A DNA stretch of 64,000 nucleotides from a marine actinobacterium MedAcidi-G3 (GTDB lineage Bacteria > Actinomycetota > Acidimicrobiia > Acidimicrobiales > Poriferisodalaceae), in the NCBI GenBank assembly GCA_000817105.1, contig JUEP01000011.1:1-64000 (forward strand), written 5' to 3'. Within the stretch, counting starts at the first letter, position 1, and every line of letters starts with the position of its first letter. Below the pieces are notes generated by a model, which saw only the letters and a program-made list of their open reading frames with translations, searched no databases and was not told the origin of the DNA. The position numbers were made by a program, and so were the translations under genes. Shown in pieces: positions 1 to 64,000 of this stretch.

Positions 1-2346
1 CGTCCGCTCGTGACCTCAAGCGGACAAGAACCCGCCCGTCTGATTCCTAAAGAGCCTGCGAGTCGTCCAGTACCGAAAACTGAAGAGACTCCCGTCGCTC
101 GAGAAGAGCAAAGCAGTCGAGAGGAAGAGAAGGCTGGCCCGGATATTGGATCTGCACCATCGGCGCCACCACCAAGGATGCCGGCTCCGCCGCGTTCTGA
201 AGGCGGGAAGCGGATTCCGCCACCTCCGGGAGCTCCACCGAAATCCGGTTCTGGTCGCGCAATCCCGCCTCCGCCAGGACCACCACGAGCGCGACGAGCA
301 GACAATGTCGGCTCTCCTAGTGGTGCACGAGCAGGTGGTCGTTCAACCGCTGGTTCACGTGGACCTGGTCGCCCGGGTGGTGCGAGTGGACCGGGTGGCC
401 CACCTGTTGGCCCAGACGGCCCCGGTGGCCGGCCTGGTGGTCGACCTGGAGGCCCTCGAGGTGGACCTCAACAGCGACGAGGAAGAAAGCAGAAGCGACG
501 GAGACGTCAGCAGGAAGAATTGCAGCCACAAGAGATGGCCGCCTACACCCCGGTTGACGCCCCAGTCCCCGAGGGTGAGATTGTCGTCGAAAGAGGTTCA
601 ACGGCTCAAGAAGTAGCTGGCAAAGTTAATCGATCAGCGGCAGATGTCGTGAAGTTCTTGTTGCAACAGGGAGAAATGGTTACTGCTACCCAATCGCTTA
701 GCGATGACATGGTGGAGCTCTTTGCTGCTGAATTAGGGGCTGAGATTCGAATTGTTGACCCGGGGGCGGAGCAAGAAGAAGAGATTCTCAAAGTTCTAGA
801 TATCGACCTTGACGCGGTGGGAACAGCTCCGCGACCACCTGTAGTTACCGTCATGGGGCATGTGGACCACGGTAAAACACTGTTGTTGGACCGTATCCGT
901 TCTTCAAACGTCGCTGATGGTGAGGCGGGTGGCATAACCCAACACATCGGCGCATATCAGGTTGAGCGGAACGGACAGACGCTGACTTTTATTGACACCC
1001 CTGGCCACGCTGCGTTTACGAGTATGCGGGCTAGAGGAGCCCAGGCCACTGACATCGTCATTTTGGTTGTAGCTGCAGATGACGGAGTTATGCCTCAGAC
1101 GTTGGAAGCGATGGACCATGCTCGAGCAGCTGAGGTTCCGATTGTTGTAGCTATCAACAAGATGGACCGTGAAGGCGCTGACGCTAACCGGGTTCTGGCA
1201 CAGCTTGCTGAGAGAGATCTCATTCCGGAGTCATATGGAGGTGACGTCATAACAGTTCCAGTGTCTGCAATGACAGAGGAAGGAATAGACGACCTTTTGG
1301 ATCAAATTGTTCTGGTCGCTGAACTGGAAGAGCTTCAAGCAAACCCAGACGGCCGCGCTATAGGAACTGTTCTTGAGGCCAATCTTGATAAAGGACGAGG
1401 ACCGGTAGCCACGGTCCTTGTGCAGCAAGGCGCTCTCTCTGTTGGTGACCCTATGGTCGCTGGCGCAGCTTGGGGGCGAGTGAGAGCGATGGTCGATGAT
1501 CGAGGTAATGCTGTCACCGAAGCTGGGCCTTCATCCCCAGTCGAAGTATTAGGTCTCTCAGAGGTTCCCAGATCTGGCGATATGTTTACGGTCGCACCTG
1601 ATGAAAAAACAGCTAGCCGTGTTGCCGATACTCGTGAGCATTGGCAGCGCCAAGTCAATATGGCCACTGCATCCAGCTCTGGAGGCGGCGGAGCCAAACT
1701 CGAGGACATCTTCAAACAGATTCAAGCAGGTGAGGCAACTACATTGAATTTGGTTCTGAAGGCTGATGTTCATGGCTCTTTAGAAGCCGTCACTGAGAGC
1801 TTACGTAAACTCGAACGCGACGATGTCAAGCTTGCTTTTGTAAGTCGAGGCGTCGGGGGTGTAAACGAAAATGACATCCAGCTAGCAGTTGCTTCGAACG
1901 CAACGATTCTCGGTTTCAACGTTCGGCCCGACAGAAAAGCTCGCGAAGCAGCGGAGAAAGAGAACGTCGAAATCCGGTTATACGAAATTATTTACCAGCT
2001 ACTCGAAGATATCGAGAACGCCATGTTGGGCATGCTTGAACCGGAATTTGAAGAGATCGTTACAGGCGAAGCCCAGGTGCGGCAGGTTTTCCGAATATCT
2101 GGTGTCGGGCCTATCGCTGGGTGTTTCGTCGAAAACGGAACTATTGCTGATAAGGCGAAGGTTCGGTTCCTGCGCGAAGGCGTCATTATCTGGAAGGGTG
2201 AAGTAGCTTCGCTGCGTCATTTCCAGGACCCAGCCAAGCAAGTTACAGCTGGCATGGAATGTGGCATAGGGCTATCTGACTTTACTGACCTTAAAGAAGG
2301 CGACGTCATCGAAACGTACGATGAGCGGGAGATCCCCGTCGCCTAG
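1..2346 (+). CDS. infB: Translation initiation factor IF-2 (5' end cut by window edge)
   Basis: IF-2 is the GTPase that brings initiator fMet-tRNA to the small ribosomal subunit. The frame is open to base 1, and the usual N-terminal IF2_N helical segment that precedes the linker is missing, so the true start lies upstream; the first in-window start codon is GTG at 10. Counting from that GTG, residues 1-170 are a Pro/Gly/Arg-rich low-complexity linker typical of actinobacterial IF-2. A second IF2_N-like segment follows, then the G domain: GHVDHGKT near 282, DTPGH near 329, NKMD near 383. Domains II, III and IV complete the protein. It heads the infB-rbfA-truB run, with 30 bases to rbfA. Identification is secure. 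Confidence 0.97.
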
Positions 2347-2376
2347 CGAAAACAGATTGACTCGAGAGGCTGACTT

Positions 2377-2778
2377 ATGAACAAAAAACGGGGTCGCCAT
2401 GGAAGAACGGGGCAAAACTTTGACCGAACTGACCGTGTTTCGGGGTTAATTCGTGAAATCGTGGCGAGCGAGCTAGAACGCATCGACGATCCTCGCCTGT
2501 TTTTGATATCCCTAACCGGTGTAGATGTAGATCGAGAGCTAGCTCATGCCACGGTTTGGTTTTACTGCCCTGAAGAGGATGACCTCGGGGAAGTAGCGGA
2601 AGCGCTTGAGAATCATAGGCAAAGGGTGCAGCAATCTCTGGCTCGTCAATCCAGAATGCGGCGTACCCCGGCTATTCACTTTCAACCGGACAGATCGATC
2701 CAAGAAGCGGATCGAATTGAATCTATTCTGGAAAAACTGAATATGGATAGTTCGGGCCGGCAGACTGAAACTGATTAA
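2377..2778 (+). CDS. rbfA: Ribosome-binding factor A
   Basis: A 133-residue RbfA, the KH-like protein that binds the 30S subunit and helps mature the 5' end of 16S rRNA. The core runs from RVSGLIREIVASELERI through DPRL and GVDVDRELAHATVWF, with the C-terminal RTPAIHFQPD typical of the family. Length is normal. A GAGAGG Shine-Dalgarno lies about 7 bases before the ATG. It sits 30 bases after infB and 3 bases before truB, so the three are probably one transcript. The first 15 residues are basic and unconserved. Confidence 0.95.
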   Translation: MNKKRGRHGRTGQNFDRTDRVSGLIREIVASELERIDDPRLFLISLTGVDVDRELAHATVWFYCPEEDDLGEVAEALENHRQRVQQSLARQSRMRRTPAIHFQPDRSIQEADRIESILEKLNMDSSGRQTETD

Positions 2779-2781
2779 TTA

Positions 2782-3645
2782 ATGGGACGTAAGCCAGCGA
2801 CCGTTCATGGAATGGTCCTCGTCGATAAACCAACGGGCGTAACGTCTCACGACGTAGTGGATCAACTCCGTAAACGTTTTGGGGAGCGCCGAATTGGTCA
2901 TGCCGGAACCTTGGACCCGGGTGCCACAGGTCTGCTGGTAGTAGGGGTAGGCAAGGCCACTCGGCTGCTTCGTTTCGCAACAGCTTCGTTCAAGACTTAC
3001 GAAGTTGAGATAGTTCTCGGTATCGAAACTGACACCCTTGACTCTTCAGGTCAGGTAGTTGCCGAACATAGGATGTCGCCAGAGCCGACTGAAGTTGTTG
3101 AAGCAGCTAGCGCGCTGACCGGAACAATTGAACAAATTCCACCGATGGTTTCGGCACGTCGAATCGGAGGTCGGAGACTGCACGAACTTGCTCGCGAAGG
3201 AATTGAGGTAGATCGTGAAGCTCGTAGCGTCCAGATACGGAAATTCGATATTCGACCGACTGATGATCCGATGATCTGGCGTGCCGTTGTTGATTGCTCA
3301 GCAGGTACGTACATAAGAACTCTGGGTGCTGATCTTGGAATTGCACTTGAAGGTGGAGCTCACATACGAAATCTACGTAGAACAAAAAGCGGAGGTTTTG
3401 GTATTCAAGAATGCGACAAAATAAGCGAAGCTACTCTACGACCAGTCTTAGAGCTTGTTCGAGATCTAGATCGGGTTGTTCTAACTGATCAGGAGATGTC
3501 ACTGGTGCGAAACGGTGGCCGATTGGTAAATGAACGAACAGAAGGTGTAGGGCCTTGGGCTTTGACCGATTCGTCTTCGAACTTGATCGCAGTGCATGAA
3601 AAAGTAGATGGCCAGGTGGTTGTAGGAGTTGTTCTACCGGAGTAG
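2782..3645 (+). CDS. truB: tRNA pseudouridine(55) synthase TruB
   Basis: TruB isomerises U55 in the T-loop of tRNAs. The 287-residue protein has the family signature GHAGTLDPGATG with catalytic Asp45, the KPTGVTSHDVV motif near residues 16-26, and the YIRTLGADLG segment in the second half. A short C-terminal PUA-like region follows. The ATG is 3 bases after the rbfA stop, supporting co-transcription and coupled translation. Nothing in the sequence suggests loss of activity. Confidence 0.96.
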   Translation: MGRKPATVHGMVLVDKPTGVTSHDVVDQLRKRFGERRIGHAGTLDPGATGLLVVGVGKATRLLRFATASFKTYEVEIVLGIETDTLDSSGQVVAEHRMSPEPTEVVEAASALTGTIEQIPPMVSARRIGGRRLHELAREGIEVDREARSVQIRKFDIRPTDDPMIWRAVVDCSAGTYIRTLGADLGIALEGGAHIRNLRRTKSGGFGIQECDKISEATLRPVLELVRDLDRVVLTDQEMSLVRNGGRLVNERTEGVGPWALTDSSSNLIAVHEKVDGQVVVGVVLPE

Positions 3646-3709
3646 ACAGTTCCGAAAATAAGGCTTGGTCTATTGATGTTTACAAGGCGCACTCGGACGA
3701 CTGTCCCGG

Positions 3710-3721
3710 TAAGTTGAGCTT
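3710..3721 (+). promoter_or_regulatory. Leaderless-type -10 element for ribF
   Basis: TAAGTT at 3710-3715, then six bases, then the GTG start at 3722. There is no Shine-Dalgarno, so a transcript starting at or next to the GTG is likely. It implies a separate promoter for ribF after truB. Confidence 0.5.
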
Positions 3722-4666
3722 GTGGAGATTATTCGCGACCTGGCGTGGTCGCCAACCCTTGAGCAAGGCAGCGTAGTAACCGTTGGAGAATACGATGGTG
3801 TTCATCGGGGGCATCGAACAATCGTTTCTGAAATGCACCGATTGGCAGCAGAACGTGGTTGCGCTACGGCTGTCGTCACATTCGACCGGCACCCTGCCAC
3901 TATCGTTCGGCCCGAATCTGCCCCGTTGTTGTTATGTGACCTAGACCACAAGCTGGAGCTTTTGGCTGAGACGGGAGTGGATTACACCTTGGTGGTCGAA
4001 TTCACTCCAGAACAAGCAGAGGTTCCCGCAGAAGTTTTTGCGCGGCAAGTGCTTGTCGATTGCCTTCAGGCTCGAGCAGTTGTTGTCGGTGCAGATTTCC
4101 ATTTTGGAAAGGGCCGTCGTGGAAATGTTGAAACTCTCGGTGCAGTCGGCGAAGAATTTGGGTACGAGGTGCTGGGACTTCCCTTGGTCAAACACCTGAC
4201 CGGTGAAGGAGAAGTGATTTCATCGACTTCAATTCGCGCTGCGTTATCTGACGGTGACGTCGAGAAAGCACACCGACTTTTGGGAAGACCCTTCGAAGTG
4301 AGGGGGGTCGTCACTCCGGGTGACCGAAGAGGGCGAACAATTGGCTTTCCTACCGCCAATATTCCGACAACTAGTGATTTGCAAGTACCTGCCGACGGGG
4401 TTTATGCGGCTTGGTACATTCGTGAAGATGGAAAGGAATATCCCGCTGCAGTCAACATCGGTAAGCGGCCCACTTTTTACGATGATGCGGATAAATCGTT
4501 GATCGAAGCTCATTTGATTGGGTTTCGAGGTGACTTGTACGGAGAATCAGCGAAAGTCCGTTTTGTGCGGCGGTTACGCGGAGAAAGAAAATTTGAGGGT
4601 ATTGAGCCCTTAAAGGAACAGCTTGCCAAAGATGTGGCTGATGCTTCTAAGTGCCTATCTGACTGA
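3722..4666 (+). CDS. ribF: Bifunctional riboflavin kinase / FAD synthetase
   Basis: RibF phosphorylates riboflavin to FMN and adenylates FMN to FAD. Residues 1-180 form the nucleotidyltransferase domain, with VGEYDGVHRGH at 21-31; the usual signature is GxFDGVHxGH, so Phe is Tyr here. The ISSTSIR segment follows near residue 168. Residues 190-310 are the riboflavin kinase domain, with GDRRGRTIGFPTANI near 200-214. The length of 314 is normal. The start is GTG at 3722, supported by a -10-like box six bases upstream and the absence of an SD. FAD output would serve the flavoenzymes elsewhere in the window, which is inference. Confidence 0.95.
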   Translation: MEIIRDLAWSPTLEQGSVVTVGEYDGVHRGHRTIVSEMHRLAAERGCATAVVTFDRHPATIVRPESAPLLLCDLDHKLELLAETGVDYTLVVEFTPEQAEVPAEVFARQVLVDCLQARAVVVGADFHFGKGRRGNVETLGAVGEEFGYEVLGLPLVKHLTGEGEVISSTSIRAALSDGDVEKAHRLLGRPFEVRGVVTPGDRRGRTIGFPTANIPTTSDLQVPADGVYAAWYIREDGKEYPAAVNIGKRPTFYDDADKSLIEAHLIGFRGDLYGESAKVRFVRRLRGERKFEGIEPLKEQLAKDVADASKCLSD

Positions 4667-4699
4667 GAGCATGTCTGCATGAAGTTGGAACTTGGCTGT

Positions 4700-4793
4700 T
4701 AGAATGTTTTTTGGCGCGTAGTTAGCGTGCCGGCCAAAAGCCGCAACATCAACCACAGAGCGGCCCGAAGTTACACCCCGAGGACATGAAGAT
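4700..4793 (+). promoter_or_regulatory. Putative rpsO promoter and untranslated leader
   Basis: A TAGAAT hexamer at 4700-4705 is followed by a T run. A hairpin-capable segment comes next, GGCGCG near 4713 pairing with CGTGCC through a short loop and one G-U pair. The leader then runs to the rpsO ATG at 4794. S15 genes are often regulated by S15 binding to their own leader, so a structured leader is expected. No convincing -35 was seen, so the promoter call is weak. Confidence 0.3.
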
Positions 4794-5051
4794 ATGGCCG
4801 AAAAATCCGACATCATGGAAGCGCACCGGCACCACGATACCGATACAGGATCACCAGAGGTACAGGTAGCTCTTCTCACCGATCGGATAAACGATCTCAC
4901 CGAACATTTGAAGGACCACCAGAAGGACCACCACAGCAGGCGCGGATTATTGAAACTCGTAGGACGCCGTCGCCGACTATTGAACTATCTTGACAATAAT
5001 GATGTTGAGCGTTACCGAGCGCTGATTGCAAAACTCGGTTTACGTCGCTGA
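4794..5051 (+). CDS. rpsO: 30S ribosomal protein S15
   Basis: S15 binds 16S rRNA helices 20-22 early in small-subunit assembly. The 85 residues include the diagnostic [16 protein letters not shown], then [18 protein letters not shown] and RRRRLLNYL, ending KLGLRR. It is about four residues shorter than many homologues, with the missing residues at the N-terminus. A GAGG motif lies about 10 bases before the ATG. Its position just before pnp is the conserved bacterial arrangement. Confidence 0.97.
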
Positions 5052-5189
5052 TCGACAACGGTAGCCCCTGGCTGCTGATGTCGTTATCGATCGAAGCTCA
5101 CAAAGACCCCCAATCAAGCACTAATTGGTTGTCGTCGCTCCCTCACCTAATCCGGAGTGATCGACGTCTACCAACTGAATGCAAATTAT

Positions 5190-5213
5190 GGCGAGAAGGC
5201 CTCGCCGAAGGAG
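5190..5213 (+). promoter_or_regulatory. Hairpin and ribosome-binding site in the pnp leader
   Basis: GGCGAG at 5190-5195 pairs with CTCGCC at 5201-5206 around a 5-base loop. It is followed at once by the AAGGAG Shine-Dalgarno (5208-5213), 12 bases before the pnp ATG. In other bacteria the pnp leader is a target of autoregulation through a structured 5' region; the same role here is inference. The rest of the 174-base rpsO-pnp gap shows nothing distinct. Confidence 0.35.
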
Positions 5214-5225
5214 TAGAAGAAAACT

Positions 5226-7652
5226 ATGGCTGATGCCATTTCCGTATCGGGACCGATTTCTGGTACCGACAAAACCCTTTCATTTGAGACTGGCAAATTA
5301 GCCGGGCTTTCTAATGGAGCTGTTACAGCAAGAATAGGTTCCACGCAGGTTTTAGTAACTGCGACAGCATCGAGTAAACCTCGTGACGGCGCTGATTTCT
5401 TTCCACTGACAGTAGATATTGAAGAACGAATGTACGCAGCGGGACGAATTCCTGGGTCCTTCTTTCGCCGGGAGGGACGTGCTTCAGATGATGCCATTCT
5501 CGCCTGTCGCCTAATTGACCGGCCACTGCGACCTAATTTTCCAGCTGAATACCGGCACGAGACACATGTCGTTGGAACGATTCTCGGTATAGACGGCGAA
5601 AACCAGTACGACGTAATTGCGCTTAACGGCGCATCCGCGGCACTCTGGGTAAGTGGAATACCGTTCGATTGCCCTGTAGCCGCCGTTCGTATTGCATACA
5701 GCACGGAAGGGACTTGGATCCCGTTCCCGACATACCAAGAAGGTGAAGCGTCAACATTTGAAATGGTTGTTGCTGGTCGCCAACTTGAGAACGGCGATAT
5801 TGCCATCATGATGGTTGAAGCTGGCGGTACTGAACGTGCCTTTGAGTATTACGACGATGGGGCCCCTAAGGTCACAGAAGAAGTACTGGCCGATGGCTTG
5901 GAAACTTCGAAGCAATGGATCGACGATGTCATCGAGCTTCAAAAAGCATTGCGAAATCAGGTCGGAGAAATTGACGAACTGCAATGGATTAAGAGCGTTG
6001 ACTACAGTGACGAAATCATAGACAGGGTTCGTTCTGTCGCAACTCCGCAGTTGACCGAGGTAATGGCAATTAGCGACAAAGCAGAACGAGAAGCTCGACA
6101 AGATGAAGTTACTGCTGAGATACGGACCCAACTTGAAGAAGAGTTCTCTGAAACTGCTGACGCTGCCAAACAAATAGGTGCAGCTGTCCGTTCAGTTTCG
6201 AAGGAAATTGTTCGTAGACGTATCGTAGAGGACGGCTTCCGCATTGATGGTCGAGCGACCAATGAGGTTCGACCACTATCAGCTGAGGTCGCTTATGTAG
6301 GCGAAACGGCACACGGCTCAGGTTTATTCCAACGTGGCGAAACACAGGTGTTAAACGTCACAACTTTGGGCATGAGTCGAATGGAACAACTAATCGATAC
6401 TCTCAACCCAAATGACCGCAAAAGATATATGCATCACTACAACTTTCCGCCGTTCTCCACTGGAGAAGCTGGGTTTATGCGTGGCCCCAAGCGTAGAGAA
6501 ATCGGCCATGGCGCTCTAGCTGAAAGGGCTTTGCTTTCAGCTGTTCCATCGAAGGAGAAATTCCCATACACCCTGAGATTGGTCTCAGATGTTTTGTCTT
6601 CCAATGGTTCGACATCAATGGGTTCGGTCTGTGCGTCATCGCTCTCGCTGATGGACGCCGGAGTGCCGATTCGGAGCCATGTTTCTGGCATAGCTATGGG
6701 CTTAGTTCACGCCGAAGGCAAGTATGTGACGCTTACCGATATCTTGGGAGCTGAAGATGCTTTCGGAGATATGGACTTTAAAATCGCGGGAACAGAAGAC
6801 GCGATAACTGCACTCCAACTGGATACCAAAATTGAAGGCATACCGGCTGAAGTGTTAGCTCAAGCTCTTTCGCAAGCGCGAGAAGCCCGAATGCAAATAC
6901 TCGCTGTGATGAATGAGGCAATCTCAGAACCACGATCCGATGTCGGCGGTAATGCTCCGAAAATTGTCAGCTTCGAAATCCCGATTGACAAAATTGGCGA
7001 AGTTATAGGGCCAAGAGGCAAAGTAATTAACACCATTCAAGAAGAAACTGGCGCAGATATTTCAGTTGATGACGACGGAACCGTTGGGGTAGTCAGCATT
7101 GGCTCACCCGATCGCGACAAAGTCGTGGAGGCTGAGCGCCAAATTCGTTTGATCGTGAACCCACCTACCGCTGATGTTGGCGCCGAGTATGAAGGTCGCG
7201 TTGTCAACATCACTAAATTCGGGGCGTTTGTCAATATCTTGCCAGGCACCGATGGATTGCTTCACATCAGCAAGCTTGGCGGCAATCGACGCCTCGATAA
7301 AGTTGAAGAAGTACTCAACGTAGGGGATTCAGTGCAGGTCCTCGTCGATGACATTGATCCGAATGGGAAACTCTCACTATCGATGGTTGGGGAGCCGGCG
7401 TCCTCAGCGGACGACAAAGCTTCGGAATCAACACCTGAAGTAGCTGCTGAATCAGATACCGAAACTGCTTCATCGTCGAATGAAGAGACAACAGAGGCAG
7501 CTTCAGGTGACGAAGATGATTCATCTAATGCTCGCGAGTATGTCTCATTTGAGGAACATTTCTCTGAGACTGCGAAAGATCTGTATGGAGATATGGGTCC
7601 CGAATCTAAGGATGATGGCCGTAATCGTCGCCGGCGACGTAATCGTCGGTAA
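5226..7652 (+). CDS. pnp: Polyribonucleotide nucleotidyltransferase (PNPase)
   Basis: PNPase degrades RNA 3'-5' by phosphorolysis. Two RNase PH domains are separated by an all-helical linker. The second domain carries SNGSTSMGSVCASSL near residue 460 and the acidic DILGAEDAFGDMDFK segment that holds catalytic Asp residues. A KH domain follows near 583-645 (IGEVIGPRGKVI), then an S1 domain near 650-722 (GAFVNILPGTDGLLHISKL). After these is an acidic Ser/Glu-rich linker and a very basic tail ending RRRRRNRR. The length of 808 is long because of the C-terminal extension, which may add RNA contacts. No peptidase M16 gene follows, unlike in many actinobacteria. Confidence 0.97.
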   Translation: MADAISVSGPISGTDKTLSFETGKLAGLSNGAVTARIGSTQVLVTATASSKPRDGADFFPLTVDIEERMYAAGRIPGSFFRREGRASDDAILACRLIDRPLRPNFPAEYRHETHVVGTILGIDGENQYDVIALNGASAALWVSGIPFDCPVAAVRIAYSTEGTWIPFPTYQEGEASTFEMVVAGRQLENGDIAIMMVEAGGTERAFEYYDDGAPKVTEEVLADGLETSKQWIDDVIELQKALRNQVGEIDELQWIKSVDYSDEIIDRVRSVATPQLTEVMAISDKAEREARQDEVTAEIRTQLEEEFSETADAAKQIGAAVRSVSKEIVRRRIVEDGFRIDGRATNEVRPLSAEVAYVGETAHGSGLFQRGETQVLNVTTLGMSRMEQLIDTLNPNDRKRYMHHYNFPPFSTGEAGFMRGPKRREIGHGALAERALLSAVPSKEKFPYTLRLVSDVLSSNGSTSMGSVCASSLSLMDAGVPIRSHVSGIAMGLVHAEGKYVTLTDILGAEDAFGDMDFKIAGTEDAITALQLDTKIEGIPAEVLAQALSQAREARMQILAVMNEAISEPRSDVGGNAPKIVSFEIPIDKIGEVIGPRGKVINTIQEETGADISVDDDGTVGVVSIGSPDRDKVVEAERQIRLIVNPPTADVGAEYEGRVVNITKFGAFVNILPGTDGLLHISKLGGNRRLDKVEEVLNVGDSVQVLVDDIDPNGKLSLSMVGEPASSADDKASESTPEVAAESDTETASSSNEETTEAASGDEDDSSNAREYVSFEEHFSETAKDLYGDMGPESKDDGRNRRRRRNRR

Positions 7653-7706
7653 TTCATTGCAGGTACCGAAATCTGCCATATTTGAATATTGACATCTCAA
7701 CTGTGA

Positions 7707-7745
7707 GCCCTGTCCTCCACAATGGAGGCAGGGCCATAGTTTTAG
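7707..7745 (+). terminator. Probable intrinsic terminator after pnp
   Basis: GCCCTGTCCTCC and GGAGGCAGGGC form a GC-rich stem with one bulged base around a small loop (about 7708-7734). A short T run follows at 7740-7743. It lies between the pnp stop and the dapB start, so it may end or attenuate the pnp transcript. Confidence 0.5.
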
Positions 7746-7768
7746 GTCCTTTAGAAGGGACCGAATTT

Positions 7769-8536
7769 ATGCGGGTAGCAGTTACAGGCTCGGCAGGCCG
7801 TATGGGGTCAGCGGTCTGCGAAGCAGTCGTCGCCGATCAAGAATTAGATTTGGTCGCCGCAATCGACCCATCGGCAAAAGGCCAGAAAGACATAACTGGC
7901 TCGGTTGGCGTCGTGGCGTCGATAGAAGAACTCGACTCAACTGACATTGACGTCCTGGTCGACTTCACTAAGGCCAGCGCTGCAAGGGCAAATATTGAGT
8001 GGTGCGCGGAGAACGGAGTTCACGCTGTAGTTGGGACCAGTGGCTTAACTGAGACAGACATTTCTTTATATCGAAAAAGGTTTACTTCTAGTAACTGTCT
8101 CGTTGCGCCGAATTTCGCAATCGGAGCTGTTCTTCTCATGAGGTTTGCGGAAATGGCGGCGCCTTTCTTCCCGACTGCAGAGATTATTGAGTTGCATCAT
8201 GATCAGAAAATTGATGCCCCATCTGGAACGGCTATGGAGACACTGAAACGGATGGCTGAGGCTTCAGGGGATTGGGGACCTGATCCTACCGAACATGAAA
8301 ATCTTCCTGGGGCCAGAGGCGCAGTTGGGAAAGATGGGATAACCGTTCATTCTGTCCGATTAAGGGGCCTCGTCGCTCATCAAGAAGTTCTGTTAGGTGC
8401 GGACGGAGAAACCTTAACTCTGCGTCACGATAGTTTGGACCGATCATCTTTTATGGGTGGAATCACCCTTGCCTGCCGGGTTATCGAAGAACACCCAGGA
8501 GTAACTGTCGGCCTCGATACATTTTTAGGGGTCTGA
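7769..8536 (+). CDS. dapB: 4-hydroxy-tetrahydrodipicolinate reductase
   Basis: DapB reduces the DapA product with NAD(P)H in diaminopimelate and lysine synthesis. The N-terminus MRVAVTGSAGRMGSAV is the Rossmann nucleotide-binding motif. ELHHDQKIDAPSGTAM near residues 140-155 is the substrate signature containing the catalytic His and Lys. The start at 7769 gives the expected 255 residues and has AGAAGGGA 8 bases upstream. The frame is open further upstream to an ATG at 7682, but that would add unconserved residues and run through the terminator-like hairpin. Three bases separate it from the downstream kinase. dapA and dapF are in the same window. Confidence 0.95.
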   Translation: MRVAVTGSAGRMGSAVCEAVVADQELDLVAAIDPSAKGQKDITGSVGVVASIEELDSTDIDVLVDFTKASAARANIEWCAENGVHAVVGTSGLTETDISLYRKRFTSSNCLVAPNFAIGAVLLMRFAEMAAPFFPTAEIIELHHDQKIDAPSGTAMETLKRMAEASGDWGPDPTEHENLPGARGAVGKDGITVHSVRLRGLVAHQEVLLGADGETLTLRHDSLDRSSFMGGITLACRVIEEHPGVTVGLDTFLGV

Positions 8537-8539
8537 ACT

Positions 8540-9388
8540 TTGACGGTCAGAGCAATAGTTGTCGGCAGTCTCAATTATGACATCACCGTGTGGGTTTCCA
8601 GACGGCCTGAGGGTGACGAAACTGTGCATGGTGACAGGTGCGAAGAAAACGGTGGAGGCAAAGGAGCAAACCAAGCTGTCGCAGCGGCTCGCCTAGGAGC
8701 TGAAGTGTCGATGGTTGGCTCTGTGGGCTCCGATAGTCGAGGCGACTATCTCGTCTCTCAGTTAGACGCTGCAGGTATCGATCGGAAACATGTTTTCCGG
8801 GGATCTGGGTCAACTGGAACAGCGCTGATCACTATTGACCCGGAAGACGTATCGATAGTTGTCATAGCTGGAACAAACGGTGAATTAGGCTCCGCAAATG
8901 TGGAGCTCGCCTCTGCAGAAATATCGAGAGCGGATGTGTTACTTCTACAAGGTGAGGTGGGTGTTGAGGCGGCTAGAACCGCAGCAGTGCTGGCCGCTGC
9001 GGCATCAACCAAAGTGGTGTTTAATCCTGCGCCCTTCAATGAAGTGGTACCGGCGGTTCTGCCGCTTGCTGATGTGGTGATAGTGAATCGCCGCGAAGCT
9101 GAACAGTTAGGAGATGTTCAGGTGCCAGTTCTTATCACAACGCTAGGAGCTCGAGGATGCGAGGTGAAAGTAGGTTCGGATGTCACCACCATCGAAGCCC
9201 CAAAAGTTGAGGTAGCTGACCCAACCGGCGCTGGGGATGCGTTTGTAGGGGCGTTTTCGGTTGCCTACGTTGATACCGGGGATGCTGTTGCCGCAGCATT
9301 GATTGCCGTGCGTGCCGGAGCCGCTGCGGTCAGGGGTGTTGGTGCTCAGCCAAGTATGCCTACCTGGGAGCAGATCGATAATGTTTAG
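8540..9388 (+). CDS. PfkB-family carbohydrate kinase (ribokinase-like)
   Basis: A 282-residue PfkB/ribokinase-family sugar kinase. Signature 1, GGGKGANQAVAAARLGA, lies near residue 38. Signature 2, DPTGAGDAFVGAF, lies near 226 and contains the anion-hole glycines and the catalytic Asp. It is most like ribokinase in the GGKGANQAVAAARLG segment, but substrate cannot be assigned from sequence. The start is TTG at 8540, three bases after the dapB stop, implying coupled translation; an alternative is the GTG two codons later. The final stop lies 6 bases from the convergent gene on the other strand. Confidence 0.85.
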   Translation: MTVRAIVVGSLNYDITVWVSRRPEGDETVHGDRCEENGGGKGANQAVAAARLGAEVSMVGSVGSDSRGDYLVSQLDAAGIDRKHVFRGSGSTGTALITIDPEDVSIVVIAGTNGELGSANVELASAEISRADVLLLQGEVGVEAARTAAVLAAAASTKVVFNPAPFNEVVPAVLPLADVVIVNRREAEQLGDVQVPVLITTLGARGCEVKVGSDVTTIEAPKVEVADPTGAGDAFVGAFSVAYVDTGDAVAAALIAVRAGAAAVRGVGAQPSMPTWEQIDNV

Positions 9389-9394
9389 TTGGGC

Positions 9395-10045
9395 TTACGA
9401 TTTGGGTCCGTTATTCATACGCCGTCGAGTTTGAAGCGCTACTAGAAGAAACATAGCGAGTGTAAACGGCAGCGAATATCGGCCGATAAACCTTATGACC
9501 GTGCCGAGTGGTCCGTTGAAAACGGAACTTACCCAATAAATGAGCAACAGTCGGCAGAAAGTCCCCGCCAAGTTGACGAGTATGAACGGCAATCTTTTCA
9601 TTCTGGTAATGCCGGCCAATAAACACATCGGGTAACCGGGGATAAGAAACAGCATTATCCAGCCGACTCGCGGGAACCAACGCTCTAAAGCGGCGATACT
9701 TCTGAGTATCCCGCTTTGTGGCCCTAATTCATTCTTTAGGTAACTCTTTGTTGCTGGGCCAAATTCCCATCCGAGTTGATGGAGGAACAAATCGGGCGCA
9801 AACAACCGTATAGAACCGACTATTAGGAAAGCTGTTGCTGTCGACTGATTCGCCGCTAACAGCAACATTGGATCCGTAGCGTTGAGAGAGATCAACACCA
9901 GAGGTTGAGTAGTAACTAGGGAGCTAGTGAGTATCTGTCCGATATAAGCCGCGAGGGCGAGAACGACAGGTACAGCCGCAAGTTGTTTCGCTCTTCGTCG
10001 GTCTTTGTGACTCAACTGGCTGTCGGGGAGTTCAGGTTCAATCAT
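9395..10045 (-). CDS. VTT/DedA-like integral membrane protein
   Basis: A 216-residue membrane protein with about five hydrophobic segments. The central part, LIPGYPMCLLAGITRMK followed by a hydrophobic helix, resembles the VTT (SNARE-associated Golgi / DedA) core, where an F/L-x-PG-x-P turn lies between re-entrant helices. VTT proteins act as lipid scramblases or small-molecule transporters; no specific role is seen here. It is transcribed away from the acyl-CoA synthetase gene, with 61 bases between the start codons, and ends 6 bases from the convergent kinase. Family assignment is moderate because the sequence is divergent. Confidence 0.55.
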   Translation of the reverse strand: MIEPELPDSQLSHKDRRRAKQLAAVPVVLALAAYIGQILTSSLVTTQPLVLISLNATDPMLLLAANQSTATAFLIVGSIRLFAPDLFLHQLGWEFGPATKSYLKNELGPQSGILRSIAALERWFPRVGWIMLFLIPGYPMCLLAGITRMKRLPFILVNLAGTFCRLLLIYWVSSVFNGPLGTVIRFIGRYSLPFTLAMFLLVALQTRRRMNNGPKS

Positions 10046-10093
10046 TTCTGACTTTCACCCTATGTGGATGTGGCCCTAAGCAAACTCTTCTCC

Positions 10094-10106
10094 TACGATT
10101 TGAGTT
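10094..10106 (+). promoter_or_regulatory. Leaderless-type -10 element for the acyl-CoA synthetase
   Basis: TACGAT at 10094-10099, seven bases before the ATG at 10107, with no Shine-Dalgarno. It lies in the 61-base divergent gap. Confidence 0.5.
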
Positions 10107-11720
10107 ATGCAGTCGACAATGATGGATACCCCACTAACTCTTGATTTCTTCTTTCGCCGAGCGGAGAGCCTGTTCCCTCACAAAGAACTGGTGACCGCCA
10201 CCGCTACAGGAATAGACAGAAGCACATATGGACAATGGGCTGATCGCACTCGCCGTCTCGGAGGTGCGCTTGATGATCTTGGTGTAGCTGACTTTGGGAG
10301 AGTCGGAACTTTTGCTTGGAACACCGCTCGACATCTTGAACTTTATTTTGCAGTTCCGTGCACAAACAGAGTTCTTCACACTTTGAACATCAGACTGTTC
10401 GCAGATCAGATGGTCTACATAGCCAATCATGCCGAAGATGAAATTATCTTTGTGGATCGATCGCTCATGGCTCTGTTGTGGCCCTTGGTTGATCAGCTTG
10501 AGACTGTTAGGCATTTGATAGTTATGGACGACGGCGAAGGCGAGGTTCCTGATGACCCGAGAGTGCTTGATTATGAAGAACTGATTTCATCTGCTTCACC
10601 GGTGAACTTTGAAGTAAAGGACGAAAGACAAGCTGCCTCAATGTGTTATACGAGCGGCACGACAGGTAACCCTAAAGGGGTTGTCTACAGTCACCGTTCT
10701 ACTTACATGCATACGCTTACAACTATGACCGCTGACGGTTTGGGCGTATGCGAATCTGACGTAATTTTGCCGGTCGTTCCTATGTTCCACGTCAACTCTT
10801 GGGGACTGCAACACGCGGCAGTGGCAGCAGGAGCGACCCTGGTCAATCCGGGCCCCAAATTACAGGCTGAACCAATAGCGGATTTAATGGAATCGGAAAA
10901 GGTGACTATCGCTGCGGGAGTGCCGACCATATGGATGGGAGTCCTAGAGCAATTAGATGGTCGGGATGTCTCTAGTTTGAGAGCGATTCCCTGTGGTGGA
11001 TCAGCTGTGCCGAAATCTCTGTCAGAGGGATATCGGGAAAAAATCGGGTTACCCATCCTTCAAGCTTGGGGTATGACAGAGACAAGCCCACTAGCGGCGA
11101 TAGCCCACGTCAAATCATCCGAAGCGAATTTAGATGAGGAAACGAAAGCCGATATTAGGGCTTCTGTAGGAACGATTGTTCCGACCGTTGAATTTCGAAT
11201 CTGTGAGCCTGGTTTCATAGAACCACTTCCATGGGACGGCGAATCAAGTGGAGAATTGCAGGTTCGAGGCTCGTTTATAACTGCTGAATACTACAAAAGA
11301 CCTGATGCATCAGATTCCTTCACAGAGGATGGTTGGTTGCGTACAGGCGATGTCGCAACTTGCGATGAACGTGGCTATATACGTCTTGTCGATCGCACAA
11401 AAGACCTCATCAAGTCTGGGGGCGAATGGGTAAGTTCCGTAGAAGTAGAGAACGAGATTATGAGTCATCCCAAGGTTTCTGAGGCGGCTGTAATAGCGGT
11501 CACTTCTGAGAAGTGGATGGAAAGGCCGATGGCTTGTGTCGTCCTCAAGGATGGAGAGTCATTAACTCATGAGGAGTTAATCGAATACCTAGAACCTCGA
11601 ATGGCGAAGTGGTGGCTTCCGAGTGCGACCCAAATAATTGATGAAGTGCCCAAGACCTCAACTGGCAAGTTTTCAAAACGAACTCTCCGTGATGCTTTCG
11701 CGGACTTGGTTGTTGAGTAA
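10107..11720 (+). CDS. Fatty-acid--CoA ligase (FadD-like acyl-CoA synthetase)
   Basis: This AMP-binding enzyme activates a carboxylic acid to its acyl-CoA through an acyl-adenylate. It has YTSGTTGNPKGVVYSH near 181-196 (P-loop), WGMTETSPL near 321, and DGWLRTGDVA near 410. RTKDLIKSGGEWV follows, then PKTSTGKFSKRTLR near 515 with the invariant Lys. The length of 537 and the motif spacing fit medium- or long-chain FadD/AlkK-type ligases rather than acetyl-CoA synthetase. A second ATG five codons in is possible, but the -10-like box favours 10107. Downstream SDR and diiron genes follow closely and suggest a lipid or hydrocarbon modification operon. Confidence 0.88.
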   Translation: MQSTMMDTPLTLDFFFRRAESLFPHKELVTATATGIDRSTYGQWADRTRRLGGALDDLGVADFGRVGTFAWNTARHLELYFAVPCTNRVLHTLNIRLFADQMVYIANHAEDEIIFVDRSLMALLWPLVDQLETVRHLIVMDDGEGEVPDDPRVLDYEELISSASPVNFEVKDERQAASMCYTSGTTGNPKGVVYSHRSTYMHTLTTMTADGLGVCESDVILPVVPMFHVNSWGLQHAAVAAGATLVNPGPKLQAEPIADLMESEKVTIAAGVPTIWMGVLEQLDGRDVSSLRAIPCGGSAVPKSLSEGYREKIGLPILQAWGMTETSPLAAIAHVKSSEANLDEETKADIRASVGTIVPTVEFRICEPGFIEPLPWDGESSGELQVRGSFITAEYYKRPDASDSFTEDGWLRTGDVATCDERGYIRLVDRTKDLIKSGGEWVSSVEVENEIMSHPKVSEAAVIAVTSEKWMERPMACVVLKDGESLTHEELIEYLEPRMAKWWLPSATQIIDEVPKTSTGKFSKRTLRDAFADLVVE

Positions 11721-11738
11721 GCAGCAGAATTCGGCCAG

Positions 11739-12596
11739 ATGAACGGGAGGGCTGCTGTAGTCACTGGGGCGAGTACCGGAATCGGATATGCCGTGGTGAA
11801 ACGGCTTGCCGATAGCGGTTGGCAAGTCTGGGGAGGTACGCGTTCTCAGAGTGACGGGTCCAAAATAGAGAGACATGAGGGTGTTTCCTCTCTGCGAATC
11901 GAAGTTACCGACGAGCGTTCAGTCAAAACGGCCTTCGACGAAGTCTTAGTGAGCCGTGGCTCTTCGGGTTTAGATTTACTGGTAGTTAACGCCGGAATCG
12001 TCGTAGGCGGCCCATTAGAGCATGTGTCGCAGAGTGCTTGGAAGCGGCAATTAGACGTCAACGTTATTGGCGTAGCGCTTTCCATTCGCCACGCGCTGCC
12101 TCTTCTTGAGATATCCAATCAATCGAGAATCATTGTGGTGGGGTCGATTAACTCGCGAATCGGATTGCCCTTGCTCAGTCCGTACGCAGCGAGCAAACAT
12201 GCCCTAGTCGGACTTTTATCTTCTTTGCGACGCGAATTGGGACCTGACGGGCCTCAGATTACGTTGCTAGAGCCTGGCGCGATTCGCACTCCGTTATGGG
12301 AGAAAGTTGATCAGATGTCTCAGCAGCTAAATGAAGATCTTTCTCCTGAAGCGCGGCATAAGTACGGTCGCTTTGTGGAGCGGGCAATGGGTACTGCGAC
12401 CCGAACTAGGCAGAGCGCTCTTGACCCCGCTCGAGTAGCGACTGTTATTGAAAAATGCGCAAATCGTCGATACCCACCGCGTCGTCGCCTAATCGGACGT
12501 GATGCCCGAATCGGGGCAGCGTTGAGCATTATTTTGCCGACTAAGTTGTTCGACTTTCTGGTTCGGAGATCTCGGTCTGTTAGAATCTCAAAATAA
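11739..12596 (+). CDS. Short-chain dehydrogenase/reductase
   Basis: A 285-residue classical SDR. GASTGIGYAV near residues 9-18 binds the nucleotide, NAG lies near 84, and YAASKHAL near 148 supplies the Tyr-Lys pair. The specificity-loop Arg-rich segment GGTRSQ after beta-2 suggests NADP(H). The C-terminus is basic. It starts 18 bases after the acyl-CoA synthetase stop and is probably co-transcribed with it. The substrate is unknown; a long-chain alcohol or ketone is a guess from context. Confidence 0.85.
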   Translation: MNGRAAVVTGASTGIGYAVVKRLADSGWQVWGGTRSQSDGSKIERHEGVSSLRIEVTDERSVKTAFDEVLVSRGSSGLDLLVVNAGIVVGGPLEHVSQSAWKRQLDVNVIGVALSIRHALPLLEISNQSRIIVVGSINSRIGLPLLSPYAASKHALVGLLSSLRRELGPDGPQITLLEPGAIRTPLWEKVDQMSQQLNEDLSPEARHKYGRFVERAMGTATRTRQSALDPARVATVIEKCANRRYPPRRRLIGRDARIGAALSIILPTKLFDFLVRRSRSVRISK

Positions 12597-12613
12597 GTTA
12601 CTGGCGGGTAACT
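12596..12613 (+). repeat. Short inverted repeat between SDR and diiron genes
   Basis: AGTTAC and GTAACT are perfect 6-bp inverted arms around the 6-base loop TGGCGG, beginning on the last base of the SDR stop codon. No T run follows, so a terminator is unlikely. It could be an operator or an RNA processing hairpin. Confidence 0.35.
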
Positions 12614-12643
12614 ATCGGTAATTGCTGAGGCTAGGAGTTTCTT

Positions 12644-13768
12644 ATGTCAACGGTGGAAGAAATGATTGGGCGGACAGACCCGAATGACTTTGAGGCGGTT
12701 TTGGCAATGACCAATACCGATCCCAATGAGGTCATCCACGCGGTGCAAGATAACTCTGACTGTATTTATTCCTGGGACTACGAAAAAGGCGTCCGACCTC
12801 AACTAGCGAAGCTTTACGAGAAAGCAAAGGTTGGGCAATGGAACGGCGAAACCGATCTGCCATGGGACACAGAGGTTGATCAAGAGGCGCTAGCTGTCCA
12901 AGAATATGAGACGAACGGTGGAGCTGGAGAGATCATGGACCTCTCCGGAACTGGGGTTGAGTCATGGGGCCGCAACGAGTGGGTAAAGTTCAACATGGAA
13001 TCGCAGAACTGGGCACTGAGCCAGTTCATGCACGGCGAGCAAGGCGCCTTGGTGTGCACAGCGAAAATTGTTGAGACTGTGCCATGGATGGATGCGAAAT
13101 ATTACGCATCAACCCAAGTAGTGGACGAAGCTCGGCACGTAGAGGTCTTTGCAAAGTATCTCGATACAAAATTGTCGGACACCTATCCCATCAATGTTCA
13201 TTTACGCATGCTGTTGGATGAGATTATTGAAGACTCTCGTTGGGACATGACGTACCTAGGAATGCAGATAATGGTTGAAGGCCTCGCCCTCGCTGCATTT
13301 GGGTTCATGTATCAGCAGAGCGAAGAACCTCTTCTCAAGCAGCTGCTCCGTTACGTAATGAGCGATGAAGCTCGTCATGTGGCGTTTGGGGTTCTTTCCC
13401 TTAAAGAGGTATATCAAGATATGACGCAAGCGGAGCTTCGTGAACGTCAAGAATTTGCCTTCGAAGCAGCCGTGCGAATGCGTGACAGGTTCTTGCAACA
13501 AGAAGTTTGGGAACGCATGGGCGCTGATGTCAAAAAAGTAATTCCCTTGGCTTATCAAGACCCGCTTCGACAAGAGTTTCAACAGCTTCTATTTACCAAG
13601 ATCGTTCCAAATTGCAGAAAACTTGGACTTCTCGATGCCGGCGATGGATGGCTTCGAAAGAAATTCGGAGAAATTGGTGTTATTCAGTACGAAAATTGGG
13701 TCGACACGTCTGAAGAGATAGATGCCTTCGCCATTGCGAGAGAACTTGAGGGTGAACAGGCAAGCTAG
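12644..13768 (+). CDS. Ferritin-like diiron-carboxylate oxidase/oxygenase
   Basis: A 374-residue protein with the six-ligand pattern of a ferritin-like four-helix diiron site: Glu132 (HGEQGAL), Glu162 and His165 (DEARH), Glu212 (VEGLAL), Glu242 and His245 (DEARH again). This layout is shared by the AurF N-oxygenase, R2-like oxidase and ribonucleotide reductase R2 superfamily. The protein is not recognisable as R2 and lacks an obvious radical tyrosine context. Function is probably oxidation or hydroxylation of an organic substrate, perhaps an acyl chain given the adjacent ligase and SDR. An SD-like TAGGAG lies 8 bases before the ATG. Confidence 0.75.
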   Translation: MSTVEEMIGRTDPNDFEAVLAMTNTDPNEVIHAVQDNSDCIYSWDYEKGVRPQLAKLYEKAKVGQWNGETDLPWDTEVDQEALAVQEYETNGGAGEIMDLSGTGVESWGRNEWVKFNMESQNWALSQFMHGEQGALVCTAKIVETVPWMDAKYYASTQVVDEARHVEVFAKYLDTKLSDTYPINVHLRMLLDEIIEDSRWDMTYLGMQIMVEGLALAAFGFMYQQSEEPLLKQLLRYVMSDEARHVAFGVLSLKEVYQDMTQAELRERQEFAFEAAVRMRDRFLQQEVWERMGADVKKVIPLAYQDPLRQEFQQLLFTKIVPNCRKLGLLDAGDGWLRKKFGEIGVIQYENWVDTSEEIDAFAIARELEGEQAS

Positions 13769-13788
13769 GCCTAATTCGGAAGCACGAT

Positions 13789-14430
13789 ATGTCCTACCGC
13801 TCAGACACAGAAGTTCTTGTGAGCCTCGCTCTTCGATTAAAGGGCTTTGGCGAGGTTCGGACGATCGCATCGGTTCACGAGCTGTCTGTCAGCACTACTG
13901 AGGCAGTTCTCGCCAAGATGGTTGCTTCGAACAAGTGCGTGATGCGAGAAATTCAAGGTTTAGAAAAATTTGTGTTAACTCCAACGGGGCGCGAACAAGG
14001 GGAAGAGTCTCTAGCCCGAGAACTCGAAGAAGTGGGGGCCAGAGATGCCGTGCAAAATGGGTATGAAAGATTTCTTTCCTTAAACCCAGCCATGCTGAAG
14101 TTGTGTACTGATTGGCAGGTAATCGATGACGGGTTAGGTGAACAAAAACTCAACGACCACAAGGACGCTTCATACGATGAAAAGATTTTGGAGCGATTGA
14201 TTGAATTAGATTCTGGTGTTGGGGAGATTCTCCAAAGTTTGGAACAGGCACTTCAAAGGTTTGATAACTACTCATCAAGGTTCACCTTTGCATTGCAGAA
14301 ACTCAAGTCTGGCGAGTTGGAATGGCTGACTAAGCCGATTATGCCGAGCTATCACACCGTATGGTTTGAGCTTCATGAGGACTTACTAGCGACCCTCGGA
14401 ATTGATAGAGGGAGTGAGTTGAGCGAATAA
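13789..14430 (+). CDS. Winged-helix domain protein, possible regulator
   Basis: I do not recognise this 213-residue protein as a named family. Residues 1-75 look like a winged-helix DNA-binding domain: helices around LVSLALRLK, SVHELSVSTTEAVLAKMVA as the helix-turn-helix, then a wing ending KFVLTPTGREQGE, a pattern common in MarR-like and PadR-like proteins. The rest is helical with no known ligand-binding fold visible. It starts 20 bases after the diiron gene and ends 18 bases before dapA. It may control the acyl-CoA ligase/SDR/diiron cluster, which is inference. Confidence 0.6.
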   Translation: MSYRSDTEVLVSLALRLKGFGEVRTIASVHELSVSTTEAVLAKMVASNKCVMREIQGLEKFVLTPTGREQGEESLARELEEVGARDAVQNGYERFLSLNPAMLKLCTDWQVIDDGLGEQKLNDHKDASYDEKILERLIELDSGVGEILQSLEQALQRFDNYSSRFTFALQKLKSGELEWLTKPIMPSYHTVWFELHEDLLATLGIDRGSELSE

Positions 14431-14435
14431 GGGAC

Positions 14436-14448
14436 TACCCTCGGCTCT
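14436..14448 (+). promoter_or_regulatory. Leaderless-type -10 element for dapA
   Basis: TACCCT at 14436-14441, seven bases before the dapA ATG at 14449; no SD in the gap after the upstream stop codon. Confidence 0.45.
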
Positions 14449-15333
14449 ATGACTGCGAGATTTGGCCGAGTTATCCCGGCGATGGTGACCCCGTTTTCCG
14501 ATAACGGTGCTTTGAATGTTGACGCATCGGTTGCTCTTGCAAAGTGGCTTGTGGAAGAGGGAAGCGAAGGGCTGGTCATCACCGGTACCACCGGTGAGGG
14601 ACCCGCAGTAACCGACGAAGAAGATTGGGAGCTCTGGCGGGCAATATCTGAAAGCGTAACGGTGCCAGTAATCGCAGGAACTACGACCAACGACACAGAG
14701 CATTCAATTCAACAGACTCGAAAAGCAGAAGAACTGGGATGCGATGGGATACTTGCCGTTACCCCCTATTACAACCGTCCGTCACAAGCAGGAATCTTTG
14801 CTCACTTCGAAGCAATTGCTTCGTCAACCAAATTGCCCGTCGTTCTCTACGACATCCCAGTCAGGACTGGTCGCAAGATAGAAACCGACACGCTCTTGCG
14901 GTTGGCCCACGAAATTCCGAACGTCTTAGCAGTAAAAGATGCGGCTGGAAATCCCGGAGAAACAGCGAAAGTTGTTCGCGATGCACCAAAGGATTTTGAG
15001 GTGTACAGCGGTGACGATGCGCTGACTTTGCCGCTTTTGGCGGTGGGTGCGGTTGGCGTTATTAGTGTTGCTGCCCACTGGTCTGCCCCAGAACATTTGG
15101 CGATGATGAATGCTTGGGAATCAGGGAATGTCGGCGAAGCGCAACGTATCAACAAACGTTTGCTCGAAAGTTTTGATTACGAAACCGGTGACGAAGCCCC
15201 AAACCCTGTGCCGACGAAAGCCATGATGCGGACTCTTGGGTTGGACGTGGGTGAACCTCGTCTACCAATGGGACCTACACCCAAGGGCTTAGAAGACAGA
15301 GCTCGAGAGGTGTACTTACGGCTGAAGGCTTGA
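14449..15333 (+). CDS. dapA: 4-hydroxy-tetrahydrodipicolinate synthase
   Basis: DapA condenses pyruvate with aspartate semialdehyde, the first committed step to diaminopimelate and lysine. The 294-residue TIM barrel has GTTGEGP near 44-50, the catalytic Tyr in YDIPVRTG near residue 135, and the Schiff-base Lys163 in AVKDAAG. GDDALTLPLLAVGAVGVISV near 185-205 is also typical. Residue and motif spacing are normal. It lies 1 base upstream of rnj, as in other actinobacteria. Confidence 0.95.
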   Translation: MTARFGRVIPAMVTPFSDNGALNVDASVALAKWLVEEGSEGLVITGTTGEGPAVTDEEDWELWRAISESVTVPVIAGTTTNDTEHSIQQTRKAEELGCDGILAVTPYYNRPSQAGIFAHFEAIASSTKLPVVLYDIPVRTGRKIETDTLLRLAHEIPNVLAVKDAAGNPGETAKVVRDAPKDFEVYSGDDALTLPLLAVGAVGVISVAAHWSAPEHLAMMNAWESGNVGEAQRINKRLLESFDYETGDEAPNPVPTKAMMRTLGLDVGEPRLPMGPTPKGLEDRAREVYLRLKA

Positions 15334-15334
15334 T

Positions 15335-16996
15335 TTGAGAACATCAAATGTAGGCATAACGTTTCTTGGGGGCCTAGGAGAAGTAGGACGCAACTGCACC
15401 TGTATCGAAATCGATGGAAAGTTGCTCCTCATTGATTTTGGGGTCATGTTCCCGGATGTGACCATGCCTGGAGTCGATGTGATTCTTCCAGACAACCGTT
15501 GGCTCAAAGAACGCAGCGCAGACATTGTTGGGCTGATCGTGACTCACGGCCACGAAGATCACCTTGGCGGTGTTACGCATCTATTACGAGAGTTCGAAGT
15601 TCCCTTATACGGCTCTGAGTTGACAATGGGACTAGCTCAACACAAAGTAAAAGAAGCGAGACTAGAGAACAGAACCTCCTTCCAAGTGCTCTCCGATGGA
15701 GACCGGCTACGTCTAGGACCTTTTGATGTGGAGGTGTTACCAATCACTCATTCGGTTCCCCAGAGCCTGTGTGTTGTCCTGCACACCGATCAGGGAGTGA
15801 TTGTTCATACGGGAGATTTCAAGCTTGACTCAGACCCAATTGATGGACGAGTAACGGCGATGGAACGGTTGGCAGAAATTGAACGAGAGTCAGGTGTTCG
15901 AGTTCTGATGGCTGATTCGACTAACGCCGATAAACCCGGATGGAGTCCTTCAGAATCGACTATCGGTGAAACCTTCAACGAGTTGTTTCCGCAGTGGCGA
16001 GGGCGACGTCTAATAGTGAGTTGCTTTGCCAGTCACCTACATCGTGTCCAACAAATTTGTGATGTAGCGATAAGCGAAGGAAGAACTATCTTCCCACTTG
16101 GTCGTTCAATGGTGAACAATGTTCGCATAGCCAAAGAATTAGGGGTTTTAGACTTACCCGATCGTTCGGTTGATTCGATTGACAGACTCAATGAATATGA
16201 CCCTGAAGACGTATGCATAATTTGCACCGGCTCGCAGGGAGAAGCCAACGCTGCTTTGTCCCTTCTGGCACGAGGACATCATCCAGACTTTTCTTTAGTA
16301 AGTAGTGACGTAATTTTGCTATCAAGCCATCCCATTCCAGGCAATGAGCTACCCGTGTATCGGGTGATCAACATGCTTACGCGAATTGGGTGTGAAGTTG
16401 TGCACGATGGCTACGAACATGTCCATACGACGGGACACGCTCAACGAGACGAGTTGCACCAGCTATACCAAACGGTTCGTCCAGAGTGGTACGTGCCAAT
16501 CGAAGGCGAACACCGCATGTTGCGTCGCAACGCAGACGTAGCTATCGAAGCCGGACATGCTCCAAGTCGAATTGTCGTCGCAAGTGACGGAGATCAGCTC
16601 GCCCTCGACGGTGCAGGTCTCCGAATGAGTGGACGAATTGCTGCACCCTACCGTTATATCGACGGCCTCCTAGATGATCTATCACCGGCATTGCTGGAGG
16701 ACCGACGAAAGTTGAGTGAAGCCGGTTTTGTTCATGTCACAGTCGTGTTGAATATGGAAGATGGTTTATTGGCCCACCCGGAAATCTCTACTCTGGGTTG
16801 GATCGATGCCGAGAGAAGTGTTCAAGTTCTCGCTGAACTGGAGGTTCAGGTAGCTGAAGCCGTCGCTCGCGCCCTTGACGAACGCAAAGATGTCGAGGGT
16901 ATCGAACGGGCAATTCGTCGAGCAACAGGCCGATTTGTGGGAAACCGCACACGGAGGCGCCCTCCGATCTCGGCGACCGTGATTCTGACAGACTGA
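15335..16996 (+). CDS. rnj: Ribonuclease J
   Basis: RNase J is a metallo-beta-lactamase/beta-CASP nuclease with endo- and 5'-3' exonuclease activity in RNA turnover and rRNA processing. FLGGLGEVGRN at the N-terminus and HGHEDH at residues 71-76 (zinc site) are diagnostic. THSVPQS, HTGDFKLD and the beta-CASP motifs through HTTGHA and PIEGEHRM follow. The length of 553 is normal. The start is TTG at 15335, one base after the dapA stop, which places the conserved core correctly. The dapA-rnj pairing is conserved in Actinomycetota. Confidence 0.93.
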   Translation: MRTSNVGITFLGGLGEVGRNCTCIEIDGKLLLIDFGVMFPDVTMPGVDVILPDNRWLKERSADIVGLIVTHGHEDHLGGVTHLLREFEVPLYGSELTMGLAQHKVKEARLENRTSFQVLSDGDRLRLGPFDVEVLPITHSVPQSLCVVLHTDQGVIVHTGDFKLDSDPIDGRVTAMERLAEIERESGVRVLMADSTNADKPGWSPSESTIGETFNELFPQWRGRRLIVSCFASHLHRVQQICDVAISEGRTIFPLGRSMVNNVRIAKELGVLDLPDRSVDSIDRLNEYDPEDVCIICTGSQGEANAALSLLARGHHPDFSLVSSDVILLSSHPIPGNELPVYRVINMLTRIGCEVVHDGYEHVHTTGHAQRDELHQLYQTVRPEWYVPIEGEHRMLRRNADVAIEAGHAPSRIVVASDGDQLALDGAGLRMSGRIAAPYRYIDGLLDDLSPALLEDRRKLSEAGFVHVTVVLNMEDGLLAHPEISTLGWIDAERSVQVLAELEVQVAEAVARALDERKDVEGIERAIRRATGRFVGNRTRRRPPISATVILTD

Positions 16997-17046
16997 ACCT
17001 GAATTTCTTCAGTGTTTCGGTACTCTCGCAAGTGTGAGATTAACGC

Positions 17047-17058
17047 GCTCTATAGAGC
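17047..17058. promoter_or_regulatory. 12-bp perfect palindrome upstream of ftsK
   Basis: GCTCTATAGAGC is a perfect palindrome 58 bases upstream of the ftsK start. It is followed by a short A run and a TATATC hexamer near 17095 that could be a -10. It resembles a dimeric-repressor operator but matches no site I can name. Confidence 0.3.
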
Positions 17059-17115
17059 CAAAAAACTGGAACCTTAGACCGCGTCTATATCAGTCGACCA
17101 GAAAAGCTGTAGTCA

Positions 17116-19434
17116 ATGAAGCCAGCTAAATCATCTATATTTCGACGGATGAGCGAAGCCGGTCTGCGTGGCCGGGGGACCGATGTCATAGGGCTTTTGT
17201 TACTTGTAGTCGCTGCTATTTCGCTGTTGGCACTTTTCGGCGACAAAGCAGGAATTGCCGGACGCCTACTAGAAAGCGCTATGAGTGTTCTGGTCGGGAT
17301 TTTCCGTTTCGTTGTCCCATTTGCCCTTTTGTTATGTGCCTATGCAATCTTGCGAGACAAAAATAGTGAGAGAACCTGGCGAATTGCCTTTGGAGGAGCT
17401 CTCACAAGTCTTGCCTCTTCGGGAATGGCTCATCTACTAGGTGATGCATCGGGTATCAGAACAACGCTGGAAGACCTGCAATCCTCAGGAGGAATCTTGG
17501 GGGCTTTGGTGGCTGAGCCACTCCGTGGAATCGTGGACGAACCGGGAGCTTGGGTCGTTTTGCTTTTAGGCGCCATGTTCGGGGTGCTCATTGTTACTGA
17601 TACGGGCTTGCGTCAGGTACTGGGCGCAGCAGCATGGACTGGACGTCTTGGGGCTAGGCAGCTTCGTCGCGGCTTTACTAGCTTGCAAAGCCTGGGTTCC
17701 GACCAAGCAGCATCAGAAAATGCGAAAAAGTACGGACATCCGTTACCCAAGATTTCAGCTCCAGCAAGTGAGCCTGTTGCCCTTGAAGCAGAAGTCGCTT
17801 CACCAAATGACGAGACCATAACTTTCGATGATGAAGACCCAAATCCGGAGTTCGATTCAGTAGATGAAGAAGAGCCTGGTCTTCGTTCACCTGTAGAGGA
17901 TGTTGACGAAGACGTTGAGAATCCTCCTGAACAGATGGAGATTGATTTAAGTACCAGACCAACTGGAGAATGGGAACTGCCTGGGCTTGAAAGCCTCGAA
18001 AGGTCAGGCTCTCAAGATGTTGACGAGCGTCTTTTGCAGAATGGCGCCCGTAACCTTGAAGCGGCACTTGCCAGTCACGGTGTCGAAACAAGAGTTACCG
18101 GGATGGAAGTCGGCCCGACAGTTACTCGATACGAATTGTCGCTCGGGAAAGGGGTCAAGGTCTCTCGAGTTACTAGCTTGCATAAAGATATTGCTTACGC
18201 AATGGCTTCCGCCGATGTTCGAATCCTTGCGCCAATCCCAGGTCGCTCAGCCATTGGAGTAGAAGTACCCAACACCGATCGTCACCTTGTTGCTCTGGGC
18301 GACATCCTTTGCACTAAAACAGCGTTGGACGCTCAACACCCATTGGAAGTAGCCCTGGGTCAGGACATCTCTGGAAATGCTGTCATGGCCAATCTCGCCT
18401 CAATGCCACATGTGCTGATTGCAGGCGCAACTGGAGCTGGTAAATCTTCCTGTATTAACTCGGTGATTACATCGTTGCTCATGCGAACCACTCCAGACGA
18501 GGTGCGCATGATCCTGATCGATCCTAAGCGGGTCGAACTAGGTCAGTATGATCGTCTTCCCCACCTGCTCACCCAAGTTGTGACGAATCCCAAAAAAGCG
18601 GCGAACGCGTTGTCCTGGGCCGTCAAAGAAATGGAACGCAGATACGACGTTCTTTCCGAAATAGGGTTTCGTGACATAACTGGGTACAACGCTGCCTATG
18701 ACGAAGGTCGCCTTGCTTCGGACTTGAATGAAGAGCGCGAATTCGAACGGATGTCCTTTGTCGTGGTTGTCGTGGACGAATTAAACGACCTCATGATGGT
18801 CGCAGCCCGAGACGTAGAAGATTCGATTACTCGATTAGCGCAAATGGCCAGAGCGGTAGGAATCCATTTGGTTATCGCTACCCAACGTCCATCGGTAAAC
18901 GTAATAACTGGAGTTATTAAAGCAAACATCCCGTCGCGTATGGCTTTCGCCGTTTCAAGCCTTGCCGACAGCCGCGTCATCCTCGATCAACCGGGCGCTG
19001 AGCGGCTAATAGGCAAAGGCGACATGCTAGTTCTGGGATCGAACAGCAGCGTTGCTCAACGCGTTCAGGGATGTTGGGTTGGGGAAGCAGAGATACATCA
19101 AGTTGTAGCTCATTGGCGAAGACAAGCCCCCAACACTAACTACATTGACGGGGTCGAAGGAGCAGATGAGCGTGGCCCAGCCCTCATACCGGGGGGTTCA
19201 TCTGGCGACGACGGAGACGACGAACTAATGATGCAGGCGATGACGATTATCGTAGACACCCAACTGGGGTCAACTTCGATGCTCCAGCGCAAACTTAAGG
19301 TCGGGTTCGCGCGAGCTGGCCGGCTTATGGACTTGCTGGAGCAGCGAGGAGTCGTAGGGCCCTCCATCGGTTCAAAAGCGCGTGATGTGTTGATGACCCA
19401 AGAAGAATTAGACGCATTGCTCGCTGACCGTTGA
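17116..19434 (+). CDS. ftsK: DNA translocase FtsK/SpoIIIE
   Basis: FtsK is the septum-anchored ATPase that pumps chromosomal DNA into daughter cells. Residues 20-165 hold about four membrane segments, and 200-300 form an acidic linker. The motor domain follows, with Walker A GATGAGKSS (Lys443) and Walker B VVVVVDELND (Asp554); most homologues have DEFADLM here, so the Phe-Ala is Leu-Asn. Residues 705-772 are the winged-helix gamma domain (STSMLQRKLKVGFARAGRLMD) that reads polar chromosomal sequences. The length of 772 is within the usual range. No SD is evident. In many actinobacteria the next gene toward recA is rimO; here 32 kb intervenes. Confidence 0.96.
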   Translation: MKPAKSSIFRRMSEAGLRGRGTDVIGLLLLVVAAISLLALFGDKAGIAGRLLESAMSVLVGIFRFVVPFALLLCAYAILRDKNSERTWRIAFGGALTSLASSGMAHLLGDASGIRTTLEDLQSSGGILGALVAEPLRGIVDEPGAWVVLLLGAMFGVLIVTDTGLRQVLGAAAWTGRLGARQLRRGFTSLQSLGSDQAASENAKKYGHPLPKISAPASEPVALEAEVASPNDETITFDDEDPNPEFDSVDEEEPGLRSPVEDVDEDVENPPEQMEIDLSTRPTGEWELPGLESLERSGSQDVDERLLQNGARNLEAALASHGVETRVTGMEVGPTVTRYELSLGKGVKVSRVTSLHKDIAYAMASADVRILAPIPGRSAIGVEVPNTDRHLVALGDILCTKTALDAQHPLEVALGQDISGNAVMANLASMPHVLIAGATGAGKSSCINSVITSLLMRTTPDEVRMILIDPKRVELGQYDRLPHLLTQVVTNPKKAANALSWAVKEMERRYDVLSEIGFRDITGYNAAYDEGRLASDLNEEREFERMSFVVVVVDELNDLMMVAARDVEDSITRLAQMARAVGIHLVIATQRPSVNVITGVIKANIPSRMAFAVSSLADSRVILDQPGAERLIGKGDMLVLGSNSSVAQRVQGCWVGEAEIHQVVAHWRRQAPNTNYIDGVEGADERGPALIPGGSSGDDGDDELMMQAMTIIVDTQLGSTSMLQRKLKVGFARAGRLMDLLEQRGVVGPSIGSKARDVLMTQEELDALLADR

Positions 19435-19460
19435 GGTAGCCCGACCACAATTGCTGGCGC

Positions 19461-19472
19461 TAATCTCATTCA
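19461..19472 (+). promoter_or_regulatory. Leaderless-type -10 element for SMP-30 gene 1
   Basis: TAATCT at 19461-19466, exactly six bases before the ATG at 19473, in the 38-base gap after ftsK. No SD. Confidence 0.55.
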
Positions 19473-20381
19473 ATGAGTGATTATGACGTTGTAGCCACAG
19501 GCTTGCAGTTTCCCGAGGGCCCAGTTTGTATGGCTGATGGATCAGTGTTGTTGGTGGAAATCAAACGGGGGACCATATCTCGCATTGATCCCGATAACGG
19601 ATCTGTTGAAGTAGTGGCACAACCTGGAGGTGGACCAAATGGTGCCGCTGTGGGACCTGATGGTGCTCTTTACGTATGTAACAACGGAGGATTTCTATGG
19701 GGGGAGACCCGAGGGCTGACTGTCCCCGGCTTGGTTCCAGATGATTATTCGTCAGGACGCATTGAACGCATCGATATAAATACCGGGCAAGTTGAGGTTC
19801 TTTATTCAGAAGTGGATGGCGTCCCATTAAAGGGTCCGAATGATCTGATGTTTGATTCGAGCGGAGGATTTTGGTTCACCGATCATGGTAAGACTCGTGC
19901 CCGGACTAGAGATCGGGGTGGTCTCTACTATGGCCGGGCTGACGGTTCTTTCGTTAAAGAAGTTTCGTTCCCTCTCGATGGACCGAATGGTGTTGGTTTA
20001 TCGCCAGAAGAGGACAGAGTTTATGTGGCGGAGACGCATCAAGGGTCAGTCCTTTACTGGGATTTAGCAGGTCATGGAGAGTTAGCTGGATCACCCCATG
20101 GGCGTTTCTTAGCTCGGCCTGCTGGTCGAAAACTTTTTGACTCTCTAGCCATGGATGCTCAAGGAAATGTGAGCGTCGCAACTATCCAGACTGGCGGGAT
20201 TAGTACCTTTACTCCAGAGGGAGAGGAACTCGACTTTTTCTCGGTTGATGACCCGCTTTGCACCAATATCTGTTTCGGTGGACCAGACTTGCGGACGGCA
20301 TTCATAACTCTGTCAGGAACCGGAAAGTTGATACGCACCGAGTGGTCCCGCCCGGGGCTGGCCTTACCATTCTCAAGCTAA
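19473..20381 (+). CDS. SMP-30/gluconolactonase-family lactonase (copy 1)
   Basis: A 302-residue six-bladed beta-propeller of the SMP-30/LRE family, metal-dependent hydrolases that open lactones. Metal-site segments are visible in order: FPEGP (Glu15), GPNDLMFDSSGGFWFTDHG (Asn), DGPNGVGLSPEEDRVYVAET and FDSLAMDAQGNVSVAT (Asp). It is the first gene of the accessory block after ftsK and stands alone on its strand, ending 8 bases from the convergent MBL-fold gene. Its substrate is unknown; a lactone made by one of the Baeyer-Villiger enzymes in the window is possible. Confidence 0.82.
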   Translation: MSDYDVVATGLQFPEGPVCMADGSVLLVEIKRGTISRIDPDNGSVEVVAQPGGGPNGAAVGPDGALYVCNNGGFLWGETRGLTVPGLVPDDYSSGRIERIDINTGQVEVLYSEVDGVPLKGPNDLMFDSSGGFWFTDHGKTRARTRDRGGLYYGRADGSFVKEVSFPLDGPNGVGLSPEEDRVYVAETHQGSVLYWDLAGHGELAGSPHGRFLARPAGRKLFDSLAMDAQGNVSVATIQTGGISTFTPEGEELDFFSVDDPLCTNICFGGPDLRTAFITLSGTGKLIRTEWSRPGLALPFSS

Positions 20382-20389
20382 GTCCTTGG

Positions 20390-21334
20390 CTAGGCGACAC
20401 AATGAGGGAGTTGGCCGCCATTGAGAATGACCATGTCAGCGATTGCAGACTCGACGCCGACCCAATCGTAGGTAGCTTCGGGATTCTCGCGATATGCGAT
20501 ATGGAGGTTCCCTGCTAGCCGCTCGCTATCGGTCAGGTGTTCGAATTCCCCAAGATCGGTCGTTAATGCCTGTTCGACTGGAGATCGTCCAAAGCGCACT
20601 CCTTGTGCTGCTGTCTCTTGCACGAATTCAAGGTAGGTCCGCTGACTCGTCAAGACTTCTTCGATTTCTGATCCAGAAAATGCTGGGCCGTGACCGGGAA
20701 CGATCACCTCGGCACCCTTGGCTTCTATAACGGTGAGAGCTTCGAGGGTTCCTTTTACCGATCCGAACAGAGCGAACGGAGTACCGCCATGAAAGATCAA
20801 ATCGCCGGTAAAGAGAACTCCTTTACTGGGTAACCAGGCCAAAATGTCACCTTCGGTATGGGCGACGAAACCTAAATCAAATAATTCAATTTCTATTCCG
20901 TCGAGATAAATCTTGGTGCTTCCCTCAAAAGTGATGTCTGGTGCACGAAATTGGAGATCTCCCCACTCCACAGATGGAAACGCCGATCGATAGTCGGGGA
21001 TACCCGTGGCCATCATGACGTCTCGACAAGAAGTGTGACTGATGATGGCAGCATCCGGAAATAGATAGTTACCGTGAGTGTGGTCTGCGTGGTGATGAGT
21101 GTTTACCAACAACGTAACTGGATTGGGTGTTACCGAAGCTATTGCAGCTATGTAGGCCCGGTTTCGAAGTTCAGTTGAAGTGGTATCAATACTGACCACT
21201 CCGCTTGTGCCCACTATGAATCCGGTGTTGTTGATAAACCACGTTCCATCTGGTTGCACATAGCTAAACACATCAGGAGCTACCTCGTTTAATAGCCCCG
21301 GGCCAAGGTGGTTGTGTAAGTGATTCGTGCTCAT
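20390..21334 (-). CDS. MBL-fold metallo-hydrolase
   Basis: A 314-residue metallo-beta-lactamase-fold hydrolase. The HxHxDH zinc motif is His80, His82, Asp84 and His85 (NTHHHADHTHGN); the later metal ligands lie in FTGDLIFHGGTP and PGHGPAF. The overall pattern resembles cyclase/dehydrase-type or quinoprotein-relay MBL proteins found beside catabolic genes. The substrate is not identifiable. It is divergent from P450 gene 1 across a 48-base gap. The ATG at 21334 is preceded at six bases by TAAGAT. Confidence 0.8.
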   Translation of the reverse strand: MSTNHLHNHLGPGLLNEVAPDVFSYVQPDGTWFINNTGFIVGTSGVVSIDTTSTELRNRAYIAAIASVTPNPVTLLVNTHHHADHTHGNYLFPDAAIISHTSCRDVMMATGIPDYRSAFPSVEWGDLQFRAPDITFEGSTKIYLDGIEIELFDLGFVAHTEGDILAWLPSKGVLFTGDLIFHGGTPFALFGSVKGTLEALTVIEAKGAEVIVPGHGPAFSGSEIEEVLTSQRTYLEFVQETAAQGVRFGRSPVEQALTTDLGEFEHLTDSERLAGNLHIAYRENPEATYDWVGVESAIADMVILNGGQLPHCVA

Positions 21335-21346
21335 AAACAGATCTTA
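21335..21346 (-). promoter_or_regulatory. Leaderless-type -10 element for the MBL-fold gene
   Basis: On the minus strand TAAGAT (21346-21341) lies six bases before the ATG at 21334. No SD is present. Confidence 0.55.
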
Positions 21347-21370
21347 CGGGCACCGCTAGCTTCCACGATC

Positions 21371-21382
21371 TACGCTTATGGA
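21371..21382 (+). promoter_or_regulatory. Leaderless-type -10 element for P450 gene 1
   Basis: TACGCT at 21371-21376, six bases before the ATG at 21383. It supports 21383 as the true start over the upstream ATG at 21320, which would overlap the divergent gene. Confidence 0.5.
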
Positions 21383-22570
21383 ATGAGCATTGCCTCCAAC
21401 CATGAACGCGACTTAGACGTATTCGGTTCGGAATATGTCCAAGAAGCCCCGAAAGTCTGGAAACGATTACGTTCCGAGTGTCCTGTGGCCCATACTCCGC
21501 TCAATGGAGGAGGCTGGCTTCCTACGAGCTACGAGAATATTTCTTCGGTCGCATATGACACTGAGAAATTTTCGTCCCGAGACATAGGCGTGGCGGCTAC
21601 CCCAGAAGGTGTAAGCCTGCTTGTTGCGCCTCCAATTACTTCAGATCCACCTTTTCACACTGAAGCTCGACAAATGCTGCTGCCTTACTTCTCACCCAAA
21701 TCGGTCGAAGCAATGCGAGACATAACGCGGAGTATTGCTATAGAACTACTTGATTCGATTGACCCGTCAGATGTTGTCGATGCAGCCGAGCAATACGCCA
21801 GGTACATACCAGTTCGAGTTATTGGAGCGATGATCGGCCTGCCGGAAGACGACTGTGAGATGTTCACTCGGTGGGCAACGGATATTTTGCAAAGCCATCC
21901 CGAAACGGAGTGGGAGCGTTTAAGCACAGCAACCAAGGAAATTCTTGCCTACTTCGACCAGACAATTGCGGACCGTCGGGCCAACCCTCGTGACGACTTA
22001 ATAAGCAAACTCCAAGCAGAGACGCTTCCTAATGGCGACCCGCTTACCGACAAACATATTTTGGGAACATGTTTTTTGTTGCTAGTCGCTGGTATCGACA
22101 CCACATGGAGCTCGATAGCGTCGAATCTGCTTCACTTGGCTGAGCATGAAGGTGATCGACGACGATTGGTAGAAGAGCCTGAGCTGATTCCTACGGCAGT
22201 GGAAGAGTTTTTGCGGGCTTATTCACCGGTAACGATGGCACGTGTAGCTGCCGAGGATACTGAAATTGCTGGTTGTCCAGTCATGGCCGGAGACAAAGTG
22301 TTTTTACCCTTTGGGGCCAGTAATCGTGATCCGGATATGTTTGATCGCCCGGATGAGGTAGTTATTGACCGGCAAGAAAATCGGCACTTTGCGTTTGGGA
22401 TTGGTATCCACCGTTGCTTGGGGTCAAACCTGGCCCGAATGGAGCTTGTGGTCGCAATGGAAGAGTGGCTAAAGCGCTTTCCAGAGTTCTCGTTAGCTGA
22501 AGAGTCTGAGGTTCAGTGGGGCGGAACTCAGGTTCGGGGCCCACGTTCTGTTCCACTTCGGATTGGTTAA
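21383..22570 (+). CDS. Cytochrome P450 (copy 1)
   Basis: A soluble class-I-type bacterial P450 of 395 residues. The I-helix oxygen-activation motif is AGIDTTW, the K-helix ExxR is EFLR, and the haem loop FGIGIHRCLGSNLAR has the thiolate Cys345. DPPFHTEARQ, typical of the CYP family B-C region, is also present. It would hydroxylate a hydrophobic substrate using electrons from a ferredoxin; no ferredoxin or reductase gene is seen nearby. It is strongly similar over its C-terminal third to the P450 at 40557-41762. The stop codon is 1 base from the convergent MFS gene. Confidence 0.93.
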   Translation: MSIASNHERDLDVFGSEYVQEAPKVWKRLRSECPVAHTPLNGGGWLPTSYENISSVAYDTEKFSSRDIGVAATPEGVSLLVAPPITSDPPFHTEARQMLLPYFSPKSVEAMRDITRSIAIELLDSIDPSDVVDAAEQYARYIPVRVIGAMIGLPEDDCEMFTRWATDILQSHPETEWERLSTATKEILAYFDQTIADRRANPRDDLISKLQAETLPNGDPLTDKHILGTCFLLLVAGIDTTWSSIASNLLHLAEHEGDRRRLVEEPELIPTAVEEFLRAYSPVTMARVAAEDTEIAGCPVMAGDKVFLPFGASNRDPDMFDRPDEVVIDRQENRHFAFGIGIHRCLGSNLARMELVVAMEEWLKRFPEFSLAEESEVQWGGTQVRGPRSVPLRIG

Positions 22571-22571
22571 G

Positions 22572-23798
22572 TTACTGCAGGTTCAAATGCTCGGCATTGT
22601 TTTTACGAACCATCGTGACTACAACCACGACAGCAAGTGATGTGTATAGGGCGTAACCGACGGCAAGCGGAGTAACGGTTGAAGTTATTTGGCGATCAAT
22701 TATTGCTCCAAGCAGGGCGCCGACAGCAAGGGTTATGAATCCGATTGTGGAGGCTGCGGTACCAGCTAGGGCTTCCATAGGCTCTAGAGCCATGGTCGTC
22801 ATAGTGGGCATCATCACCACCATGGCAGCTATTTGAGCTGTCATCAGAACCATCCAGGCGCCGACGGGCGGAACACCACCGGTCGAAAGAGCCAGGATCA
22901 GCATCAGTAAGCTGACTGCCAGTTGGAAAGCTAGTGCACTGTGACCGAGGCGCCTTGCGCCGATTCGGCCTACAAGCCGAGATCCTGTAAGGGCTACAGC
23001 AGCCATAACGCCCATAGTGATACTGAAATAAGGAACGAACCAAGTTGGCTTTTGAAAAATTTCGCTGATTATTAGCTCGGAGCTACTCAAGAAACTATAG
23101 AAAGCCCCGCCTGAGAAAAGAAGGGTGAGTGCATAACCAATAGTCACTCGACTTTTGAAAACTACGGTGAGTCCTTGTTTCGTTGCAGAGAAGCTTAGGT
23201 CGCGTCGATTCGCAGTATCTAGTGACTCTGTAATTCTGAGAGACCAGCCCCAAATGATGATGGCGATAAGCAAGCCGAACAGCATCGTTAAGCGCCAAGA
23301 TCCTCCTCCTCGGACAAGAAGGTCGCCAATCACTGGAGCTAAGACTGGTCCAGCAAAAAAAATTGTTTGAACTATCGCCATGACCCGCGCCATGTCGTCG
23401 CCTTCAAATCTGTCGCGAATCATGGCCTGGCTAATAGTTCGAGGTGCCGCGCAACCGATTCCCCAGAGCACTCTGGAAACTAGAAGAAAGCCCAGGTTCG
23501 GTGCCAGCGTGGATCCAAGCGCTCCTAAAGCGAACAGGGCAATCCCGGCTCTTAGGACGGGTATCCGTCCATAAGTGTCTGACAAGGGTCCGTAGACAGG
23601 CATTCCGATAGCCATGCCGACGAAAATGCAGGTGATTGTCAGCCCCGGCAGGTTCGAGGTCGGTTCCATTCCGAACGAAGAACGCAAATCGGCGAATGCG
23701 GGAAGGAGCATGTCTATCGATAACGCGATTGCGCTAGTCAAAAGAGCCGTAAACGCGATGAACTCGCGATCACCTTGTACGCGAACGGGATGCTTCAT
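22572..23798 (-). CDS. Bcr/CflA-type MFS exporter
   Basis: A 408-residue transporter with about twelve hydrophobic segments and the MFS motif-A segment GPLSDTYGRIPVLRAG between the second and third helices. The N-terminal LLPAFADLRSSF and the 12-helix layout resemble the drug:proton antiporters of the Bcr/CflA group. It begins 1 base after the stop of the serine hydrolase gene, so PhyH, serine hydrolase and exporter form a three-gene unit. The export substrate could be a product or intermediate of those enzymes, which is inference. Confidence 0.85.
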   Translation of the reverse strand: MKHPVRVQGDREFIAFTALLTSAIALSIDMLLPAFADLRSSFGMEPTSNLPGLTITCIFVGMAIGMPVYGPLSDTYGRIPVLRAGIALFALGALGSTLAPNLGFLLVSRVLWGIGCAAPRTISQAMIRDRFEGDDMARVMAIVQTIFFAGPVLAPVIGDLLVRGGGSWRLTMLFGLLIAIIIWGWSLRITESLDTANRRDLSFSATKQGLTVVFKSRVTIGYALTLLFSGGAFYSFLSSSELIISEIFQKPTWFVPYFSITMGVMAAVALTGSRLVGRIGARRLGHSALAFQLAVSLLMLILALSTGGVPPVGAWMVLMTAQIAAMVVMMPTMTTMALEPMEALAGTAASTIGFITLAVGALLGAIIDRQITSTVTPLAVGYALYTSLAVVVVVTMVRKNNAEHLNLQ

Positions 23799-23799
23799 T

Positions 23800-24969
23800 C
23801 TAAGAAGTCATAGTTGCGTAGATAGCCCGTTCGAATTCCTCTAAAAGATCAGCGACTTGGGGAATCATAAAGGGAAGTGTCTGAGTCATTAAGAGAGCAC
23901 CAAATCCCAGTTTCGGATCTATCCAGAAGTGTGTGTTGTATAACCCCGCCCAACTAAGTGAGCCTTCTTTGCGGCCACGGTCAACAGGGTCCTCGTTTAT
24001 CTGAAATGTAAGACCCCAAGACTTGGGGATGCCAGGCATGAACTCAAAGTTGGCGCTTACCTTTTGATCATGGGATGTGACCGCTGCTACTCGTAGATCG
24101 TTCATATTGTTGCTCGACATCAATGAGATAGTCTCGGGCGAAAGCACACGCTGGGCGGCAAGCTCCCCGCCTCTTAAGAGCATTTGAACAAATTTTGCGT
24201 AATCGGTTGCTGTAGAAAATAGTCCTCCGCCGCCACTGTCGAATTCGGTCGGCCGTTTCTGTTTGTTCGACTCAAGAGCCGCCCAGCTGTCTTCTCTCAA
24301 TACGTGAATTGCCGCTTGACGGTCTTGCATGTCCGGACGACAGGTATAACCAGTGTCCACCAGTCCTAGGGGATCGAAAATCTCCTTCCTCATCCACTCG
24401 GCAAGTGACATGCCGGTCGCTGCTTCAAGTAGTTGACCCGCCCAATCGATCCCAATTCCGTATTCCCAACGCGTTCCGGGATCGAATGAAAGCGGCTGAC
24501 GTAATGAAGCCAGTTTTCCGCTGCCGGTCACCGGATTTCCAGTGTGCTCTTTCCACGCAGCCATATCAGAGTTCCAAACCTCGTAAGTAAACCCGGAGGT
24601 ATGGGTCAGGAGATTTCGCAGGGTCACTGGCTGATTTGGTGCACGGAGAATTGGCCCGCTTTCGTTAAAGCCATCGAGGACCCGGAGCTCCCCGAGCCAC
24701 GGGATTATCTCCGAAGCTGGCTGGTCGAGTTTTAATAAACCACGCTCAACAGCTTGCATGCATGCTGCACCGGCAATCGGTTTCGTCATTGAGGCGATTT
24801 GGAAGACCGTGTCGTTGGTCATCGGGCTTTGGGTCGTCTCGGATCTGACTCCGTGGCAACGAAGGCTTACTAACCCGTTTCGGTTGATCACAGCGGCCAC
24901 GGCCCCAGGAATAATGTTTTCCTCGACTGCTGGAGCGATGCAACTGTCGATTGCCTGACTTATTGACAC
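23800..24969 (-). CDS. Serine hydrolase, class C beta-lactamase / esterase family
   Basis: A beta-lactamase-like (class C/esterase EstB) serine hydrolase. The SxxK nucleophile is in ASMTKP (Ser60, Lys63 from the chosen start), and a Tyr motif WEYGIGIDW follows in the mid region. No signal peptide is visible, which favours a cytosolic esterase over an antibiotic-resistance enzyme. I chose GTG at 24969: it overlaps the upstream stop as TAGTG, gives 389 residues, and has GAGAGG about 10 bases before it. An ATG at 24990 is also possible, and the frame is open to 25104 inside the neighbour. Confidence 0.82.
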   Translation of the reverse strand: MSISQAIDSCIAPAVEENIIPGAVAAVINRNGLVSLRCHGVRSETTQSPMTNDTVFQIASMTKPIAGAACMQAVERGLLKLDQPASEIIPWLGELRVLDGFNESGPILRAPNQPVTLRNLLTHTSGFTYEVWNSDMAAWKEHTGNPVTGSGKLASLRQPLSFDPGTRWEYGIGIDWAGQLLEAATGMSLAEWMRKEIFDPLGLVDTGYTCRPDMQDRQAAIHVLREDSWAALESNKQKRPTEFDSGGGGLFSTATDYAKFVQMLLRGGELAAQRVLSPETISLMSSNNMNDLRVAAVTSHDQKVSANFEFMPGIPKSWGLTFQINEDPVDRGRKEGSLSWAGLYNTHFWIDPKLGFGALLMTQTLPFMIPQVADLLEEFERAIYATMTS

Positions 24970-25895
24970 TATTTCAGAGCCTCTCGCCATGGAGCCGAGT
25001 CGATTCCGTGGTAGCGGTCTTCCAAGGCGTCTACGAGTTCGGATGTCCAGAAGGGATGTCCGGGTTTTGGGGCGCCGAACAGAGCAAGTTCTTCGGGGGT
25101 GCAACTTGCAGCGAACTTAGACCAGGGACCACGATTAGCGTTTTGTTGAAAGCTGTCAAACCCGATCCACTCCTGATGCGCATGCTTAAAGGCAATGTTC
25201 ATTAAAAACCTTGAACCGCCTTCCCGGGTTAAGTTCACCCCCCGATGCCATACGTCGGTTCGGTAGACAAGATATGACCCTCGACGGCCCGCTGCGGATT
25301 GAGGTTGGGCACCGGGCGGAGAATCGCCGACACTGAGTATCTCAGTTGGCCCCACTCCGTCCTCAACATCGGAAAGATACAAAAATCCAAGCATGTTCCA
25401 CCAACCCGGTTCGATTCGATCGGGAACGATTGTGTGATTGCGATCTTGGTGGAAAGGCTGTTCGTAGTCGGTGACGCCGGTGTATTTTCCCCATATTCGA
25501 GCCTGATAGAGCCTGATGTCCTCTGAGCCCATCGCTCTTTGGGCGAAGTCAACTACTCGGGGATGGATTTGAAGCCGATTCAGAAGGTGAGAATCGTATG
25601 GAAAGAGAACATGCCCTAAGAACTGACGTAAACGAAATTCACTGCCAACAGCATCTTCTTCGTTAAGTCCGTGTGCCGATCCCTGGCGGGAAGGTTGATA
25701 ACGCTCATCGGTACTAGCAGTCTCGAAATGAGCAATCGCCTTTGGGTCGCCTGAATGGTAATCAGATGGATGGGGGAAATGTCCCCAAAGTTCTTCTACA
25801 GCTGCATCTATTTCCTCTGTAGGTACCAAGTCGTGGACAACAGTCCAACCTTGGGTTCGCCACTCTTCGACAGCTACTTCGATATCAGTACTCAC
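24969..25895 (-). CDS. Phytanoyl-CoA dioxygenase-family Fe(II)/2OG oxygenase (copy 1)
   Basis: A 308-residue PhyH-family non-haem iron oxygenase. The iron triad is His149 and Asp151 (FHQDRNH) plus His217 (VWHRGVN), with Arg229 placed to bind 2-oxoglutarate. Members hydroxylate acyl-CoAs or small natural products; the family name does not fix the substrate. The start is GTG at 25895, with a TAGTCT hexamer eight bases upstream on the minus strand. Its stop overlaps the start of the serine hydrolase, so the two are translationally coupled. Confidence 0.85.
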   Translation of the reverse strand: MSTDIEVAVEEWRTQGWTVVHDLVPTEEIDAAVEELWGHFPHPSDYHSGDPKAIAHFETASTDERYQPSRQGSAHGLNEEDAVGSEFRLRQFLGHVLFPYDSHLLNRLQIHPRVVDFAQRAMGSEDIRLYQARIWGKYTGVTDYEQPFHQDRNHTIVPDRIEPGWWNMLGFLYLSDVEDGVGPTEILSVGDSPPGAQPQSAAGRRGSYLVYRTDVWHRGVNLTREGGSRFLMNIAFKHAHQEWIGFDSFQQNANRGPWSKFAASCTPEELALFGAPKPGHPFWTSELVDALEDRYHGIDSAPWREALK

Positions 25896-25909
25896 TGTTG
25901 GGCAGACTA
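25896..25909 (-). promoter_or_regulatory. Possible near-leaderless -10 element for PhyH gene 1
   Basis: Minus-strand TAGTCT (25909-25904) lies eight bases before the GTG at 25895. The spacing is slightly longer than the six or seven seen elsewhere, so confidence is lower. Confidence 0.35.
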
Positions 25910-25931
25910 GTTGGATTCAAGCCACCTTAGG

Positions 25932-26699
25932 TTAACGAGCCCCCTGGGCGTCGTGAACTCGGATGGTTGCACCCGTGACGAAATCAGACGATGGAGAGAC
26001 CAGGTAAAGCAAGGTGCCATCTAATTGTGAGGGTTTACCCAGTCTTTTACGCGGAAAGCCGTGAGTTATATCGCCCATTCGTTCGAGCATGCCGTCCATC
26101 ATTTCGCTTTCAAATGCTCCTGGCGCAATGCAATTGACATTGACGTCATATTTAGCGAACTCCAATGCCAACATTTCGGTCATGCGCACAACCGCGGTCT
26201 TGGTAATCGCATACCAAGAAGTTCCCACACCGGCACTGAAAGCAGCTCCAGAGGAAATGTTGACGATTCGCCCTGGAAGTTTTGCTTCTTTGAGGCGTCG
26301 AGTTACTTCGCTGGCAAGGTGGAATAAAGATGTCAAGTTTGTGGCGACCATCTCATCCACAAAGGCCGGATCCATGTTCAGCGCGAGCTGGGCATCGGGC
26401 TTGCCAGCGTTATTTACGAGAATTTGAATGGGGCCGAGTTCGTTTTGGACATGACCTACTGCGGTGAAGAGAGCATCTGTGTCTGTGACGTCGAGGGGGA
26501 CAGGAAGCACAGTGACTCCATTGCTTCTCAGTTCTGCGGCGAGCGCGTCGAGTCGTTCGGCGCGCCGACCGGCGATAGCGACATTGGCTCCGCAAGCGGC
26601 TAACACTTGCGCAAATCTGTGGCCCAACCCAGAAGTAGCACCGGTGACCAAAGCGGTCTGTCCAGTTAGATCCGTCGAAAAATTTGGAATGTCTGTCAT
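25932..26699 (-). CDS. Short-chain dehydrogenase/reductase
   Basis: A 255-residue classical SDR. GATSGLG near the N-terminus and an Arg-Arg pair after beta-2 (AIAGRRAERLD) suggest NADP(H). NNAG follows, then WYAITKTAVV with the Tyr-Lys pair. The start at 26699 has GGAGG 7 bases upstream; an in-frame ATG at 26714 lacks that support. In the mRNA the SD falls in the loop of a 5-bp hairpin (TGTGG and CCACA). It is divergent from another SDR gene, with 120 bases between the starts. The substrate is unknown. Confidence 0.87.
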   Translation of the reverse strand: MTDIPNFSTDLTGQTALVTGATSGLGHRFAQVLAACGANVAIAGRRAERLDALAAELRSNGVTVLPVPLDVTDTDALFTAVGHVQNELGPIQILVNNAGKPDAQLALNMDPAFVDEMVATNLTSLFHLASEVTRRLKEAKLPGRIVNISSGAAFSAGVGTSWYAITKTAVVRMTEMLALEFAKYDVNVNCIAPGAFESEMMDGMLERMGDITHGFPRKRLGKPSQLDGTLLYLVSPSSDFVTGATIRVHDAQGAR

Positions 26700-26819
26700 G
26701 TGGTTCCTCCACAAAAGTAAGGATTACTGCTCTTCTGTTTAGGCGGAGAAGGAATGATCGTCTAATCGAGTGCGAACGAATTAAGGTGCGCGATGTCGAA
26801 TGATCCATTGATCCTTTAG

Positions 26820-27572
26820 GTGGGGAGAGTCAAAGACGGAACTCGGGCCTTAGTTACTGGCGGCGGGTCAGGTATAGGTCGGTCAATCGTTGCGGGCTTA
26901 CGGTCAGCCGGGGCCCTTGTCCTCGTGTGTGACGCTGATTCCGCTACTAACCCAGATTTTGTGGTGGATGTAGTAGAAGAAGAATCTGTCCAGCGAATGT
27001 TTACATCCATCGAACGGGATTTGGGTGGCTTAGACGTCTTAGCAAATAATGCAGGGATTGCTGGCCCCGCTGGGCTGGTCGATGAAATCCCTAGTGATGC
27101 TTTTGACCAGGTAGTTGCATTCAATATTGGTGGAACTTTTAGAGTCACAAGGCATGCAGTGCCGCTTTTGAGGTCATCTGGAGGCGGGCTGATATTTAAC
27201 ATAGCTTCAACTGCGGGGATCTTCCCTTACCCCTATCGATCACCGTATGTTGCTTCGAAATGGGCGATGGTTGGTCTTGGGCAAAGTTGGGCGATGGAAT
27301 TAGGCGAGGATAATATTCGAGTCAACGTCATCTGCCCCGGGTCTGTCGGTGGGTCCCGAATGGACCAAGTGATGGCTCGAGAGGCTGAGGCAAAAGAGAT
27401 AGACGAAGCGGTTCTCTGTAGCGGCTATGAAAGCCAAGTTTGAATGCGGCGGTTTATAGATGCAGCTGATATTGCGGGTGCCGTTGTTTACATGGCCTCA
27501 CCGGCCGGTCGGTATGTCTCAGGTCAAGTGCTCTCCGTAGACGGAGCGACGGAGAGTTTGAGAAGTTCCTGA
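26820..27572 (+). pseudogene. SDR gene interrupted by an in-frame TGA
   Basis: A classical SDR reading frame of 250 codons with VTGGGSGIGR, NNAGIAGPAG and YVASKWAMVG. It carries an in-frame TGA at 27441-27443. The same frame continues uninterrupted through MRRFIDAADIAGAVVYMAS and VSGQVLSVDGATE to a TGA at 27570. That tail is the standard SDR C-terminus, so the break is a single internal stop. The family usually has Ser before the MR-F segment, and TCA to TGA is one base change. The first part alone (26820-27443, 207 residues) would lack the last helix and strand of the fold. The start is GTG at 26820. Possible causes are a recent nonsense mutation, a sequencing error or readthrough. Confidence 0.8.
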
Positions 27573-27633
27573 GCAGGGAGCCTTGCTATAGGGCACACTC
27601 TTGGGGGTCCGTACTTGTACAGGAGTTACCAAA

Positions 27634-28284
27634 GTGAATGTCACCGACGCAACCAATCGGAGAGCATCGATCAGAGCTTTCCTCCCGGACCCTGTCAGCG
27701 ATGAACAGATCAGAGAACTCTTAGAAGTGGCCTCAAGGGCCCCCTCAGGCGGAAATGTCCAGCCTTGGAAGGTTTATGTCGTCAATGGGGATTCCATGGA
27801 ACGTTTCAGATCTTTCATATCGAACAGGAGTCCCGGGGAATCTGAATACCCGGTGTATCCACCGAGCCTCCAAGACCCTTATCGAACTAATCGATATGAA
27901 CTAGGTGAGGCGATGTACGAAAAGCTTGGAATTCCCCGCGAGGATAAACCAGCCCGGCTCACTCAACTTGCTCGAAATTTTGATTTCTTTGGAGCACCCG
28001 CAGCTTTCTTCTGTTTTATTGAAAGAAATATGGGCTCGGCGCAGTGGTCGGACCTAGGCATGTTTTTGCAGACTTTCATGCTGTTGGCTGTCGAGGCCGG
28101 TTTGGACACCTGTCCTCAGGAGGCTTGGGCCAACCATTGGTCAGCAGTGCAAGAATTTTGTGCGGCTCCGGAACAAGAAATGCTTTTTTGTGGGATGGCT
28201 ATCGGGAAACGCGATGAGTCGAAGCCCGTCAATAGTCTCAGAAGTGACCGGATGGCGGTCGACGAGTGGACCAACTGGCTGTGA
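27634..28284 (+). CDS. Nitroreductase-family FMN oxidoreductase (copy 1)
   Basis: A 216-residue nitroreductase-family flavoprotein. RRASIRAFLPDPV binds the FMN phosphate and ASRAPSGGNVQPWKV is the family signature. The AWANHW and LFCGMAIGKRDES segments near the end match the nitrobenzoate/nitroreductase group that reduces nitro groups, quinones or enoates. The start at GTG 27634 is set by AGGAG 8 bases upstream; the frame runs up to a TTG at 27601 without support. It lies 10 bases upstream of a second nitroreductase. Confidence 0.85.
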   Translation: MNVTDATNRRASIRAFLPDPVSDEQIRELLEVASRAPSGGNVQPWKVYVVNGDSMERFRSFISNRSPGESEYPVYPPSLQDPYRTNRYELGEAMYEKLGIPREDKPARLTQLARNFDFFGAPAAFFCFIERNMGSAQWSDLGMFLQTFMLLAVEAGLDTCPQEAWANHWSAVQEFCAAPEQEMLFCGMAIGKRDESKPVNSLRSDRMAVDEWTNWL

Positions 28285-28294
28285 GGATCAGAAC

Positions 28295-28948
28295 ATGAAT
28301 GACATTTACGAGATGATGAGCACCTTGCGGGCTGTTCGTCGCCTCCGCCCAGACCCCATCCCCGATGACGTACTGAATCGGGTCTTACAGGCAGCGGCTT
28401 GGGCTCCTACTGGCGGAAATATGCAACCATGGCGCGTGATCGTGGTGACGAGTCAGGAACGCAAAAAGGCGCTGGCAGATATTTATCAGCCAGCTTGGTA
28501 TCGGTATGCCAAAGGCTATGACGAGCGACTCAAGCAGCTCCCGCCGGATGAAGCCGACAAAGCTCGAAGAAATAGGGTGGCGGGTGACTATTTGGCAGAT
28601 AATTTGGCCGACTGCCCATCTATTTTGATGTTCATTGCCGACCCTAAATTAATGGCAATTACGGACGCTAAATTGGATCGAATTTCGATGGTTGGTGGCG
28701 GTTCGGTCTACACGGCAGTGCAAAACGCTATGTTGGCGGCGCGCACTGAAGGTCTTGGCTGTGTTCTAACTACCTTGCATTGCTTAGCGGAGGATGAAGT
28801 CAAGATGGCTTTGGATATTCCGAACGACTGGGCGACTCTGGCGATGGTCCCTCTCGGCTACCCCATTGGCGCTGGCCATGGCAGTATTACGCGACAACCT
28901 CCTGAGGTACTTGCGTTTGACGATGCCTTCGGAGTTGCCTGGACTTGA
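28295..28948 (+). CDS. Nitroreductase-family FMN oxidoreductase (copy 2)
   Basis: A 217-residue protein of the same family as the gene before it. It begins MNDIYEMMSTLRAVRRLRPDP and has AAWAPTGGNMQPWRV as FMN signature and GLGCVLTTLH near residue 165. The ATG at 28295 follows the upstream stop by 10 bases and is preceded by GAGGA. The two proteins are paralogous but clearly diverged. They may form a heterodimer or act on successive substrates, which is inference. The downstream transporter overlaps its stop codon. Confidence 0.85.
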   Translation: MNDIYEMMSTLRAVRRLRPDPIPDDVLNRVLQAAAWAPTGGNMQPWRVIVVTSQERKKALADIYQPAWYRYAKGYDERLKQLPPDEADKARRNRVAGDYLADNLADCPSILMFIADPKLMAITDAKLDRISMVGGGSVYTAVQNAMLAARTEGLGCVLTTLHCLAEDEVKMALDIPNDWATLAMVPLGYPIGAGHGSITRQPPEVLAFDDAFGVAWT

Positions 28949-29907
28949 TCGTGCCAGCTAACCGGGTGCCGACTGTCTTTTCAGTTAGCAAAATCGGAGA
29001 TGACGAACCGGGAGCGGGCAAAGTAACTCCCTCCCATGCGTTGCCATTAGTCGTAATGGCAGTAGTCGTCATAGTCTGGGGCTTAGGTCCCCCCACGACG
29101 AAGCTCGTGACAGCACCTCCGCTTATCGGAACTTTTGTTCGTTTCGGGATCTCGTCACCGCTTCTTATCGTCGTCTTGGCAGCAAGGCGACGGGTTTTGT
29201 CGCGGAAGGTGTTCATAGCAACTGCTCTCCCGGGCCTCTCCTTCGGCATTAATTTGGTATTTGTTTTCGCCACTCTTCAGGAGGCGACAGTCTCAGTCTT
29301 GTCGACAGTCGTGGCGATGCAGCCCGCACTTTTATTGGTGCTCGCAGGACCTTTGTTTCATGAATACCCGACTGGTCGGCAATTTACGTTCACCTTGGCC
29401 GGGGTTTTAGGCGCTGTTGGCGTAATTCTTGGAGCAGGTTCAGAGATTCGATCTTCTTGGTTAGGTGTCGGCTTAGCTGCGCTCTCATTAGTTACGTTCA
29501 CTCTTTATTTCGTGTTAACCCGCTTAGCTAGGTCCGATAACGAGGTAGATCCGATCGAATGGATGGCTGGCATCAATATTTGGGCTTTTCTGTCCACAAT
29601 TATTCCGATTTTGCTGCTCGCTGATCGATCTGACTGGGCGCAATTTGGAGGTAATGATTGGATTTGGATCGTGATCGTCGCCTTTGTTACTGGTGTCTTT
29701 GGGCATGTTTTAATGACATGGTTGCACGGCCACCTAGAAGCTGCGCGATCGTCTCTGTACATATTGACCATGCATTTGGTGGCCGTGGGACTCGCTTGGT
29801 GGATACATGATGAATCGATTACCTGGTTGCAGATGATTTCGGGCGGAGTGGTTCTGCTATGCGTGGCTTTGGTGGTTACTGCTCCTGATCGGCGTGAGGT
29901 TCGATGA
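28945..29907 (+). CDS. EamA/DMT-family membrane transporter
   Basis: A 320-residue membrane protein with about ten hydrophobic helices in two EamA repeats: the first around VWGLGPPTTKLV and the second around SLVTFTLYFVLTRLA. DMT transporters export amino acids, metabolites or drugs. The start is TTG at 28945, overlapping the nitroreductase stop (TTGA); GTG at 28951 is an alternative. The 3' end overlaps the convergent alkylsulfatase gene by 32 bases, an unusually tight convergent arrangement. Confidence 0.8.
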   Translation: MIVPANRVPTVFSVSKIGDDEPGAGKVTPSHALPLVVMAVVVIVWGLGPPTTKLVTAPPLIGTFVRFGISSPLLIVVLAARRRVLSRKVFIATALPGLSFGINLVFVFATLQEATVSVLSTVVAMQPALLLVLAGPLFHEYPTGRQFTFTLAGVLGAVGVILGAGSEIRSSWLGVGLAALSLVTFTLYFVLTRLARSDNEVDPIEWMAGINIWAFLSTIIPILLLADRSDWAQFGGNDWIWIVIVAFVTGVFGHVLMTWLHGHLEAARSSLYILTMHLVAVGLAWWIHDESITWLQMISGGVVLLCVALVVTAPDRREVR

Positions 29908-31795
29908 TGGGGAACAGGAGAAAATCTGTTAGCAGGTCAAATAGCTCTAATACGACAGCTTGGTCTCCGTCGATCGTGATGTCACCTTGAGCAAGCGAGT
30001 CAGAAAATGAGACTATGCCGCCTAGAGTGTCGGCCAGAACATGGCGATTGAGAGTAACGGAAGCCACGGCATTACTGGTTTGACGGTCGGGTAAATGGTG
30101 TATCGCACAATTGGATATGCCCAGAACGTGGTGTTCGTTTAGGTCCGTAAAAGTCCAGTTAATCTCTATGTCTAAATCGCAAAGGGCTGTTGTGCTTAGT
30201 CGAACACCAATCGAGTCAAATAGCTGCTCAGCAGTCATTGCGTGTGCTATCTGTCGTCCTCTGCCAATAGTGACGTTGGGAGATCCGTTGCGAAGCTCAT
30301 GGGCTCCGTAAAGGTATGCATTTCGCCATGTGCCGGATTCGGCCTGGTAACCGAGTTGTTCAAAGGCATCGGCTTGAAGCTCTCTGGCAGCCTGATGTGA
30401 AGGGTCAGCAAAAACTAAATGATTCACCACCTGCGCCACCCAACGGTAGTCACCCGCTTCAAAACTTTTTTTTGCCTGACGAAGTACTTGATCGGGACCG
30501 CCCATGAATTCGACGTACTTTGTGCTGGTGTCTACTGGCGGGTGAGGGTTTAAGTGTGCGGGATTTGCGTCGTACCACCCAAGGTATTTGTTATAAACCG
30601 ATTTAACGTTGTGACTCACCGTTCCGTAATACCCCTGGACATGGGAATCCGAAGCGAAACATTCGGGTAGTTCCAGTGCTTCAGCGATTTCGTTTGGTGT
30701 CCATCCTCGGTTAGCTAGTCGCATTGTTTGGTCGTGCAGCCAGCGATAAACGTCGCGTTGCTTAACTAGAAAATGCTTCAAATCTTCGGTTCCGAAACGA
30801 GGCCAATGGTGAGTGGCGATCAAGATATCGGAATTGTCGCCCCATAAATCCAATGCTTCGTTTATGTACTTGGACCAAGCAAGAGCATCGCGAGTTTGGG
30901 CACCTCTTATTGGGTAGAGGTTGTGCATGTTGTGGGTGCAGTTCTCAGCCATGCAAAGCATTCGATAATCAGGAAACCAAAAGTTCATTTCGGCCGGTGC
31001 TTCGGCATCCGGCGTGTTTTGGAAGACGACTCGCACCCCATCTATCTCAAGCTCAATGCCCGTACTATCGATGATTTCTGTAGGAGCGATAAGTCCTGAC
31101 GGGCTGAATGGTAAAGCTTTACCAAGCCCGTTATCAATATGCCCTCTAGGCCCGGGAGACAGAAATAAACCGAATTGGTACATGGCTCTTCGTGCCATAG
31201 CAGCTCCGGCAATAACGTTTTCGTTAACAACCTCTTCTAGGAAGCCTTCAGGCGCAATTATCCGAACATCTCCCCGATCTACTTCTTCTGGCGTAGTGAC
31301 ACCGAGAATTCCGCCAAAGTGATCTGCGTGGGAATGGGTGTAAATTATGGCTTTAACAGGTCTTTCCCCTAGTTGATCATTCGCAAGTTTGAGGCATGCC
31401 TCCGCGGTAGCAGCGGTCGTCAAAACGTCAACGAGGATCCAACCGGTCTTTCCAGCTATGAGTGTCAGATTTGAAATGTCATATCCGCGAACTTGCCAGA
31501 CACCATCCATTACCTCGAAAAGGCCGTGGATTGCGTTCAGGCGACCTTGACGCCACAGCCCTGGGTGGACTGTTTCAGGGGCTTCGTCGTTGTTGCGCAG
31601 GAAATCATAGCGAGCACAGTCCCACACCACGTGATCGTCAATCTTGACTGTGCCTTCGGGCAGCGTTGCGATGAGTCCTTGTTCGGCCCTCTCGAAATCT
31701 GCTTCGTCATCGAAAGACATCAACGCGGTCGCGGCAGCGTTCTTCCGAACCGTAGGTGTGGTTGCGTCTTTCGCGAGGTTATCTAGGTCTGACAT
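29876..31795 (-). CDS. Alkylsulfatase (SdsA-type, MBL fold with SCP2-like C-terminus)
   Basis: A 639-residue alkyl/aryl-sulfatase of the SdsA1 class, which hydrolyses primary alkyl sulfates to alcohol and sulfate. THSHADHFGG carries the binuclear zinc HxHxDH motif; MAENCTHNMHNLYPIRG and ATHHWPRFG carry further ligands and catalytic residues. The alpha-helical dimerisation domain follows, and an SCP2-like domain ends the protein. Unlike SdsA1 of Pseudomonas it shows no signal peptide, so it probably acts in the cytosol. The ATG at 31795 has AGGGGA 5 bases upstream; an ATG at 31858 overlaps the neighbouring gene and is less likely. It lies 37 bases downstream of the acyl-CoA dehydrogenase stop, probably in one unit. 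Confidence 0.88.
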   Translation of the reverse strand: MSDLDNLAKDATTPTVRKNAAATALMSFDDEADFERAEQGLIATLPEGTVKIDDHVVWDCARYDFLRNNDEAPETVHPGLWRQGRLNAIHGLFEVMDGVWQVRGYDISNLTLIAGKTGWILVDVLTTAATAEACLKLANDQLGERPVKAIIYTHSHADHFGGILGVTTPEEVDRGDVRIIAPEGFLEEVVNENVIAGAAMARRAMYQFGLFLSPGPRGHIDNGLGKALPFSPSGLIAPTEIIDSTGIELEIDGVRVVFQNTPDAEAPAEMNFWFPDYRMLCMAENCTHNMHNLYPIRGAQTRDALAWSKYINEALDLWGDNSDILIATHHWPRFGTEDLKHFLVKQRDVYRWLHDQTMRLANRGWTPNEIAEALELPECFASDSHVQGYYGTVSHNVKSVYNKYLGWYDANPAHLNPHPPVDTSTKYVEFMGGPDQVLRQAKKSFEAGDYRWVAQVVNHLVFADPSHQAARELQADAFEQLGYQAESGTWRNAYLYGAHELRNGSPNVTIGRGRQIAHAMTAEQLFDSIGVRLSTTALCDLDIEINWTFTDLNEHHVLGISNCAIHHLPDRQTSNAVASVTLNRHVLADTLGGIVSFSDSLAQGDITIDGDQAVVLELFDLLTDFLLFPIIEPHADQEQ

Positions 31796-31832
31796 AGTGT
31801 TCCCCTGGGTAGATCTGGAGAATCTATCTCGC

Positions 31833-33011
31833 TTATTGGTCGAACTTAACCGTTCCATAGGTAGTCGGCAGAGACTTGGCGATACGGTCGGTCATGATCT
31901 CTGTCGAACCGTCGACGTAGTTGGCAACCCTGCCAGCGGTCAATCTGTGTCCAATAAGATGCTCTTCCCTTAAGCCATTTGCGCCCATCGCTTGGGCACA
32001 AGCTGAAAGCGCTGACTCGACTACTTCGGTCGCAAATTTCTTTGCATGAGCTGCAGGTAAAATTGCTGATTCGCTATCGCCGTGCTCTATCGCGGCAATA
32101 GCTTTGTCTGTTAATGCGCGTGCTGCCTCTACCTGATTGGCGACTCTCGCTAATTGCCATGAAAGTCCTTGGTGTTCGATTATCGGCTTTCCAAAGCTTT
32201 CTCGCTCGGTTGCATATTCGACTGATAAGCGCAAAGAAGCTTCGATCATCGAACAACACATTGATGCTACGTAGGTCCGTGCTTCGTTGATGGTGGATAA
32301 CGCCGCCGAAAAACCCTCACCCGCCGGGGCCAACAAATCTTCTTTATCAGATGAGTAGTTGTTGAGGCGAAACCCACCAGTTCCAATTGCGTGACTCCCA
32401 ATGAGGTCGTATGGCGCAATTCGTTCAAAACCTGATTTTGTCCCATCAATCAGAAAAGAGGCAATGCCGCGGGCCCGAGACCCGGGGCTTGTCTGGACGT
32501 AAGCGACTATTACCGAGGACGTGGCAGCGTTGGTAATCCAGGCTTTTTCGCCATTTAGACGCCACCCGTCCCCATCAGAAGTTGCCTCAGTAGCGATTGA
32601 CGAGAAATCGCTCCCGGCGGTGGGTTCGGTGAGAGCGGTTGAGCCGAGTTTCTTGCCGCTAAGTAAATCTGGAAGGAAGCGACTTCGTTGGTCCTCAGTT
32701 CCGTGACGAGCCAGTCTCGCTGCAACGTTGTGAGAATTGACCAAACTAAAGGCGTAGGGCATCGAAACTTCTGACAGGAGATCTAAAATCTGTAATTTTT
32801 GTCCAAAGCTCACTCCGAGACCGCCAAGCTCGGGCTCTATCTCCATTCCTAAAAGACCTATTTCATTCGCTGCAGCGATGTCTTCTGCAGGAAAAGTTCG
32901 ATTTCTTTCCCATTCGAGAACTTGGGGACCGACTACTCGATCCCGGAAATCTTTGACTTGGAGAAGTAAATCCTGGAAATCGTTTTCAGGCAATCCATTA
33001 GGTTGGCTCAT
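31833..33011 (-). CDS. Acyl-CoA dehydrogenase
   Basis: A 392-residue FAD enzyme catalysing alpha,beta-desaturation of an acyl-CoA. LTEPTAGSDFSS and WITNAATSS are the FAD-binding and substrate signatures. INEARTYVASM, QLARVANQVEAARAL and AMGANGLREEHLIGHRLTAGR complete the C-terminal helical domain. At the position of the usual catalytic Glu (YEGT) the sequence is VDGST, an Asp. The base may be Asp, or may lie on another helix as in isovaleryl-CoA dehydrogenase. ATG at 33011 has TAGGGT six bases upstream. Confidence 0.9.
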   Translation of the reverse strand: MSQPNGLPENDFQDLLLQVKDFRDRVVGPQVLEWERNRTFPAEDIAAANEIGLLGMEIEPELGGLGVSFGQKLQILDLLSEVSMPYAFSLVNSHNVAARLARHGTEDQRSRFLPDLLSGKKLGSTALTEPTAGSDFSSIATEATSDGDGWRLNGEKAWITNAATSSVIVAYVQTSPGSRARGIASFLIDGTKSGFERIAPYDLIGSHAIGTGGFRLNNYSSDKEDLLAPAGEGFSAALSTINEARTYVASMCCSMIEASLRLSVEYATERESFGKPIIEHQGLSWQLARVANQVEAARALTDKAIAAIEHGDSESAILPAAHAKKFATEVVESALSACAQAMGANGLREEHLIGHRLTAGRVANYVDGSTEIMTDRIAKSLPTTYGTVKFDQ

Positions 33012-33023
33012 GCTTTGACCCTA
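33012..33023 (-). promoter_or_regulatory. Leaderless-type -10 element for the acyl-CoA dehydrogenase
   Basis: Minus-strand TAGGGT (33023-33018) lies six bases before the ATG at 33011. No SD. Confidence 0.55.
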
Positions 33024-33033
33024 GATGCCTGCG

Positions 33034-33047
33034 TAAAGTCATTCACT
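33034..33047 (+). promoter_or_regulatory. Possible near-leaderless -10 element for the Nudix gene
   Basis: TAAAGT at 33034-33039 lies eight bases before the GTG at 33048. It would share the 36-base divergent gap with the acyl-CoA dehydrogenase promoter. Confidence 0.35.
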
Positions 33048-33644
33048 GTGGAAGACGTTTTCTCTCCTGCCTCTTTAGAACAAGTTTTGTTGTCTGGCGT
33101 GGCGCCGCCCACGCAAGGACCTACTGCCGCTGTGGCAGCAGTCGCGCGCAATGGCCTTTCGGGTGCAGAAATCTTGTTCATAGAACGTTCAGCTAAACGA
33201 GGTGACCCTTGGTCGGGTCAGATGGCTTTCCCCGGTGGAAGATCTTCTGAGGAGGATGAAGACAGTCTTGCTACAGCTGTTCGGGAAACTATGGAAGAAG
33301 TTGCAATAGACCTTGCAGTTTCACGATTGGTCGGCCGCCTATCAGACTTGGAGGGAGGTCCACGGGGCACAGGTCAGCGTCTTAAGGTAACTCCCTACGT
33401 TTTCTGGATGGCGGGGCCACGACCGAGCGCTACTCCGAATCACGAAGTTGCTGAAGTCATCTGGGTTCCGGTTAGCGAGTTGCTCGACTCCAGCCGATAC
33501 ATCGATTACCCGTATCCTCCGCTTGGCCCTGATGAATGGCCCGGAATCACAGTTGAGGGGGAGAGGGTGATTTGGGGCTTAACACTGCGAATGCTCGTTG
33601 ATTTGTTTCAGCGAGTGGGTCAACCCTTGACAATCAGGTCGTGA
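33048..33644 (+). CDS. Nudix hydrolase, CoA pyrophosphatase (NudL)-like
   Basis: A Nudix protein of about 198 residues. ERSAKRGDPWSGQMAFPGG matches the extended motif of the CoA pyrophosphatase subgroup, which cleaves CoA and acyl-CoAs to phosphopantetheine and ADP. It runs into the Nudix box GGRSSEEDEDSLATAVRETM followed by EEVAI; the usual Gly after EE-x is Ala here. I place the start at GTG 33048. The frame stays open to a TTG at 33003 that would overlap the divergent acyl-CoA dehydrogenase start codon. Its place among acyl-CoA genes suits CoA turnover. Confidence 0.75.
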   Translation: MEDVFSPASLEQVLLSGVAPPTQGPTAAVAAVARNGLSGAEILFIERSAKRGDPWSGQMAFPGGRSSEEDEDSLATAVRETMEEVAIDLAVSRLVGRLSDLEGGPRGTGQRLKVTPYVFWMAGPRPSATPNHEVAEVIWVPVSELLDSSRYIDYPYPPLGPDEWPGITVEGERVIWGLTLRMLVDLFQRVGQPLTIRS

Positions 33645-33658
33645 GGCTCTGGTCTGAA

Positions 33659-33670
33659 TAGGCTATGTGT
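33659..33670 (+). promoter_or_regulatory. Leaderless-type -10 element for Baeyer-Villiger gene 1
   Basis: TAGGCT at 33659-33664 lies six bases before the ATG at 33671. The earlier ATG at 33665 directly abuts the hexamer, so 33671 is preferred. Confidence 0.45.
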
Positions 33671-35311
33671 ATGAGTTCTTCTTCGCCCATTAGTTCAGAA
33701 GGTCCCCCTGAAAGCTTGCGTTCTTCTGATGTCGATGTAGTTGTCGTCGGCGCTGGCTTTGCTGGTATGTACATGTTGCATCGGCTTCGCATGTGCGGAT
33801 ATTCGGTTCGCGTTTTTGAAGCGGGAACGGATGTGGGAGGCACTTGGTACTGGAACAGGTACCCAGGCGCTCGATGTGATGTTGAGAGCTTGGAGTACAG
33901 CTACAGCTTCGATACAGATCTGGAACAGCAGTGGGAATGGACTGAGCGATACTCTGGTCAACCAGAAATCCTTGCCTACGCTAAGCATGTGGCAGATCGT
34001 TTTGATTTGCGATCCGACATAAGGTTTGAGACCCGTGTCGAAAAAGCAGATTTCGATGAGTCCGGCAACTCGTGGCGCATTGAGACTAGTGACGGTGAAA
34101 TTACTGTTAGCCGGTTTTTTGTAATGGCAACTGGCTGCCTATCCTCAACGACGCTGCCAGATATTGCAGGCATAGAAGACTTTGAGGGAACAACCGTTCA
34201 CACAGGTCAGTGGCCGAAGGAGGGCGTTCAGTTAGAGGGCAAGCGCGTTGCCATTATTGGGACTGGTTCTTCGGGAGTACAAGCGATCCCCGTTATCGCT
34301 GAACAGTGTGAAGAGCTGACTGTTTTTCAACGGACCCCGCAGTACACGATTCCGGCGAGAAATGAGCCGCTAGAAGCTGCTCGCCAGGTTGACGTAAAGA
34401 GTCGGTATAAAGAATTTCGGGAAGCGAACTTTGCTATGCCTCAGGCTCTCGGGTCGGAGATTCCTAAATTCAATGATTCAATTCATGAGGTATCGGAGGA
34501 AGAAAGGTTAGAAAGGTTTGAGCAGGCGTGGGAGCGCGGAGGCACTTTGTTCATGGCTTCTTTCAATGATGTGCTTGTGGATGAATCAGCCAATGTCCAC
34601 GCCCAAGATTTCGTCCGGGAAAAGATTTCAGAGATTGTTGAGGATCGGGAAGTAGCTGCAATGCTGACTCCCGAGCACATAATCGGCTGCAAACGTTTAG
34701 TTATTGATACGGACTACTTTGAGACATTTAATCGGCCAAATGTTCAACTAGTTGACGTCAGCCAAGATCCGATCCGAGAAATAACTAGTTCGGGTCTAGC
34801 AACCGAAGAAAACGATTTTGAGTTCGATGTTCTGATTTTTGCTACTGGCTTTGACGCTATGACTGGCTCCATTTTACGTATAGCGATTACCGGGCGAGAT
34901 GGATTGACGATACAAGAGAAATGGTCAGCTGGGCCCAGTACTTATTTAGGTCTTACGGTCCCGGGCTTTCCAAACATGTTCGCAATATCAGGTCCGGGGA
35001 GCCCATCAGTGCTTACCAACATGATTATCTCGATCGAGCAACATGTTGAGTGGATTAGCGACTGCATTACTTGGTTGGATACCAAGGAGGCCTCAACTAT
35101 CGAAGCGTCGCCTGGGTCTGAGGATGAATGGGTGGCACACGTCAACGCGAAGGCGGATAGGACTTTATTCCCAGGATGTAATTCCTGGTACCTAGGAGCA
35201 AATGTTCCAGGTAAGACCCGTGTATTTATGCCCCTCCTTGGTTTTCCGGGTTATGTTCGTCGGTGCAATGAAGTGGCTGAAAACGATTATGAAGGATTTG
35301 TGATCCGATGA
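33671..35311 (+). CDS. FAD-dependent Baeyer-Villiger monooxygenase (type 1, copy 1)
   Basis: A 546-residue class B flavoprotein monooxygenase that inserts oxygen next to a ketone, giving an ester or lactone. The first Rossmann motif is GAGFAGMYMLHRL. GGTWYWNRYPGARCDVES follows, then the Baeyer-Villiger fingerprint FEGTTVHTGQWP (FxGxxxHxxxW). The NADPH Rossmann motif is GTGSSGVQAIP. Similarity is to the cyclohexanone/phenylacetone monooxygenase group. It overlaps the lactonase gene by 4 bases (ATGA), and an alpha/beta hydrolase follows, a logical oxidise-then-open order. The ATG at 33665, two codons earlier, is an alternative start. Confidence 0.92.
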   Translation: MSSSSPISSEGPPESLRSSDVDVVVVGAGFAGMYMLHRLRMCGYSVRVFEAGTDVGGTWYWNRYPGARCDVESLEYSYSFDTDLEQQWEWTERYSGQPEILAYAKHVADRFDLRSDIRFETRVEKADFDESGNSWRIETSDGEITVSRFFVMATGCLSSTTLPDIAGIEDFEGTTVHTGQWPKEGVQLEGKRVAIIGTGSSGVQAIPVIAEQCEELTVFQRTPQYTIPARNEPLEAARQVDVKSRYKEFREANFAMPQALGSEIPKFNDSIHEVSEEERLERFEQAWERGGTLFMASFNDVLVDESANVHAQDFVREKISEIVEDREVAAMLTPEHIIGCKRLVIDTDYFETFNRPNVQLVDVSQDPIREITSSGLATEENDFEFDVLIFATGFDAMTGSILRIAITGRDGLTIQEKWSAGPSTYLGLTVPGFPNMFAISGPGSPSVLTNMIISIEQHVEWISDCITWLDTKEASTIEASPGSEDEWVAHVNAKADRTLFPGCNSWYLGANVPGKTRVFMPLLGFPGYVRRCNEVAENDYEGFVIR

Positions 35312-36129
35312 GTGAACTCGAGTTATTGACCGAGGGTTGGGGGCTTATAGAAGCGCCCAGAGTTGACGAAAACGATCGACTTTATTTTTCTGATGTTCCG
35401 AACGGTGGTGTTCATAGACGGCTGCCCAGCGGCGAAATCGAGACGGTAGTCCCGAAGCGTCGAGGAGTTGGGGGAATGGTGTTTCACCGTGACGGAGGCT
35501 TGGTTATTGGCGGAAGAAATATTCAGCATGTCAATAACGGGGAAACACGTGTCCTGTTCGATCCTGGCTTTCCGGGTTTCAACGATCTTCATACTGATTC
35601 CTTAGGTCGGGTCTACGTCGGCTCATTAAAAGTCGACCCCTTCGACGAAGGGGCTGAGAACCCCGGTGGCGAGTTGTGGCGGCTAGATGTTGAAGGTCAA
35701 GCAACAGAAATGTATGACGGGGTGTTGCTAACGAATGGAATTGGCTTTTCTCCTGATGGTTCCCTTTTGTACCATGCTGACAGTGTCCCCGGAAGGGTCT
35801 GGGTGTCTGATGTAGATGGCGACTCTGTGACTAACAAAAGAGTTTTTGTCGAGGATCGCATTAATGCAACTGATGGTCTGGCTGTGGATGTTGAGGGTGG
35901 TGTTTGGGTAGCGCAGCCGAGTGGGGGAAAGGTTCAGAGGTATACGCCTGATGGCGTCGCCGATCTAACTGTGGAGATACCAGACCCGATGGTTACTAGC
36001 TTGTGCTTCGGTGGAGCGGACCTTAAAGATCTGTACGTGGTTACTGGGGGTCAGAGTCCTTTGGGGGGCTGTATCTATCGAACGAGAGTCGATATTTCAG
36101 GAATGTCAGTCCCTAAAGCAACTATTTGA
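35308..36129 (+). CDS. SMP-30/gluconolactonase-family lactonase (copy 2)
   Basis: A 273-residue six-bladed propeller of the SMP-30/LRE family. It shows the entry motif IEAPRVDENDRLYFSDV with the metal-ligand Glu, TNGIGFSPDGSLLYHADS with Asn, and INATDGLAVDVEGGVWVAQ with Asp. The ATG overlaps the end of the Baeyer-Villiger gene (ATGA), so translation is coupled. The context strongly suggests that it hydrolyses the lactone made by that monooxygenase; this is inference. It differs clearly in length and sequence from copy 1 at 19473. Confidence 0.88.
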   Translation: MSELELLTEGWGLIEAPRVDENDRLYFSDVPNGGVHRRLPSGEIETVVPKRRGVGGMVFHRDGGLVIGGRNIQHVNNGETRVLFDPGFPGFNDLHTDSLGRVYVGSLKVDPFDEGAENPGGELWRLDVEGQATEMYDGVLLTNGIGFSPDGSLLYHADSVPGRVWVSDVDGDSVTNKRVFVEDRINATDGLAVDVEGGVWVAQPSGGKVQRYTPDGVADLTVEIPDPMVTSLCFGGADLKDLYVVTGGQSPLGGCIYRTRVDISGMSVPKATI

Positions 36130-36157
36130 GTTTCTTCAGTTGAGAATCATTAATTAT

Positions 36158-36170
36158 TAGGGTGCCGACA
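36158..36170 (+). promoter_or_regulatory. Leaderless-type -10 element for the alpha/beta hydrolase
   Basis: TAGGGT at 36158-36163, seven bases before the ATG at 36171. A GTG at 36162 sits inside the hexamer, which argues against it as the start. Confidence 0.45.
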
Positions 36171-36950
36171 ATGCAGGAAATGCCGTTCTACTGGTCGTAT
36201 GGGCTGGAAAGCAGCAATCTAATTTTTTGTATGCACGGGATTGGCTCCTGCGCAGATGCCTTCCTTCCTCAACGAGAGATTGCAGACCATCTCAGCTGCC
36301 GAGTTGTTGCTTGGGATGCTCCGGGGTATCGCTACTCAGCTGATCCAGCGAATGAGCCGGGCATAGATGGATGGGCAGATGCGGCTGCGGACTTGATTCG
36401 CCGGCTGGGTTATGAGCGGTCAACAGTTCTTGGCGTTTCATGGGGCGGGGTAACTGCAACTCGCTTAGCTTTGCGCCACCCTGACCTAGTTGAAGCCCTC
36501 ATACTGGCTGATTCGAGCGTAGGGTCGGGAACAAGTTCGAAAAACGCGGAAGCAATGCGCAGCAGGGCATCAACTTTGACTGATTTAGGTGCCGCCGAAT
36601 TTGCTAAACAGCGGGCTCCTCTATTGGTAAGCGAGAAAACTGAGCCTGAGGTGTTGGAAGATGTTCAGCGCTTGTTCGCTGACTCTGTTCGGATGCCCTC
36701 GTATCAGTGGGCATGTAACTCGATGGCTGATACTGATCATCGAGATTCTTTGCTATCGATAGAAGCGCCGACGCTTGTTATTTGCGGAGAGGAAGATCGC
36801 GTTACTCCACCAAAGTTGTCGGCTCAACTTGCCGAAGGTATTCCAAATTCAAGGCTTGTCCATATAGAGGACGCGGGACACTTGGCTAATCAGGAGAAAT
36901 TCGAGAATTTCAACCGAGAAGTATCCAACTTTATTCAATCAATTGACTAG
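36171..36950 (+). CDS. Alpha/beta-hydrolase
   Basis: A 259-residue alpha/beta-hydrolase fold enzyme. The oxyanion segment is HGIGSCADAF, the nucleophile elbow GVSWGG has Ser90, the acid is Asp209 in CGEEDRVTPP and the base is His237 in EDAGH. It resembles the meta-cleavage-product and lactone/ester hydrolases that follow ring-opening oxygenases. It lies 41 bases after the lactonase and is probably part of the Baeyer-Villiger unit, with its own -10-like box. The start may instead be GTG at 36162. It ends 11 bases from the convergent SDR. Confidence 0.85.
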   Translation: MQEMPFYWSYGLESSNLIFCMHGIGSCADAFLPQREIADHLSCRVVAWDAPGYRYSADPANEPGIDGWADAAADLIRRLGYERSTVLGVSWGGVTATRLALRHPDLVEALILADSSVGSGTSSKNAEAMRSRASTLTDLGAAEFAKQRAPLLVSEKTEPEVLEDVQRLFADSVRMPSYQWACNSMADTDHRDSLLSIEAPTLVICGEEDRVTPPKLSAQLAEGIPNSRLVHIEDAGHLANQEKFENFNREVSNFIQSID

Positions 36951-36961
36951 GTGTTTTAGCC

Positions 36962-37741
36962 CTATCGCGGTGGCATTCGAATACCACCGTCGCAGCGAAT
37001 GGTTTCACCGTTCATGTATGGGTTGGTGATGCATTCCATCACCATAAATGCCAATTCTTCCCCGTAGCCGAGACGTTTCGGGAAGAGAACGCTTTGACCT
37101 AGATGCGCTTTGAACTGATCGGATTGTTCGCCCTCTCCATAGATGGGAGTGTCGATTAGTCCAGGAGCAACGGTGTTGATACGGATACCCGTGGCTGACA
37201 AGTCACGCGCTATTGGCAGCGTCATACCCACCACACCACCTTTAGATGCTGAGTAGGCGGCTTGACCGATTTGACCATCGAAAGCGGCGGCGGAGGCCAT
37301 ATTGACTATTGCGCCTCTCGAACCATCTTCATCAACAGGATCAGTTTGAGCCATAGCAGCGGCAGATTGGGCCAACATGTTGTAGGTACCGATGAGATTT
37401 ACCTTGATCACGAACTCAAATTGCCCCAGGTCAGCGGGCACGTTGTTGCGGTCAATGGTTCTTGCTGCTCTTCCGAGCCCCGCTGAATTTACTAGAGCAC
37501 GTAATGGGCCCATTTCTGAGGCAGCGTTAACAGCAGCCTGGGCATCTTCGATATTCGAAACATCACACTTTACGAATAGTCCACCTAACTCGGAAGCGAC
37601 TTCTTGACCTTTGTCTTCTTGGAGGTCTGCAATGACGACTCGAGAGCCAGCGTTGGCCAGTTGTCGAGCGGCAGCTTCACCGATGCCAGATGCTCCTCCT
37701 GTGACTATGGACGAACTTGCTTGAAGGTTCATTCTTGGCAT
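36962..37741 (-). CDS. SDR, type II 3-hydroxyacyl-CoA dehydrogenase-like
   Basis: A 259-residue SDR closest in motif pattern to the HSD17B10/type II 3-hydroxyacyl-CoA dehydrogenase group. Features are VTGGASGIGEAAARQLA and VIADLQEDKG with Asp after beta-2, favouring NAD. The long insertion RTIDRNNVPADLGQFEFVI, AAYSASKGGVVGMTLPIARDL, APGLIDTPIY and the ending MNGETIRCDGGIRMPPR also fit. It would oxidise a 3-hydroxyacyl-CoA, or a steroid-like alcohol, to the ketone. Its ATG overlaps the thiolase stop (TAATG), so the two are coupled, and thiolase is the next step in beta-oxidation. Confidence 0.87.
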   Translation of the reverse strand: MPRMNLQASSSIVTGGASGIGEAAARQLANAGSRVVIADLQEDKGQEVASELGGLFVKCDVSNIEDAQAAVNAASEMGPLRALVNSAGLGRAARTIDRNNVPADLGQFEFVIKVNLIGTYNMLAQSAAAMAQTDPVDEDGSRGAIVNMASAAAFDGQIGQAAYSASKGGVVGMTLPIARDLSATGIRINTVAPGLIDTPIYGEGEQSDQFKAHLGQSVLFPKRLGYGEELAFMVMECITNPYMNGETIRCDGGIRMPPR

Positions 37742-38910
37742 TATGAATCCAATCTTTCGATAATCGTTGCATTAGCCATGCCGCCACCTTCGCACATGGT
37801 TTGGAGGCCGAATCTGCCTTCAGTTCGCTCTAGTTCGTTGAGAAGAGTAGCCATCAGTTTGGTACCGGAGCATCCGAGGGGATGCCCAAGCGCTATTGCG
37901 CCGCCGTTGACGTTAGTTCTGCTGAGATCTGTTCCATGTTCTTTTTGCCAAGCGAGGACAACAGAAGCGAAAGCCTCGTTGACTTCAAATAGGTCAATGT
38001 CATCAATAGTGAGACCTGAACGAGACATAACTTTCTCTGTCGCTGGAATTGGCCCTTTCAACATCGTTACTGGGTCGGCACCTGCGAGGGCGAAGGTATG
38101 AAATCTTGCTCGAGGGCGCAGGCCTAACTCAGCTGCTTTCTCTGCGCTCATCACCAGAACAGCTGATGCTCCATCGGTGATTTGGCTTGAGTTGCCGGCT
38201 GTTACCTTGCCGTCTTCACGAAATGCCGGGTTGAGCTTTGCGAGGGAATCAGCTGTGGTTTCGTAACGGATACCCTCATCTTTTGTCATCATTTCGAGGT
38301 TGCCGTCTACGTCGACCGGCACTGGAACAATCTCATTATCGAAGCGCCCCTCGGCAGTCGCTACTGCAGCTCGCCTCTGGCTTTCTGCACCAAAAGCGTC
38401 AAGATCTTCACGGCTGAAGCCGTATTCGTCGGCGATCATTTCGGCTCCGATTCCCTGGGGCGGCAAACCGGTTTCTTCGTAACGGTTTTGCATGGTTTCA
38501 CTAAATGGAAATCCCATGCCTTTGACAACGCTCGCCCCCATGGGGGTGCGGGTCATAACCTCGACGCCAGCTGCAACCGCTACGTCGTAGGCGCCGGCGA
38601 TTACCCCTTGGGCAGCAAAGTGGAGTGCTTGTTGGCTTGACCCACATTGCCGGTCGACTGTTGTCGCTGGGACTGATTCAGGCCAACCAGCAGCGAGGAC
38701 TGCATTTCGGCCGATGTTCAGCGACTGTTCGCCAACCTGCATAACGCAGCCCATAATCACGTCGTCGATGACTGAAGGGTCGATACCTGTTCGTTCTTCT
38801 AGGGCTTTTAGAACATGGGCTGCGAGGTCGACTGGGTGCCAGTCCTGCAGCTTGCCATTTCGCTTTCCGCCTGGCGTTCTTACCGCGTCAACGATGACTG
38901 CTTCTCTCAT
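37741..38910 (-). CDS. Thiolase (acetyl-CoA C-acyltransferase)
   Basis: A 389-residue degradative-type thiolase that cleaves 3-ketoacyl-CoA with CoA. The nucleophile is Cys89 in VDRQCGSSQQAL, His343 lies in GGAIALGHPLGCSG, and the second Cys373 lies in TMCEGGGMAN. The start at 38910 gives the canonical MREAVIVDAVRTPGGK and has AGGAG 7 bases upstream; the frame continues unconserved to 38988. It forms an operon with the 3-hydroxyacyl-CoA dehydrogenase-like SDR. Confidence 0.93.
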   Translation of the reverse strand: MREAVIVDAVRTPGGKRNGKLQDWHPVDLAAHVLKALEERTGIDPSVIDDVIMGCVMQVGEQSLNIGRNAVLAAGWPESVPATTVDRQCGSSQQALHFAAQGVIAGAYDVAVAAGVEVMTRTPMGASVVKGMGFPFSETMQNRYEETGLPPQGIGAEMIADEYGFSREDLDAFGAESQRRAAVATAEGRFDNEIVPVPVDVDGNLEMMTKDEGIRYETTADSLAKLNPAFREDGKVTAGNSSQITDGASAVLVMSAEKAAELGLRPRARFHTFALAGADPVTMLKGPIPATEKVMSRSGLTIDDIDLFEVNEAFASVVLAWQKEHGTDLSRTNVNGGAIALGHPLGCSGTKLMATLLNELERTEGRFGLQTMCEGGGMANATIIERLDS

Positions 38911-39005
38911 GGGTTTACTCCTAATCGGGACCGTTCGGAATGGTACTCCGAATTTCAATAGCGAATCGTAGATCGTGTTAGGGCGCATGAGCCAACTCTG
39001 AGCGC

Positions 39006-39017
39006 TACTTTGCAGAT
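39006..39017 (+). promoter_or_regulatory. Leaderless-type -10 element for the MFS gene
   Basis: TACTTT at 39006-39011, exactly six bases before the GTG at 39018; no SD. Confidence 0.5.
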
Positions 39018-40259
39018 GTGACTGCAGCGAGGCGAGAAAAAAACGGTTCAGCTACGTTTTTGTCTTTGCGGGTTCCAACCTTCCGATTGTTTTGGTGGAG
39101 CGGTGTCTACTCCTATCTCGGTGTTCAGATGCAGTTTCTTCTTCGAGGATTGTTGGCTTGGGATTTAACCGAACGTGAAAGTGGATTGGGAATCGTTTAT
39201 CTAGCGTTTGGAATGGGTCTTTTGATATTTACTCCGATCGGCGGTGTGTTGGCCGATCGTTGGCCTAAACGTTCACTTTTAATTTTTGGGCAAGGCATGA
39301 TTGCCCTAGCCGCTGCTGGCATGGGTTTCGCTGCTGTTTCTGGGAATGCTCGTTTTTGGATGCTGATGGTGGCAAGCCTTGTTCAGGGAGCAATGTTTGG
39401 GCTTATTGGGCCAGCCAGAGTCTCGACTTCAGCTGAGTTAGTTGGCCGAGATCAATTGGGTAATGCGATCAGCTTGACCTCTATGTCCATGAGTCTGACT
39501 CGCCTATTTGCGCCAGCAGCGGCAGGGGTCCTCGCTGGTGTGTCCACTATTGGGATCGGCGGAGCGTATCTAGTTGCCTCACTCTTTTCGGTTGTGTCAA
39601 CTGTGCTGACTGCTCGTTTGCCTCGTTTAGAACCGGTGAATCCCTCTCGGCGGAAGCCGCTCGACGAAATCTGGGACGGACTTCGGTATGTGCGAAGCAA
39701 ACCTGAACTGCGTCGACTCATCCTGACAACCATTATCGCCATCATGATTGGGTTCAATTACGTCGCCTTCTTACCAGCCATAGTTGAAGGGCAGTTGGGT
39801 CTGTCGGAAAGCCATGTCGGGTTTCTCACTACGGCTTCGGCACTCGGTGCTGTTTTGATTACGGCATTCGTAGCATCTCGTGCTGACGGACCCAACGCTG
39901 AAAGATTATTGATCTGTTGTGGTATCGCATTTGGGATAGGAGTAGTTCTATTCGGCTTGGCTCCGAATTACCTATCTGCCTTGCTTATAGTCATCGTCCT
40001 TGGCTTCGCCACCAATGGATTCATGGTGCTGACAAGTAGTCGCTCGATGGTGATATCGGAGGATTCCCATCACGGTCGAGTGCAGTCGTTGATGCAACTT
40101 GCATGGGCAGGGTTCGGAATAGCAGCAGCCCCGTTAGGGGCGGTTGCCGAGATCGTCGGATTGCGCCCAACCATTGTGTTTATGGGAATAATTACTTTCT
40201 TGGTGGTGGTGTTGTACGGAATATCGTCATCAGGAATCCTTGTTCGAGCAACCAAATAG
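39018..40259 (+). CDS. MFS transporter, EntS/MFS_3-like
   Basis: A 413-residue transporter with about twelve hydrophobic helices, of the MFS_3 (EntS-like) type. FRLFWWSGVYSYLG begins helix 1, and GGVLADRWPKRSLLIFGQ is motif A. The second half shows the R-S-KPELRRLILTT loop between the two six-helix bundles. Members often export siderophores, macrolides or other metabolites; the cargo is unknown. The GTG start at 39018 is supported by the -10-like box. It is followed by the largest gap in the window. Confidence 0.85.
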   Translation: MTAARREKNGSATFLSLRVPTFRLFWWSGVYSYLGVQMQFLLRGLLAWDLTERESGLGIVYLAFGMGLLIFTPIGGVLADRWPKRSLLIFGQGMIALAAAGMGFAAVSGNARFWMLMVASLVQGAMFGLIGPARVSTSAELVGRDQLGNAISLTSMSMSLTRLFAPAAAGVLAGVSTIGIGGAYLVASLFSVVSTVLTARLPRLEPVNPSRRKPLDEIWDGLRYVRSKPELRRLILTTIIAIMIGFNYVAFLPAIVEGQLGLSESHVGFLTTASALGAVLITAFVASRADGPNAERLLICCGIAFGIGVVLFGLAPNYLSALLIVIVLGFATNGFMVLTSSRSMVISEDSHHGRVQSLMQLAWAGFGIAAAPLGAVAEIVGLRPTIVFMGIITFLVVVLYGISSSGILVRATK

Positions 40260-40366
40260 GTGCCTAAATCGTGCCTGCTGGGCACTAGTACTCGCAATCG
40301 GATGCTGGCTTCGTCTTGCCGTTCTATCCGCAATGACAAAGAAGATAAATTTCACTTCAAGGCGTG

Positions 40367-40415
40367 AGATCTACTTTGCGTTCTCAGTCCTCGACAGGAG
40401 AGTGGAAGTAGATCT
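40367..40415. repeat. Long hairpin, 10-bp perfect outer arms
   Basis: The outer arms AGATCTACTT and AAGTAGATCT are perfectly complementary across 29 bases. Inside, CTC-x2-TCCT pairs with AGGAGAG around CGAC, so nearly the whole 49-base segment could fold as one bulged hairpin on either strand. It could act as a bidirectional transcription end or a structured RNA. Confidence 0.55.
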
Positions 40416-40425
40416 TTGGGAAGCT

Positions 40426-40440
40426 CAAAGCTCAGCTTTG
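40426..40440. repeat. 15-base near-palindrome
   Basis: CAAAGCT and AGCTTTG are perfect 7-bp inverted arms around a single C, 10 bases after the larger hairpin. This is too tight for a hairpin loop, so it is more like a protein-binding site or part of a larger fold. Confidence 0.4.
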
Positions 40441-40556
40441 GAAATCAGTTCGGGTTAAACACATTTCGTAGGCACCAAACCAAATACAGCTGGCTTAGAT
40501 AGTTCCCGAGTTTTAAGCAAAGTCTAAGTTGAGGTCATCAACCATTTTAAAAAGAT

Positions 40557-41762
40557 TTAGGACAATATTTTGATGGGGATAGAGCGGGGACCTCTTACAT
40601 GGCCTGCGCTGTAGGTGACTGCCCCGGAATCTGTTAATTCGAAGTCAGGGAATTGTTGAACCCACATCTCTAGGGCTACTTGCATCTCCAATCGGGCAAG
40701 GTTCGAACCTAGACACCGGTGAGCCCCAAGGCCGAAAGCCGAATGACGATTTTCCTCGCGGTCGATTAGCACCTCGTCAGGTCGGTCAAACAACTCAGGG
40801 TCTCGGTTCGCGGAGGGAAAAGCTAGAACAGTCCATTCGCCTGCGCTAACTGGGCAACCCGATACCTCTGTGTCTTCCTCGGCCACTCTCGCTATGAAGA
40901 CAGGTGAGTATGCTCGGAGAAATTCTTCTACGGCGGTAGGGATAAGGTCCTTATTTTCCACCAGGCGACGACGATCTTCGGGGTGTGTTGCTAGGTGAAG
41001 TAGTGAAGAGCCAATAGCGGACCATGTGGTGTCGACTCCGGCGATTAGTAGGAGGAATAGTGTCCTAGCTATTTCGTCGTCGCTGAGTCGTTCATTATCG
41101 ATGCTTTGGTCCAGCAGGTACTGGACTACGTCACCTTCTTTAGTGTCTGAGCGACGTTCATAAGTCAGTTGAAGCAGGTAATCCATCATTTCGGCGGTGG
41201 TTTCCCGAGCGACTGATGGATTTGTGGGTCCGATTTCTAACAAATCATGGAGCCATGTTCTGAACTGGGGGGTGTCGTGTAACGGTACTCCCAGCATTCG
41301 CGCGGTTACGTCGCCTGGAATTTCTTGGGCGTATTCCGTTGCAGCATCGAACTCTGTTTTCCCTTGCAGCTCTTGTAATAATCCCGCACATATTTCTCTG
41401 ATTGTGGGTTCCCATTCAGCGGTTGCCTTTGGTGTGAAAAACGGCAGTAAAAGGCGGCGGTGATCTGTGTGATCTGGCGGATCGATGTTGATTGGAGGCA
41501 GAATTAAGCCGAGCCTGTCGGTAGGTACTTCGCTAATAATTGTTCGTCGACTGCTAAAGATTTCTGTGCTGCTTGCCGCAGCCGCAACATCGCTCGCTTT
41601 GGTCAACCACGTCATGCCGCCGTAGCGATCACTGTGGGCAACTGGACATTGTCCTCGGAGGTCCTCATATATCGGGTATGGGTCAGCGACGAACTCAGGA
41701 TCAAAATGATCTAGATCCGAATGCCAGTCGGTAACAGGTTCTCTATTGCTTAGTTCAGCCAT
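40557..41762 (-). CDS. Cytochrome P450 (copy 2)
   Basis: A 401-residue bacterial P450. The I-helix motif is AGVDTTWSA, ExxR is EFLR, and the haem loop FGLGAHRCLGSNLAR has Cys350. NIDPPDHTDHRR is the conserved B-C segment. From LIPTAVEEFLRAYSP onward it is closely alike to P450 gene 1 at 21383, including the DPELFDRPDEV and ENRH segments, so the two are recent paralogues or a transferred pair. No ferredoxin gene is adjacent. It is divergent from an aminotransferase gene across 89 bases; a TATACC hexamer lies 13 bases before the start and may be its -10. Confidence 0.93.
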   Translation of the reverse strand: MAELSNREPVTDWHSDLDHFDPEFVADPYPIYEDLRGQCPVAHSDRYGGMTWLTKASDVAAAASSTEIFSSRRTIISEVPTDRLGLILPPINIDPPDHTDHRRLLLPFFTPKATAEWEPTIREICAGLLQELQGKTEFDAATEYAQEIPGDVTARMLGVPLHDTPQFRTWLHDLLEIGPTNPSVARETTAEMMDYLLQLTYERRSDTKEGDVVQYLLDQSIDNERLSDDEIARTLFLLLIAGVDTTWSAIGSSLLHLATHPEDRRRLVENKDLIPTAVEEFLRAYSPVFIARVAEEDTEVSGCPVSAGEWTVLAFPSANRDPELFDRPDEVLIDREENRHSAFGLGAHRCLGSNLARLEMQVALEMWVQQFPDFELTDSGAVTYSAGHVRGPRSIPIKILS

Positions 41763-41839
41763 ATTCGTGTCGCCCGGTATAGGAATGTATCTGCTGCTGA
41801 ATCGTAGCTAAATATTCCGGATCTGACCTGAGAGGCAGC

Positions 41840-41851
41840 TACTCTTCGCCG
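41840..41851 (+). promoter_or_regulatory. Leaderless-type -10 element for aminotransferase 1
   Basis: TACTCT at 41840-41845, six bases before the ATG at 41852; no SD. Confidence 0.5.
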
Positions 41852-43018
41852 ATGGAGTTCGCACCATTTGTTGATCTATTGGGTGGCGAAGGTGCGGAGG
41901 CTTGGGAAATTCTTACCGAATCGCGTATTGCCTTGGAGCGGGGCGAAGATGTCATTGTCTTGAGTATCGGAGACCCGGACCTAGAGACGCCCGGCTTTGT
42001 TGTTAATGCAGCTGTCGATGCGTTGCGCAATGGTGATACCCACTACACGGAACTAGAAGGTCGCAGCTCGCTTCGAAGCGCGATAGCGAGCAAGCTTTCT
42101 AGCTCAGCAGGCGTTCGGATAGATCCTGATTGGGTGACGGTGTTAGCAGGCACTCAAAATGCGTTCTATTCGGCTTGCCGATGTCTGTTCGGCGCAGGTG
42201 ACGAAGTCATAGTGTTAGATCCGTCCTACGTTACATATGAAGCTTCCATTGCTAGTACTGGGGCTAAGCAAGTGCGTGTGGAACAACCTGCCTCGGACGG
42301 CTTTCGACCTCGAATAGATGCTATTGAGGCAGCGGTCACCCCTGCGACCAAGGGCATCGTATTCTCCAATCCTTCTAACCCCACAGGAGTAGCGCTCCGG
42401 AAGGAGGAGTTAGAGGCCATCGCTCGATTGGCGGTCGACAATGATCTGTGGGTGGTGGTGGATGAGGTCTATAGCGATCTCGTGTTTGAGGGAGCGCACC
42501 ATTCGATTGTGGGTATGCCGGAGATGCTCGAGCGCACGGTCACTGTAAGCAGCGTCTCTAAGTCGTATGCGATGACCGGTTGGAGATGTGGCTGGGCTGT
42601 AGGCCCATCCGAACTGGGATCGCACCTCCGAAAGATGTCGTTGATCAATTTGTACGGGCTACCCGGATTTATTATGGAAGCAGCGAACACGGCTTTGCGC
42701 GAAGGCGGAGAAGAAATAGAAACTGCGCGAGCTATCTATAAAGCCCGACGAAATTTGGTCCTAGAAGAATTAGGTAAAGCTTCCGAAATGCCGCTTCTGG
42801 TCCCTGAGGCTGGAATGTTTTTGATGGCTGATGTGCGAGCCCACAATATGAATGCGAATAATTTCGCTTGGGATTTATACCGGTCCACTGGCGTTTCTGT
42901 TTTAGACGCAGGGGCATTTGGTTCAACATCAAAAGGCTGGGTGCGAATTTCCTATGGCGTTGATGAAGTCCGCTTGAAAGAAGCGTGTCTTCGAATCGTA
43001 AGTTTTACTCAGACTTGA
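41852..43018 (+). CDS. PLP-dependent class I/II aminotransferase (copy 1)
   Basis: A 388-residue fold-type I aminotransferase. The PLP Schiff-base Lys237 is in SVSKSYAMTGWRCGW. NPSNPTGVALRKEEL, DEVYSDLVFEG and the carboxylate-binding Arg near the end (GWVRISYG) complete the site. The pattern is that of aspartate/aromatic or broad-range aminotransferases of subgroup I; the amino donor and acceptor are not identifiable. It stands alone on its strand, between the divergent P450 and the convergent SnoaL-like gene. Confidence 0.9.
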   Translation: MEFAPFVDLLGGEGAEAWEILTESRIALERGEDVIVLSIGDPDLETPGFVVNAAVDALRNGDTHYTELEGRSSLRSAIASKLSSSAGVRIDPDWVTVLAGTQNAFYSACRCLFGAGDEVIVLDPSYVTYEASIASTGAKQVRVEQPASDGFRPRIDAIEAAVTPATKGIVFSNPSNPTGVALRKEELEAIARLAVDNDLWVVVDEVYSDLVFEGAHHSIVGMPEMLERTVTVSSVSKSYAMTGWRCGWAVGPSELGSHLRKMSLINLYGLPGFIMEAANTALREGGEEIETARAIYKARRNLVLEELGKASEMPLLVPEAGMFLMADVRAHNMNANNFAWDLYRSTGVSVLDAGAFGSTSKGWVRISYGVDEVRLKEACLRIVSFTQT

Positions 43019-43049
43019 CCTGTATAACTCAGCTGAAGAGTATGTGTTG

Positions 43050-43466
43050 CTAGTTGTTGAGGTCACACGGGGCGTCGAGTTTGTCGCGACGATGGATCAT
43101 GCACTCTCGATGTTTGACACGCCAACCATCATCGGTTCTTACGACGTGATCGTAGTAAGACGCCGTGCCTACCAACCCTTTTCCTAGGAGCGCCACTATG
43201 CGAAAGTTCATTGTGACTTTCTCGACGTCGACGTCGACGTAAATGTTGGTCATCATGTGCGTTTTAGGGTGTTCGGCGTCCACATTCATGAAGTCGACGA
43301 TGTCGTTGATGCCTTCAAGACGGCGGGAACCTACACCGGTTAGGTCGAACACAGCATCGTCGGTGAATATGTTTCGTAACTGATCCCAGTTGCGATCGTC
43401 GATAGCGTCGCCGTAACGTCCCGGCAGTTCGTGAAGTTCCAATCGGTCGGCAAGGTCAATGTTCAT
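43050..43466 (-). CDS. SnoaL/NTF2-like domain protein
   Basis: A 138-residue protein with the cone-shaped alpha+beta NTF2-like fold pattern: LHELPGRYGDAIDDRNWDQLRNIFTDDAVFDL at the start (shown in segments), then alternating strands ending VVRTDDGWRVKHREC. It resembles the nuclear transport factor 2/SnoaL_4 proteins that act as small isomerases, dehydratases or ligand binders. No catalytic residues can be fixed. It is the last gene of a minus-strand run, but a TAGCAT box six bases before the ATG suggests its own promoter. Confidence 0.75.
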   Translation of the reverse strand: MNIDLADRLELHELPGRYGDAIDDRNWDQLRNIFTDDAVFDLTGVGSRRLEGINDIVDFMNVDAEHPKTHMMTNIYVDVDVEKVTMNFRIVALLGKGLVGTASYYDHVVRTDDGWRVKHRECMIHRRDKLDAPCDLNN

Positions 43467-43478
43467 AGTTAGATGCTA
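43467..43478 (-). promoter_or_regulatory. Leaderless-type -10 element for the SnoaL-like gene
   Basis: Minus-strand TAGCAT (43478-43473), six bases before the ATG at 43466, inside the 43-base gap after the PhyH gene. Confidence 0.5.
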
Positions 43479-43509
43479 GACCGACGAAACAGGTCGGGTT
43501 TACTTGGGG

Positions 43510-44361
43510 TCAACCACCATGAAGTAAAGGGAAGACGTCTTCATCTGTTATCGGATCCCCAGGGTTCAAAAGGGTGTCCTGGTTGCGAATTATTGGATCC
43601 GCGCCGACTTTGGGATCCCAAAAAGCATCATCACCAAGCCATCTCCACGAAATTGCCGCACGCCGGTTGTCCCCATCATTCGGTCCACTTCGATGAACGG
43701 TCCTGAAATCGAAAAGCAGGACATCTCCGGCTGCAACGTCGAAGGATAAGATTTCGTATAGGTCTGGATGTTCCTCAAAGGCGGGGCATTCGTGTTCGAA
43801 AGAGTCGATGTGTTCGGCCACTCCCTTCCAAAGCGCCTGTTCGACCTGTTTCGAAGTGAGACCTTCCAAAGCTGGGTACTCAGGCTTAAAGGTGCGGTTC
43901 CACAGATGGGAACCTTTCACAAATTGAAGAGCGCTTGACTTTGCATTGGCATCGGTTAGAGCTAGCCAGCTCGAGCAAATTTGTGATCCGTCGACTGCCC
44001 AGTATGGGCGATCTTGATGCCACACGAAACTTTCTTGGGTGCCGGGCTCTTTGACAAACACGTGGTCATAGTAGAGGTAAATTTTTTTTGAACCGGTGAC
44101 TGTGGCTGCTGACAACGCAAGGTCACAGTCACTCGCGTAACGGAGAAAGTCGGTATGAGTCGGATGTAGGTAACGGTCCTGGAAGAACATTCCTGATGCT
44201 GTGCGGGGTGTCATCGACCCCCCAAAACGACCCGGTGACTGGATGAGGTCGTCAACCGATGCGAGAATTTCAGATACCAATTCTTTGCTCACTGCACCTG
44301 GAAGATGGACGACGCCGTCAGAACGGAATGTGGCAACTTCAACATCATTTAGAGCTCGCAT
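43510..44361 (-). CDS. Phytanoyl-CoA dioxygenase-family Fe(II)/2OG oxygenase (copy 2)
   Basis: A 283-residue PhyH-family oxygenase. The iron ligands are His115 and Asp117 (VWHQDRPYW) and His223 (TVHRSGPN), with the 2-oxoglutarate Arg in NRRAAISWRW just after. It differs substantially from the PhyH protein at 24969, so the two are not recent duplicates. AGAGG lies 7 bases before the ATG. It starts 21 bases after the DNA polymerase stop and precedes the SnoaL-like gene. Substrate could be an acyl-CoA or a small metabolite. Confidence 0.85.
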   Translation of the reverse strand: MRALNDVEVATFRSDGVVHLPGAVSKELVSEILASVDDLIQSPGRFGGSMTPRTASGMFFQDRYLHPTHTDFLRYASDCDLALSAATVTGSKKIYLYYDHVFVKEPGTQESFVWHQDRPYWAVDGSQICSSWLALTDANAKSSALQFVKGSHLWNRTFKPEYPALEGLTSKQVEQALWKGVAEHIDSFEHECPAFEEHPDLYEILSFDVAAGDVLLFDFRTVHRSGPNDGDNRRAAISWRWLGDDAFWDPKVGADPIIRNQDTLLNPGDPITDEDVFPLLHGG

Positions 44362-44382
44362 CTAACTACCTCTCGGTTGATG

Positions 44383-46803
44383 CTAGACGGTCTCAATAAC
44401 GTCGTTATCGGAAAGACTGCCACGGATGTCGGTATCTGCCACAGCGGGGATATCTGGACACCAGATCTGCATCGCTTCTTCCAAAGTATTTTTCACAGTA
44501 GAAGCGACGGTGCGAGCGTCTTTCTTATTGCATTCCACTACGACGCTGTCGTGAACAGTTTGCACACCGAATGCACGATCGAATTGATCGAGACGGCTAT
44601 GTAAGAGCCCGTAGGCTTCTAACATGATGTCGGCTACGCCGCCCTGTATAGGTGCGTTGCGGTATGCGTTAGCCATCTGCGAAATCCGACTCTCTAAAGA
44701 CCGGTTCAGTAAGAGCGTTCTGGCTTCTTGACCCATCGTTTGTTCGACTTGTTCGATGATCGCTCGACGAATTTTTCGGTCTTCTAAGATTTTTGTAATT
44801 TCGGCAGAAGAAAGGGACTGCCCCGCATTACGGAGTTCGAGGTTGTGGCGGTCGCTAATTTGTTCTCGAACTAGTCTCGGACCGTCTTTGTTGGATTCAA
44901 TGACTGTTTTGGCTGCTTGCTCTAGGACGCCTTCGGTATGAAAGGTGAACTGTTGGCGTCTTCCTGATTCTGTAAGTGAGTCAAACCCGAAGACTTCGCC
45001 GTTGGTGTCGATTACTACTGATGCCTCGAAGGAAAGGGACCAGGCGACCTCTTCAATGGTCCAAGGTGAGCCTAGACGCGCCAGTACTTCTTCTGCCCCG
45101 GGCCAATTGCGGTGTTCATCGCGGTGTTCGCGAACTGCCCGCCGGACTAATGGCCATGTTCTATGCAAGAGAAGTGTTAGCGACCAGTCAACTTCACCGT
45201 GTGATCGTGTGAATTGGTCCACGAAATCGTCTCGGTGGTTGACCCATGACGCAATCTGTGGATACGCGCTCAGATACTGTTCAAGTAATACACGACCTTC
45301 GTCGTCGTTTGTTTCCACACCTGCCTGAGAGAGACTTCTGGCTAACCCGCCACCCCGTTGGCCATAGACGATTCCGAAGTTGATACGTTTCGCTTTGTCG
45401 CGATATTCGCCAAAAAGTTTGGGTTCCGATTCGCTTAACGAGGTCATGTTCACTCCGAACATCCGTTCAGCGGTCGCTGAATGGATATCCTCGCCAGCGA
45501 TAAACGCTTTTCGCAGATTCTCATCTCCGGCCACTTGAGTAGCGAATCTGAGTTCCGCTTGGCTTAAGTCTGAATAAACGAAAACTCGGTCGGGGTCAGA
45601 TGGTCTAATGTGCTCCTTCATTTTGGGTGAAAAGTTTTGTGCGTTAGGGCGCCGACTTGCTAAGCGACCAGTGTTAGTGCCGACTACTTGGAGGTATTCA
45701 GAGTGCATACGGCCGAAGTCGTCGATGTGTTCTTTTATCGACTCTCCATAGGTTGAGAGGACCTTGGTGAGGTCTCGGTACTCGAGTAAGGACGAACAGA
45801 TAGAGCCGCCAATTTCGGAAAGTACTGCGGCTGTTAAAGGGTCAGTAGGCAGGAGGGAGCGAGCTTCGCCGAACTTGGTCATAGACCAGACTTGGACCTC
45901 TTCGGCGCTCCATTCGTTGAGTGCTTCTTTGGCTTGGCGTTCGCTTCCTGGATTCCAAGAAGGTTCGAGTGTTTCACTGAACAAGGTTGCTTGGCCGCCT
46001 CCAGTTAATCGAGCGAGGTCGCTTGAGACCTGGGTTCGACGCTCCTCCATTTGGTCGAGACGCTCTTCCCAACCAGGCCAGTCAAACGGCAGCCCAACCC
46101 TTTCCATGTGATCTAAGAAGGGACGCGCTGTCTGTTCTAAGCGACACACTTCGGAAAGGCCAGCTTGTTTTATGCGACTTCTGATTTCGTCGGCTACCCA
46201 GAGAGTTTCGACGGCGTCTGCTGCAGCGTATAGAACCTGCTCATTGGAGAGTGGGTCTACCTCGTTATAGGACAACTGAGTCGTCCCTTTGCCTTCGGCG
46301 TTTAACCCGAGGTACCACTCAACTGCCCATGCGAGCCCGTGATAGAAGCTGAATCCGGTTCGACCCTGGTGTAGTAACGCATCGGCAAGTTGAGCATCCC
46401 ACCAAGAGATGGATTGAATGTCATCCCTGGTTTTCTTAGCGGGCTCGAAAAGGTCGCGGTCCAAAACTCGGGCGTCGAAGTCAGCGTTCCAAGCGTCAGC
46501 GCTCGTTCCGCTCAGAATCGAAGCAACCACCGAAGGGTCTAAGGCCTTAATGTCGAGGACCCAGGCTTGTTCTATTTCACTGGAGTTTCTGGTAGCAGCG
46601 GAAATGACTCGCAAAGCACCTGGCTTAGCGTTGGGTCCTACGAATGCCTGTGGCGTGTAAGCAGTTTCGGTATCTATTGCAGTTGAAATGGAGTTGCGGA
46701 TAGCGACTTCAAATGCGTCTAGTGATGTGGGATCTACCAGAGTTACCGGTACGTCCTCGACCTTTCTCGAAGGTCGAGGACGAGGATCGACAGGAGTAGC
46801 CAC
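44383..46803 (-). CDS. Divergent family-A DNA polymerase with 3'-5' exonuclease
   Basis: An 806-residue PolA-type polymerase without the 5'-3' nuclease domain. Residues 20-220 are a DEDDy-type proofreading domain with its acidic residues intact: Asp44/Glu46 (AIDTETA), the NADFDARVL segment near 106, and YAAADAVE near 192. Polymerase motif A is YSDLSQAELR (410-419), motif B is RDKAKRINFGIVYG (468-481), and motif C is VHDSVVVE (750-757), where the usual HDE is HDS. Between motif B and NAPIQGG (716) lie about 235 residues, against about 77 in E. coli Pol I, so roughly 150 residues are inserted around the fingers-palm junction. The start is GTG at 46803, with TAATGT six bases upstream. It may be a repair or translesion enzyme; whether a standard polA exists elsewhere cannot be seen. 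Confidence 0.85.
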   Translation of the reverse strand: MATPVDPRPRPSRKVEDVPVTLVDPTSLDAFEVAIRNSISTAIDTETAYTPQAFVGPNAKPGALRVISAATRNSSEIEQAWVLDIKALDPSVVASILSGTSADAWNADFDARVLDRDLFEPAKKTRDDIQSISWWDAQLADALLHQGRTGFSFYHGLAWAVEWYLGLNAEGKGTTQLSYNEVDPLSNEQVLYAAADAVETLWVADEIRSRIKQAGLSEVCRLEQTARPFLDHMERVGLPFDWPGWEERLDQMEERRTQVSSDLARLTGGGQATLFSETLEPSWNPGSERQAKEALNEWSAEEVQVWSMTKFGEARSLLPTDPLTAAVLSEIGGSICSSLLEYRDLTKVLSTYGESIKEHIDDFGRMHSEYLQVVGTNTGRLASRRPNAQNFSPKMKEHIRPSDPDRVFVYSDLSQAELRFATQVAGDENLRKAFIAGEDIHSATAERMFGVNMTSLSESEPKLFGEYRDKAKRINFGIVYGQRGGGLARSLSQAGVETNDDEGRVLLEQYLSAYPQIASWVNHRDDFVDQFTRSHGEVDWSLTLLLHRTWPLVRRAVREHRDEHRNWPGAEEVLARLGSPWTIEEVAWSLSFEASVVIDTNGEVFGFDSLTESGRRQQFTFHTEGVLEQAAKTVIESNKDGPRLVREQISDRHNLELRNAGQSLSSAEITKILEDRKIRRAIIEQVEQTMGQEARTLLLNRSLESRISQMANAYRNAPIQGGVADIMLEAYGLLHSRLDQFDRAFGVQTVHDSVVVECNKKDARTVASTVKNTLEEAMQIWCPDIPAVADTDIRGSLSDNDVIETV
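46752..46782 (-). repeat. 13-bp perfect hairpin in the first codons of the polymerase gene
   Basis: Arms 46752-46764 and 46770-46782 are exact reverse complements of 13 bases (CGTCCTCGACCTT and its inverse) around a 5-base loop. They cover codons 8-18 of the polymerase. The hairpin starts about 22 bases into the likely leaderless transcript. Confidence 0.7.
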
Positions 46804-46815
46804 ACCACGACATTA
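46804..46815 (-). promoter_or_regulatory. Leaderless-type -10 element for the polymerase gene
   Basis: Minus-strand TAATGT (46815-46810), six bases before the GTG at 46803, in the 21-base gap after the upstream aminotransferase. No SD. Confidence 0.5.
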
Positions 46816-46824
46816 GATGTGTGG

Positions 46825-47979
46825 CTAACCGAATTCATTCAGTCTTGAAGGTAACTCCTCTATTTGAGCGGGTTCCAGGTTCGCAAAGCTCATGCGGATC
46901 ATTGCCTGATCTGAAGATGTAAAGGCAGTCCCAGGGATAGTTAGCACGTCGTGTTCTAGTACCAGCCTTCGCACTACCTCCTCAGTCGTGAGGTCTGATC
47001 TGGGATGTTGAACCCAACCAAAATATGCACCGGACGATATGACCTTAAATCCGCCTGGTTGGTCTTTCATGGAATCCAGAAACTGTAATTCTAAGTTTTT
47101 GATTCTGGCAGCCTGCTCAATCCGCCACTGTTGAGCATGGCGGAGGCCGGCCAGCGCGGCCTCCTGGCCGATACGAGGGGCGCTGATAGCCAAGCAATCT
47201 AGAACCTTTAGGGCTTCGGTTATTGTTGCATTTCCGCCGATAACTGCGCCACATCTGTAGCCAGGGATGGCGAAATCTTTAGAGAAGCTGTGAAGGCTAA
47301 TTACATGATCTCTCCAACTGGGATCGCTGAACAGCTCGTGAGCTGGGGTTTGTTCGTCACGAAACGAGCGATATGTCTCGTCGATTACCAGCGCTATGTC
47401 GTTGTGGCGAGCTACTTCCGCAAATTGGTGAATTATTTTCTTTGGGATGGTCACGCCGGTCGGATTCCCGGGAGAAACCAGAGTTATGAGTCTGGTTTTG
47501 TCTGTTATTAGGGATTGGGCTTGTTCGGGGTCCGGCAGTAAGTTGCTTTTAGGTTCGAGGTATTGGACGTCAACTCCTTCAATTTTTAACCACATATCGT
47601 GGTTGAAATAGAAAGGAGCAACCAAGATTGCTTGGTCACCTGGGCTAGTTAAAGCGCTTGTCACGCAGCAAAAGGCTTGGTTGCAGCCAGCGGTAATCAA
47701 TACATCGGAAGGTTCTATGTTGGCTGCGTATCCAGCGTTTAAGTCGTTCGCAACAGATTCTCTTAGCTGTGGAAGACCAGGTTGAGGCGGGTAACGACCT
47801 GCATCAGCTTCGAGGGCGGTTTCAGCGATGCGTTCCATCACCGCATCAGCTGGTGGAAAAGAAGGAGCAGCTTGAGATAGATCTAATAATGGACGTTCGT
47901 TGGTTCTGATCCCGACAAGGGCGTGTGCAGCTCCTATAGGCGAATGAATAAGTTGCTCTACCCTTTGACTGAAACGCAT
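46825..47979 (-). CDS. PLP-dependent class I/II aminotransferase (copy 2)
   Basis: A 384-residue fold-type I aminotransferase. The Schiff-base Lys234 lies in LHSFSKDFAIPGYRCG. SPGNPTGVTIPKKI and VIDETYRSFRDE are the PLP-pocket motifs, and ITAGCNQAFCC is the phosphate-binding turn. Substrate specificity is not evident, and it is clearly diverged from the enzyme at 41852. It lies 18 bases after the class IV aminotransferase stop and 21 bases before the polymerase start. The start at 47979 has no strong SD. Confidence 0.88.
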   Translation of the reverse strand: MRFSQRVEQLIHSPIGAAHALVGIRTNERPLLDLSQAAPSFPPADAVMERIAETALEADAGRYPPQPGLPQLRESVANDLNAGYAANIEPSDVLITAGCNQAFCCVTSALTSPGDQAILVAPFYFNHDMWLKIEGVDVQYLEPKSNLLPDPEQAQSLITDKTRLITLVSPGNPTGVTIPKKIIHQFAEVARHNDIALVIDETYRSFRDEQTPAHELFSDPSWRDHVISLHSFSKDFAIPGYRCGAVIGGNATITEALKVLDCLAISAPRIGQEAALAGLRHAQQWRIEQAARIKNLELQFLDSMKDQPGGFKVISSGAYFGWVQHPRSDLTTEEVVRRLVLEHDVLTIPGTAFTSSDQAMIRMSFANLEPAQIEELPSRLNEFG

Positions 47980-47997
47980 CAGATTGTTGCCACTTTC

Positions 47998-49017
47998 TCA
48001 GTCGGGATAATCCACGCTTATAAAGTCATTGGACTCTCCAGCGGCGGTGCCAAAAGCTTCTTCCTCAAGAAGCTCAATTAAGCGTTTTGCGACGGGTCCG
48101 ACTCGTCCATCTCCCACAGGCACTTGATCCCAGGAGGTCACTGGGTATAGATGCGTATCACCACCACAGAGGAACATTTCTGAGATCGCGTCGCCCGTGA
48201 CTTCTGAGGCGAGGATCGGAGATTGATCTACCGAAGCTAGGATGCCTTCCGCGACGAGGGTCGAGTCTGCCAGGTCCATTATTCGACGAATCGTTGTGCC
48301 TAAAAGAATTCCGTCAAATGGGGGAGTTCTTAGAACTCGTTCTTTGGTAATGAATGTGACGTTTAATACGCAGGATTCGGCGACGTACCCTTTGTCATCA
48401 ACTAACACACCGAATGTCCCGCCGCGATCGACCGCCTCCATATGAGTTAGGACGTTCAGGAGATAGTTGTTTGACTTAATGGTGGCTAGAAGCGGTGGCT
48501 TCATGGGCGTATCCAGAACGGTGGCTTCGGGTATGCCTGCAGACATTGGATCAGAGCGAGTGCCACCCAAAGGCACCGGATCGATAATGACGCAATAAAA
48601 GCAAGGTTCGTCGCATTCCTGAGGACTTGGCGAGAAGCCACCTGGACCTGCTGTCAACCAATACCGAACGGCACCATCTTTGACTCTTGCGTGACTGGCA
48701 GTGTCCATCACCATTTGAATCAGATCTTCTTTAGTCCAAGAATGTTCGATGCGCGCTAGGGCTGCACTAGTTAAAAGCCGATCCATGTGGACACCGAGGC
48801 GATATAGGTTTCCGCCGCTGAGAGTGCAGGTGTCGAAAACACCGTGTCCTCGGTGCACCAAGTGATCATCTAGAGGGATCTGCATTAATGCTGGATCAGT
48901 GATGACTCCACCGAGCCAAGAACTAAACATTGCCAAGTAGCCGGGTTGTCCTCTCCGACTCTTCAGTCGGGACAGCACTTCGCTCTCAGAGAGAACTCGA
49001 TGGGAAGGGCCTGTCAT
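47998..49017 (-). CDS. Class IV aminotransferase (IlvE/D-amino-acid transaminase/ADC lyase family)
   Basis: A 339-residue fold-type IV PLP enzyme. HRGHGVFDTC near residue 56 and the Schiff-base Lys181 in ATIKSNNYLLNVL are the core motifs. The cofactor Glu is in GYVAESCVLNVTF, and GTTIRRIMDLA near 248 fits the phosphate site. The family includes branched-chain aminotransferase, D-amino-acid transaminase and aminodeoxychorismate lyase; the sequence does not decide between them. Co-directional with a fold-type I aminotransferase just downstream. TAGTCT lies seven bases before the ATG. Confidence 0.85.
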   Translation of the reverse strand: MTGPSHRVLSESEVLSRLKSRRGQPGYLAMFSSWLGGVITDPALMQIPLDDHLVHRGHGVFDTCTLSGGNLYRLGVHMDRLLTSAALARIEHSWTKEDLIQMVMDTASHARVKDGAVRYWLTAGPGGFSPSPQECDEPCFYCVIIDPVPLGGTRSDPMSAGIPEATVLDTPMKPPLLATIKSNNYLLNVLTHMEAVDRGGTFGVLVDDKGYVAESCVLNVTFITKERVLRTPPFDGILLGTTIRRIMDLADSTLVAEGILASVDQSPILASEVTGDAISEMFLCGGDTHLYPVTSWDQVPVGDGRVGPVAKRLIELLEEEAFGTAAGESNDFISVDYPD

Positions 49018-49030
49018 TGAACCGAGACTA
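49018..49030 (-). promoter_or_regulatory. Leaderless-type -10 element for the class IV aminotransferase
   Basis: Minus-strand TAGTCT (49030-49025), seven bases before the ATG at 49017. Confidence 0.45.
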
Positions 49031-49083
49031 TGCGCGTTGAGGTCATTCGTTCAGCACTCCTGCGGTGGGCGTGACCATACCGG

Positions 49084-51246
49084 TTAATGAATGGAATCAA
49101 CTTTGAACTCCGGTGCTAGCGACTGCGTGGTCTTGATACTCTTGAAATAACGAAGACGCAGACTGTTTGCAACCACTAGGAACGAAGAGCAAGCCATAGC
49201 AATGGCAGCGTAAGTAGGGGACAGGTAGCCCGTTACTGCAAGTGGTAGAGCAATCGCGTTATAGGAAAAAGCCCACGCAAGATTTCCTTTAACTGTTCTT
49301 AAGGTTCTGCGAGACAAGGAGATCCCGTCGGCAACAGCCCGAGGATCGTTGGTCATGATTGTCAGGTCAGCTGCGTTTCGTGCAGCATCAGTGCCTGCTT
49401 GCACGGCTATACCTAAGTCGGCCGCGGCTAATGACGGCGCGTCGTTGACGCCATCTCCGACCATAGCAACGCATTTCCCAGCAGATTGAAGTGCGACGAT
49501 GTGGTCACGTTTTTGGTCGGGTAGCACCTCAGCTATAACGGTCGCTATGTTCAGTTGGTCCGCAACTTGTTTGGCGACTTGATGGCTATCACCAGAAAGC
49601 AAAATAACCTCAAGGCCCATGTCGGCCAGCAGAGATATGGCTTCAATACTTGTGGGACGAATTTCATCCTGAATTGAAACTGAAGCTTCGGCAACCGGTC
49701 CTCGACCTATAAATAAAGTGGTTCCATCGAAGTCTGGGTTTTTGAGGCTGGGAGGAACCTCTGTGAAAAGTTCTGCTTTCCCCACCAGCATCTGTATGCC
49801 GTTTACTCTGCCTGAAATTCCTTGACCTGGATGGTTGGTGAACTTTGCAACTTCCGCCTCTCCTTCGGTAAAGGGTTCAAAGGCCCGCGCGACGGGATGT
49901 CCGGACCTTGATTCAAGGGCAGCAGCAAGCGCAAGAAGAAGGCCTTTGTTTTCTCCTGTTGACGCGGTGCTGACGATCGAGGGGTGGCCCGTAGTGAGGG
50001 TGCCTGTTTTGTCAAATACGACGGTGTCGATCACACGCGTTGAATCTAAGACATGGGATCCGGCGACTATTACTCCTAGTTGAGCGGCTCGCCCTGTGCC
50101 TGCTAAGACGGCTAAAGGTGTTGCTAGCCCAAAAGAACAAGGGCAAGAAACCACTAGAACAGCTACTGCTGCTATTAATGCGTCGCTGACGCTGTGGCCA
50201 AGTCCCCATCGAACCGCTAGGGACCCCAAAGCTAAGAGAACAACAAATGGAACGAATCTTGCGGCGACCAAATCAGCGAGACGCTGTATGTGTACTCGAG
50301 TTGTCTCGGCTTCTTCTACCAGTCGCTTTATTTGAGAAAGCTCTGTGTCTTCTCCTACGGCTGTGGCCTTTACAACCAGAGACCCGGTGCCGTTAAGCAC
50401 CCCGCCACTTACTCTCGAACCAGGCGAAACTTCGATTGGCGCCGACTCTCCAGTGGCTTGAGAAGCATCTACTTCTGACATTCCTTCTATTACCTGGCCA
50501 TCGGTTGCGACTCTTTCTCCGGGGGCGGTAATAAATTCCATTCCGACCATCAACTCTTCGATAAGCAATTCTCTACCGTCGCGAAGGAGCACTTGTTTTG
50601 GCGTTAAGTTTGCCAGCGCTCGTAAAGCGTCTCCGGAGGTCCGCATCGCTCGCGCTTCCCACCACTTCCCAACAAGAACGAAAGCGACTATTGCGTTGGC
50701 CCCACCGAAATGGAGGCTCTGTTCAGCACCTAAAAGGAGTACAGCGATCGACCAAGACCAAGCAGCCAGGGTTCCTAGCGAAATAAGAGTGTCCATCGCA
50801 AGAGATCTTTGGAGTATTTGTAGACGCGCTGCACGATGGAAGATCCACCCCGACCACCACACACATATCGTGGAAAGTGATGCGACCACCCAGTCGCTGC
50901 CCGGGAATTGAACAAACATTGTGATCATCGCAAATATGGCAATAATCAACGCTGGGACAGTCTTTTTCTTGAGAGCAGATTCGTTCGAAGACTGAATTTG
51001 TTGTCTGTCTCCGTCTTCGACTGCCTGAAATCCGAGGTCAGCGATCGTGGCGACCATCGTTGGCGAATCGATTCTTTGGTTATGCCAGACGAGGGATGTT
51101 GCAGTAGCGAAATTGACTTTAGCGGCCTCAACCCCGTCGAGATCCAAGAAAGCGCTTTCAATTCGAGCTGCGCACGCCGTGCAGCTCATGCCTTGAATAA
51201 GAAATTTGGTTCGCTTTTTCTCAGTGAGAGGAGAAGCCGAAGTCAT
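49084..51246 (-). CDS. Copper-type heavy-metal P1B-ATPase
   Basis: A 720-residue P1B-type ATPase that would export Cu(I) from the cytosol. One N-terminal metal-binding domain has GMSCTACAARIE with Cys22 and Cys25. The membrane metal site is CPC (Cys368 and Cys370), the phosphorylated Asp412 is in DKTGT, the nucleotide-domain motif is SGHPVA, and the hinge is GDGVNDAPSLA. The YN of FSYNAIALP and the MACSS near the end match the Cu(I) subgroup. It is divergent from rimO across 65 bases. No copper-sensing regulator is adjacent. Confidence 0.93.
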   Translation of the reverse strand: MTSASPLTEKKRTKFLIQGMSCTACAARIESAFLDLDGVEAAKVNFATATSLVWHNQRIDSPTMVATIADLGFQAVEDGDRQQIQSSNESALKKKTVPALIIAIFAMITMFVQFPGSDWVVASLSTICVWWSGWIFHRAARLQILQRSLAMDTLISLGTLAAWSWSIAVLLLGAEQSLHFGGANAIVAFVLVGKWWEARAMRTSGDALRALANLTPKQVLLRDGRELLIEELMVGMEFITAPGERVATDGQVIEGMSEVDASQATGESAPIEVSPGSRVSGGVLNGTGSLVVKATAVGEDTELSQIKRLVEEAETTRVHIQRLADLVAARFVPFVVLLALGSLAVRWGLGHSVSDALIAAVAVLVVSCPCSFGLATPLAVLAGTGRAAQLGVIVAGSHVLDSTRVIDTVVFDKTGTLTTGHPSIVSTASTGENKGLLLALAAALESRSGHPVARAFEPFTEGEAEVAKFTNHPGQGISGRVNGIQMLVGKAELFTEVPPSLKNPDFDGTTLFIGRGPVAEASVSIQDEIRPTSIEAISLLADMGLEVILLSGDSHQVAKQVADQLNIATVIAEVLPDQKRDHIVALQSAGKCVAMVGDGVNDAPSLAAADLGIAVQAGTDAARNAADLTIMTNDPRAVADGISLSRRTLRTVKGNLAWAFSYNAIALPLAVTGYLSPTYAAIAMACSSFLVVANSLRLRYFKSIKTTQSLAPEFKVDSIH

Positions 51247-51258
51247 ACGTAAACACTA
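51247..51258 (-). promoter_or_regulatory. Leaderless-type -10 element for the P-type ATPase
   Basis: Minus-strand TAGTGT (51258-51253), exactly six bases before the ATG at 51246; no SD. Confidence 0.55.
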
Positions 51259-51311
51259 TCGTCCGGTTTCGGATCGGTAGCTACGTCCCACACCCGTACC
51301 ATAGAGAGGCG

Positions 51312-52592
51312 ATGGTCCATTCTCAGCAGAGTTTTCACCTACATACGTTGGGGTGTCCGAAAAATCAGGTCGATTCAGACAAGATTGCGGGCACCTTGAT
51401 CGACGATGGCTTGGTTCCGACTCACGATGCGTCTTCAGCTGATTTGGTAGTAATCAACACCTGTGCGTTCGTCGAAGAAGCTCGGGAAGAGTCGATAAAC
51501 GCAGTCTTACAGTTGGAACAAGATCGCATGCCAGGATCGCGCATTGTTGTTACTGGGTGTCTAGCTGAGCGGTATGGAGACGAGCTAGCTGAGGCGCTAC
51601 CGGAAATAGATCAAGTGTCTGGTTTTGGCGTTCCGGTCAACCTGATTCGAAAACCTAGTGGTTTGTCCTTAAAGGCAGGGCCTCAGGCCCCCGCATTGGA
51701 TCTGCTGAATTTGCGCAGACCGGCTTCGAGTCTTCCGTGGGCGTATGTCAAGATCGCAGAAGGTTGCGATCGAGCTTGCGGCTTTTGTGCGATTCCGTCG
51801 TTTCGCGGTCCTCAAAAGAGTCGCGAAGTTGACTCAATTTTGAGCGAGGTTGATGACCTCTCTATCCGTGAGGCTGTTTTAGTGGCCCAGGACTTAGCGA
51901 GCTACGGATCAGATCTTGGGAGACGTGGCTCAATTGTTTCGCTTGTTCAAGCGGTCAGAGAAAGAGTTGAGCGAGTTCGGCTCCTCTACCTCTACCCGTC
52001 CGACCTGTCTGATCAGCTTATTGATGTCGTGCTAGAAGGCGGACTGCCATATTTTGATCTATCGCTGCAACACGTGACGCGTAACCACTTGCGACGAATG
52101 CGCCGTTGGGGCGATGGTGAAAGGTTTCTTGAACGAATCGACAGAATTCGTGAGCTGTGCCCAGAAGCAGTATTTAGGTCCAATTTTATTGTTGGCTATC
52201 CAGGAGAAACAGAAGATGACCAGGCTGAGCTTGCATCGTGGCTAGAAAAAGCTCAGTTGGACTGGTGTGGACTGTTTACTTACTCCCGCGAGGAGGGCAC
52301 CTACGCGGCGAGCCTTGATCAACAAGTCCCTCAAGAACTTATGCAGGAGCGTCATGCTGAACTGAGCGAAATCCAGGACGGCATAACAGCTCACCATCGT
52401 GACCAACTTGTCGGTCGTAATATTGAAGTTTTGGTCGATACTCCTGGTGTTGGACGTTCGCACCGCGAAGCCCCAGAGATAGATGGGGTAGTGAAGGTTC
52501 CGGAAACACTGAAGCAGGGCGAGATTCACGATGTTTTTGTCACTCGATCACAGGGACCAGACCTCGAAGCGATCGTTGGAAAAGTCCCATAA
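51312..52592 (+). CDS. rimO: Ribosomal protein S12 methylthiotransferase RimO
   Basis: RimO is a radical-SAM enzyme that methylthiolates an Asp of ribosomal protein S12. The N-terminal UPF0004 domain has Cys15, Cys51 and Cys83 for one 4Fe-4S cluster (HTLGCPKNQVDSD, NTCAF, GCLAE). The radical-SAM motif CDRACGFC supplies Cys152, Cys156 and Cys159. A TRAM domain ends the protein. HTLGCPKNQVDSD distinguishes RimO from MiaB, which is at 60086. The stop overlaps the pgsA start (TAATG). It marks the return of the conserved core order after the accessory block. Confidence 0.94.
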   Translation: MVHSQQSFHLHTLGCPKNQVDSDKIAGTLIDDGLVPTHDASSADLVVINTCAFVEEAREESINAVLQLEQDRMPGSRIVVTGCLAERYGDELAEALPEIDQVSGFGVPVNLIRKPSGLSLKAGPQAPALDLLNLRRPASSLPWAYVKIAEGCDRACGFCAIPSFRGPQKSREVDSILSEVDDLSIREAVLVAQDLASYGSDLGRRGSIVSLVQAVRERVERVRLLYLYPSDLSDQLIDVVLEGGLPYFDLSLQHVTRNHLRRMRRWGDGERFLERIDRIRELCPEAVFRSNFIVGYPGETEDDQAELASWLEKAQLDWCGLFTYSREEGTYAASLDQQVPQELMQERHAELSEIQDGITAHHRDQLVGRNIEVLVDTPGVGRSHREAPEIDGVVKVPETLKQGEIHDVFVTRSQGPDLEAIVGKVP

Positions 52593-53182
52593 TGCAAGAG
52601 CCCGACGAAGCAGCTAATCCCACTTATGGACCTACAGCACTTGCTACGCCCGCAAACTTTGTGACGGTAGCGCGGATTCTTGCGACTCCAGTATTTGTCC
52701 TGCTTATCGCTACTGGGGAACCTTCCTGGGTCACATTTGCAGTTGGCTTTGCTATTGGCATGTCTGATTTTGCCGATGGATGGTTGGCTCGCCGGCAAGG
52801 AGCTACAAGGTCTGGGGCTTTCCTGGATCCGCTGGCTGACAAAGTGCTGGTTTTGGGTGGGATGTTCGCCTTAGTGGCTAACGGGCAGTTTCATTGGCTT
52901 CCCGTAGGGGTAATCGCTTTTAGAGAGTTAGCGATTAGTGCCTACAGATCGCAAGCGGGACGCAAAGGTATCTCCGTGCCCGCAACCAAGATGGCCAAGT
53001 GGAAAACTTTCACTCAACTTTGGTCCATTGGTTTTGCAGTGATACCGCCGGTAGCGAATTCGGCTCATTGGATAGCTACCTCTGTGTTGTGGGTTGCCTT
53101 GGCGCTCACTATTCAGACAGGTTTTTCTTACATGGTTGGGGCTAGAAAGCTTGCACAAATTCAATTAAAAGACGGCCTGTAA
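52592..53182 (+). CDS. pgsA: CDP-alcohol phosphatidyltransferase (PgsA-like)
   Basis: An integral membrane enzyme of 196 residues, most likely CDP-diacylglycerol--glycerol-3-phosphate 3-phosphatidyltransferase, which makes phosphatidylglycerol-phosphate. The catalytic signature DG-x2-AR-x8-G-x3-D-x3-D is present as DGWLARRQGATRSGAFLDP followed by LAD. Several hydrophobic helices surround it. It overlaps rimO by one base. The rimO-pgsA-cinA order is typical of actinobacteria and supports PgsA over other CDP-alcohol transferases. Confidence 0.9.
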   Translation: MQEPDEAANPTYGPTALATPANFVTVARILATPVFVLLIATGEPSWVTFAVGFAIGMSDFADGWLARRQGATRSGAFLDPLADKVLVLGGMFALVANGQFHWLPVGVIAFRELAISAYRSQAGRKGISVPATKMAKWKTFTQLWSIGFAVIPPVANSAHWIATSVLWVALALTIQTGFSYMVGARKLAQIQLKDGL

Positions 53183-53185
53183 ACC

Positions 53186-53222
53186 TTTGCCACTTTGTTC
53201 TTAAAACAACTGGTTTGGCAGA
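53186..53222 (+). terminator. Weak candidate terminator or hairpin after pgsA
   Basis: TTGTT and AACAA around a short loop lie inside outer arms TGCCA and TGGCA between pgsA and cinA. The stem is AT-rich and no clear T run follows, so the call is tentative. Confidence 0.2.
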
Positions 53223-53249
53223 AGCGCACACGCGGAATCATATGAGCAA

Positions 53250-53261
53250 TAGGGTCGAGGC
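53250..53261 (+). promoter_or_regulatory. Leaderless-type -10 element for cinA
   Basis: TAGGGT at 53250-53255, six bases before the ATG at 53262. Confidence 0.45.
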
Positions 53262-54521
53262 ATGAATTGTGAAGTCATAGCGGTCGGAACCGAATTATTG
53301 CTTGGACAGATCGTCGACACGAATTCCTCGTGGATCGGCGAGCAATTGGCTCTAGCGGGCATAGATAGCCATTACCAGACCAAAGTCGGAGACAATTGGA
53401 CACGGATAGAGCAGGCAGTGCAGTTGGGTCTTGAACGTAGCGACGCAGTCATAATGTGTGGCGGCTTAGGTCCCACCCAAGATGACATCACCCGCGAGGT
53501 GATAGCGGGTGTCGTTAAATCTGATTTAGTGCTTGACCAAGGAATAGCAGACCGGATCAGGGAGATGTTTAGAAGCCGGGGTCGAGAAATGCCCGAGAAT
53601 AATCTTCGTCAAGCGATGGTGCCGGAAGGCGCTCGAACCATGGACCAGCAACCAGGAACCGCTCCCGGGTTAGTTGTCCCGGTAGAAGGCCCTGATGGCT
53701 CGATGAAAGTCATCTATGCCGTGCCAGGGGTTCCTTATGAGATGAAAGAAATGCTTCTCGGAACTGTCCTCCCCGATTTGCAGGCACGCTCAGGGATCAG
53801 TTCAGTAATTGAAAGCCGAGTCCTGCGAACATGGGGTCAAAGTGAATCTGGATTGGCAGAGATACTGGGTGAACGAATAAGTGAACTCGAGGCATCTGGA
53901 AACCCGACCTTGGCTTTCTTAGCTAGTGGTGTAGAAGGCATAAAAGTCCGAATTACAGCCAAGGCAGCAAGCTCTGCGGAGGTTGAAGCGATCCTGCAAG
54001 AGGAAGAGGGACTCTTAAGAGAAGTACTTGGTGACCTCGTATTCGCTGTTGACGAAGACAACATGGAGTCAACGGTTTTAACTCTGCTTGCCGATCGAGG
54101 CCTGAGTCTCGGAGTGGTAGAAACCACGACTTCGGGATATATCGCCCATCGTTTGGCAACAGCTCGAAGTGGCACAGAGGCGTTTTCGGGAGGGGTAGCC
54201 GCCCGAGGTCCAGGTATTTTGTCCTATCTGCTGAAAGGTGATCCAGGTATCTGGGAACCAGACAAAGCAGCCCTGCAGCTAGCCCGAACAGCTCGAGGAG
54301 TCTTGGTATCAGATGTAGGCATTGCTACTACGTCTATAGAGGACCGATCTCGAGCCACTGAGTCGCACCCCTTTGGAACAGCCTGGCTAGCAGTTTCGAT
54401 GGAGGGTTTTGAAACTGTGCAACAGGTTGGCCTTCCAGGCGATCTCGAAAGAATCCGTCAATTTAGTACGATTTCTTTGTTGAATCTTCTCAGGCTGCAC
54501 CTTGAAGGCTCTCGAGCGTAA
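53262..54521 (+). CDS. cinA: CinA-family protein with degenerate C-terminal domain
   Basis: A 419-residue CinA. The N-terminal MoCF-like domain is normal: VGTELLLGQIVDTNSSW, then MCGGLGPTQDDITREV near residue 65. It would carry ADP-ribose/NMN-type pyrophosphatase activity. The C-terminal domain should be the nicotinamide-nucleotide deamidase (PncC) with AESCTGG and a downstream YS-x3-K. Here these positions read VETTTSG and GGVAARGPG, so the Ser is Thr and the Tyr and Lys are absent. The domain length is kept, so it is probably folded but not a standard deamidase. It stops 2 bases before thpR. Confidence 0.88.
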   Translation: MNCEVIAVGTELLLGQIVDTNSSWIGEQLALAGIDSHYQTKVGDNWTRIEQAVQLGLERSDAVIMCGGLGPTQDDITREVIAGVVKSDLVLDQGIADRIREMFRSRGREMPENNLRQAMVPEGARTMDQQPGTAPGLVVPVEGPDGSMKVIYAVPGVPYEMKEMLLGTVLPDLQARSGISSVIESRVLRTWGQSESGLAEILGERISELEASGNPTLAFLASGVEGIKVRITAKAASSAEVEAILQEEEGLLREVLGDLVFAVDEDNMESTVLTLLADRGLSLGVVETTTSGYIAHRLATARSGTEAFSGGVAARGPGILSYLLKGDPGIWEPDKAALQLARTARGVLVSDVGIATTSIEDRSRATESHPFGTAWLAVSMEGFETVQQVGLPGDLERIRQFSTISLLNLLRLHLEGSRA

Positions 54522-54523
54522 AC

Positions 54524-55012
54524 GTGACGAGGGCCTTTATATCGGTGCCTCTTCCTGAGTCAGTCCGAGCGACCTTGCTTAATCTGGACCGCACTCAACA
54601 GGGGATTAGTTGGAGCGCCCCAGAGCAGTGGCATATAACTATCCATTTCTTCGAAGACATCGATATTGAAAAAGTTAAGAGTTTGTTCTTCAGCATGAAA
54701 GCCCAGAGAGCGGTCGCAATGATTGGTCCCGAAGTCAGGCGTCTCGGCGAAGAGGTTCTCGTGGTACCGGTGAATGGGCTATCAGGTTTAGAGGAAGACG
54801 TTCGCGTCACAATGTCGATACAAAGGTCGCCCGAGTCGTTGCCATTTTTTGGTCACATTACGCTGGGTCGGATAAAGCAAACTTTGAATGTTGAACTGGA
54901 AGGCAAACGAGTTGAAGGAAGCTTCAAGGTTAACCGTCTACTTCTAGTAGAGAGTCAGGTAACGCCGAATGGACACAAACACTCCGTTGTTGGTTCTCAA
55001 CTGCTGTCGTAA
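54524..55012 (+). CDS. thpR: RNA 2',3'-cyclic phosphodiesterase ThpR
   Basis: A 162-residue 2H phosphoesterase. The two HxT motifs are WHITIHFF near residue 37 and GHITLGRI near 110, as in the bacterial 2'-5' RNA ligase/cyclic phosphodiesterase ThpR. The N-terminal RAFISVPLPESVRATL is typical. The start is GTG at 54524, two bases after the cinA stop. The placement beside cinA upstream of recA is common in actinobacteria. Confidence 0.85.
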   Translation: MTRAFISVPLPESVRATLLNLDRTQQGISWSAPEQWHITIHFFEDIDIEKVKSLFFSMKAQRAVAMIGPEVRRLGEEVLVVPVNGLSGLEEDVRVTMSIQRSPESLPFFGHITLGRIKQTLNVELEGKRVEGSFKVNRLLLVESQVTPNGHKHSVVGSQLLS

Positions 55013-55057
55013 TGAGCCCGTTTCGCACAAGGCGATAACTTCTGAAAGGCTGTGATC

Positions 55058-55960
55058 ATGCGCTTTAGCTTTTGGACCGGCAATGGTCAATCATGGGAAG
55101 ACACTCTCGAAGGTTGTCATTACGCCGAAAAAACTGGTTGGGATGGAATCTGGTACGCAGACCATTTCATGCCTAATGAAGAAAATATTGATCAGCCAAT
55201 TCATGAGGCATGGGCGGTACTGGCCGCTATAGCAGCGTGCGTTCCGCGAGTTCGTATTGGACCGTTAGTGGCGGGAAACACTTACCGGAACCCAGCATTA
55301 ACAGCGAAGATAGCGTCAACCATCGACCACATATCGGGGGGCCGACTTGTTCTTGGTATTGGGGCGGGATGGCAGGAGAATGAACACGAGAAGTATGGGT
55401 TCGATTTTTCTACTGTCAAAGGTCGTCTTGACAGGCTAGATGAAGCGGTCGAAATCATAACCTCGCTTCTAGCGAATCCCCGCACAGACTTCGACGGCAA
55501 CCACTACACCATTGTCGATGCCCCCCTTGACCCAAAACCATTACAAAAAAAGATTCCCCTAATGATCGGAGGTGGAGGGCGTAAGCGGACGTTACGCACA
55601 GCTGCCCTGCACGCTGATGAATGGAACTATTGGGGAATGCCGAGTGACATAGAAGAGCTCTGCGAAGTATTGGATGCTCATTGCGAAGATGTCGGTCGCG
55701 ATCCAAATGAGATACAACGATCAGCTTGCGCCCTCATGTTCATTGCTGAAGATGAAGAGAAACTCGCGCGATTTCGTGGCAAAGACTTCGGTCGCGCCAC
55801 AATCGTCGGAACCCCTTCGGAGGTCATAGACGTGGTCGGTTCTTATGCCGAAGTGGGGCTCGACGAGCTCATTGTTCCGGACTTTACTTTTGGACCGCTT
55901 GAACGGAAGAAAGAGTCAATGGACCTGTTCATTGAGCGAGTAGCGCCTGAATTTCGTTAA
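55058..55960 (+). CDS. LLM-class, probably F420-dependent, oxidoreductase
   Basis: A 300-residue luciferase-like monooxygenase-family TIM barrel. MRFSFWTGNGQSWEDTL at the start and WDGIWYADHFMP are typical of the F420-dependent LLM enzymes of actinobacteria. RVRIGPLVAGNTYRNPALTAK and RLVLGIGAGWQENEHEKYG are equally typical. FMN-dependent members exist, so the cofactor is inferred. GAAAGG lies 8 bases before ATG 55058; a GTG at 55052 is an alternative start. It is an accessory insertion between thpR and recA and ends 18 bases from the convergent hydratase. Confidence 0.87.
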   Translation: MRFSFWTGNGQSWEDTLEGCHYAEKTGWDGIWYADHFMPNEENIDQPIHEAWAVLAAIAACVPRVRIGPLVAGNTYRNPALTAKIASTIDHISGGRLVLGIGAGWQENEHEKYGFDFSTVKGRLDRLDEAVEIITSLLANPRTDFDGNHYTIVDAPLDPKPLQKKIPLMIGGGGRKRTLRTAALHADEWNYWGMPSDIEELCEVLDAHCEDVGRDPNEIQRSACALMFIAEDEEKLARFRGKDFGRATIVGTPSEVIDVVGSYAEVGLDELIVPDFTFGPLERKKESMDLFIERVAPEFR

Positions 55961-55978
55961 GGAATGAGGAGCTTGCCT

Positions 55979-56836
55979 CTAGTCCCTGGACCAATCTACT
56001 TCGGTTACTAATTCCCCCATGCGGTTTTCCGCCTCCCGCGTTTGGCCTCCTGCGTCTAAGAAACTCCGCATTGCCGGCGCAGCTTCTTGAGTTCGGAGAA
56101 GTTTCTGAAAGAGAAAACGTTCCTCCATCAGCCCTTCGCTCAAAGGCAAAGTTTCTGCGTTGTTGACCGCTTCTTTGGCGAGAGCTACCGCATGTGGGGG
56201 AAATGAAGCGATCCGAAAAGCTAAATCAGTCACGAATGGGCGCAGCTGATCGGAAGGCAGTGCTCGATTTAGGTATCCCCAAGCTGCAGCGGTCTCCGCG
56301 TCAAGATCGACGCCCCCGAGAATTATTTCCATAGCTCGACCTCGGCCTACCAAGCGCGGTAAACGTTGAGTGCCAGTGCCTCCGGGAAGAATGCCAATAG
56401 GGACTTCCATTTGATTGACGACAGTCTTATCTAATGCACCAAACCGCATGTCGCATGACATTGACAGTTCGCTCCCACCGCCGCCAACTCTGCCTCCGAT
56501 TTCGGCGATCGTAACCTTCGGCATGGTTCGATAGGTTTCGCACATCAAATGAAAGCCAGCTAGTTCTTCTGGCTTTTCGGCGGGCCCCTCGACGGGAAAT
56601 TCCAAGATTGCCGAAACGTCGAAGTGGGCGATGAAGAAGTCGGGGTCGTTGCTTCTCAGGACAACAACGATCACCGAATCGTCGGTCGAAACTTGGGCTC
56701 CGAATTTTGCTAATTCTCGAAACAAAGAAGGCGTCATTACATTCATCGGGGGAGCGTCGATGGTGACGAATGCCACACTATTTGTGCGCTCAATTCTTAG
56801 AAATTCGAAATCTTCATCAGCTAGGTAAGTGCTCAT
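55979..56836 (-). CDS. Enoyl-CoA hydratase/isomerase family protein
   Basis: A 285-residue crotonase-fold enzyme. RTNSVAFVTIDAPPMNVM and the second oxyanion-hole segment GGRVGGGGSELSMSCDMRF are visible. QMEVPIGILPGGTGTQRLPR carries the usual Glu in the second catalytic position. The family hydrates enoyl-CoAs but also includes isomerases and hydrolases. I start it at ATG 56836, which gives a normal N-terminus; the open frame continues to 57010 across the recA promoter region and is unlikely to be coding there. It is divergent from recA, so the SOS box lies between them. Confidence 0.82.
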   Translation of the reverse strand: MSTYLADEDFEFLRIERTNSVAFVTIDAPPMNVMTPSLFRELAKFGAQVSTDDSVIVVVLRSNDPDFFIAHFDVSAILEFPVEGPAEKPEELAGFHLMCETYRTMPKVTIAEIGGRVGGGGSELSMSCDMRFGALDKTVVNQMEVPIGILPGGTGTQRLPRLVGRGRAMEIILGGVDLDAETAAAWGYLNRALPSDQLRPFVTDLAFRIASFPPHAVALAKEAVNNAETLPLSEGLMEERFLFQKLLRTQEAAPAMRSFLDAGGQTREAENRMGELVTEVDWSRD

Positions 56837-56908
56837 GTGGAGAGTCTCGCGGTTCCCTGCGGGAAATGCTGAATATCTTTTGGAATAGAACATTTGTTCG
56901 GTACTTGC

Positions 56909-56924
56909 CCGAACAGGTGTTCGG
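56909..56924. promoter_or_regulatory. LexA (SOS) box between recA and the hydratase
   Basis: CCGAAC-AGGT-GTTCGG is a perfect 6-bp inverted repeat with a 4-base centre, matching the actinobacterial/Gram-positive LexA consensus CGAAC-N4-GTTCG. It lies 139 bases upstream of the recA GTG at 57063. TACCTT at 56928-56933 just downstream could be the recA -10. A further GTTCGG at 56896-56901 makes a second, wider inverted repeat with the first arm. Confidence 0.85.
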
Positions 56925-57062
56925 ATGTACCTTGAAGATGTCCGAATGATTTCGGGGTCTGACCCTGAGCATACGGTTTCCACAGACAGGGTTAAGTACC
57001 TGCCCGTCAAACAAACTTGGCTTCTAGCGAAGTCAAAGATACGTCCGAGGAGGACCAGCAGC

Positions 57063-58118
57063 GTGGAACGAGAAAAAGCACTCGATATGGCACTATCGCA
57101 AATTGAGCGTCAGTTTGGTGAGGGCGCTGTCATGAAGATGGGCGAACGAGGCCAAATGAAAGTTGAAGCTGTCTCGACAGGCAGTTTGGCAATTGACATG
57201 GCCCTTGGTATTGGAGGCCTTCCCAGAGGTCGCGTTGTTGAGATTTATGGCCCTGAAGCATCAGGTAAATCTACGTTAGCGATGCATGTCGTGGCAGAAG
57301 CACAGCGCACTGGCGGCATCTGCGCTTATGTGGACGCCGAACATGCGATGGATCCCGATTACGCACAAAATATTGGTGTTGATGTTGACGAGCTACTTAT
57401 TTCTCAGCCCGATACTGGGGAGCAAGCTCTTGAGATTACCGACATGCTCATACGGTCAGGAGCAGTTGATGTGGTGGTGATCGACTCTGTAGCTGCTTTA
57501 ACGCCAAGGGCAGAAATTGAAGGAGAAATGGGCGATACCCATGTTGGTTTACAAGCTCGTCTCATGTCGCAAGCGTTGCGCAAACTGACCGCAAATCTGA
57601 ATAAAACTAAAACCATCGTTATCTTCATCAACCAGCTCAGAGAAAAAATTGGTGTCATGTTTGGTAGTCCTGAAACGACGCCAGGTGGGCGGGCGTTGAA
57701 GTTCTATTCGTCGGTCCGGATGGATATCCGCCGGATTGAGGCGATTAAATCTGACGGTGAAATAACAGGTGGCCGAACGCGCGTCAAAGTCGTTAAGAAC
57801 AAAGTCGCTCCGCCTTTCCGGCAGGCTGAATTTGACATTATGTATGGCAAAGGAATTAGCCGTGAAGGTTCACTCGTTGATGTTGGTGTGGAACAAGGAA
57901 TCGTCAAAAAGTCGGGTGCTTGGTACACCTATGAAGGTGAGCAGCTAGGGCAAGGACGTGAGAACGCCAAACAGTTCTTGACAGACCATCCGGAAGTAAT
58001 GGTTGAGATTGATGGCCGGATCAGGTCCCAGTTGGGTATCGGAGAAGGTGAAGATGAAACCGATGCACTAGATGCTGAGTCTGATGTTGAAGAGGTTCTT
58101 GACTCTGCCGATGACTAG
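57063..58118 (+). CDS. recA: Recombinase RecA
   Basis: RecA forms the ATP-dependent filament for homologous recombination and LexA cleavage. From GTG 57063 it is 351 residues and starts [19 protein letters not shown], as expected. GAGGAGG 9 bases upstream supports that start; the frame is open to 56925, but the extra residues are unconserved. Walker A is GPEASGKST at 63-71, against the usual GPESSGKTT. The [20 protein letters not shown] loop region is intact, and the tail is acidic. The LexA box lies upstream. No recX follows, unlike in most actinobacteria; a monooxygenase takes that place. Confidence 0.97.
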
Positions 58119-58234
58119 ACATCGCCGTTGTTAGTTGCCTGGTTGATCTTTACCATTTCTTTTTATTGAGCCATCACAGTGCCTTTCCTGGTTATAGCTT
58201 TAGACGAGTTCGAAGTCGTTAAGGAATGGGTGTG

Positions 58235-60025
58235 ATGGCCGATAAACAAGAAAAGCCGCAAAATATATTCAACTTTGACTACACGCGAGATGGTCGCGAA
58301 CGGCCGCCTCAGGACTACTACGAACAAATTAAGGAAAAGTTCGCTTCAGAACGAGAGTTGAGGTTGGGTTACCGTCCCCCAGGAACGGATAACTACACAT
58401 CGGATCTGACAGGTGATCTAGCTAAGTACGCTGTGGATCCCTACGGCCAGGAATTAGAAGATCGAGAGGCACTTAACGACGAAGTCGAAGTGCTGTTTAT
58501 CGGAGGCGGCTTTTCAGCGCTCCTAACGTCTGCCCGACTGAGGGAAAAGGGCGTCGAAAGTATTCGAATCGTTGAACGCGGAGCCGACGTGGGTGGCACC
58601 TGGTATTGGAATCGTTACCCGGGGGTCGCTTGTGATGTAGTGGCCTATGACTACCTGCCATTACTTGATGAGACCGGGTACGTGCCCACCCGACACTACG
58701 CGGGAGGTCAAGAAATATACGAATACTGCAAGATGATTGCTGAGAGGTTCGATCTTTATGACCTCGCTGTTTTCGGAACAACTGTTACATCGACGATTTG
58801 GGATGCTGACTCGGAGACATGGAAAGTAGAGACGGACCAGGGGGACACCATTACGGCTCGTTTTGTGGTTTGTGCGAATGGCACGCTGTCGAAACCGAGG
58901 CTCGCTAAAATTGATGGCGTCGAAAGCTTTGGTGGCTATTCATTCCACACCTCCCGTTGGGATTACGAATACACCGGAGCTCAGCTCGAGAATTTAAAGG
59001 ACAAGCGCGTCGGGATAATTGGAACTGGAGCCAGCGCTGTTCAAGCGATACCAGAGTTAGGTAAGGCCGCAAAAGAGCTCTACATCTTCCAGAGAACACC
59101 ATCGTCTATAGATGTTCGGGACGATTGGGAAACTGACCCAGAGTGGGCATCAACGTTGGAACCAGGTTGGCAAGCAGCTCGTCGGACTCGAGCGATCGAA
59201 GGCCCGCAAATATCTGATTCAGTGCGAGCGCGAAGAGAAGCAATGTCGCGCGAAGAAAAAGTCCAGCGGCAAGAAAACGCCAACATTGACGCAATGATGC
59301 GGATTCATAGTCGGATCGATGAGGTTGTTGAGGACCCCGCGACAGCTGAATCATTAAAGCCCTGGTACATGCTGATGTGTAAGCGTCCTTGTTTCCATAA
59401 CGAATATCTACCCACCTTTAATAGGCCAAATGTCACTCTCGTCGATACGAAGGGCCAAGGGATAACTCAAATTAACGAAAGCGGACCAGAGTTCGATGGG
59501 GTGCAATATGAAGTCGATGTGCTGATTTATGCAACGGGTTTTGAGGTGCAACAAACCGGTATCTACAATCAGATCATCGGTGAGGGTGGCATTGACCTCA
59601 ACGCCAAATATTCCAACGGAATTCGCACGTTGCTTGGCATTCATTCGCAGGGTTACCCAAATTTATTCATAATGGGCGGATATCAAGCTTTCTTCGCATT
59701 CAACCTGACAGACGTTCTGAATAGTCAAGGTGAGCACATAGCTGACTGCATTGATTTTGTCCGGCAGAACGACATTCACAGCCTGGACTGCACACATGAT
59801 GCTGAAGAACGATGGGTGCAAGAAGTGATCGATCACCGGGGAAAAACCAGCAGAAATCGTGATTGCACTCCGGGCTATTACAACTTTGAAGGGGCCGATA
59901 ATCGGCGCCAGGATGGCAATTACAACGGAACGATGAAGCAATATCTCGGTCATATGTCTGAAATTCGAGAGAACATGGCTGATCACTTTGTGTTCACACA
60001 CCGACACAAAGCGCTACAGAGCTAA
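58235..60025 (+). CDS. FAD-dependent Baeyer-Villiger monooxygenase (copy 2, N-extended)
   Basis: A 596-residue class B flavoprotein monooxygenase. About 85 residues precede the first Rossmann motif, which reads GGGFSALLTSARL, an unusual form of GxGxxG. GGTWYWNRYPGVACDVVAY is conserved. The Baeyer-Villiger fingerprint is FGGYSFHTSRWD, and the NADPH motif is GTGASAVQAIP. N-extended members act on larger cyclic ketones such as cyclopentadecanone or steroids; the substrate here is unknown. AAGGA 9 bases before ATG 58235 fixes the start, though ATG 58226 is in frame. It sits between recA and miaB, where recX is expected, and is clearly diverged from the copy at 33671. Confidence 0.92.
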   Translation: MADKQEKPQNIFNFDYTRDGRERPPQDYYEQIKEKFASERELRLGYRPPGTDNYTSDLTGDLAKYAVDPYGQELEDREALNDEVEVLFIGGGFSALLTSARLREKGVESIRIVERGADVGGTWYWNRYPGVACDVVAYDYLPLLDETGYVPTRHYAGGQEIYEYCKMIAERFDLYDLAVFGTTVTSTIWDADSETWKVETDQGDTITARFVVCANGTLSKPRLAKIDGVESFGGYSFHTSRWDYEYTGAQLENLKDKRVGIIGTGASAVQAIPELGKAAKELYIFQRTPSSIDVRDDWETDPEWASTLEPGWQAARRTRAIEGPQISDSVRARREAMSREEKVQRQENANIDAMMRIHSRIDEVVEDPATAESLKPWYMLMCKRPCFHNEYLPTFNRPNVTLVDTKGQGITQINESGPEFDGVQYEVDVLIYATGFEVQQTGIYNQIIGEGGIDLNAKYSNGIRTLLGIHSQGYPNLFIMGGYQAFFAFNLTDVLNSQGEHIADCIDFVRQNDIHSLDCTHDAEERWVQEVIDHRGKTSRNRDCTPGYYNFEGADNRRQDGNYNGTMKQYLGHMSEIRENMADHFVFTHRHKALQS

Positions 60026-60072
60026 CTCATAGTTCCAGCCCCACCGATCCCATAATGCTGTCCTCAGCCCAA

Positions 60073-60085
60073 TAACCTAGTGAGG
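60073..60085 (+). promoter_or_regulatory. Leaderless-type -10 element for miaB
   Basis: TAACCT at 60073-60078, seven bases before the GTG at 60086. The GTG at 60080 is only one base from the hexamer, so 60086 is preferred. Confidence 0.4.
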
Positions 60086-61531
60086 GTGAACCGCAGGTAT
60101 GTAGTGCGCACCTATGGGTGTCAAATGAACGAGCACGACTCGGAACGTATCGCTGGGCTTCTCGAGACTGATGGTCTCGAAGAAGCAGAATCTTTTGATG
60201 ATGCGGATGTAATCGTTCTTAACACTTGCTGCATTAGGGAAAACGCCGACAACAAGCTTTACGGCCAACTCGGGAACTTGAAAAAGCTCAAGGAAGAGCG
60301 CCCGGACCTACAGATAGCGGTTGCGGGCTGTCTGGCTCAGAAAGACAGAGACGTTATTCGAGAAAGAGCACCACACGTCGATGTGGTATTTGGAACGCAC
60401 AATGTCGGTCGCGCAACCGATCTATTAGACCAAGCCCGTGTTAGCGGCCCGATCACCGAAATTATCGAAGAATCAGAAGCATTTCCTTCGGCGCTACCGG
60501 TTAAACGAGACGCGAATCATGCTGCATGGGTAACTATCCAAATTGGCTGTGATAATTCCTGTGCCTTCTGCATCGTCCCAGCCGTTCGAGGTAAAGAAAT
60601 TTCTCGACCATACAGCGAGTTAGTAAGTGAAGTTGAACAATTGGCGCTAACCGGCGTGACTGAAATCACCCTGCTAGGCCAAAACGTAAATAGCTATGGT
60701 CGCGATCTAACACTAAAACTCCGAGGCGCTGAACTAACCCCTGAGTCAAGTCAACTTGTCGGAGATAAATGGGTTGAAGGTCCCCACACAGCTCGACCGT
60801 TATTTTCTGACCTACTTTGTTCCGTCGCTGCTGTCAGCGGAATTCGTAGAGTTCGTTACACAAGTCCGCATCCCAAAGACTTTCGTCCCGAAACCATCAC
60901 GGCGATGGCCCAAATTCCGGAAGTGTGTGAACATCTTCACTTGCCGTTGCAGTCGGGTAGCGACAAGATCCTCTCGGCAATGCATCGCGGATATACGGCG
61001 GATAGGTACATTCAGAAAGTAACCGCAGCAAGAGATGAGATACCGGACCTGGCCTTGAGTACAGACATCATCGTTGGTTTCCCTGGAGAAACCGATCTTG
61101 ATTTCGAGAGAACACTTGAAGTCGCTGCTGAAGTTAAGTTCGACAATGCATACACTTTTGTTTATTCACCACGACCGGGAACAGAAGCAGCGGAGTCGAG
61201 CGAGCAGGTGGTCGAGGCAAAAACCTCGGCCGATCGTATGGAACGACTGCGAAAGGTGATCCAAAGAACAAGCCTCAAAGGTAACGAATCCAGGGTTGGT
61301 AGAGAAGAAGAGGTCATCGTTGAAGGGCACTCGAAACGCGATAAGAAAATGTTAACTGGTCGCACCCGTCACAATCGGCTGGTTCATTTCCCTGCCGATC
61401 GCGTTATTCGGCCAGGTTCTTACGCGCAGGTCCGAGTTGTTGAGGCACGTACTTTCAATCTGGTCGGTGAACTTGTTGAAGTCACCGCAGGAGCAAAGCA
61501 TCGAACCCGAATACCGGTGGTGTCTTCCTGA
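60086..61531 (+). CDS. miaB: tRNA-2-methylthio-N6-dimethylallyladenosine synthase MiaB
   Basis: MiaB is the radical-SAM enzyme that methylthiolates i6A37 in tRNAs, acting after MiaA. From GTG 60086 it is 481 residues. RTYGCQMNEHDSERIAG with Cys12 and the following NTCC and GCLAQ carry the UPF0004 cluster. GCDNSCAFC carries the radical-SAM cluster (Cys155, Cys159 and Cys162). TSPHPKDFRPE, LPLQSGSDKIL and a TRAM domain complete it. A stretch of about 30 residues after NSYGRDL is longer than in E. coli MiaB. GTG 60080 is an alternative start. The miaA gene is next. Confidence 0.95.
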   Translation: MNRRYVVRTYGCQMNEHDSERIAGLLETDGLEEAESFDDADVIVLNTCCIRENADNKLYGQLGNLKKLKEERPDLQIAVAGCLAQKDRDVIRERAPHVDVVFGTHNVGRATDLLDQARVSGPITEIIEESEAFPSALPVKRDANHAAWVTIQIGCDNSCAFCIVPAVRGKEISRPYSELVSEVEQLALTGVTEITLLGQNVNSYGRDLTLKLRGAELTPESSQLVGDKWVEGPHTARPLFSDLLCSVAAVSGIRRVRYTSPHPKDFRPETITAMAQIPEVCEHLHLPLQSGSDKILSAMHRGYTADRYIQKVTAARDEIPDLALSTDIIVGFPGETDLDFERTLEVAAEVKFDNAYTFVYSPRPGTEAAESSEQVVEAKTSADRMERLRKVIQRTSLKGNESRVGREEEVIVEGHSKRDKKMLTGRTRHNRLVHFPADRVIRPGSYAQVRVVEARTFNLVGELVEVTAGAKHRTRIPVVSS

Positions 61532-61545
61532 CTTCCCATGATCAG

Positions 61546-62439
61546 TTGCGGAAGAGGCCCATCGTTATTGTCGGCCCGACTGCTTCTGGAAAATCCTCGC
61601 TTGCTTTAAAAATTGCGCGTCAAGTGGATGGAGTTGAACTGCTGTCAGTTGACTCAATGCAGGTGTATCGACGTATGGATATCGGCACTGCTAAGCCCAC
61701 GACTAAAGAACAACTGGAAATCCCTCACCACTTGATTGACTTAGTAGAGCCCAACGAAACCTTCAGCCTTGTTGATTTCCAGAGAATTCATGATTCTGTG
61801 CGGGCCGAGATTGAGGAAAGAGATGGCATACCGGTGCTAGTTGGAGGTACCGGTTTGTATGTGCGAGCAGTCGTCGACCGGCTGACACCTCCTCCACAAT
61901 TCAGCGATATAGCGTCACAGTTGGATACGGAACCAGATACGAAGCAGTTGCATAGCCGATTGAAAGAGTTAGATCCGGCCGGCGCTAGCCGGATGGAAGA
62001 AAGCAATAGGCGTCGAATAATACGTGCGTTGGAAGTATCGATTGGTACAGGTAAGCCTTTTTCGTCTTTCGGCCCCGGCTTAGACAGCTATCCAGAAGTT
62101 CCTTATCGGATTATTGGTATCGAAATTGATCGTGACGACTTAGACCAGCGAATTCGTCAGCGTTACGAATATCAGATAGACAGCGGTTTCCTAGAGGAGG
62201 TTCGCGGTTTGGCTAAAGCCGACCTGTCTAAGAGCGCAGGACAAGCACTCGGATATAAGGAGCTCTTGGCTCATGTTCGTGGAGAATTGTCCTTTAACGA
62301 TGCTCTGGAACTAGCGATTCAGCGCACAAAGCGTTTCGCGAGACGCCAGCAACGCTGGTTTAGGCGTGACCCTCGGGTGGAATGGGTTACCACCGACGGT
62401 CTTGACCTAGTCGTTAATCAAATTTCGTTGCAGAAATAG
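61546..62439 (+). CDS. miaA: tRNA dimethylallyltransferase MiaA
   Basis: MiaA transfers the dimethylallyl group to A37 of tRNAs reading UNN codons. The 297-residue protein has the P-loop GPTASGKSSLA, then DSMQVYRRMDIGTAKPT and PHHLIDLVEPNETFSLVDF. GGTGLYVRAVVD is the catalytic region, and KRFARRQQRWFRRD is the tRNA-binding tail. The best in-frame start is TTG at 61546; an ATG at 61539 is in another frame. It follows miaB by 14 bases, so substrate and product enzymes are co-transcribed. Confidence 0.95.
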   Translation: MRKRPIVIVGPTASGKSSLALKIARQVDGVELLSVDSMQVYRRMDIGTAKPTTKEQLEIPHHLIDLVEPNETFSLVDFQRIHDSVRAEIEERDGIPVLVGGTGLYVRAVVDRLTPPPQFSDIASQLDTEPDTKQLHSRLKELDPAGASRMEESNRRRIIRALEVSIGTGKPFSSFGPGLDSYPEVPYRIIGIEIDRDDLDQRIRQRYEYQIDSGFLEEVRGLAKADLSKSAGQALGYKELLAHVRGELSFNDALELAIQRTKRFARRQQRWFRRDPRVEWVTTDGLDLVVNQISLQK

Positions 62440-62474
62440 AGCTAAAACCTGGGACAATGTTGTAGGAGTTTTCT

Positions 62475-63263
62475 ATGCAGTTAACAAAACATCACGGTCT
62501 AGGAAATGATTTCCTGATCTGTTTAACGCATGAAGAGCCGGACGAGGTGAGTGCTCTTGCGCGACGACTATGTGATCGTCGAACAGGGATTGGCGCCGAT
62601 GGTTTAATAGTTGGTCTTCCAGGCAGTGATGGCGCCGATCTTTCCATGCTGCTTCATAACGCGGACGGCTCTTTCGCCGAAATGAGTGGCAACGGCATTC
62701 GATGTCTTGCCCAAGCCCTTGCAATGAACAATCAAACAGGTGCGGCATCTTTCGAGATAGACACCGGTGGTGGGCGCCGTCACGTTGAAATAGACGGCGA
62801 TGGTCCGGAGGCGCAAATAACAGTGAACATGGGTTCAGTAGGACCCGGACCAGGTGTTCATGACGAAATCGTGAATGACCTTGGGCATTCGATGTCCGCT
62901 ACAGCTGATTTGGGTAACCCACATTTAGTAGTCGTAGTAGACGACTGTTTCACCGTTGATATGTCTGATCTGGGCAGTCGATATGAAGCTCTCTATCCAG
63001 ATGGCATAAATATTGAAGTGATATCGGTAACTGATGGAGCGTCAGACAAACTTGACATGGTGGTCTGGGAGCGGGGCGTTGGGGTGAGCTCAGCCTGCGG
63101 TACTGGTGCTGTTGCTGCAGCGGTTCGAGCCCATCAGTGGGACTTGGTGCAAGATGAGGTGCGTGTCCAGATGCCCGGAGGGTTAGTGCAAGTATTCGTC
63201 GGGAAAGAGCCAATGCTGACAGGACCCGCACAATACGTCGGAGCCATCGAAGTTTCTGCATGA
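62475..63263 (+). CDS. dapF: Diaminopimelate epimerase
   Basis: DapF interconverts LL- and meso-diaminopimelate for peptidoglycan and lysine. The two catalytic cysteines are Cys77 (SGNGIRCLAQ) and Cys208 (SSACGTGAVAAAV), and GLGNDFL near the N-terminus is the family signature. The length of 262 is normal. TAGGAG lies 6 bases before the ATG. The stop overlaps the hflX start (ATGA). With dapA and dapB in the same window, several steps of the DAP pathway are present, though not in one operon. Confidence 0.95.
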   Translation: MQLTKHHGLGNDFLICLTHEEPDEVSALARRLCDRRTGIGADGLIVGLPGSDGADLSMLLHNADGSFAEMSGNGIRCLAQALAMNNQTGAASFEIDTGGGRRHVEIDGDGPEAQITVNMGSVGPGPGVHDEIVNDLGHSMSATADLGNPHLVVVVDDCFTVDMSDLGSRYEALYPDGINIEVISVTDGASDKLDMVVWERGVGVSSACGTGAVAAAVRAHQWDLVQDEVRVQMPGGLVQVFVGKEPMLTGPAQYVGAIEVSA

Positions 63264-64000
63264 CAAAATCTATGGATAATCAGCCTGACGAAGCCACTCA
63301 CCGAGGCGGCTTCGGAGAATTTGCTGGCGAGGCGACAGGCCTCATCGACCGGTCTTTTCGAGAACAGATTGTTCTGGTTGGAGTCCAGTTTCCCGGTGCC
63401 TCAGACGACGAAGTAGATGCGAATTTAAACGAGCTGGCTCAGCTTGTAGATACCGCAGGAGCTGACCCAGTAGACAGAGTTATCCAGAAGCGAGAAACAC
63501 CTGACCCTGCTACCTACGTAGGAAAGGGCAAAGCCGCTGAAATCCAAGCGACTTCGGAGGGATTAGACGCAGACACAGTGGTCTTTGACGATGAGCTCAG
63601 TCCAGGTCAGCAATTCAACCTCGAAAAGATCCTGAAACGGACAGCGTTGGATCGAACGGCTGTCATCCTTGATATTTTCGCTCAGAATGCAACGACGTTA
63701 GAAGGAAAAACTCAAGTTGAATTGGCGCAACTCAGGTATCACCTGCCCCGATTGCGTGGTAGAGGAAACCAGCTAAGCCAACAGGCTGGCGGTATTGGTA
63801 CAAGAGGACCGGGCGAAACTCAACTTGAGGTGGATCGACGAAGAATTCAACGACGCTTAGCGAAACTCGAAAAAGATCTATCTGGTTTACGTCGGACACG
63901 AAGAAACCAACGAAAATCTCGACGGCGATCTCGATTCCATACTGTCGCAATTGTTGGGTATACCAACGCTGGAAAATCTACTTTGCTCAATCAGCTCACC
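63260..64000 (+). CDS. hflX: GTPase HflX (3' end cut by window edge)
   Basis: HflX is a ribosome-associated GTPase that splits stalled ribosomes. The 247 visible residues start with MTKSMDNQPDEATHRGG and contain the N-terminal HflX domain (TYVGKGKAAEI, then the glycine-rich GGIGTRGPGETQLEVDRRRI). A basic coiled segment leads to the P-loop GYTNAGKS at 233-240, and the window ends just after. The ATG at 63260 overlaps the dapF stop (ATGA). The remainder of the G domain lies outside the window. Confidence 0.95.
   Translation, partial: MTKSMDNQPDEATHRGGFGEFAGEATGLIDRSFREQIVLVGVQFPGASDDEVDANLNELAQLVDTAGADPVDRVIQKRETPDPATYVGKGKAAEIQATSEGLDADTVVFDDELSPGQQFNLEKILKRTALDRTAVILDIFAQNATTLEGKTQVELAQLRYHLPRLRGRGNQLSQQAGGIGTRGPGETQLEVDRRRIQRRLAKLEKDLSGLRRTRRNQRKSRRRSRFHTVAIVGYTNAGKSTLLNQLT

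Follow-up and report, generated by a model that had tools for sequence, protein, structure and literature searches.

Within the window, the 64,000-nucleotide stretch of MedAcidi-G3 DNA analysed here, a Baeyer-Villiger monooxygenase (BVMO) gene lies directly ahead of genes for an SMP-30-type protein and an alpha/beta hydrolase (Table 1). We wondered whether these genes form one catabolic unit and what it might act on. The first-pass annotation had read them as a ring-cleavage module continued by a convergent 3-hydroxyacyl-CoA dehydrogenase-like SDR gene and a thiolase gene. Both convergent neighbours are present, and Pfam and PDB matches, together with the coordinates, bear out the three enzyme identities and the operon-like packing. 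All three genes are intact, co-directional and tightly spaced. At the BVMO/SMP-30 junction, CCGATGAGT, the BVMO stop codon TGA and the SMP-30 start codon ATG overlap by four bases (ATGA), as annotated, and the annotated 41 bases between the SMP-30 stop and the hydrolase hold when counted to the ATG at 36171. Counted from the GTG, the hydrolase becomes homologous to its relatives at residue 3-9, consistent with, though no proof of, this ATG as the start. The BVMO start given at 33671 is a second ATG of an open reading frame that begins at 33665. A co-directional Nudix gene, overlooked in the first-pass annotation, stops 20 bases short of the BVMO start. It is found 5′ of the BVMO or SMP-30 gene in most family loci that extend far enough, and probably belongs to the unit. 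Its product scores 62.3 bits against the NCBIfam CoA pyrophosphatase model, short of the cut-off of 134.

Table 1. Genes of the locus (window positions)
Gene product	Position	Strand	Assignment
Nudix hydrolase	33003..33644	+	PF00293 (7.9e-13); probable first gene of the unit
BVMO	33665..35311	+	type I Baeyer-Villiger monooxygenase, steroid/phenylacetone monooxygenase-like
SMP-30/gluconolactonase-type six-bladed beta-propeller	35308..36129	+	probable metal-dependent lactonase, PF08450
alpha/beta hydrolase	36162 (GTG) or 36171 (ATG)..36950	+	esterase/enol-lactonase-like, PF00561
SDR	36962..37741	-	HSD10/type-2 3-hydroxyacyl-CoA dehydrogenase-like; convergent neighbour, probably separate unit
thiolase	37741..38988	-	TIGR01930; convergent neighbour, probably separate unit with the SDR

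The first-pass annotation had made its module depend on conservation of the gene order. Across 39 genomes of the family Poriferisodalaceae, 30 have the SMP-30 and hydrolase orthologues side by side, which is every family genome having both (30/30). The BVMO gene lies directly 5′ of this pair in 18 of the 30, or 18 of the 39 family genomes, a count that takes in the window's own genome and one genome (G004) whose BVMO is cut by a contig end. The three-gene order is conserved, but it was found only within part of this one family. The four-base overlap is kept in 16 of the 18 genomes. In every comparison that gave a dS value (some pairs are saturated), dN of each unit gene is much lower than dS, and purifying selection on the SMP-30/hydrolase pair extends to genomes without the locus BVMO. 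Together, the recurrence of the overlap and the low dN indicate that the gene arrangement is not due to chance. Three genomes (G021, G028 and G032) are without SMP-30, hydrolase and locus BVMO; this apparent co-loss was set aside as evidence because the locus SDR and Nudix genes are missing there too, and an assembly gap is equally likely.

In the other 12 of the 30 genomes (11 of genus g5, plus G026), the SMP-30/hydrolase pair stands without the locus BVMO in front. The pair is thus not tied to the product of the locus BVMO. In one g5 genome (G061) the contig stops 228 bases upstream of the pair, and no BVMO above 57% identity was found in that genome. G026, a single metagenome assembly in which misassembly is possible, keeps the thiolase at the locus and carries a scar with matches to both the 5′ leader and the 3′ end of the BVMO region in two genomes of its genus. 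BVMOs occur elsewhere in these genomes: four in G026 and two to four in each of 10 of the 11 g5 genomes, with none at threshold in G062. The SMP-30 protein could still act on the product of another BVMO there; the closest g5 BVMOs placed in the BVMO tree belong to another clade. A branch of the SMP-30 tree that excludes g5 is supported at 85/91, favouring a later gain of the BVMO, although the corresponding support in the SDR tree is only 67/77. Conversely, g5 may be the derived side, because no thiolase was detected beside its SDR although one is present in g3, g8 and g9.

Pairing of a BVMO with an SMP-30 gene was also sought away from the family locus. From 580 confirmed BVMO relatives the best 80 loci were kept, several of them shortened by contig ends. 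Seven of them (L004-L010), at 71-90% identity, represent the family locus. Among the remaining 73 (L011-L083), which hold other BVMOs at 54-62% identity and include paralogues in family genomes (L020 in G011, L028 in G036, L071 in G001), none had an adjoining SMP-30 gene (tblastn, 1e-10; iterated HMMs, 1e-3). Only L011 has one at all, 5.4 kb off and on the opposite strand. Iterated HMMs likewise detected no SMP-30 gene around 23 additional non-locus BVMOs of family genomes (L114, L117-L136, L139 and L140), and no BVMO was found near any of 11 distant SMP-30 homologues (L107-L110 and L169-L175; 1e-3). At one of these (L108, in G009), an unrelated-looking alpha/beta hydrolase (21% identical) lies directly 3′ of the SMP-30 homologue. 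As part of this work, 10 places were listed, spread over 8 of the 395 genomes covered, and the wider surroundings were inspected at 8 of the 10. SMP-30 matches occurred in 344 plasmid records; in the four inspected (Rhodococcus, Arthrobacter, Novosphingobium and Deinococcus), whose gene tables are incomplete, no BVMO is named. The Rhodococcus and Arthrobacter copies sit among CoA-ligase or acyl-CoA genes, whereas the one from Novosphingobium belongs to a sugar cluster. A literature search, which took in little of the subscription literature, turned up no publication that describes BVMO and SMP-30 genes as a pair.

Type I BVMOs carry the fingerprint FxGxxxHxxxW[P/D] between two Rossmann GxGxxG motifs and need FAD, NADPH and O2. 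The window BVMO has the motif FEGTTVHTGQWP at residues 173-184, with F173, G175, H179, W183 and P184 invariant in all 29 alignment rows (repeat loci of one genome are counted in this alignment and in the 44-row alignments below). The first glycine motif, GAGFAG (29-34), is present in 13 rows, the other 16 being cut there; the second reads GTGSSG (199-204) in the window protein, and in 9 of the 29 rows A takes the place of its last G. With Pfam matches to Pyr_redox and FMO-like domains, the sequence fits a type I enzyme. Its nearest solved relatives, matched almost end to end, are steroid monooxygenase (4ap1, 613.5 bits) and phenylacetone monooxygenase (1w4x, 611.1 bits). BVMOs of this type also yield open esters, so that the ring cleavage in the first-pass annotation was an assumption. 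The best NCBIfam match, pentalenolactone D synthase PtlE, was rejected at 298.4 bits against a curated cut-off of 1100.

The SMP-30 protein belongs to the SMP-30/gluconolactonase family by its domain (PF08450, SGL; 185.4 bits against a Pfam cut-off of 26.3, E 1.8e-54), its beta-propeller fold and its predicted metal ligands. Residues E15, N92, D93, N143 and D189 are invariant in 44 of 44 rows; we take E15, N143 and D189 to be the Glu/Asn/Asp metal ligands from their positions in regucalcin, which is also our presumed guide to the role of the aligned Asn/Asp residues. The structure model (pLDDT 84) is nearest in fold to regucalcin (3g4e; Foldseek TM 0.90, query length), luciferin-regenerating enzyme (5d9b) and xylonolactonase (7plc). 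Regucalcin and Caulobacter xylonolactonase (3g4e, 7plb) share the fold and the aligned Asn/Asp positions but are only 24-29% identical to the window protein, and specificity for sugar lactones is not implied. As DFPase has the same fold, proteins of this fold need not be lactonases; a metal-dependent lactonase is the probable prediction. In the hydrolase (PF00561, Abhydrolase_1, E 2.2e-26), S93, D212 and H240 do not vary across all 44 rows and presumably form a Ser93-Asp212-His240 triad. The hydrolase model is weak (pLDDT 69.6; rmsd ~6.4-8.3 Å among the matches listed) and served for fold class only. An assignment as 3-oxoadipate enol-lactonase PcaD was rejected (NCBIfam, 123.8 bits against a cut-off of 255.85), leaving the esterase/lactonase superfamily.

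Overall, these data suggest a model, which we consider fairly probable, in which a lactone/ester hydrolase pair is translationally coupled to a BVMO in one branch of the family, within a four-gene catabolic unit Nudix-BVMO-SMP-30-hydrolase. The BVMO would insert oxygen beside a ketone carbonyl, and the resulting ester or lactone would be cleaved by one or other hydrolase to a hydroxy acid, or to an acid and an alcohol. A lactone would fall to the metal-dependent SMP-30 propeller or to the serine alpha/beta hydrolase, an ester to the latter. The pair would be a cassette of its own that may also act on lactones or esters of other origin. We infer each reaction, their coupling and the co-expression of the unit from sequence. 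A bolder version, which we hold only tentatively and think rather unlikely, is a plug-in lactone/ester-opening cassette of marine Acidimicrobiales, with no dedicated oxygenase in some genera and a translationally coupled steroid-type BVMO in others, for compact opening of steroid-, terpenoid- or alicyclic-type ketones with the SMP-30 protein as dedicated lactonase.

A special case of the four-gene model is a distinct possibility: the BVMO would convert a linear, aryl or methyl ketone to an ester, which the hydrolase would cut, the SMP-30 protein doing something else or handling a side product only. The phenylacetone/steroid type of the closest characterised BVMOs fits such an open-chain route, as does the hydrolase, whose sequence and weak model are closest to esterases. 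BVMO-hydrolase pairs are a standard bacterial means of breaking ketones. The acmA-acmB pair of Gordonia sp. TY-5 encodes an acetone monooxygenase and an esterase in one operon (PMC6215540), a two-gene precedent for this route. Like the window unit, acmA-acmB has a hydrolase gene in the same operon as the BVMO; it differs in consisting of two genes, without an SMP-30 protein, and in having acetone as substrate. However, it is the SMP-30 gene, with its presumed metal site kept, that is translationally coupled to the BVMO in the window.

The first-pass annotation had placed the SDR and thiolase as the next stage, so that a single cyclic ketone would pass through all five enzymes in turn and on into beta-oxidation. 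In BVMO-bearing loci that reach far enough, both genes do follow convergently, and the thiolase (TIGR01930, 471.7 bits, cut-off 240.55) is closest in the PDB to the steroid thiolase FadA5 (4ubv, 342 bits), just as the BVMO is nearest to a steroid monooxygenase. Nonetheless, SDR and thiolase lie on the opposite strand, and in four genomes of g3, g8 and g9 (G009, G014, G015 and G017) they are next to one another with no BVMO, SMP-30 or hydrolase alongside. The G014 contig runs on for just 53 bases beyond the SDR, and no SMP-30, hydrolase or BVMO match reached threshold in the genome. The SDR (nearest PDB entries 4xgn, 9.6e-76, and 6ujk, 2.7e-65) is 83-86% identical in these four, far better conserved than the BVMO-SMP-30-hydrolase unit; SMP-30 reaches only 46-47% (G009 and G015). 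In all 11 g5 loci the SDR adjoins the pair without a BVMO and with no thiolase detected, and the G026 locus has the thiolase without the BVMO. We therefore regard the serial pathway as improbable; SDR and thiolase probably form a unit of their own, of the beta-oxidation or branched-chain acyl-CoA type. Least probable of all, and quite unlikely, is that vertical inheritance holds together neighbours with no common pathway: gene order is kept all the way from alkyl sulfatase to P450 in L004-L008, and for the most part in other family loci too, which makes synteny by itself a weak guide, but the stop/start overlap persists despite dS of ~0.7-2.5 against near relatives, and SMP-30 and hydrolase stay adjacent even though this block is broken elsewhere by an SbcCD insertion or by a missing BVMO, ACAD or thiolase.

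The cyclohexanone route (chnB and a caprolactone-opening lactonase) resembles the window unit in that a BVMO is followed by lactone opening. In chn clusters the neighbours are hydroxy acid dehydrogenases and, above all, an aldehyde dehydrogenase. No aldehyde dehydrogenase was present among the Pfam-scanned open reading frames of 15335-51246, a scan that passed over some small ones; SDRs in this region lie at 25932-26714, 26820-27443 and 36962-37741. In one metagenome paper, caprolactone opening is assigned to a gluconolactonase, the genes being those of a consortium in which no single taxon had all (PMC8203775). The type of unit is already known, here in a new arrangement; unusual are the probable SMP-30 lactonase in its middle and the persistence of the hydrolase pair without the BVMO. 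The unit offers a small enzyme set for testing, with the relatives that are without the BVMO as a natural control for the hydrolase pair acting alone. Conserved in ocean Acidimicrobiales, the SMP-30 version would point to a ketone used by these uncultured bacteria.

The first-pass annotation had grouped genes for a type I Baeyer-Villiger monooxygenase (BVMO), an SMP-30 protein and an alpha/beta hydrolase, and all three are present and intact in the window, which is contig C25 of a 2.1-Mb assembly; among named records, metagenome genomes of Acidimicrobiales/Acidimicrobiaceae, for example MED-G01, come closest. The window sequence confirms that the BVMO stop and the SMP-30 start overlap in ATGA. 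Only 20 bases separate the BVMO start from the end of an upstream Nudix gene in the same direction, so that the unit probably comprises four genes. Genes for an SDR and a thiolase converge on it from the opposite strand. Alkyl-sulfatase-like and acyl-CoA dehydrogenase genes lie divergent to Nudix and occur together in several family loci, with the dehydrogenase reduced or missing in some.

Coordinates of the unit and of nearby features in the window
Feature	Position	Strand	Remark
Second SMP-30/SGL protein	19473-20381		beside the next two genes
Metallo-beta-lactamase-fold gene	20390-21334	-	
P450	21320-22570	+	
Nitroreductase-family ORF	27601-28284		tandem with next; 125-base overlap as listed
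Nitroreductase-family ORF	28160-28948		
Alkyl-sulfatase-like metallohydrolase (PF14863, PF14864) and acyl-CoA dehydrogenase	29876-33011		genes overlap
Nudix	33003-33644	+	
BVMO	33665-35311	+	ORF intact
SMP-30	35308-36129	+	ORF intact
Alpha/beta hydrolase	36162 (GTG) or 36171 (ATG) to 36950	+	ORF intact
SDR	36962-37741	-	
Thiolase	37741-38988	-	

Against PDB entries, the BVMO gave its highest scores, 613.5 and 611.1 bits, with steroid monooxygenase (4ap1) and phenylacetone monooxygenase (1w4x), and scored well lower with cyclohexanone monooxygenases (493 bits and less). PtlE, its top NCBIfam match, reached 298 bits, far short of the cut-off of 1100. The SMP-30 protein matches PF08450 (185 bits) and is closest in sequence to Caulobacter xylonolactonase (7plb); the nearest folds to its predicted model (pLDDT 84) are regucalcin, luciferin-regenerating enzyme and xylonolactonase. 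The hydrolase resembles an esterase/enol-lactonase, its score falling under the cut-off for PcaD. Residues presumed, from their roles in these families, to belong to the active sites were unchanged in all 44 alignment rows for SMP-30 (E15, N92, D93, N143, D189) and the hydrolase (S93, D212, H240), and the BVMO fingerprint (F173, G175, H179, W183, P184) was kept in 29/29; genomes are fewer than rows because repeat loci from one genome count as rows. In 9 of the 29 rows, alanine replaces the last glycine of the second BVMO GxGxxG motif.

In 30 of 39 family genomes, an SMP-30 orthologue is immediately followed by a hydrolase orthologue in the same orientation (orthologues have 66% identity or more for SMP-30 and 70% or more for BVMO). 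A BVMO orthologue directly precedes this pair in 18 of the 30, including G004, whose BVMO copy is cut by the contig end (88%). The 4-base overlap, ATGA or GTGA, is retained in 16 of these 18, and ~120 bases separate the two genes in the other two (genus g6). The three-gene order thus recurs, but within one family. Nine genomes lack the orthologous pair: seven showed no SMP-30 at 1e-40, and G009 and G015 carry only a 46–47% SMP-30. For every unit gene dN was far under dS against near relatives wherever dS was computable, and the locus BVMOs form a single clade tracking the genera (quick tree, SH-aLRT 99).

No BVMO orthologue precedes the pair in 12 of the 30 genomes, 11 from genus g5 plus G026. 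For G061 this rests on a genome-wide best BVMO match of 57%, because the contig stops 228 bases upstream of SMP-30. In g5 loci without an insertion, Nudix is followed after ~125–160 bases by SMP-30; ~6.5 kb separate them in G024, G033 and G062, and Nudix was not found within 5.4 kb upstream of SMP-30 in G035. The one such gap scanned (L111:1543-7555) holds SbcC, SbcD and a DUF222/HNH gene. In G026, Nudix and SMP-30 lie ~149 bases apart, and the intervening sequence matches both the 5' leader of the BVMO region and the final BVMO bases of its congeners G018 and G023. These traces mark the scar of a BVMO deletion (L104:8190-8375), seen in one metagenome assembly. Purifying selection persists on SMP-30 and hydrolase in both g5 (dN 0.02–0.08, dS 0.25–0.89) and G026 (dN 0.07–0.14, dS 1.1–1.7), and the pair therefore does not depend on the locus BVMO. 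It could still take the products of another: other BVMOs, of at most 59% identity, occur in 10 of the 11 g5 genomes. The closest of these that were entered in the tree came from G019, from G035 and from contigs identical to those of G011 and G036. They group, in a clade apart from the locus clade, with a second BVMO encoded by the window's genome, and a further G036 copy is placed elsewhere; none falls in the locus clade.

Away from the locus, no SMP-30 gene was found near the BVMO in 73 loci of other BVMOs (54–62% identity; the best 80 of 580 relatives minus seven at the family locus; at least three are paralogues within the family), one having an SMP-30 gene 5.4 kb off on the other strand. 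Nor was SMP-30 found in 23 additional family loci with other BVMOs, or a BVMO in 11 neighbourhoods of distant SMP-30 homologues. Matches to SMP-30 with E values of 1e-45 or lower came from only 8 of 395 genomes of the class. Within the limits of these searches, which took only the best matches, the BVMO/SMP-30 pairing is thus local to one branch.

The convergent SDR (HSD10-like) and thiolase (a general acyltransferase, closest solved relative FadA5) had been proposed as the next pathway stage. They are present, but they adjoin each other without the three genes beside them in G009, G014, G015 and G017 (genera g3, g8 and g9; SDR 83–86% identical to the window's), although the thiolase matches of G014 and G017 are split in two pieces and the G014 contig stops just past the SDR. 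Moreover, no thiolase was detected beside the SDR in the 11 g5 loci, where the SDR adjoins SMP-30 and hydrolase. SDR and thiolase are therefore probably a unit of their own; their taking up BVMO/hydrolase products is possible but unsupported.

Most likely, the BVMO would turn a ketone into an ester or lactone, which the SMP-30 protein and/or the alpha/beta hydrolase would then hydrolyse. A BVMO paired with an esterase has a precedent in acmA-acmB (PMC6215540), and one metagenome paper describes a gluconolactonase step following cyclohexanone monooxygenase (PMC8203775). The observation behind the proposed ring-cleavage module holds, and its interpretation is plausible but was stretched too far. 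Overall, this is a unit of known kind in a new arrangement, conserved within one family.

Follow-up and report, generated by a model that had tools for sequence, protein, structure and literature searches.

The marine actinobacterium MedAcidi-G3 encodes, within the 64,000-nucleotide stretch of contig JUEP01000011.1 analysed here (the window), a family-A DNA polymerase that carries about 150 extra residues between motif B and motif C, arranged as two inserts around a conserved GRR hairpin. The 806-residue protein looks catalytically intact from its retained residues, has substitutions at two active-site positions and is encoded in addition to a canonical PolA. The new element is a large, compact and conserved insert at a site different from the known ones, together with the two active-site substitutions; a literature search returned no match for a polymerase of this type. 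Inserts have given family-A polymerases new activities, including factor docking in T7 polymerase and lesion bypass in the plant organelle polymerases and Pol theta. With the family described here, one could readily ask whether a module on the fingers side is able to change the behaviour of a polymerase that proofreads.

Catalytic residues, distribution and the housekeeping PolA

The gene occupies positions 44383-46803 of the minus strand, as do all features of the polymerase given below, and starts with GTG. A Pfam search identified its product as a family-A DNA polymerase (PF00476, 179.8 bits against a cut-off of 34.3, E = 1e-52), with the match split in two by the insert, and detected a 3′-5′ exonuclease domain (PF01612, 32.3 bits against a cut-off of 23.6, E = 1e-7; residues 20-215, 46159-46746). 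The same search found no 5′ nuclease domain, as the first-pass annotation had proposed. The protein scored below the cut-offs both of TIGR00593, the canonical bacterial DNA polymerase I (167.6 bits versus 600; 5′ nuclease absent), and of the PRK14975 equivalog NF011539 (218.6 bits versus 640).

Alignment to E. coli Pol I showed that the six exonuclease residues (D44, E46, N106, D110, Y192 and D196) are all retained and that the DxE, N/D and YxxxD catalytic motifs are present. On the polymerase side, motif A, DLSQAELR (residues 412-419, 45547-45570), includes D412 and the steric-gate residue E417, and motif B, or the O helix, was located by its motif and by the alignment as RDKAKRINFGIVY (residues 468-480, 45364-45402). 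The earlier reading that the proofreading acidic residues and motifs A and B are kept thus agrees with the alignment. Residues R668, D705, E710, R754, K758 and F762 of E. coli Pol I correspond to R380, D412, E417, R468, K472 and F476, and Y766, N845, Q849, H881 and D882 to Y480, N716, Q720, H751 and D752. Two positions are substituted. E883 is replaced with S753, which gives motif C the sequence HDS (residues 751-753, 44545-44553), and R841 is replaced with N712, shortly before the NAPIQGG sequence at the start of the Q helix (residues 716-722, 44638-44658); only the former had been recognized at first. Serine at the E883 position, and hence HDS, was found in every family member whose sequence covers motif C. 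The whole chain, predicted by AlphaFold2 with 14 homologues (pLDDT 80.9, pTM 0.79), matched Klenow fragment 1kfs with a VIA Z of 29.9 (rmsd 4.4 Å, 556 residues). Judging from the retained residues, the protein is an intact-looking and probably catalytically competent, proofreading family-A DNA polymerase.

HDS was correctly noted from the start, but it means less than was then implied, as phage polymerases carry it too, including those of Microbacterium phage Redfield and Bacillus phage Eldridge. In the phage Tt72 polymerase, the equivalent serine-to-alanine mutant has 76% activity, and both aspartates are essential (PMC9324360). By analogy with these enzymes, HDS appears compatible with activity and is no sign of inactivity. 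Since other family-A enzymes also lack the E883 glutamate, and since this position is dispensable in Tt72 polymerase, S753 does not remove the protein from family A. Arg841, the second substituted position, is a residue needed for stabilization of the template strand (PMC9324360). As a separate observation, the Eldridge polymerase ORF has an apparent intein end (VVNHNTSRLAS) immediately before its TGRLAS-type motif.

The insert-bearing polymerase proved to be nearly universal in one family of Acidimicrobiales, an order whose actinobacteria are mostly marine, and patchy in four others. The genomes compared were metagenome bins, and the source assembly itself is 2.1 Mb in size and 88.6% complete. 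Among 37 genomes of the same family, 35 had the gene over at least 570 residues, one had a 67-residue stretch of it and one had none, while an order-wide sample gave 20 positive genomes of 248, in five families. Samples of 296 genomes from the class and 396 from the phylum contained none outside Acidimicrobiales; all matches belonged to the same order, and the named relatives were mostly metagenome bins of Acidimicrobiaceae or Acidimicrobiales.

A search for a second polA, suggested by the first-pass annotation, revealed a canonical 899-residue PolA on another contig of the same genome. Most of the 3′-5′ exonuclease residues are replaced in this housekeeping enzyme (contig C12:97025-98146), as they are in two other aligned actinobacterial PolAs. 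The insert-bearing polymerase is therefore an extra enzyme beside a housekeeping PolA with a degraded proofreading site. The housekeeping PolA also has Tyr in place of Phe at the F762 position, a replacement that permits dideoxynucleotide use in other Pol I enzymes.

In a tree of 37 polymerases, another of the checks suggested, the family formed its own clade (100/100), whose stem measured 1.8 changes per column and which grouped with PRK14975-type enzymes, a second actinobacterial paralogue and a cyanobacterial plasmid polymerase at 97/95; phage branches were long and their placement is unsure. The presence of a separate clade on a long stem, beside a full PolA, supports the description of the enzyme as specialized. 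Another actinobacterial group of stand-alone family-A polymerases, with ORFs of 585-825 residues, HDE and normal motif spacing, formed a clade of its own and falls outside the curated PRK14975 cut-off. The cyanobacterial sequence, from the small Cyanobacterium aponinum plasmid pAL20118a (4467-6680), lies directly after a DnaB-like helicase gene, a pairing that suggests a plasmid replication module.

Two inserts flanking the GRR hairpin

The distance from motif B to motif C is 278 residues, compared with 116-128 in all measured comparators, which comprised canonical PolA, PRK14975-type enzymes, another actinobacterial paralogue group, the cyanobacterial plasmid polymerase and a phage polymerase. 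NAPIQGG begins 244 residues from the K of motif B and 234 from the end of the motif, in line with the earlier estimate of about 235, whereas the comparators with both motifs located have 76-87 residues here (about 77 had been quoted for E. coli). A large insertion in a family-A polymerase with HDS had thus been read correctly, as had the excess of roughly 150 residues and the presence of a GRR-Q segment. The idea of a single insertion did not hold: the segment, GRRQQF (residues 614-619, 44947-44964), equivalent to the GRRLYLP hairpin of E. coli, lies between two inserts, the first of about 73 and the second of about 76 residues. Insert 1, delimited from motif spacing and an AlphaFold2 prediction of the module alone, covers residues 533-605 approximately (44989-45207). 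Insert 2, which is helical, covers residues 624-712 approximately (44668-44934) and has conserved K671, R676, R679, R680 and R706.

Forty-three distinct relatives could be aligned with the query, and both inserts were present in those that span the region. The GRR and HDS motifs were essentially invariant across this alignment, and pairwise dN/dS values against three close relatives were 0.04-0.08 for insert 1 and 0.07-0.11 for insert 2, similar to those of the catalytic regions. Together, these observations argue that the inserts and HDS are not a chance observation, and the dN/dS values indicate strong purifying selection on the inserts. The first-pass annotation had considered that the insert might be common to actinobacterial exonuclease/polymerase proteins of known function; it was absent from those compared, which also speaks for a specialized enzyme.

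The module alone (residues 514-716) was predicted confidently by AlphaFold2, with a pLDDT of 85.7 and a pTM of 0.81, so that the two inserts would pack together into one compact unit, largely of helices, that encloses the GRR hairpin. Its conserved basic residues are R558, R561, K671, R676, R679, R680 and R706, and insert 2 includes a conserved basic LEDR-x-LRR patch; the net charge of insert 1 is -4. In one genus (5 loci), insert 1 is extended by a further 20-45 residues between helices 2 and 3.

We considered and rejected an intein, or another insert that removes itself: a splice-junction pattern was not noticed, members from five bacterial families share the conserved insert, and GRR lies in its middle. 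A viral origin of the insert was rejected likewise: neither scans of viral contigs nor tblastn searches with the insert alone, run on phages and plasmids at E values of up to 1, gave a match.

Resemblance of insert 1 to sigma-70 region 3

Structure prediction and profile searches, which had been recommended for this region, revealed a resemblance between a three-helix segment of insert 1 (residues 545-597 approximately, 45013-45171) and sigma-70 region 3, seen with Pfam, hhalign, VIA and a PDB profile search. Like the sigma domain, PF04539 (Sigma70_r3), the segment is predicted to have a long helix followed by two shorter ones, and it shows an R-x-P-[TS]-x-E-E-[IV]-A pattern; unlike it, the segment sits inside a DNA polymerase, and in one genus a long loop separates its second helix from its third. 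PF04539 was the top Pfam family in nine of ten diverse members, at an approximately constant position, and it also matched two members of the module alignment; the window's own 806-residue protein had no reported match. The best member (E = 2.9e-5, 24.5 bits) remained just under the gathering score of 25.3, which is why standard annotation overlooks the resemblance.

That every Pfam match lies below the curated cut-off favours the alternative that insert 1 converged on a generic three-helix arrangement, a long helix plus a P-[ST]-x-x-E helix, and neither shares ancestry with sigma region 3 nor recognizes DNA. Convergence concerns the origin of insert 1 only and is compatible with the other explanations discussed below. 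The hhalign results speak against it. Against a sigma region-3 profile built from related genomes, the profile of insert 1 reached a probability of 79.6 and a score of 30.9, over an alignment that covers all three helices, and the match was specific to region 3: sigma regions 2 and 4 scored 8-12, the reversed profile 7.8, and 60 column-permuted profiles 10.4 on average and 18.8 at most. The single-template P value of 1.5e-5 becomes about 0.4 if corrected for all Pfam, and hhalign alone is therefore not decisive.

Structural comparisons can be read in both directions. The predicted module gave VIA Z values of 6.4-6.5 against sigma region 3, over 53-74 residues at 2.5-4.6 Å; a Z near 6 can arise from a common helix arrangement. 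Most of the top Foldseek matches of the module prediction were sigma factors, with weak E values from 0.02, the best, to 1, and the PDB profile search returned sigma factors at E = 0.08-2.3, ranked under one designed helical repeat; the weakness of the former and the designed repeat in the latter both favour convergence. The best non-polymerase matches among 2447 ORFs, a set enriched in sigma loci, were ORFs of sigma-factor loci. A sequence search of the 203-residue module against the PDB gave chance-level matches only.

We consider that insert 1 is quite probably sigma-3-like in fold. Homology with sigma-70 region 3 is possible, its chances being just short of even, and convergence is a serious alternative with a chance rather below even. 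As far as our searches show, this would be the first polymerase with an internal sigma-3-like fold, given the predicted structures.

Proposed role and relation to known polymerases

Our preferred reading, for which we see an even chance, is that of an accessory proofreading polymerase acting beside PolA, in which the module provides an extra grip on DNA for gap filling or lesion tolerance on gapped or damaged templates. The helical module of about 150 residues lies between helices P and Q, a position expected to be at the fingers side of the active site, with the predicted sigma-70 region-3-like three-helix fold in its first half and the LEDR-x-LRR patch in its second. From its position in the sequence, it could hold the template or the duplex ahead of the primer end, its contact replacing the template contact of Arg841, and could thereby stabilize the polymerase where the template has gaps or lesions, comparable to the support that plant organellar Pol I draws from its fingers insertion in lesion bypass. 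That the module contributes a new hold on the template or on downstream DNA is the simplest reading because Arg841 is Asn here and the module adjoins this residue in sequence and has conserved basic residues within a protein whose net charge is -38; DNA binding by the module is what these features would imply. An accessory role in damage tolerance, or in repair as the first-pass annotation had suggested, is plausible by analogy, and we favour an accessory, gap-filling and damage-tolerant enzyme because the plant organellar fingers insertion supports bypass with an active exonuclease (PMC7699545). The preferred reading is weakened by the lack of repair neighbours and of an SOS-type box before the gene run, by the acidic charge of insert 1, by the weak Foldseek E values and by the 20-45 additional residues between the would-be HTH helices in one genus. 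In addition, strong proofreading usually opposes lesion bypass.

The gene neighbours do not help in assigning a role. The first-pass annotation had placed the gene in a metabolic run rather than with repair genes, and its neighbours are indeed metabolic, though recA lies about 10 kb away (56925-58118, plus strand). Close relatives share the run (aminotransferases, PhyH, P-type ATPase), with gaps of about 20-25 bases, and the neighbours of distant members include a Glu/Gln-type tRNA synthetase-like gene, SurE, SDR and rhodanese, among others. Repair genes adjoined the polymerase in none of the lineages examined, and the neighbourhoods examined contained no conserved partner gene. SOS control was rejected, as no exact GAAC-N4-GTTC site was present upstream of the gene run and one-mismatch matches were at chance level; a match of this type within the gene, at 45457, is in the chance range (35 found versus 30 expected with one mismatch allowed). 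Two exact GAAC-N4-GTTC palindromes, GAACATTTGTTC and GAACAGGTGTTC, lie 23 bp apart at 56888-56922, directly upstream of recA, and from their sequence are likely to mark a LexA-controlled SOS promoter. Replacement of ImuB was also considered; low-scoring Y-family matches occurred in 3 of the 37 same-family genomes versus 9 of 24 others, and four polymerase-bearing genomes have a Y-family match, so that there is no clean exclusion. A role in defence was discarded, the sole PADLOC match (RTasPolA) being to the shared polymerase core.

The main rival, which we regard as rather unlikely, is that the module docks a protein, such as a helicase, clamp, SSB or RNA polymerase, and that the enzyme is a back-up for gap filling and not for lesion bypass. 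Such docking has a precedent in the T7 polymerase, whose thumb insertion binds its processivity factor (PMC7699545), and it would suit a module that is predicted to fold as an independent unit, a net acidic insert 1 and a gene that nearly all genomes of the family have kept in surroundings unrelated to DNA damage. The conserved charged residues R558, R561, R676 and R679, however, suit DNA at least equally well, and the neighbourhoods examined revealed no conserved partner gene.

We judge it improbable that an ancient replication polymerase from a phage or plasmid was captured by an ancestor of Acidimicrobiales and kept as a spare, with the inserts as lineage-specific structural decoration. PHROG polymerase families do match the protein (phrog_17, 231 bits), HDS occurs in phage polymerases, and the tree joins the family to the cyanobacterial plasmid polymerase and to actinobacterial stand-alone polymerases; nevertheless, the insert was found on none of the phages, plasmids and viral contigs searched, and a mere spare is made less likely by the presence of the gene in nearly all genomes of the family and by the strong purifying selection on the insert. 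Least probable of all is the acquisition of a sigma region-3 domain in the fingers as a second DNA-reading head, which, if real, could engage forks, bubbles, promoter-like DNA or stalled transcription complexes and would tie transcription-type DNA recognition to repair synthesis; a classical HTH reader is less likely in the genus in which 20-45 residues separate the would-be HTH helices.

Returning to the accessory polymerase with an additional DNA grip, we compared it with known systems. PRK14975 (NF011539) enzymes likewise combine a 3′-5′ exonuclease and a polymerase without a 5′ nuclease and are second to PolA in actinobacteria, but they are 582-629 residues long, with a motif B-C spacing of 117-120 (278 here), HDE instead of HDS and no insert. 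E. coli Pol I, or its Klenow fragment, shares the fold and the catalytic residues; it has no insert and features HDE and Arg841 where the present enzyme has HDS and Asn. The phage Tt72 polymerase, a strong proofreader, resembles our protein in having Ser at the E883 position, no 5′ nuclease and an extra fingers helix, but it has Arg at the R841 position, and its extra element is one helix (residues 526-554), not a module of about 150 residues (PMC9324360). AtPOLIA and AtPOLIB are family-A enzymes with a fingers insertion tied to lesion bypass in the presence of an active exonuclease; their insertions 1 and 2 are in the thumb and have sequences reported as unique to POPs, and likeness to sigma region 3 is not among the features given in the available portion of PMC7699545. 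POLQ is also a family-A polymerase with inserts, which in its case give lesion bypass and may or may not be related to those described here; it matched the whole fold with a VIA Z of 27.8 and appeared in the module search at a Foldseek E of 1.0 only, outside the convincing matches.
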